This document shows positions 1 through 64,000 of a stretch of DNA of 64,000 nt, one piece after another (the stretch's first letter is position 1; each line of letters opens with the position of its first letter). The notes under the pieces were generated by a model. It made no database searches, had not been told where the DNA came from, and saw only the letters and a program-made list of their open reading frames with translations. The position numbers and the translations under genes are program-made. The DNA is from Apteryx mantelli (Eukaryota; Chordata; Aves; Apterygiformes; Apterygidae), in NCBI RefSeq assembly GCF_036417845.1, contig NC_090016.1, forward strand, positions 1 to 64,000, written 5' to 3'.

Positions 1-375
1 TCGACGACCCAGCGACAACCTCGTGACGACCACGGCGACAACCTCGGCCACGACCCCACGGCAACACCAGCGATGGCCCCATGACCCCAACAATGACCCC
101 GCGACACCAGCAACGACCCCCGGCAACGGTCTCGCGACCCCGGCGACGACCCCGGTGACGACCCCGTGATCCCGGTGACGGCCGTGGCAACGACCCTGGC
201 AACGACCCAACGACCATGGCGACGACCCTGCCACCCCAGCGACGACCCCGTGATCCCGGTGACAACCGCGGCGACGACCTCGGCGATGACCCCGCGACCC
301 TGGCGACGACCCCCGACCTCCACGAGCTGGGCCGTGACCCCCCACCCCTCTCCCGCCAGCTGCAGCTCCGGGTCG
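1..375. repeat. GACGACCCCG-type minisatellite at left edge
   Basis: A short degenerate tandem repeat built on GACGACCCC / GCGACCCCGG. It probably lies in the last intron or terminal exon of the gene whose poly(A) signal is at 490. I could not assign a convincing protein to it. A possible splice acceptor (CCCGCCAG) ends near 359. Confidence 0.6.
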
Positions 376-489
376 TGAACTCTGACCCCGGCCACAACCT
401 GCGACCCCCCCCCCACAACCCCGGCTGGGACCTGGTGGCCCCGCCCCCTGGCCCTGGCCCCGCCCCCGTGACCCCACCGACGACCCCCA

Positions 490-495
490 ATAAAG
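490..495 (+). terminator. Poly(A) signal of an upstream + strand gene (HAUS4 by synteny?)
   Basis: AATAAA followed by a T/G-rich stretch (CTGTGTGTGTGG) about 30 bases downstream, the usual layout of a cleavage site. It lies about 680 bases before the PRMT5 start codon on the same strand. In mammals the gene just upstream of PRMT5 on the same strand is HAUS4, so this is probably the HAUS4 3' end. That name rests on synteny only; I do not recognise HAUS4 protein here. Confidence 0.55.
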
Positions 496-559
496 GCGCC
501 TGCACCAACCCTTTCTGCCTCTGTGTGTGTGGAGGGAAGGTGGGCGTGGCTAAGGGAGC

Positions 560-1120
560 AGGCTGTGCGGGGATTGGTGGGCTGGCATGAAGGGGCGGGG
601 CCACGCGGGGAGGCGGGGGCGGGGCCTCGGGGGGGGTGGGAACAGGCGGCGTGCGATTGGCGGGCTGCCCGGGGGGGGGGGGCGGGACCGTCGCCGTGGC
701 AACGCGGGCAGCGCGCGATTGGCGGGCCGCCCCGCTGGGTGGGGGGGGTGAGGGGGCGGGACCGTCGCCGGGGCAACACGGGTGGCGCGCGATTGGCGGG
801 TCGCTCCGCTGGGGGGGGGGGGCGGGACCGTCGCCGTGACAACACAAGCAGCACGCGATTGGCAGGCTACCCCGCGGAGGAGGGGGGGGGGGGGCGGGAC
901 CGTCGCCGTGGCAACGCGGGCGGCGCGCGATTGGCGGGCCGCCCCGAGGGGAGGGGGGAGAGCGGGTCTGACAGCGGCGGCGCGGGGATTGGCTGTGGCG
1001 CGGCAGGGCGGACCCTGCGGGGCAGGCGCGTGCGGCGATTGGCTGCGGCGCGGCGGGGCGGGCCCGGCGGGGCGGGCCCGCGCGCGGGGATTGGCTGCGT
1101 CGTGCGCGCGCGCGCGCGCA
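560..1120 (+). promoter_or_regulatory. PRMT5: PRMT5 promoter with nine inverted CCAAT boxes
   Basis: Nine ATTGG motifs (inverted CCAAT, the NF-Y target) at about 573, 656, 718, 792, 858, 930, 988, 1038 and 1090. Most sit in a tandem unit of about 65-75 bases that also carries a GGGGCGGGACCG GC box. The last three sit in the related form GGATTGGCTG. An alternating CGCGCG stretch follows near 1103-1119, just before the probable start site. There is no TATA box. The arrangement fits a CpG-island housekeeping promoter, here expanded by tandem duplication. Confidence 0.75.
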
Positions 1121-1176
1121 GCGAGGGGAAAGGCGGGGCCAGACTGACGGCGGCAGCGGCAGCAGCAGCAGCAGCG

Positions 1177-23202
<22,026 letters not shown>

Positions 23203-23227
23203 CACCCCCGCCGCCGCGCGGCCCCGC

Positions 23228-23233
23228 AATAAA
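23228..23233 (+). terminator. PRMT5: PRMT5 poly(A) signal
   Basis: AATAAA 26 bases after the TGA, giving an extremely short 3' UTR. A G/T-containing stretch follows. Confidence 0.9.
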
Positions 23234-23579
23234 GCTCTCGCACTCGGCCTTGGCGTCACCGCGGCCATCTTGGGGGCTGGGGGGGAGGAGGGGGGATGCC
23301 GTCATGGCGGTCAAGGCGGGGGGGTTGGCGTGATGGAGGCCATCTTTTTCCCTGCCCCCCTCCCTGCAACGTGCCTGCACCCCCTAGGGGCTGGCGGCAG
23401 CCATCTTGGCTGGGTAAAGCAGTGGGGGGAGAGTGAGGGCGGCCATCTTAGCGCAGGCTGCGCTGGGCCCGGCCGGTGAGCAGGCCGCGTTGCCATAGCA
23501 ACACTCCCCCCTCCCGCTCCCGGGGGTAGAGGTCACGGGATGACGTTTGTTTCCCCGCCCTCCCTGCCGGCTGCGGCGA

Positions 23580-24104
23580 ATCGGTGCTTGGAGCCGCGGC
23601 GGTCAGAGCCAATCAGCGGCGGGTTGCCCCGCGCCAATCAGGCGGGCCCTGGGGCTGCTTGGGTCCCGCCTCTTCCTCGGGCAGCCAATCAGGGCTCTCT
23701 GCTCCGCGCTGCTTCCCACACCCGCCCTTCCCTCCACCGCTGCGCGGAAGGGACCGGTACGTCCCGCCTCCTTGCCGCGCCTCGGCCAATGGGCGCGAGC
23801 CGCCCCGCCCCCTCCCGGCGCGCCGCACCCAATCGGCGCCGGCGCCGCCGTCAACACGCCCGCCCTCGTTCCCCCCCCCCCCCCCGCACACACACTCCCC
23901 TCCCTCGCCGCCGCGCGGGCTCCGGCCAATAGGGACAGCGGCGCCGCGGCCAATGGGCGGGCGGCGGGGGCGGGGCGCGGCGCGCGCCTGCGCGGCGGCG
24001 GGGGCACTGGGGGGGGGAAGGTTCTGGAGGCCGCCGCCATCTTAGCGCCGCGTCCGGCCGCCGCCGCCGCCGCCGCCGCTGCCGCCGCGAGCCGAGGAGG
24101 GCGG
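23580..24104 (+). promoter_or_regulatory. RBM23: RBM23 promoter with seven CCAAT boxes, and noncoding exon 1
   Basis: Direct CCAAT boxes at about 23609, 23634, 23685, 23786, 23829, 23936 and 23950. They sit in a CpG-rich stretch without a TATA box. A GCCGCCATCTTAG motif near 24034, typical of YY1-bound start sites, probably marks the transcription start. The untranslated first exon would then run to 24104, where GTGAGC gives a good donor. Confidence 0.7.
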
Positions 24105-24479
24105 GTGAGCGCCAGGCCGGGAGGGGGACGTCACGGGCCCGGTGATGACGTCAGCGCCGGCCCGGGAGGGGGGGGCGGCGGCGGGCGCGCGAGGGAAGGA
24201 GGGGGGGGGAGCGCCGCGAGCTGAAGGATGGGGGGGGGGAAGGGAGGCGAGTGCGCCTGCGCGGGGCTGCGCCTCTGCCGCGCCACCCCGGGGCGGGGCC
24301 GCGACGCGCGGGGGCGGGGCCGCGCGGGGAAGGGGCGGGGCCAGGGCGCAGCCGGGTCGCCGCCGGGGGAGGGGCCCGGCGGGGGGGGGGGGAGAGAGAG
24401 AGAGACCGGTCTTCGCGGGGGGGGCGGGGCTTAGGCCGGCGGGGGCGGGGCCTCGGCGACAGGGTCCAGCTGGCGGGGC

Positions 24480-24980
24480 GGGGCCTCGCGGCGTGGGGGT
24501 GAGGGGCGGGGCTTCGCAATGGGGGGGCATCTGGGGCGGGGCTTGAAGTGCCCCCCCCCACCCTTTGCTTTGGGGTGAGGGGCTCTTGGCGTGGGGGGCG
24601 GGGCTATAGGGCAGGTGGGCGGGGCTTTGTTGGGGGGGGCCACGGGCGGGGACTGGGGGGTGCCCCCTGCTTTAGGGCGAGGGGGGTTTTCATTGAGGGG
24701 GCGGGGCTATAGTGAAGGGGGTGGGGCTTGTAGGGGCATGGGGCGGGGCTTGGGGTGCCCCCTACCTTGGGGCGAGGGGGGTTCTCGGTGTGGGGGGCGG
24801 GGCTATAGCAAAGGGGGCGGGGCTTGGGTGCCCCCTACTTTGGGGCGAGGGGGGTTCTCGGCGAGGGGGGCGGGGCTATAGGGAAGGGGGCGGGGCTTGG
24901 GTGCCCCCCGCCTTGGGGTGAGGGGGTTCTCGGTGTGGGAGGCGGGGCTATAACAAAGGGGGCGGGGCTTGGGGTCCCCC
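24480..24980. repeat. RBM23 intron 1 repeat, about 70-100-base unit
   Basis: Five or six copies of a unit with GGCGGGGCTATAG, GGGGCGGGGCTTGGG, TGCCCCC and GGGGTTCTCGG. The GGGCGGGGCTATA words resemble GC-box/TATA pairs but are part of the repeat. Confidence 0.75.
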
Positions 24981-25189
24981 CCCACTATGAGGGAAGGGGG
25001 GGGCTGCTCCAGGGCAGGTTTCCCGAGCGGGTGGAGGCTGCAAAAGGGTGGTGGAGGGAGGGTTCGTTTTGGGGCGAATCGGGGCGTTTCTGAGCTCCGC
25101 CGGTGACCTCGTTTCCTGCCCGCAGGAAGCGCCCGGGAGCCTCCGCCAGCGCCGGCCGTCGGGGGGGCGCCCCCCACCGCGGGCCCAAC

Positions 25190-28100
25190 ATGGAGCCGGG
25201 GGGCTCGAACCCGCTGCAGGACCCGGTGAGCGGGGCCGTGGGGGGGGGGGGGGTGACATCACGCCCAGGGGGGTGGTGACATCACACCGAGGGGGGGTGA
25301 CATCAGCGCTGACGCGACCCCCCCCCCCCCCCCCGTGTCTGTCCGTCCGTCCCCCCTCGCCAGGCCCAGGCGGACGCCATGACGTCGGACGACTTCGACA
25401 TCGTCATCGAGGCCATGCTGGAGGCGCCCTACAAGAAGGAGGAGGTGAGGGGGGGGGCGGGGGGAGGCGCCGCGCCGCCGGGGTTGTTTTGGGGTCGATC
25501 CGGCCGCTTTTGGGGCCAGCTCCCGAGGCTCGCGGGACCCTCGGAGAGGCCCGGGGTCGTCCTTGGGCGTTTCGGGGTCGTTCCTAGGGATTTGGGGTCC
25601 CTTCGAAGCGTTTTGGAGTCCTTTTAGGAGAATTAAGGTCCCTTAGAAAGCACTTGGGTCATCTTTAAGCGTACGCATCATTCTTAGGAATTTGGGGCTA
25701 TTTTAAGTGTTTTTAGGGTCGTTTCAGGAACATTGAGATCTTTTAGACGAGACTTGGATCATTTATAGGTGTTTGGGGTCATTCCTAGGGATTTGGGGCC
25801 ACTTTGAGGTTTTTTGGGGTCATTTCAGGAGCACTGAGGTCCCTTAAAGGGACTTGGATCATTTTTAGGTGTTTCAATTGTTCTTATGGATTTAGGGTCA
25901 CTTAAAGGATTTTTGGGGTTAGTTTAGGAGAACCGGGGTCATTTAGAGGGAGTTTGGGTCATTTTTAGATGTTTTGGAGTTATTCTTAGGAATTGGGGGC
26001 CACTTCAAGTGTTTTGGGGTTATTTCAGGAGAATTGAGATCTTTCAGAAGAGACTTGGATTATCTTTAGGTGTTTGGGGTCATTCTTAGGGATTTGGGGA
26101 CACTTCGAGTTTTTTTGGGGTCATTTCAGGAGCGCTGAGATCCTTTGGAAAGGACTTGGATCATCTTTAGGTGTTTGGGGTTGTTCTTAGAGATTTGTCA
26201 CCATTTTAAGCGTTTTTGGGGTTATTTCAAAAGCATCGAGATTTTTAGAAGAGTTTTGGATCATTTTCAAGTGCTTGGGTCATTTCTGTGGTTTTGGGAT
26301 CACTTAAAGGATTTTGGGGGTTAGTTCAGGAGATCCGGGGCCATTTAGAGGGAGTTTGGGTCATTTTTAGGCGCTTGGGGATTATTCTTAGGAATCGGGG
26401 GCCACTTCAAGGATTTTTGGGGTCGTTTTAGAAGAATTGATGTCCCTTAGAAAGGACTTGGATCGTTTTTAGGTGTTTGGGGTCATTCCTAGGGATTTGG
26501 GGCCACTTTGAGATTTTTTGGGGTCATTTCAGGATTATTGAGGTCCCTTAGAAAGGACTTGGATCATTTTTAAGCATTTCGGTCGTTCTTGTGGATTTGG
26601 GGCTGTTTTGAGGGTTTTGGAGGTTATTTCAGGAACGTTAAAGTTCTTCAGAGGAGACTTGAATCATCTTCAAGTGTTTGGGTTGTTTCTATGGTTTTGG
26701 GGTCACTTAAAGAGTTTGGGGTGTTATTTCAAGAGAATTGGGGTTGTTTAGAGAGAGTTTGGGTCATTTTTAGGTGTTTGGGGTCATTCTTAGGGATTCG
26801 GGGCTATTTTGAGGGGTTTGGGGGTCATTTCAGGAGCATTGAGATCTTTTGGAAGAGACTTGGATCATCTTCAAGTGTTTCAATTATTCCCGTGGATTTG
26901 GGATCACTTAAAGGATTTTTGGGGTTAGTTCAGGAGAACCGGGGCCGTTTAGAGGGAGTTTGGGTCATTTTTAGATGTTTTGGAGTTATTCTTAGGAATT
27001 GAGGGCTATTTCAAGGGTTTTGGGTTATTTCAGGAGAACTGAGATGTTTTAGAAGGGATTTGGATCATTTTTAGGTGTTTTGGGGTCATTCCTATGAATT
27101 TGGAGCTGCTTTAAGGATTTTGGGTCATTTCAGGAGAATTGAGGTCTTTTACGAAGACTTTGCGTCGTTTTTAGGCGTTTGGGGCCATTTTGAGGGGTTT
27201 TGGGGGTTGTTTCAGGAGGATCGAGGTCCGTTGGAAGAGACTCGGATCGTCTTGAAGCGTTGGGGTTATTCTTAGGGATTTGGGGGCGGTTCAAGGTTTT
27301 TTGGGGTCATTTCAGCAGCATTGAGGCTCCTTGGAGAGAATTTATATCATTTTCAAGCCATTTGGGTTATTTTTAGGAATTTGGGGTTATTTCGAGGGTT
27401 TTTGGGGTCACTCTAGGCGCATTATGGTTATTTAAAGCAGCATTGAAGTGTGTTTAGGAGTTTTGGGTTCGTTCTTAGGAATTTAAAATCATATAAAAAG
27501 ATTTTTGTGGCAATTTGGTTAATTCGGGTTTCTTAAAGCACCCGGGGGGGGGGGGCGCCCTGACCGATTTGGGCTCAATTTGAGCAGTTTTGGGTCCCCT
27601 AAAGCGCCTCGGGGGTTGCCAAAAGTGGGGGGGGGGGGTCCGCGGGCATTTTGGGGGGGGGGATTTGGGCCGGTTTTGGGGTCACTTTGGGGGATTTGGG
27701 GTCACTTTGGGGGGGGGGGAGGACGGGGCACCCTGAGGGATTTGGGGGCGATTCGGGGGAGATTGGGGTCACCCTCGGGTTGGGGGGGGGACACGGGGGG
27801 GACGATTTAAGGTTACCCTTAATGGTGTCGCCCTTAGGGGTCGGGGGAGGCGTTTTGGGGGCGTCCGAAGGCGTTTTGGGGGTTTCCGGAGGAATCCAGC
27901 CTCCCCTAGAGGAATTTTGGGGCCGTTTGGGGAGATTTTGGGGTCCCCGGCGCGCGGCGCTCACCTCTCCGTTCCTGTCCCCCCCCCCGTCCAGGCGCAG
28001 CCCGGCCCCTCCAAGGTGCCGACCGAGGCCCCCGCGGCGCAGGTGAGGTCGTGGGGGCGGTTTTGGGGCGCGGGGAGGCGGTTTTGGGGCGCGGGGGGGC

Positions 28101-31100
28101 GATTTTGGGGGTGCCGGGGGGGGGATCTCACCCCTGTTCCCCCCCCCCCCCCGCAGCAGCCGGCGGAGGAGCAGAACAAGGAGGCCAAGAAGGAGAGCGG
28201 GAGCAGCAGCGGGAGCAGGTCAGCGCCGCGGCGCGGTTTTGGGGGCGACTCCCGCGGTTTTGGGAGTGATTCCCACAATTTGGGGGCGATTCCCATGATT
28301 TCCGGGCAACTCACACAGCTTTGGGGGCAATTCCCGCAATTTTGGGGGCGATTCCCACGATTTTGGGGCGATTCCCATGATTTCTAGGCGACTCACGTAG
28401 CTTTGGGGGTAGTTCCTGTGATTTTGGGGCAATTCTCGCAATTTCCTGACAATTCCCGCGATTTTGGGGGCGATTCCCGCAATTTCGGGACTGTTCTCGC
28501 GATTTTGGGGCTATTCCCATGATTTCTGTGTGACTCACGTAGCTTTGGGGGCGATTCCCGTGATTTTGGGGGTGATTCCTGCAATTTTGGGGGCGATTCC
28601 CAAGATTTTGGGGCGATTCCATGATTTCCGGGCGACTCATGCAGCTTTGGGGGTGATTCCCGTGATTTTGGGGGTGATTCTCACGATTTCAGGATGATTC
28701 CCGTGATTTCGGGGGGATTCCTGCGATTTCCGGGTGACTTATGCAGCTTTGGGGGCGATTCAGGCGATTTTGGGGGCGATTCCTGTGATTTTGGGGGCAA
28801 TTCCCACGATTTTGGGGCAATTCCTGCAATTTGGGGGTGATTCCCACAGCTTTGGGGGCGGTTCCCACGATTTTGGGGGCGGTTCCCACAATTTCTGGGC
28901 GATTCCCATGATTTCGGGCAATTCCCGCAATTTGGGGGTGATTCCCGCAGCTTCGGGGACGATTCAGGCGATTTTGGGGGCGATTCCCACGATTTGGGGG
29001 GGCAATTTGGGGCAACGGGGGGGTATTAAGGGCGTCGGGGGGCAACAACGAGGGGCTTTGGGCCAAAACGGGGGCGACAACAGTGTCGGGAGCGTTTCGG
29101 GGAGGAATTACGGGATTTTCACGAAAACAATACAGGAGGTTTTTAAGGCTATTAAGGGGATTTGGGGAATAATAAGGATTTTAGCGAGAATTAAGGATTT
29201 GGGGGGGGGAATTAAAGGTTTTTGGGAGCCGGGCGCGATTCTGGGGGACGAGGGGAGGTTTTTTGGCGAAACGACGAGGGGGATTTTGGGGGGAATTGGG
29301 GGTTTTGGGGGAAAATTGGGGGTTTTGGGGGGCGACAGGGGATTTTGCCGACGGAAAAAATGGGGGATTTGGGTGTTTTTTCGTTCTTTTAAGGGCCGTG
29401 GAGGCTCGTGGAGTTTGGGGGGGGGAATTAGGGCCCCGAGGGGCCGCCGAGGCGGGTGGGGGGGGGGGAAATTTGGGGCGAATCAGGGCCGTTTTGGGGG
29501 TCGCCGGCGCTGAACCTCGTCTCCGGCGGCGCCGGCAGCAGCAGGAAGAAGAGGAGCCGGAGCCGGAGCCGGAGCCGTGACCACAGACACAGGTAGGGTG
29601 ACGCCGGGGGTCTCGCGGTGACACCGGGGGTCTCACGGTGACACCGGGGGTCTCGTGGTGACACCAAGGGTCTCGCGGTGACACCGGGGGTCTCCTGGTG
29701 ATGCCAGGGTCTTACGGTGACGTTGAGAGTCCCGTGGTGACACCAAAGGTCTCATGGTGACACCGAGGGTCTTAGGGTGACACCGAGGGTCTCCTGGTGA
29801 TGCCGGGGGTCTTATGGTGACGTCAAGAGTCCTGTGGTGACACCAAGGGTCTCATGGTGATGCTGAAGGTCCCACGGTGACATCAAGCCTCCCGTGGTGA
29901 CGCCGGAGGTCCCATAGTGATGCCGAGGGTCCCATGGTGACATCAACAGTCCTATGATGACACCAAGGGTCCCATGGTGACACCAAGAGTCTCGTGGTGA
30001 TGCCAGGGGTCTCACGGTGACATCAAGGGTCCCGTGGTGACGCCGGGGGTCCCATAGTGACACTAAGGCTCCCGTGGTGACGCCAGGGGTCTCATGGTGA
30101 CACCAAGGGTCCCGTGGTGACTCTGGGGGTCCCACGGTGACACCAAGGGTCCCGTGGTGACATCAAGGCTCCCATGGTGACACTGGGGGGTCCCACAGTG
30201 ACGCTGGGGGTCTCACGGTGACACCGAGGGTCCCATGGTGATGCCCAGGGTCCCGCGGTGACACTGGGGGTCTCACAGTGACGTCAAGGGTCCTGTGGCG
30301 ATGCCAAGGGTCCCATGGTGACATCAAGACTCCTGCGGTGACACCAAAAGTCCCATGATGACACCAAGGGTCTCATGGTGATGCTGGGGGTCTCATGGTG
30401 ACACCAAGGCTCCCGCGGTGACACCAAGGGTCCCGCGGTGACACCAGGGGTCCCATGGTGACATCAACGGTCCCATGGTGACACTAAGGCTCCCGCGGTG
30501 ACACCAAGGGTCTCACGGTGACACCAAGGGTCCCACGGTGACATCAACAGTCCCATGGTGACACCAAAGGTCCCGCGGTGACACCGGGGGTCTCACGGTG
30601 ACGCCAAAGAGTCCCGCGGTGACACCGTTTCCCCTCCCTCAAGCCGGAGCCGGGACCGGGATAGGGACCGTCGCCGCCGGAGCCGCAGCCGGGATCGCCG
30701 GAGCCGCCACCGCAGCCGGAGCCGGGAACGCCGGCGGGGCAGCCGCTCCCGCAGCCGGGAACGCCGGCGGGAGGAGAGAGCCCGGTACCGCGCCCCCTTT
30801 TTCCGCGTTTTATCCCCTTTTTTTTTGTTGTTGTTTTTTTTATGGCGTCGCCGCGTTTTCCGCGGCATTTTCCGGGGCGGATCCGGCTCTTTTCCGGGGC
30901 CGCCCCGACCGCCGTCTCCTCCCCGCCAGGCGCCGCTTCGGCCACAGCAAGAGCCCGCTCTACCGGGAGAAGAGCCCCGTGCGGTGAGTCCCGGGTTTCT
31001 TCGGAGAAGGGTGGGAAGGGGACACCGGAGAAAGGGGGGAGGTGACGCGGAGGTGACGCGTCCGCCCGTGTCCCCGTGTCCGTCCGTCTTTCCGCCGCCG

Positions 31101-34100
31101 CCAGGGAGCCGCTGGGCAGCCTCAGCCCCGAGGAGCGCGACGCCCGCACCGTCTTCTGCATGCAGCTGGCCGCCCGCATCCGTCCCCGCGACCTCGAGGA
31201 CTTCTTCTCCGCCGTGGGCAAGGTGAGGGGACCGCCGCGACGTCCCCGAGGCCGCCGGGATGTTCCCGAGGCCGCCGGGATGTTCCCGAGGCCACCGGGA
31301 CGTCCCTGAGGCTGCCGGGATGTTCCTGAGGCCACTGGGATGTTCCTGAGGCCACTGGGACGTTCCTGAGGCTGCTGGCACGTTCCCGAGGCCACCGGGA
31401 CGTTCCCAAGGCCACCGGGACGTTCCTGAGGCTGCTGGCACGTTCCCGAGGCCACCGGAGCATCTCTGAGGCCACCAGGGTGTTCCTGAGGCCACCGGGA
31501 CATTCCCGAGGCCACCAGGGTGTTCCTGAGGTCTCTGGGGCGTCCTCGAGGTTGCCGGGACGTCCCTGAGGCCACCGGGATGTTCCCGAGGCCACCAGGA
31601 CGTTCCTGAGGCCGCCAGGACTTTCTTGAGGTCACCGGGATGTTCCTGAGGTTGCCAGGGTGTTCCCGAGGCCACCAGGGTGTTCCCGAGGTTGTCGGGA
31701 CGTTCTTGAGGCCACCAGGGCGTTCCCAAGGCCGCCGGGATGTTCCTGAGGCCACCGGGACATTCCCGAGGCCACCAGGGTGTTCCTGAGGTCTCTGGGG
31801 CGTCCTCGAGGTTGCCGGGACGTCCCTGAGGCCACCGGGATGTTCCCGAGGCCACCAGGGTGTCCCCAAGGCCGCCGGGACGTTCCTGAGGCCGCCGGGA
31901 CGTTCCTGAGGCCACCAGGGCATCCCTGAGGTCACCGGGTTGTTCCCGAGGCCACCAGGACGTTCCCGAGGCCACCAGGACGTTCCTGAGGCCGCCAGGA
32001 CTTTCTTGAGGTCACCGGGATGTTCCTGAGGTTGCCAGGGTGTTCCCGAGGCCACCAGGGTGTTCCCGAGGTTGTCGGGACGTTCTTGAGGCCACCAGGG
32101 CGTTCCCAAGGCCGCCGGGATGTTCCTGAGGCCGCTGGGACGTTCCCGAGGCTGCCAGGACACTCCCGAGGCCACCAGGACGTTCCCGAGGCCACCGGGG
32201 CATCCCCGAGGCCACCAGGGTGTTCCCGAGGCCACCAGCACGTTCCCAAGGACACCAGGACGTTCCCGAGGCTGCCGGGACGTTCCCAAGGCCACTGGGA
32301 AGTTCCCGAGGCCACCAGGGTGTCCTCGAGGTCTCTGGGGTGTTCCTGAGGCCACCTGGGTGTTCCTGAGGTCTCTGGGGCATCCCCAAGGCCACCAGGA
32401 CATTCCTAAGGACACCAGGACGTTCCCGAGTCCATCGGGGCATTCCCGAGGCCACCAGGGTGTCCTCGAGGCCACTAGGGCATCCCCGAGGCCACCAGGA
32501 CGTTCCCAAGGACACCAGGATGTCCTTGAGGCTGCTGGGACGTCCCTGAGGCCACCAGCGTGTTCTTGAGGCTGCCAGGACGTTCCTGAGGCCACCGGGA
32601 CGTTCCTGAGGCCACCAGGGCATCCCCGAGGCCACCAGGACATTCCCAAGGCCACCAGGGTGTTCCTGAGGCCGCAGGGACGTTCCCGAGGACACCAGAG
32701 CGTTCCCGAGGCCACTGGAGTGTCCCCAAGGCCACCAAGGTGTTCCCGAGGCCACCGGGACGTTCCTGAGGCCGCTGGAGCATCCCCAAGGCCACCAGGA
32801 CGTTCCTGAGGCCACTGGGACATTCCTGAGGCCACCAGGACGTTCCCGAGGCCACCGGGGCCGTCGTTGGGCCACCGCTTGGCCTGGAGCCGCCTCCTGG
32901 TGCCTCCTCTGGGGCTCCCATCCCGTTTCCGGGACCGGCAGCCACCTCGTGTCACCCTCGTGGTCTCCTCATACCTCCTTGAGGCGTCCGGTCACCTCCA
33001 TGGGGCCACCGAGTGCTTCGTGTCCCCTCTCAGGGTCTCCTCGTCTTCTTCTTGGTGTCCCCAGCCACTTCGTGTCCCTCTCACGGCGTTTTGGGGTCAC
33101 TTGGGCAGCTCGAGGTCCCATCACGGTCACCCTAGTTTGCTCCCCAGGGTCACCGTCACCTCTTTGGAGCCGTTGTCCCCTCCTGGGGCTCCCCGGCCAC
33201 CTCGTGTCCCCCTCACCGTCCTCCATCCCTTCCCTGGGACCATTGGCCACCTCCCCAGGGCCACCAAGTGCCTCGAGTCCCTCCTGGTCGCCCCCTTCCA
33301 GGACTTGTGTCACCCTCATGGTCCCCGGTGTCTCCTGGTCGCCCCCTTCCAGGACTTGTGTCACCCTCGTGGTCCTTGGTGTCTCCTGGTCGCCCCCTTC
33401 CAGGACTCATCACTCTCCGGGTCTTGGTGTCCCATCATGTCCCCGCTCCGTAGGGCCACCGGCACCTTCGTGGGGCCACCTGGGCGGCCTCCGGGTGCTC
33501 CCGGTGCCCTCCTGGGGGGGCCTAGATCCCCCGTCTGTCTGTCCGTCCATCCCTGGTGGGCGGCCAACGTCCCCGTGTCCCCCGGCGCAGGTGCGGGACG
33601 TGCGGATCATCTCGGACCGCAACTCGCGGCGCTCCAAGGGCATCGCCTACGTGGAGTTCTGCGAGATCCAGTCGGTGCCCCTGGCCATCGGCCTCACGGG
33701 CCAGCGCCTCCTCGGCGTGCCCATCATCGTCCAGGCCTCCCAGGTGGGTCTGCCGTGGGGCTGGGGGAGGTCGCCGTGGGACTGGGACACCCTAGGGTGA
33801 TCAGGGATGGGATGAGGTTCTGATGGGGCAGCGTCTCCTTGGGGTGTCCATCGTTGTCCAGGTCTTCTGGGTGGGCTGCCGTGGGGCTGGGGGAGCTGCT
33901 GGGGGGCTGGGGGAGGTCACCATGGGGTGGGAAAGCCACCGTGGGGCTGGGGGAGCCGCCGTGGGGCTGGGGCACCCCGGGGTGGTCATGAACATGAGAT
34001 GGTTGTGATGGGGCAGCATCTCCTTGGGGTGTCCATCATCATCCAGGTCTTCTGGATGGGCTGCCATGGGGCTGGGAGGGCTGCCATGGGGTTGAGGAGG

Positions 34101-37100
34101 CCGCCGTGGGGCTGGGGAGGTCGCCATGGGGCTGGGACACCCTAGGGTGATCAGGGATGGGAAGAGGTTCTGATGGGGCAGCGTCTCCTCGGGGTGTCCG
34201 TCATCGTCCAGGCCTCCCGGGTGGGTCGCCATGGGGCTTGGGGAGGTCACCATGGGGCTGGGGGAGCCGCCGTGGGGCTGGGGCACCCTACGGTGATTGG
34301 GGATGAGGGCTGGTTGTGATGGGGCAGCATCTCCTTGGGGTGTCCATCATTGTCCAGGTCTTCTAGATGGGCCGCTGTGGGGCTGGGGGGTCTGCCGCGG
34401 GGCTGGGGGAGGTCACCATGGGGGTGGGAAAGCCACCGTGGGGCTGGGGGGGGTCGCCATGGGGCTGGGACGCCCTAGGGTGATCAGGGATGGGAAGAGG
34501 TTCTGATGGGGCAGCGTCTCCTTGGGGTGTCCATCATCATCCAGGTCTTCTGGATGGGCTGCCATGGGGCTGGGGGAGCTGCTGTGGGGCTGGGGGAGGT
34601 CACCATGGGGGTGGGAAAGCTGCTGTGGGGCTGGGGGAGCCGCCATGGGGCTGGGACACCTTAGGGTGATCAGGGATGGGAAGAGGTTCTGATGGGGCAG
34701 TGTCTCCTTGGGGTGTCCGTCATCGTCCAGGCCTCCCGGGTGGGTCGCCATGGGGCTTGGGGAGGTCACCATGGGGCTGGGGGAGCCGCCGTGGGGCTGG
34801 GGCACCCTACGGTGATTGGGGATGGGGGGTGGTTGTGATGGGGCAGCATCTCCTTGGGGTGTCCATCATCGTCCAGGTCTTCTAGATGGGCCGCTGTGGG
34901 GCTGGGGGGTCTGCCGTGGGGCTGGGGGAGGTCACTGTGGGTTGGGAAAGCTGCTGTGGGGCTGGGGGAGCTGCCGTGGGGCTGGGCACCTGCTGTGGGG
35001 CTGGGGCACCCCAGGGTGGTCATGAACGTGAGATGGTTGTGATGGGGCAGCATCTCCTTGGGGTGTCCATCATCGTCCAGGTCTTCTGGATGGGCTCCCA
35101 TGGGGTAGGGGGGAGCTGCTGTGGGGCTGGGGGAGGTCACCATGGGTTGGGAAAGCTGCTGTGGGGCTGGGGGAGCCGCCATGGGGCTGGGACACCCTAG
35201 GATGATCAGGGATGGGAAGAGGTTCTGATGGGGCAGTGTCTCCTTGGGGTGTCCATCATCATCCAGGCCTCCCGGGTGGGTCGCCATGGGGCTTGGGGAG
35301 GTCACCATGGGGCTGGGGGAGCCGCCGTGGGGCTGGGGCACCCTACGGTGATTGGGGATGGGGGGTGGTTGTGATGGGGCAGCATCTCCTTGGGGTGTCC
35401 GTCATCGTCCAGGTCTTCTGGATGGGCCGCCGTGGGGCTGGGGGAGCTGCCGTGGGGCTGGGGGAGGTCACCATGGGGCTGGAGGAGGTCACCATGGGGC
35501 TGGGAAAGCCGCCGTGGGGCTCGGGGAGACGCTACGGGGCTGGCAGGGCCCTTATGGGGCTTGGAGAAGACCATGGGACTCAGTAGGGTGGGGACGCCAC
35601 GGGGTTGGAGGACTCCCACGACCTCGAGGCGGTTCTACGGCTGCCGTGGGGCCGAGGGAGGTGCTGTGGGGCCGGGGCGGACGCCGTGGGGCCCCCCGAC
35701 CCCCCCCTTACACCCGTCCCTCTCTCCAGGCGGAGAAGAACCGGCTGGCGGCCATGGCCAACAACCTGCAGAAGGGCAGCGGCGGCCCCATGCGCCTCTA
35801 CGTGGGCTCCCTCCACTGCAACATCACCAAGGAGATGCTGCGCGGCATCTTCGAGCCCTTCGGCAAGGTGACCCGGCGCGGGGGGGGACGCGGTCGGGTC
35901 ACGGGGACGTCGTCGGGGGGCCACGGGACCACGGGTTGGGCGGTGGGAGCGGGGTTGGGGGGGCGCGTAGGGAGGTGGTGGCGTCTCCAGGAACAGCCCC
36001 CGGTTGGAGGGCCCCAGGGACAAGATCGGGTCATGGGGACGTGTTTGAGGGACTTAAGGCGGCGTTTGGGTTCTGGGGACCCAATTTGAGGGACCCAGGG
36101 AGAAGATGGGGTCGTGGGGATGAGCTTGAGGGACCTAAGGAGACGTTCGGGGTCTTGGGGACCCAGTTTGGGGGAACGTAGGGACAATATCAGGTCGTGG
36201 GGACGTGTTTGAGGGACCTAGGGAGACTTTTGGGTCTTGAGGACCCAGTTTGAGGGACCCAGGGACAAGATTGGGTCATGGGGACGTGTTTGAGGGACTT
36301 AAGGCGGCGTTTGGGTTCTGGGGACCCAATTTGAGGGACCCAGGGAGAAGATGGGGTCGTGGGGATGAGCTTGAGGGACCTAAGGAGACGTTTGGGGTCT
36401 TGGGGACCCAGTTTGGGGGAACGTAGGGACAATATCAGGTCATGGGGACGTGTTTGAGGGACCTAGGGAGACTTTTGGGTCTTGAGGACCCAGTTTGAGG
36501 GACCCAGGGAGAAGATCAGGTCGTGGAGACATGGTTGAGGGACCTAAGGAGGTGTTTAGGTCTTGGGGAGCCAGTTTGAGGGCCCCAGGGACAAACTTGG
36601 GTCGTGGGGACGTGGCTGAGGAAACTAAGATGCCGTTTGGGTCCTGGGGACCCAGTTTGAGGATCTTGGGGATGAGATGGGGTCATGGTGACATGTTTGA
36701 GGGACCCAAGGAGACGTTTGGGGTCTTGGGGACCCAGTTTGAGGAAATACAGAGACAAAATCAGGTTCTGGGGACGTGTTTGAGGGACCTAAGGAGACGT
36801 TGGGGTCTTGGGGACCCAGTTTGAGGGAACATAGGGACAACATCAGGTTGTGGGGACGTGGTTGAGGGACCCAAGGAGACGTTCGTGTCCCGGGGACCCA
36901 GTTTGAGGGAACATAGGGACAAAATCAGGTTGTGGGGACGTGGTTGAGGGACCCAAGGAGACGTTCGTGTCCTGGGGACCCAGTTTGAGGGAACATAGGG
37001 ACAACATCAGGTTCTGGGAACGTATTTGAGGGACCCAAGGAGACGTTCATGTCCTGGGGACCCAGTTTGGGGGAACGTAGGGACAATATCAGGTTCTGGG

Positions 37101-40100
37101 GACGTGGTTGAGGGACCCAAGGAGACGTTTGGGGTCTTGGGGACCCAGTTTGGGGGAACATAGGGACAATATCAGGTTCTGGGGACGTGGTTGAGGGACC
37201 CAAGGAGACGTTTGGGGTCTTGGGGACCCAGTTTGGGGGAACATAGGGACAATATCAGGTTCTGGGGACGTGGTTGAGGGACCCAAGGAGACGTTTGGGG
37301 TCTTGGGGACCCAGTTTGGGGGAACATAGGGACAATATCAGGTTCTGGGGACGTGGTTGAGGGACCCAAGGAGACGTTTGGGGTCTTGGGGACCCAGTTT
37401 GGGGGAACATAGGGACAATATCAGGTTCTGGGGACGTGGTTGAGGGACCCAAGGAGACGTTTGGGGTCTTGGGGACCCAGTTTGGGGGAACATAGGGACA
37501 ATATCAGGTTCTGGGGACGTGGTTGAGGGACCCAAGGAGACATTTGGGTCCTGGGGACCCAGTTTGAGGGAACGTAGGGACAAAATCAGGTTGTGGGGAC
37601 GTGTTTGAGGGACCTAAGGAGATATTTGGGTCCTGGGGACCCAGTTTGAGGGAACGTAGGGACAAAATCAGGTTGTGGGGACGTGTTTGAGGGACCTAAG
37701 GAGATATTTGGGTCCTGGGGACCCAGTTTGAGGGAACATAGGGACGAGATCAGGTTGTGGGGACGTGTTTGAGGGACCCAAGGAGATGTTCGTGTCTTGG
37801 GGACCCAATTTGAGGGAACGCAGGGACAAAATCAGGTTGTGGGGACGTGTTTGAGGGACCCAAGGAGACGTTCGTGTCCTGGGGACCCAGTTTGGGGAAC
37901 ATAGGGACAAAATCAGGTTCTGGGGACGTCTTTGAGGGACCCAAGGAGACGTTTGGGGTCTTGGGGACCCAGTTTGGGGAACGTAGGGACAGTATCAGGT
38001 CATGGGGACGTATTTGAGGGACCCAAGGAGACGTTCGTGTCCCGGGGACCCAATTTGAGGACCCTGGGGCACAAGATGGAGTCACGAGGATGAGGCTGAG
38101 GAACCTCAACGCCGCCACCGACCCCTTTTCTCCTTCCTCTTCCCTCTCCCGGCAGATCGACAGCATCGTGCTGATGCGGGACCCCGACACCGGCCAGTCC
38201 AAGGGCTACGGCTTCATCACGGTGAGTGACCCGTCCCCACCCCGGCGTCCCCGGTGGTGGTGTCCCCACGCCGCCGTGACGCCCCCCCCTTGCCGTGACG
38301 CCCCGCAGTTCGCCGAGGCCGAGTGCGCCCGCCGCGCCCTGGAGCAGCTCAACGGCTTCGAGCTGGCCGGCCGCCCCATGCGCGTGGGGCAGGTGACGGA
38401 GCGGCTCGACGGCACCACCGACATCACCTTTCCCCGAGGGCAACGAGGAAGCCGAGCTGGCCGGGGCCACCGGGCGCCTCCAGCTCATGGCCAAGTTGGC
38501 CGAAGGTTTGGGGGGGGACGACGGGGAGGACTTGGCCGTGGGGCCGGGCGCCGTGGGGCTGGTGGTCGCCTTAGGGGATCTCTGTGGGCTTGGTGGGGTT
38601 GGCTGGAGGAGGTGGCCTGGGGGTATCTATGGGGCTTGGGGGCCTCCTAGGAGGCATCTGTGGGGCAGGATGGGGCTCTATGGGGCAGCTATGGGGCTGG
38701 GGTGGGTCTTAGAAGGGTTTTGTGGGCCTGGGGGGTCTCTAGGAGGCGAAATGGGGTGCGCTGGGGGGTGTCTATGGGCTGGGGGGCTCCTAGGGGGCAT
38801 CTGTGGGGCAGGATGGGGCTCTATGGGGCAGCTATGGGGCTGGGGCGGGTCTTAGAAGAACTTTATGGGCCTGGGGGGTCTCTAGGAGGCGAAATGGGGT
38901 GCGCTGGGGGGTGTCTATGGGGCTGGGGGGCTCCTAGGGGGCATCTATGGGGCAGGATGGGGCTCTATGGGGCAGCTATGGGGCTGGGGCGGGTCTTAGA
39001 AGAACTTTATGGGCCTGGGGGGTCTCTAGGAGGCGAAATGGGGTGCGCTGGGGGGTGTCTATGGGGCTGGGGGCTACTAGGGGGCATCTATGGGGCAGGA
39101 TGGGGCTCTATGGGGCAGCTATGGGGCTGGGGCGGGTCTTAGAAGGGCTTTATGGGCCTGGGGGGTCTCTAGGGGGTTCAATGGGGTGCGCTGGGAGGTG
39201 TCTATGGGGCTGGGGGGCTCCTAGGGGGCATCTATGGGGCAGGATGGGGCTCTATGGGGCAGCTGTGGGGCAGGATGGGGCTCTGTGGGGCAGCTATGGG
39301 GCTGGGGCGGGTCTTAGGAGGGTTTTGTGGGCCCGGGGGGCTTGTGTGGGGCTGGGGGGGGCGAGGCCGGGCGGCCCTGCCCCACGGCGTGTGGTCCCCC
39401 CACACACACACACAGCCCCCCCTCTTTCTCTGCCCCCCAGGTTCGGGGCTGCAGCTGCCCGGCACGGCCCAGGCCGCCCTGCAGCTCAACGGGGCCCTGC
39501 CGCTGGGGGCCCTCAACCCCGCCGCCCTCACCGGTAACGGGGGGGGGCGCTATGGGGCTGGGGGGGGTCCCTGGGGGTCCCTATGGGGCTGGGAGGGGGT
39601 CCTGGGGGGATCCCTGGGGGGCTGGGAGGGGTCGCTATGGGGCTGGGGAGGGGCCCTATGGGTCCGGAGAGGGTCCCAGGGGTTCTGGGGAGGCTCCTTG
39701 GGGGTCCCTATAGGGCCGGAGAAGGTCCCTATGGGGCTGGGGAGGGGCCCTGGGGATCCCTATGGGGCTGGAGAGGGTCCCTATGGGGCTGGGGGGGGTC
39801 CCTATGGGGCTGGGGGTGTCCCTGGGGGTCCCTATGGGGCCAGAGGGGTTGCTATGAGGCTGGGGAGGGGCCCTATGGGGCTGGAGAGGTCCCTGTAGGG
39901 CTGGAGGGAGTTGCTATGGGGCTGGGGGTGTCCTTGGTGGTCCCTATGGGGCTGGAGAGGCTCCCTATGGGGCTGGGGGGGGTCCCCGGGGGTCCCTATG
40001 GGGCTGGAGGCATCCCTGGGGGTCTCTATGGGGCTGGGGGAGTCGCCGTGGGTCTGAACCCCCCCCCCGCCTGCCCCCCAGCCCTGAGCCCGGCGCTGAA

Positions 40101-40170
40101 CCTGGCCTCGCAGACCCTGGCGTCCCAGTGCCTCCAGCTCTCGGGGCTCTTCACCCCCCAGACCATGTGA
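25190..40170 (+). CDS. RBM23: RNA-binding protein 23 (SR-like, two RRMs), 14 coding exons
   Basis: RBM23 is a nuclear splicing and transcription cofactor, the short paralogue of RBM39. Coding exons: 25190-25225, 25364-25444, 27995-28042, 28157-28218, 29539-29592, 30644-30784, 30930-30983, 31105-31222, 33591-33743, 35730-35867, 38156-38221, 38309-38505, 39441-39533, 40082-40170. The product has SDDFDIVIEAMLEAPYKKEE at the N-terminus, an RS-rich region in the 29539 and 30644 exons, RRM1 (RTVFCMQLAARIRP, about 173-250), RRM2 (MRLYVGSLHCNIT to MRVGQVTER, about 266-343), and an end in LFTPQTM, which matches RBM23 and not RBM39. The ATG at 25190 has a better context (AACATGG) than ATG 25379 and adds 17 residues. 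The summed length is 1330, one base over a multiple of three, because exon 38309-38505 carries an extra C (see findings). Without it the product would be 442 residues, against 439 in human. Confidence 0.95.
25560..27540. repeat. RBM23 intron 3 satellite, about 105-120-base unit, AT-richer
   Basis: About eighteen diverged copies of a unit containing TTTTTAGGTGTTTGGGGTCA, TTCTTAGGGATTTGGGG, TTTTTGGGGTCATTTCAGGA and TTAGAAAGGACTTGGATCA. It is the only long stretch in the window rich in T on the + strand. Confidence 0.85.
28225..29010. repeat. RBM23 intron 5 GGGGGCGATTCCCGCGATTT minisatellite
   Basis: About thirty copies of a unit near 24 bases (TTTTGGGGGCGATTCCCACGA), with longer blocks that include GACTCACGTAGCTTTGGGGG. 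The rest of the intron (29010-29538) is single-copy, G-rich sequence with no gene seen. Confidence 0.85.
29595..30625. repeat. RBM23 intron 6 GGTGACACCAAGGGTCTC minisatellite
   Basis: About thirty-five copies of a unit near 30 bases (GGGTCCCATGGTGACACCAA and variants) from just after the exon donor to just before the next acceptor. Confidence 0.9.
31225..32865. repeat. RBM23 intron 9 GTTCCCGAGGCCACCAGGAC minisatellite
   Basis: About eighty copies of a 20-base unit (CGTTCCCGAGGCCACCAGGA). Larger blocks are duplicated: 31490-31720 recurs near 31760-32110. The unit length is not a multiple of three, which gives long spurious open frames in several frames. Confidence 0.9.
32866..33590. other. 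Rest of RBM23 intron 9, mostly single copy
   Basis: CT-rich sequence without a recognisable gene. It contains three copies of a short repeat with CTGGTCGCCCCCTTCCAGGA near 33283, 33334 and 33385. Confidence 0.6.
33744..35530 (+). repeat. RBM23 intron 10 repeat made of exon 10 tail plus donor
   Basis: About ten copies, spaced roughly 145-205 bases, of a unit that includes the last 45-50 bases of exon 10 (33695-33743) and its GTGGGT donor. Exon 10 ends CTCCTCGGCGTGCCCATCAT then CGTCCAGGCCTCCCAG. Copies read TCCTTGGGGTGTCCATCATC then CAGGTCTTCTGG, near 33833, 34018, 34185, 34330, 34516, 34700, 34850, 35055, 35240 and 35387. The rest of each unit is GCCGTGGGGCTGGGGGAG words. Confidence 0.9.
35985..38095. 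repeat. RBM23 intron 11 tandem array, 83-base unit
   Basis: About twenty-five copies of a unit with GGGGACCCAGTTTGAGGGAA, ACATAGGGACAATATCAGG, GGGGACGTGGTTGAGGGACC and CAAGGAGACGTTTGGGG. Between about 37080 and 37530 the copies are spaced exactly 83 bases and look identical or nearly so. Outer copies are more diverged. Confidence 0.92.
38640..39330. repeat. RBM23 intron 13 tandem repeat, about 143-base unit
   Basis: Five copies spaced 143-144 bases (near 38655, 38799, 38942, 39085, 39228). They carry CATCTATGGGGCAGGATGGG, CTCTATGGGGCAGCTATGGG and TCTCTAGGAGGCGAAATGGG. Confidence 0.9.
39536..40060. repeat. RBM23 intron 14 GGTCCCTATGGGGCTGGGG minisatellite
   Basis: Short-unit G-rich array (TCCCTATGGGGCTGG, GGGGTCCCTGGGGGT) filling the last intron. 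Confidence 0.85.
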
Positions 40171-41107
40171 GGGGGCGGGGCCTGGGACTGGAGGGGGCGG
40201 GGCCTCCGGGGCGGGGCCTCCGGAGGGGGCGGGGCCCGGGCAGGGCAGGGTCTGGGGTCGGCCCCTGGGGCCACACTGTGCTGCCAGGGGGGTGTGGGGG
40301 CGTGGTTTGGCTTTTGGGGGCGTGGCTTGGACTGACTGGGCGTGGTTTAGCTTTGGGGCGGAGCTTAGCTTGGGGGCGGGGCCTAGAGCCCAGGGAGGGA
40401 AGGTCCATGGTTGGCCACTGGGGCCACACTGGGCTGCCTGGGGGGCGGGGGGTTGTTGGCTTGGGGGCGGGGCTTCGGCTTGGCTGGGGGCGGGGCTTCG
40501 GCTTGGGGGCGTGGGTGGGCGTGGTTTGGCGTGGGGGCGGGGCCTGGAGCCCTGCAAGGGGGGGGTGGGTTGCGGTCAGCCCCTGGGTTACCCAGTGGAG
40601 GCCAGACTGGGCTGGCGGGGGGGGGGCGGGGCTACATGGAGGGGGGCGTGGCTAAAGTTGCTGGGCGGGGCTCGGCACGGGGGGCGGGGCCACTGCCAGG
40701 GTTCTGACCTCCTTCTCCCCCCCCAACAGGTAACGCGGCCCCTCCCTCTCCCCCGGGGGAGGGGAAGCTCCGCCCCCCTCCGCCCCGCCCCCCTCCCGGC
40801 TCCGGCCCCGCCCCTCTCCCGGCTCCAGCCCCGCCCCCCCCGAGCCGCGCCGGCTCCGCCCCCTGGTGGGGCAGAGCCCCACTGCGGGGTGGGGGGGGGT
40901 GCGCGGAGGGCGGGGGCCCCCCCCCGTGTTGGGGGGGGAGAAGGGGAGTGGGGGGCGGGGCAACCACTGGCCCCGCCCCCTCCCCTCCCCCCCTTTCCCC
41001 CCCCGTGCCGCCGCCGGCTCCGATTTTTTTTTCTGGGTTTTTCTCTTTTTTTTTTTTTTCGTTTATTTGGGTTTTTTGTTTTTGTTTTTTTTCTTTATCG
41101 GAAATCG
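40171..41107 (+). other. RBM23: RBM23 3' UTR
   Basis: GC-rich untranslated sequence from the stop codon to the poly(A) signal. It contains repeats of GGGGGCGGGGCTTCGGCTTG near 40270-40700 and ends in a T-rich tract at about 41024-41100, the only such tract nearby. Confidence 0.7.
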
Positions 41108-41113
41108 AATAAA
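41108..41113 (+). terminator. RBM23: RBM23 poly(A) signal
   Basis: AATAAA directly after a long T-rich tract, about 940 bases after the RBM23 stop. Another AATAAA at 41507-41512 could be an alternative but lies beyond the opposing REM2 signal. Confidence 0.8.
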
Positions 41114-41250
41114 AAACCACAAAAACGGTCGCGAACGGCCCCGATTCGGCCCCGTTTCTGGGGGGGGGAGGGGGCGGGGCTTCGCCTTCCCCTCCCCCCG
41201 CGCGCGCGTGCGCCGGCCAATCACCACGCTCACTGCCGGGCAGCGCAAGG

Positions 41251-41256
41251 TTTATT
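41251..41256 (-). terminator. REM2: Poly(A) signal of the - strand gene (REM2)
   Basis: TTTATT on the + strand (AATAAA on the - strand), about 890 bases downstream of the stop at 42149. It lies only about 140 bases from the RBM23 signal, so the two genes end tail to tail. Confidence 0.65.
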
Positions 41257-41319
41257 GGAGGGCGGGAGGCCACGCCCCCCCACCAAGATGGCCGCCGGCG
41301 CCTCGAAGCGGCTGCGCTG

Positions 41320-42140
41320 CCCCTTTAAGAGGGGGCTTAAAGGGGCGGGAGCTGGGCGCGACAAAGAGGCGCCTGCGCCTTTAAGGGCCTCCTTAAAGGG
41401 GAAGCGCTTCAATCCTGGGCCCTTAAAGGGGAGGAGGCAGCTTCCCCCTAGGAACCGCCTTTAAGTTGGTGACTTTAAGACGCTCCCGTTTAGTGTCAGG
41501 AGGGCAAATAAAGCTGCTCCTAAATCGCCGGCAGATGGGGCAACACGGCCCTGTCCTTAAAGGGGAAGGGGCTTCGACGCGCTCTTAAAGGTGAGGAGGA
41601 GGAGGAAGGGCGAAGCGTGGCGGCGGCGGGGGGGGGGGTAAAACCGGCACATGTCCTCCGGATAAAAAAAAAAACGAGCCCTTAAAGGGGCGAGCGGAAG
41701 CGCCGCCTCAGGGGGCCTGTGCCTTTAAGCGCCGCTTAAAGGGGAGGCGCGGACAGGAGGACAAAAATAACCGGGGGAGGGGGTTCAAAAAACAGTGCGG
41801 GGGACAGAAAAGCGGCCGGTGGTCGCCGCGCCTTTAAAGCTTAAAGGCGAAGCTGCCTTAAAGGGGCGGCGCCAGCCGGAGTCGGCGGCTCTTAAAGGGG
41901 AGGGGGGGGTCGCCCTGCTCTTAAAGGGGCAGCGCCACGTGGCTCTTAAAGGGGCAACACCCCCCCCCATTCTTAAAAGGGGTGGGTGCCCCCCAACTCT
42001 TGGGAGGTGTGGGCCCACCGGCCTCTTAAAGGGGCAGCACCACCCAGCTCTTAAAGGGGGCAACGCTAGGACCCACCACTCTTAAAAGGGCAACGCCACG
42101 CCCACACACACACCCACGCCCACCCACACCTTAAAGGGCC
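41320..42140. repeat. CTTAAAGGGG motif cluster in the presumed REM2 3' UTR
   Basis: More than twenty copies of CTTAAAGGGG or its complement CCCCTTTAAG at irregular spacing, in both orientations. Two more pairs lie near 43310 and 43375-43405. Confidence 0.75.
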
Positions 42141-42148
42141 AGCGCGTC

Positions 42149-42241
42149 TCAGAGGATGGAGAGCTCGTTGCAGGACTTGGAGCGCCGCTTGACGAGGCGG
42201 CCGGCACGGGGGGGGGGACAAGGGACATTGGGGGGGGTCTC
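42149..42241 (-). CDS. REM2: C-terminal exon of an RGK-family small GTPase, probably REM2 (partial)
   Basis: On the - strand an open frame ends GRLV, then RRSKSCNELSIL and TGA. The SKSCxxLxxL end is the hallmark C-terminal motif of the RGK GTPases (RAD, GEM, REM1, REM2), which inhibit voltage-gated calcium channels. REM2 lies tail to tail with RBM23 in mammals, so REM2 is the best name. A possible acceptor (CCCCACAG) on the - strand would make this a 93-base terminal exon of 30 codons in phase 0. Its first dozen residues are proline-rich and not obviously RGK-like, so the true exon start is uncertain. I found no GTP-binding motifs in the next 2 kb on this strand. The rest of the gene is therefore lost, lies elsewhere, or is missing from the assembly. 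Confidence 0.55.
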   Translation of the reverse strand, partial: ETPPNVPCPPPRAGRLVKRRSKSCNELSIL

Positions 42242-42364
42242 CTGTGGGGCAGGACGTGGTCCTGTGGGGAGGGGACACGGGGGTCCCATGGGGAGATAGG
42301 GGACACAGGGGGGGGGGTCCCATGGTGGGGGACATGGGGGTGGGCAGAGGGGGCTTCCTCACCG

Positions 42365-43135
42365 CGGGGGGAACGACCCTCATCTGCATGGCCACGCCCC
42401 CCAGCCAGCTAGGACACGCCCCCCAGTCTGCTTAGCCACGCCCCCACCATGCACACACACACCCCCAGTCCTCTGCGCTGCACTGCCCTGATGGGGATGG
42501 AACCGGCCTCATCTGCATAGCCACGCCCCCCTCCACCAATCAGGACGCCCGCCCTCTGTTCTCTAGCCACGCCCCCTCTGTGTAGCCACGCCCCCACCGT
42601 GCCTCCTCCCCCAAGCAGCTCTCTGCCCTGCGCAGCTGCAGAATGCCCCTCCCTCATCTGCATAGCCACGCCCCCTCCACCAATCAGGATGCCCGCCCTC
42701 TTTTGCCTAGCCACGCCCCTTCTACCTAGCCACGCCCCCACCGTGCCTTCCCCCCCACCCCCAGCAGCTCTCTGCCCTGCACTGCCCCCTCATATGCATA
42801 GCCACGCCCCCACTGGCCCAAGGACACGCCCCCTCGGCTGCATGGACACGCCCACCAGCATGTCTGGTTGCGCCCCTAGCTGGCACTGGGGAGGGGGGGC
42901 TCATTTGCATGCCAGGCCCCGCCCCAGCAGCCACGGTGGTGGCCCCTGCCTCATTTGCATGGGAGCCACGCCCCCTTCATTTGCATGGGCACCACCCCCT
43001 CATTTGCATGCAATGGTCTGGGGTGTCCCCTGGTTGCTTGCCCCGGCCTCGTTTGCATATGAAGCCACGCCCCTCATTTGCATGTGATGCCACGTTCCAG
43101 ACTATTTGCATAAAGCCACCTCATTTGCATGGGGA
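42365..43135 (-). repeat. GC-box plus ATTTGCAT octamer repeats
   Basis: Diverged units with CTCATCTGCATAGCCACGCC or CTCATTTGCATGG followed by CACGCCCCC. Six perfect ATTTGCAT octamers and two variants lie between 42900 and 43130; ATCTGCAT or ATATGCAT forms lie at 42380-42800. The same unit in opposite orientation (GGCTATGCAAATGAGG) occurs at 61140-61225. Confidence 0.75.
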
Positions 43136-43627
43136 GCCCCACCCCTTTCCCCCAGTCCCCACCAGTTCCCCCCAGCTCCCCCAGCGCCACCTTCTGGCCG
43201 CCTCCACTGCCAGGCCCCGCCCCCCGGTTCCAGGCCCCGCCCCCCTCCACACATGCCACGTCACCGCCAGGGGGCGGGGCCAAACACCCACCCCCGCCGC
43301 TCACCTTAAAGGGACAGTGCGCTGTTCCCGCCCCCCCCCCCCGGTTGTTATTATTTACTGCCGGCAGAAAATGCCTTAAAGGCAAAGCCGCGGCGGCCCC
43401 TTTAAGGGGAATTCTGGGATTGTTTTGGGGTTTTTTTGACTGCCCACATGACCGTGTTTTCGCCCAAAATGTTCCACCCCTCCACACCCACCCGGGACCC
43501 GCCCCCTTCTCGTGACCTCCCTGGGGAGGATCTCCTTAGCCCCGCCCCTGCTGCCTGGCCACACCCCTTCCCTGCTAGCCCTGCCCCCAGGCCCTTAGCT
43601 CCACCCCCTGAGCTGTGCCCCCGTGGG

Positions 43628-44075
43628 GCAGAGGCTCCCAGACGCCTGGGTCCCCTCCCGGACGCCTGGGCCCCTTGGAAGGGGTCAGTGGGGCTGATGG
43701 GGCAGAAGCACCTGGACGCCTGGGCCCCCTCTCAGATGCCTGGGTCCCTTGGAGAGGGACAGTGGGGGCCTATGGGGCAGAGGATCCCGGACGCCTGGGC
43801 CCTTCCCGGACACCTGGGCCCCTTGGAAAGGGGCTATGGGGCAGAGGCTCCTGGTCACCTGGGCCTCCTCCCGGACACCTGGGTCCCTTCCCCGGACGCC
43901 TGGGCCCCTTGGAGAGGGACAGTGGGGCTTATGAGGCAGAGACTCCCGGACGCCTGGGCCCCCTCCCGGACGCCTGGGTCCCTTGAGGACAGTGTGGCCC
44001 GTGGGTCGGCGCCGCCGGGGGGGGGGGAGGGAGGGGGGGTGACGTCGGGTCCCCCGGACGCCTGGGCTCGCCTGC
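43628..44075 (-). repeat. GCGTCCGGG minisatellite, reverse orientation, upstream of MMP14
   Basis: About thirteen copies of CCCGGACGCCTGGGCCCC or close variants, some joined by GAGGGACAGTGGGGCTTATG spacers. On the opposite strand it is the same GGGGCCCAGGCGTCCGGG word seen in forward orientation from about 44205 onward. Confidence 0.85.
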
Positions 44076-44088
44076 GGCGGGGCCGGGC

Positions 44089-44099
44089 GCTGAGTCAGC
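44089..44099. promoter_or_regulatory. MMP14: Palindromic AP-1/MARE site GCTGAGTCAGC
   Basis: GCTGAGTCAGC, a perfect AP-1 heptamer (TGAGTCA) inside an extended Maf-type palindrome. It lies about 620 bases upstream of the MMP14 ATG, between the reverse and forward minisatellite blocks. AP-1 control is common in MMP genes; a role here is inference. Confidence 0.5.
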
Positions 44100-44204
44100 G
44101 GGAGGGGAAAAGTGCTGAGCGGGGCCCGACGGAGCCACATCCTGCCGCCCCTCCCCCACCCGTCTGGCCACCCCGTCCCCCCCCCCCCAAACACACACCG
44201 GGGG

Positions 44205-44560
44205 GCCCAGGCGTCCGGGAGACCCCCATAACCCACCCCCCACCCCCAACCCCCCAGGGACCCAGGTGTCTGGGACACCCCGTTGTTGCGGGGGCCCAGG
44301 TGTCCGGGATAGCTCCAACCCCACGGAGGAGGGGGCCCAGGGGTCCGGGATGCCCCGTTGTTGGAGGGGCCCTGGCATCCGGGCCAGTCACCCATCGAGG
44401 GGACCCAGGCGTCCGGGACACCCCCCCTCCATGGACAACCCAAGTGTCTGGGACACCCCATCGTCAGGAAGGGGCCCAGGCGTCCGGAACACCCCATCAT
44501 CGAGGGGCCCAGGCGTCCGGGCCAATCCCCCTTGTTGGAGGGACCCAGGCGTCCTGCCCC
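44205..44560 (+). repeat. GCGTCCGGG minisatellite, forward orientation, in MMP14 promoter region
   Basis: About ten copies of GGGCCCAGGCGTCCGGGA or variants, with GACACCCC spacers. It ends about 150 bases before the MMP14 start codon. Confidence 0.85.
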
Positions 44561-44711
44561 CCCTCCTCCGCCCCCCCCTCAGTGCAGCGCCGCCCGCGGC
44601 CGGCAGGGGCGCCCCCCCCCTCACCCCCCCCCCCCGACGGCGCCGCCCCCCCGGTGCCTTCGCCCGGCGCCGCCCGGCGCCGTCCAGAGCAGCGGCCGCG
44701 GCCCCGCCACC

Positions 44712-59188
<14,477 letters not shown>

Positions 59189-59269
59189 CCACGCCCCCCC
59201 TTCTGCCCTCAGCCACGCCCCTCACACCTCCCAGGCCACGCCCTCCTCCCTCCTGCCTCTTCCCCTGCC

Positions 59270-60260
59270 TCCTTCCTTCCTGCGATGGGGTTACTGCCCC
59301 CCCCGTTGTGGCTGCTCTGCTCCAGGTTGGGATCCCGGTGGCCACGCCCCCACGAGGAGGCCACGCCCACAAGGGTGGATACACCCACCACAAAGGCCAC
59401 GCCCCCTCCTGCCTCTTCCTTCCTGGGATGGGGTTGCTGCCCCCCCTGTTGTGGCTGCTCTGCTCCAGGTGGGGGACCCGGTGGCCACACCCCCAGGAGG
59501 ACACTCCCACAAGGACACGCCCACCTCTCAAATGGACACGCCCACATCACAGGCCACACCCCCCTTCCTGCCCCTTCCCCTGCCCCTTCCCCTGCCTCTT
59601 TCCTTCCTGGACTGGGGCTGCCCCCTTGTTGTGGTTGCTTTGCTCCAGGTGGAAGCCCGGTGGCCACGCCCCCAGGAGGCCACTCCCACAAGGCCACGCC
59701 CCCATCCCTCCTGCCTCTTCCCCTGCCTCCTTCCTTCCTGGACTGGGGCTGCCCCCTTGTTGTGGTTGCTCTGCTCCAGGTGGGGGACCTGGTGGCCACG
59801 CCCACCCCGGAGGCCACTCCCACAAGGACACGCCCCATATCAGGACACGCCCCCCTCCTGCCCCTTCCCCTGCCTCCTTCCTTCTTGGACTGGGGCTGCC
59901 CGCTTGTTGTGGTTGCTCTGCTCCAGGTGGGGGACCTGGTGGCCACGCCCCCCCGGAGGAGGCCACTCCCCCAGGAGGCCACTCCCACAAGGACACGCCC
60001 CAGATCAGGCCAAGCCCCCCTCCTGCCCCTTCCCCTGCCTCCTTCCTTCTTGGACTGGGGCTGCCTCCTCTTGTGGTTGCTCTGCTCCAGGTGGGGGACC
60101 TGGTGGCCACGCCCCCACGAGGAGGCCACGCCCCCATGGAGCCACGTCCACCACCCAGGCCACGCCCCCCCTGCCTCTTCCCCTGCCTCCTTCCTTCCCA
60201 GGATGGGGCTGCTGCCCCCTGTTGTGGTTGCTCTGCTCCCTCCTGGGCATGGCCCCTCCC
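59270..60260. repeat. Tandem repeat in MMP14 3' UTR, about 120-160-base unit
   Basis: Seven diverged copies of a unit with CTTGTTGTGGTTGCTCTGCT, CCAGGTGGGGGACC, TGGTGGCCACGCCCCC and CTGCCTCCTTCCTTC. From about 60260 to 61130 the sequence is loosely repetitive GGCCACGCCCCC-rich DNA with no gene seen. Confidence 0.8.
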
Positions 60261-61129
60261 ACAGCCCTTGGGTGGCCCATGGGAGCCTGGTGGCCACACC
60301 CACAAGGGTGGACACGCCCCCTATTGAGCCACGCCCACAGGGAGACCACACCCACAAGGGTGGACACGCCCCCAAGGTGGCCACATATCCCCCCAAGGAG
60401 GGGGACTGTGGCCATGGCCACACCCCCCAAGGAGGCCACGCCCCCACCTGGAGCCACACCCGCAATGGGGGACACGCCCCTGCATAAGCCACGCCCCCAC
60501 GCCCCCACCTGGGGAGGCCCCTCCCACCCACAGCCCCTCTGCCGCATCCGGGGGGGGGGGGGCTCTGCCTGGGTTCCTGGTGGCCACGCCCCCAGGAGGC
60601 CCCCTCCCACTTGGAGGCCCCGCCCCCCTTTGCAGGAAAGCAGGGGGTGGGGCCTGGCTTGGCCCCGCCCTCCCCTTCCTTATGGTGCTCTGGGCGGGGC
60701 CGGTGAGGGGGCCACGCCCCCCTCCCTGCACCCACGTGTGAGGGTGGGCGGGGCTTCCCCCTGACCCCGCCCCCTTCCTCCTCCTCCTCCCCCCTGGGAG
60801 CCGCGCTGGGCGCGCCCAGGTTGGGGGGGGGAGGGGTCATGACCCTGCCCCCCCGGCCCCGCCTCTGACCTCGCTGGGAAAGGTCAGAGGTCAGCCCCGC
60901 CCGCTTGAGGAGGTGTGGGCGGAGCCGATGCGGGAGCCACACCCCCCCTGCAGGGCCAGGAGGAGGGGGAGGAGCTGCAGGTCACGTGACCCTCCCCCAA
61001 GCCCCGCCCACCCACCCACCCCCTCCCACCACAGAAGGGGGCGGGGCCATCTGTAGAGCGGAGGCCCCCCGATTGGCTGGCTCCGGGCATGGGGGCGGGG
61101 CCGAGGTGGGCAGGGGGAAAGGGGGCGGG

Positions 61130-61230
61130 GCTGCCTACGCAAACGAGGCCTATGCAAACGAAGGGGGCGGGGCCGACCGAGCTATGCAAATGGGATGGGT
61201 GGGTGGGGCTATGCAAATGAGGGGCGGGGC
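61130..61230 (+). promoter_or_regulatory. ATGCAAAT octamer cluster downstream of MMP14
   Basis: Two perfect ATGCAAAT octamers (about 61183 and 61212) and two ATGCAAAC/ACGCAAAC variants within 90 bases, each beside GGGGGCGGGGC. ATGCAAAT is the POU-factor octamer. The unit is the reverse complement of the one at 42365-43135. Confidence 0.6.
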
Positions 61231-61536
61231 CCGCTGTACATAGGGGCGCGGGGGGAGTTTTAGGGGGGATTTTGGGGGTTATTTGGGTTGGGTTTTTTTT
61301 ACCGTTTTCGGGGATTTTTTTCGGGGGGGTTTCGGAGGGGCCCGACCCCCCCCCTCCCCCATCCTGCTGGGCGGGACTTGGGGGGGGGAGGGGCCGCCCC
61401 GGACGCCTGGGCCCCCCGCGAACCCCCGGGGGGGGGTGGGGGGGTGGGAGGGGGAGGGGGGCGGGAGGGGAGAGACCCCTCCCCCCTCCCCCAGGACACG
61501 GACGAGTTAATAATTAATAATTAATTAATAATAATT

Positions 61537-61542
61537 AATAAA
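61537..61542 (+). terminator. MMP14: MMP14 poly(A) signal
   Basis: AATAAA at the end of a 35-base AT-only islet (TTAATAATTAATAATTAATT and on) about 2.35 kb after the stop. It is the first AATAAA I see after the MMP14 stop on this strand. Confidence 0.7.
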
Positions 61543-61579
61543 GAAAGGCCCGGAAAGGAGGCTGCCGCCGTGCTGGGGG

Positions 61580-62225
61580 CTACTGGGAGGGAACTGGAGG
61601 GGTCTGGCAGTTACTGGGAGGGAACTGGGGGCTACTTGGAGGCACTGGGGGTTACTGGGAGGCACTGGGGGGTTATTGGGAGGCACTGGGATGAGACTGG
61701 GGGCTACTGGGAGGCACTGGGGGGTTAGTGGGAGGCACTGGGAGCTACTGGGAGGCACTGGGAGAGGGCAGGGGGCTACTGGGGGGCCCTGGGGGCTACT
61801 GGGCAGGGATTGGGATGAGACTGGGGGCTACTGGGAGACACTGGGAGGCACTGGGGGGTTACTGGGAGGCACTGGGAGGCACTGGGGGGGTACTGGGGGG
61901 CACTGGGAGAGGGCAGGGAGCTACTGGGGGGCCCTGGGGGCTACTGGGCAGGGACTGGGGGGTCACTGGGGGTTACTGGGAGACACTGGGGGGTTACTGG
62001 GGGTTACTGGGAGGTGCTGGGGGTTTACTGGGAGGCACTGGGACGAGACTGGGGGCTACTGGGAGACACTGGGAGGCACTGGGGGGTTACTGGGAGGCAC
62101 TGGGAGAGGGTAGGGAGCTACTGGGGGCCCTGGGGGTTACTGGGAGGCACTGGGGGGGTTACTGGGGGTTACTGGGAGGCACTGGGGGGGTTACTGGGGG
62201 TTACTGGGAGGCGCTGGGAGGGGCC
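61580..62225. repeat. TACTGGGAGGCACTGGGGG minisatellite between MMP14 and MRPL52
   Basis: About forty copies of GGTTACTGGGAGGCACTGGG-type words. They are closely related to the intron 4 array of PRMT5, nearly 60 kb away. Confidence 0.88.
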
Positions 62226-62330
62226 GGGCTGGCGCCGGCGCGGGTCGCGTGCCTGGGCCGGGCGCCCGAGCGCTGAGCTCAGCGTTGCCGCACAGCTGGC
62301 GCCGCCGGGGCCACATCTGGAGCGGGGGGG
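62226..62330. other. Single-copy island with palindrome GCTGAGCTCAGC
   Basis: About 100 bases of non-repetitive CpG-rich sequence between two arrays. It has a perfect 12-base palindrome, GCTGAGCTCAGC, at about 62271-62282. No conserved coding frame is evident. Confidence 0.4.
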
Positions 62331-62485
62331 GGGGGGAGGGGAGGGGAGGGGAGGGGCCGGCACGTGATGGGGCCCAGGCGTCCGGGAGGCCCCCGCTCTC
62401 CCCCCCCCCCTCCCCCCGCCCAAGGGGGCCCAGGCGTCCGGGCGCAAACAACAGTCGCTGGAGCAGAAGGATCGAACGCGGCTTT

Positions 62486-62491
62486 TTTATT
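62486..62491 (-). terminator. MRPL52: MRPL52 poly(A) signal
   Basis: TTTATT on the + strand (AATAAA on the - strand), about 95 bases after the MRPL52 stop. Confidence 0.85.
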
Positions 62492-62582
62492 GATAGGAAG
62501 GGCCCAGGCGTCCGGGCGGCCCCAGCGGGCCCAGGCGTCCGGGCGGCGTCGCTCCACGCGGGGGCCCAGGCGTCCGGGTTCC

Positions 62583-63357
62583 TCACTGGTTCTTACTGGG
62601 CGGCGCTGGGGAGCCCTTGGGGCGCAGGCGGGTGCTGGGGGCGGCCGGGGGGGGCTTCGGCCGCGCTGCCGCCTCCAGGCTCTGGCTCAGCTGCACCGCC
62701 CGCCGCTGCCGGGGGGGGGGGGAGGGAGTCAGCGGGGCCCAGGCGTCCGGGGAAGGGGCCCAGGTGTCCGGGAAAGGGGCCCAGGTGTCCGGAAAAGGGG
62801 CCCAGGCGTCCGGGAAAAGGGGCCCAGGCGTCCAGGGAAGGGGCCCAGGTGTCCGGGAAAAGGGGCCCAGGCGTCCAGGGAAGGGGCCCAGGTGTCCGGG
62901 AAAAGGGGCCCAGGCGTCCGGGAAAGGGGCCCAGGTGTCCGGAAGAAGGGCCCAGGAGTCCAGGGGAGGGACCCAGGCATCCGGGAAGGGGCCCAGGTGT
63001 CCAGGAAGGGGCCCAGGCGTCCGGGGAAGGGCCCAGGCGTCCGGGGAAGGGGCCCAGGCGTCCGGCCCCCCCCCATTACTCACTGCAAAGGCCTCATTCT
63101 CCTGCAGCCGCCGAATTTGTCCCTTCCACAGCGGAGCCGGACGACCATCTTGGGGGGGGGGGGAGGAAAGAGGGGCGTCAGGGCCCAGGCGTCCGGGCGG
63201 CCCCCACCCCACCTCCGAGGGGGGGGGGAGGGGGGAGCAGAGCCCCCCCCCCCCCCATGAGGGACCCAGGCGTCCGGGCGGCTTCTCACCCACGAAGGAC
63301 CAATCCGGGAGGTCGCGCAGGGGCCCGTAACCGGCCGTGCTGGGGGCGAAGCCCTGC
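62583..63357 (-). CDS. MRPL52: Mitochondrial ribosomal protein L52 (3' part, last three exons)
   Basis: A subunit of the large mitochondrial ribosome (mL52). Three coding exons are visible on the - strand: 63357-63290, 63148-63084 and 62705-62583 (TGA at 62583-62585). They read GYGPLRDLPDWSFV, then DGRPAPLWKGQIRR and LQENEAFA, then RRAVQLSQSLEAAARP and an end at LRPKGSPAPPSKNQ. This matches the mammalian core GYGPLTELPDWSY / [22 protein letters not shown]. Splice sites and phases agree, with donors GTGAGA and GTGAGT. The last exon encodes 40 residues, shorter than the about 49 of human because the glutamine-rich helix is reduced and a proline-rich stretch stands in its place. The first exon with ATG and mitochondrial presequence is not in the window and probably lies past 64000. 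Confidence 0.92.
62730..63070. repeat. GCGTCCGGG minisatellite in MRPL52 intron
   Basis: About fifteen copies of GGGGCCCAGGCGTCCGGGAA, a unit near 20-21 bases, lying between the last two MRPL52 exons. Confidence 0.92.
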
Positions 63358-63374
63358 CTGGGGGGGGAGGGGGG

Positions 63375-64000
63375 AGAATGAGGGGCCCAGGCGTTCGGGG
63401 AGACCCGGTCCATCCCCATCCCCACACACCCAGGGGGCCCAGGCATCTGGGGAAGGGGCCCAGGTGTCCGGGGAAAGGGCCCAGGTGTCCGGGAAGGGGC
63501 CCAGGTGTCCGGGAAGGGACCCAGGTGTCCAGGAAGGGGCCCAGGCGTCCGGGAAGGGGCTCAGGCATCCGGGAAAAGGGCCCAGGCGTCCGGGAAAAGG
63601 GCCCAGGCGTCCGGGGAAGGGGCCCAGGCATCCGGGAAAAGGGCCCAGGCGTCCGGGAAAGGGGCCCAGGTGTCCGGGAAGGGGCCCAGGCATCCGGGAA
63701 AAGGGCCCAGGCGTCCGGGGAAGGGGCCCAGGCATCCGGGAAAAGGGCCCAGGCATCCGGGAAAGGGGCCCAGGTGTCCGGGAAGGGGCCCAGGCGTCCG
63801 GGAAAGGGGCCCAGGCATCCGGGGAGGGGCCCAGACGTCCGGGGAAGGGGCCCAGGCGTCCGGGAAAGGGGCCCAGGCGTCCGGGAAGGGGCCCAGGTGT
63901 CCGGGGGAGGGACCCAGGCGTCCGGGAAGGGACCCAGGTGTCCGGGGAAGGGGCCCAGGTGTCCGGGGAAAGGGCCCAGGTGTCCGGGGAAGGGGCCCAG
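63375..64000. repeat. GCGTCCGGG minisatellite at right edge (MRPL52 intron 1)
   Basis: About twenty-eight copies of GGGGCCCAGGCGTCCGGGAA running off the window. Same family and orientation as 44205-45760 and 62730-63070. Confidence 0.92.

Follow-up and report, generated by a model that had tools for sequence, protein, structure and literature searches.

The intron that follows the exon encoding the end of RRM1 in RBM23 raises the question whether it is built from tandem copies of that exon's own end and donor site, and if so, how such an array arose and what the copied donors may do to splicing. The 64-kb window (the whole stretch of DNA that was analysed) has a GC content of 66.9%, and 68% of it is covered by tandem-repeat masking. 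Using tblastn with human proteins and exon ends trimmed by hand to AG/GT borders, three genes were placed on the plus strand: PRMT5 (1177-23199), RBM23 (from 25379) and MMP14 (to 59185). The spliced PRMT5 model is a 640-residue open frame which aligns with PRMT5 chains of known structure, starting at residue 7 or 9 and running to the end, and its tblastn exon rows have 52-95% identity to the human query (47% for the first row, which spans an intron). Such identities seem low for a rodent, for instance a gerbil; introns rich in GC and filled with repeats, together with the occurrence of MMP14, point to a bird. The RBM part scores higher with RRM1 of RBM23 (2cq4, 195 bits) than with RBM39 (7zap, 173 bits), and judged by this sequence comparison the array-bearing gene is RBM23 rather than RBM39, in agreement with the original prediction. 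The designation RBM23 intron 6, for what the original prediction called intron 10, follows our own numbering, with an exon model that is incomplete in the RS-domain part. Thirty introns were placed, with a median tandem-repeat cover of 83%; left out of the border counts are RBM23 introns 1, 3 and 9 and MMP14 intron 4 (adjoining borders unplaced), as well as the RBM23 exons downstream of 40166 and exon 1 of MMP14 (neither found).

The array in RBM23 intron 6

The source of the copied edge is a coding exon at 33591..33743 (plus strand, placed by tblastn with RBM39, the 2cq4 match and AG/GT borders), which translates without stops, matches RBM23 RRM1 (2cq4) and has CAG/GTGGGT as its true donor, the slash marking the border. 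The intron behind it (33744..35729, plus strand) is covered for 92% by tandem repeats and contains ten copies, all on the same strand and downstream of the source exon, each comprising roughly 51 bases of exon end followed by the start of the intron; the proposal of about ten units with a copied length of 45-50 bases was thus close to what we found. The copies lie at 33820..33875, 34005..34060, 34170..34225, 34316..34371, 34503..34558, 34689..34744, 34835..34890, 35039..35094, 35225..35280 and 35371..35426 (all plus strand), with the first intron-side base of the respective decoy borders at 33871, 34056, 34221, 34367, 34554, 34740, 34886, 35090, 35276 and 35422, and a spacing of, in order, 127, 185, 165, 146, 187, 186, 146, 204, 186 and 146. 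The exon-like end runs into TGG/GTGGGC in copy 1 and CGG/GTGGGT in copies 3, 6 and 9, all with the GT kept, and into TGG/ATGGGC in copies 2, 5, 8 and 10 and TAG/ATGGGC in copies 4 and 7, where the GT is lost. Peptides of the LLGVSxIVQ type, said to be recognisable in several units, are present in the tblastn rows of five copies. While neighbouring units are 75-90% identical, units 3, 6 and 9 have 96-99% identity among themselves and 78-83% to units 2, 4, 5, 7 and 8, and units 5 and 8 share 95%; this block-wise identity indicates that growth of the array involved, at least in part, the copying of three-unit blocks.

In ungapped comparison and in a single register, each of the ten copies has 32-37 matches to the last 42 exon bases, and the next-best place in the intron outside the copies has 20/42. 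None of 1000 shuffled exon ends reached 30/42 (maximum 26), and 405 42-mers taken every 7 bases from the other exons of the window had a best value of 29/42 in this intron; background likeness in the intron is high, yet below every copy. Local alignment of the last 40 exon bases with their own intron gave a score of 56, whereas no score exceeded 26 among 200 shuffles or 23 in any of the other 29 placed introns. The comparison with shuffled sequence which had been put forward as a refuting test thus went in favour of a real likeness in both forms. The presence of a ten-copy exon-edge array in the RBM23 intron is confirmed. The view that a duplication spanning the exon-intron border gave rise to it is also supported, because the likeness crosses the border and continues into the first intron bases in every unit, each of which carries both sides.

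Exon-edge copies at the other borders

Local alignment was applied to both borders of each of the 30 placed introns (60 borders), and 21-mer matches were counted for the exon edges at the 24 introns that reach 300 bases, the six shorter ones falling outside the 21-mer test. For the true RBM23 exon end the latter found six places with at least 17/21 matches in the intron (best 19, a value reached there by 0.25% of 3558 exon 21-mers), and some MMP14 exon 21-mers have 12 such places in the same intron (best 18). The RBM23 edge is not the top exon piece for match count in its own intron, and the contrast is weaker in this test than with 42-mers.

Exon-edge copies are present in three of the 24 introns, namely RBM23 intron 6 and PRMT5 introns 11 and 7, with both donor and acceptor edges copied within one 64-kb stretch. 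Four further borders had no more than 6/200 shuffles at or above their alignment score (MMP14 intron 1 acceptor 0, PRMT5 intron 6 donor 1, PRMT5 intron 10 donor 5 and RBM23 intron 7 donor 6), and were rejected as arrays as they have no place at 17/21.

PRMT5 intron 11 (9729..16136, plus strand) contains 38 copies of the terminal stretch, about 21 bases (GAACCCCAACGCCGTCGTCAC), of the exon whose last base is 9728; 24 of the copies have at least 17/21 matches. These were found with a fuzzy pattern ending at the border, which misses copies diverged there, except for the copy at 10301, for which a second pattern was used that extends over the AC after the border and so gives a slight bias to AC. 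The copies form two families, nine close to the exon and 29 farther away. The terminal 21-mer has 24 matching places, the highest number of all 3558 exon 21-mers, and in the border alignment 1/200 shuffles scored at or above the donor edge; the main support for this array comes from the 21-mer test, not from the border alignment.

PRMT5 intron 7 holds the converse arrangement (6253..6746, plus strand), with four copies of the acceptor and the initial stretch, about 27 bases, of the exon that begins at 6747. The exon-like parts start at 6253, 6383, 6518 and 6633, have 26-27/27 matches to the exon start and are all preceded by AG; a scan that did not depend on AG recovered the same four copies, again with AG in all.

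Copied splice sites and their predicted use

The core splice dinucleotide is kept in 4/10 RBM23 copies, 2/38 copies in PRMT5 intron 11 and 4/4 copies in PRMT5 intron 7. With regard to RBM23, position -1 and positions +2 to +5 agree with the true border in all ten copies, and GT is retained at 33871, 34221, 34740 and 35276, the other six having AT; in PRMT5 intron 11 the border dinucleotide is GC in 26, AC in ten and GT in two of the 38 copies. The expectation of many decoy donors, several with GT, therefore holds in part: decoys exist and four have GT, but three of these (34221, 34740 and 35276) represent the one unit type with 96-99% identity, and are therefore probably copies of a single unit.

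One possible reading of these losses, compatible with exon stuttering as the origin of the arrays, is that copied splice sites were preferentially disabled since active decoys would be harmful, which would fit the loss of GT in 6/10 RBM23 copies and 36/38 copies in PRMT5 intron 11. However, the GT-intact share is matched or undercut by 24/55 adjacent column pairs in RBM23 and by 9/26 in PRMT5 intron 11 (both including the GT pair itself), giving no excess loss at GT versus neighbouring columns in these two arrays; moreover, the losses track unit families and thus represent few independent events, and AG is kept in 4/4 acceptors in PRMT5 intron 7. We consider such selective disarming unlikely.

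The columns were also inspected for signs that the exon had drifted at silent sites and the copies keep an older state, an idea that is unproven. Of the RBM23 sites differing in at least nine of the ten copies, 5/7 are third codon positions, against 1/11 of those differing in one to eight copies (Fisher p = 0.013, for a split picked after the columns were seen), and PRMT5 intron 11 is mixed, with third positions making up 4/6 (family of nine), 1/3 (family of 29) and 1/3 (all 38) of the sites at which 90% or more of the copies depart from the exon.

The predicted U1 pairing is -11.1 kcal/mol for the true RBM23 donor, -10.4 for the decoys at 34221, 34740 and 35276, -8.5 for the decoy at 33871 and -2.7 to -3.5 kcal/mol for the six decoys without GT; for the 33 donors placed by hand in the window, including the true RBM23 donor, the values range from -2.8 to -11.6 kcal/mol. 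Reading through the true RBM23 donor adds 18 codons (VGLPWGWGRSPWDWDTLG), followed by a stop at 33798-33800 which sits upstream of all ten decoys. As the stop precedes every decoy, use of a decoy donor would give an early stop and no new RRM1 end, and the suggestion of variant RRM1 ends finds no support, as a protein product, from decoy donor use alone, which is what this reading covers (pseudo-exons would require an acceptor within the units). Transcripts with such early stops would probably undergo nonsense-mediated decay. Both the stop and the predicted pairing of the four GT decoys, which is within the range of true donors, would suit copies that bind U1 and regulate RBM23 splicing, for instance by slowing intron removal or by yielding unproductive transcripts, but a function of this kind seems quite improbable, given that GT is gone in 6/10 decoys and that the similar arrays in the neighbouring PRMT5 gene make an RBM23-specific cause unnecessary.

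For the acceptor copies in PRMT5 intron 7 the reading frame differs between decoys. The decoy acceptor at 6633 is identical to the true acceptor in 25/25 and 57/60 upstream bases, and lies 114 bases upstream of it, in frame and without stops, whereas the other three (6253, 6383 and 6518) are out of frame.

Exon stuttering as the probable origin of the arrays

For the dot chromosomes of chicken, Hron et al. 2026 (PMC12954441) have introduced the term 'sequence stuttering', with 'exon stuttering' as the special case in which copies of a lateral exon part, donor or acceptor included, spread through the intron. According to that paper, 236 introns of 115 genes are affected in chicken, 190/236 of them on dot chromosomes, where they make up 3.4% of introns; the exon parts are 20-187 bp long (median 36) and present in 1-44 copies, the introns show large length differences between chickens, and over 90% of sources are within 1 base of the exon border, a position which is typical rather than required.

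We reran the published screen (blastn-short, at least 20 bases and at least 42.1 bits in the adjacent intron, versus a shuffled control) for the plus strand and the placed exons and introns, with our own implementation instead of the paper's script. This gave 12 matches in adjacent and two in non-adjacent introns, while the shuffled control gave 31 matches in 20 rounds with a maximum of 32.2 bits. All five matches of at least 42.1 bits are in adjacent introns, four in PRMT5 intron 7 and one in RBM23, so that 2/30 placed introns pass here, compared with the published 3.4% of dot-chromosome introns. The four PRMT5 intron 7 matches all pass with 48.1-54.0 bits and begin at exon base 1 (3/4) or 4 (1/4). 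Only one of the eight RBM23 matches passes (copy 3, 48.1 bits), five being below and two exactly at 32.2 bits; the passing match stops at exon base 151 of 153, two short of the border, with base -2 differing. PRMT5 intron 11 had no match under the published settings, and therefore arrays with short and diverged exon parts can escape them. The 29/42 reached by the 405 other exon 42-mers and the 12 places of some MMP14 21-mers could hint at a chance similarity of a low-complexity GC-rich repeat to the RBM23 exon end, but with all ten copies at 32-37/42 in one register, no shuffle out of 1000 at 30 and every match of at least 42.1 bits in adjacent introns, this is highly improbable.

Intron gain from tandem arrays or by tandem duplication was reportedly treated by Zhuo et al. 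2007. A potato RdRp case of intron gain by tandem duplication is the subject of PMC4974935, with a similar topic in PMC2812944; in these, as in our arrays, sequence containing or activating splice sites is copied in tandem, and they differ in that the window shows an existing intron expanding and no new intron. MMP14 was among the hidden GC-rich avian genes reconstructed in chicken by Hron et al. 2015 (PMC4539667), which also mentions intron repeats in such genes. The window resembles these genes in the presence of MMP14 and the repeats in introns, and has in addition exon-edge copies, which the passages of that paper do not describe. Closest are the exon-stuttering introns of PMC12954441, in which, as here, an exon edge and its splice site recur as direct but imperfect tandem copies in the adjacent intron only, the introns are filled with repeats and the exons are intact; the exon-part lengths and copy numbers found here are within the published ranges. 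RBM23 and PRMT5 are not among the genes named in the main text of that paper. In the literature searched, no paper came up on tandem repeats that contain pieces of exons with donor sites, the term 'exon stuttering' occurred in one paper, and among the matches listed none joined RBM23 or PRMT5 with 'dot chromosome'.

We conclude that the RBM23 array is very probably a tandem expansion by exon stuttering. A segment reaching from about 51 bases before the exon end through the donor into the start of the intron would have been duplicated into the intron, and then expanded together with a G-rich spacer, partly as three-unit blocks; the common border, the unit order and the block structure are seen directly, and the order of events is the likely one. 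The divergence between copies argues against an assembly artefact. The driver was probably slippage, or conversion after misalignment, on a small chromosome whose DNA is very GC-rich and prone to form G-quadruplexes. Counted without a control, simple G-quadruplex motifs on the plus and minus strands, respectively, amount to 6 and 1 for the RBM23 intron, 3 and 4 for PRMT5 intron 7, and 1 and 100 for PRMT5 intron 11, so that the motif strand varies between arrays; their presence in the three arrays is in line with PMC12954441, which offers, as speculation only, meiotic conversion or stress on replication at G-quadruplexes. In all likelihood the copies are not under selection for function. Purifying selection would keep the exon itself intact, and the true donor is presumably favoured under exon definition since it adjoins the true acceptor, although the GT-keeping decoys could now and then give early-stop transcripts.

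These arrays add base-resolution cases of exon stuttering, a phenomenon named in 2026, with donor and acceptor copies within 64 kb, and PRMT5 intron 11 exemplifies an array that goes undetected here under the screen settings as published. What is newly described is how far the copied splice sites are preserved, how the array is organised above the level of single units, and a decoy acceptor in PRMT5 that is in frame. The potential for alternatively spliced transcripts from stuttering was already pointed out in PMC12954441, and use of the 6633 decoy acceptor would add 38 residues to PRMT5. That exon-edge arrays create heritable splice-isoform variation, for example via this acceptor, is a doubtful prospect judged from the sequence, yet if copy number differs among individuals, the set of possible isoforms would differ as well.

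Exon-edge copies in PRMT5

Intron 11 of PRMT5 (9729-16136, 6.4 kb) has a tandem repeat share of 98%, and 38 copies of the end of the exon finishing at 9728 were found in it, which split into two families. In intron 7, four copies of the acceptor and the start of the exon at 6747 were found at 6253-6746, with the AG present in all of them (4/4), and the closest copy is open and in frame (114 bases, 38 residues).

Other repeats in PRMT5 and around MMP14

PRMT5 intron 16 carries an array at 22335-22936 of about 22 copies of a 28-base unit, which includes GCGGCCATCTTGG, a sequence resembling a YY1 site. At 41771-42082 a short motif, reading LKG in one frame, recurs in unmasked sequence.

The arrays at 44815-45220, 62734-63065 and 63434-64000, which lie on both sides of MMP14, have the core GGGGCCCAGGCGTCCGGGG in common while differing in unit length (38 and 21 bases). 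Given this presence on either side of the gene, the motif is not restricted to a single place, unlike the exon-edge copies (tandem intronic copies of an adjoining exon's end or start plus its splice site).
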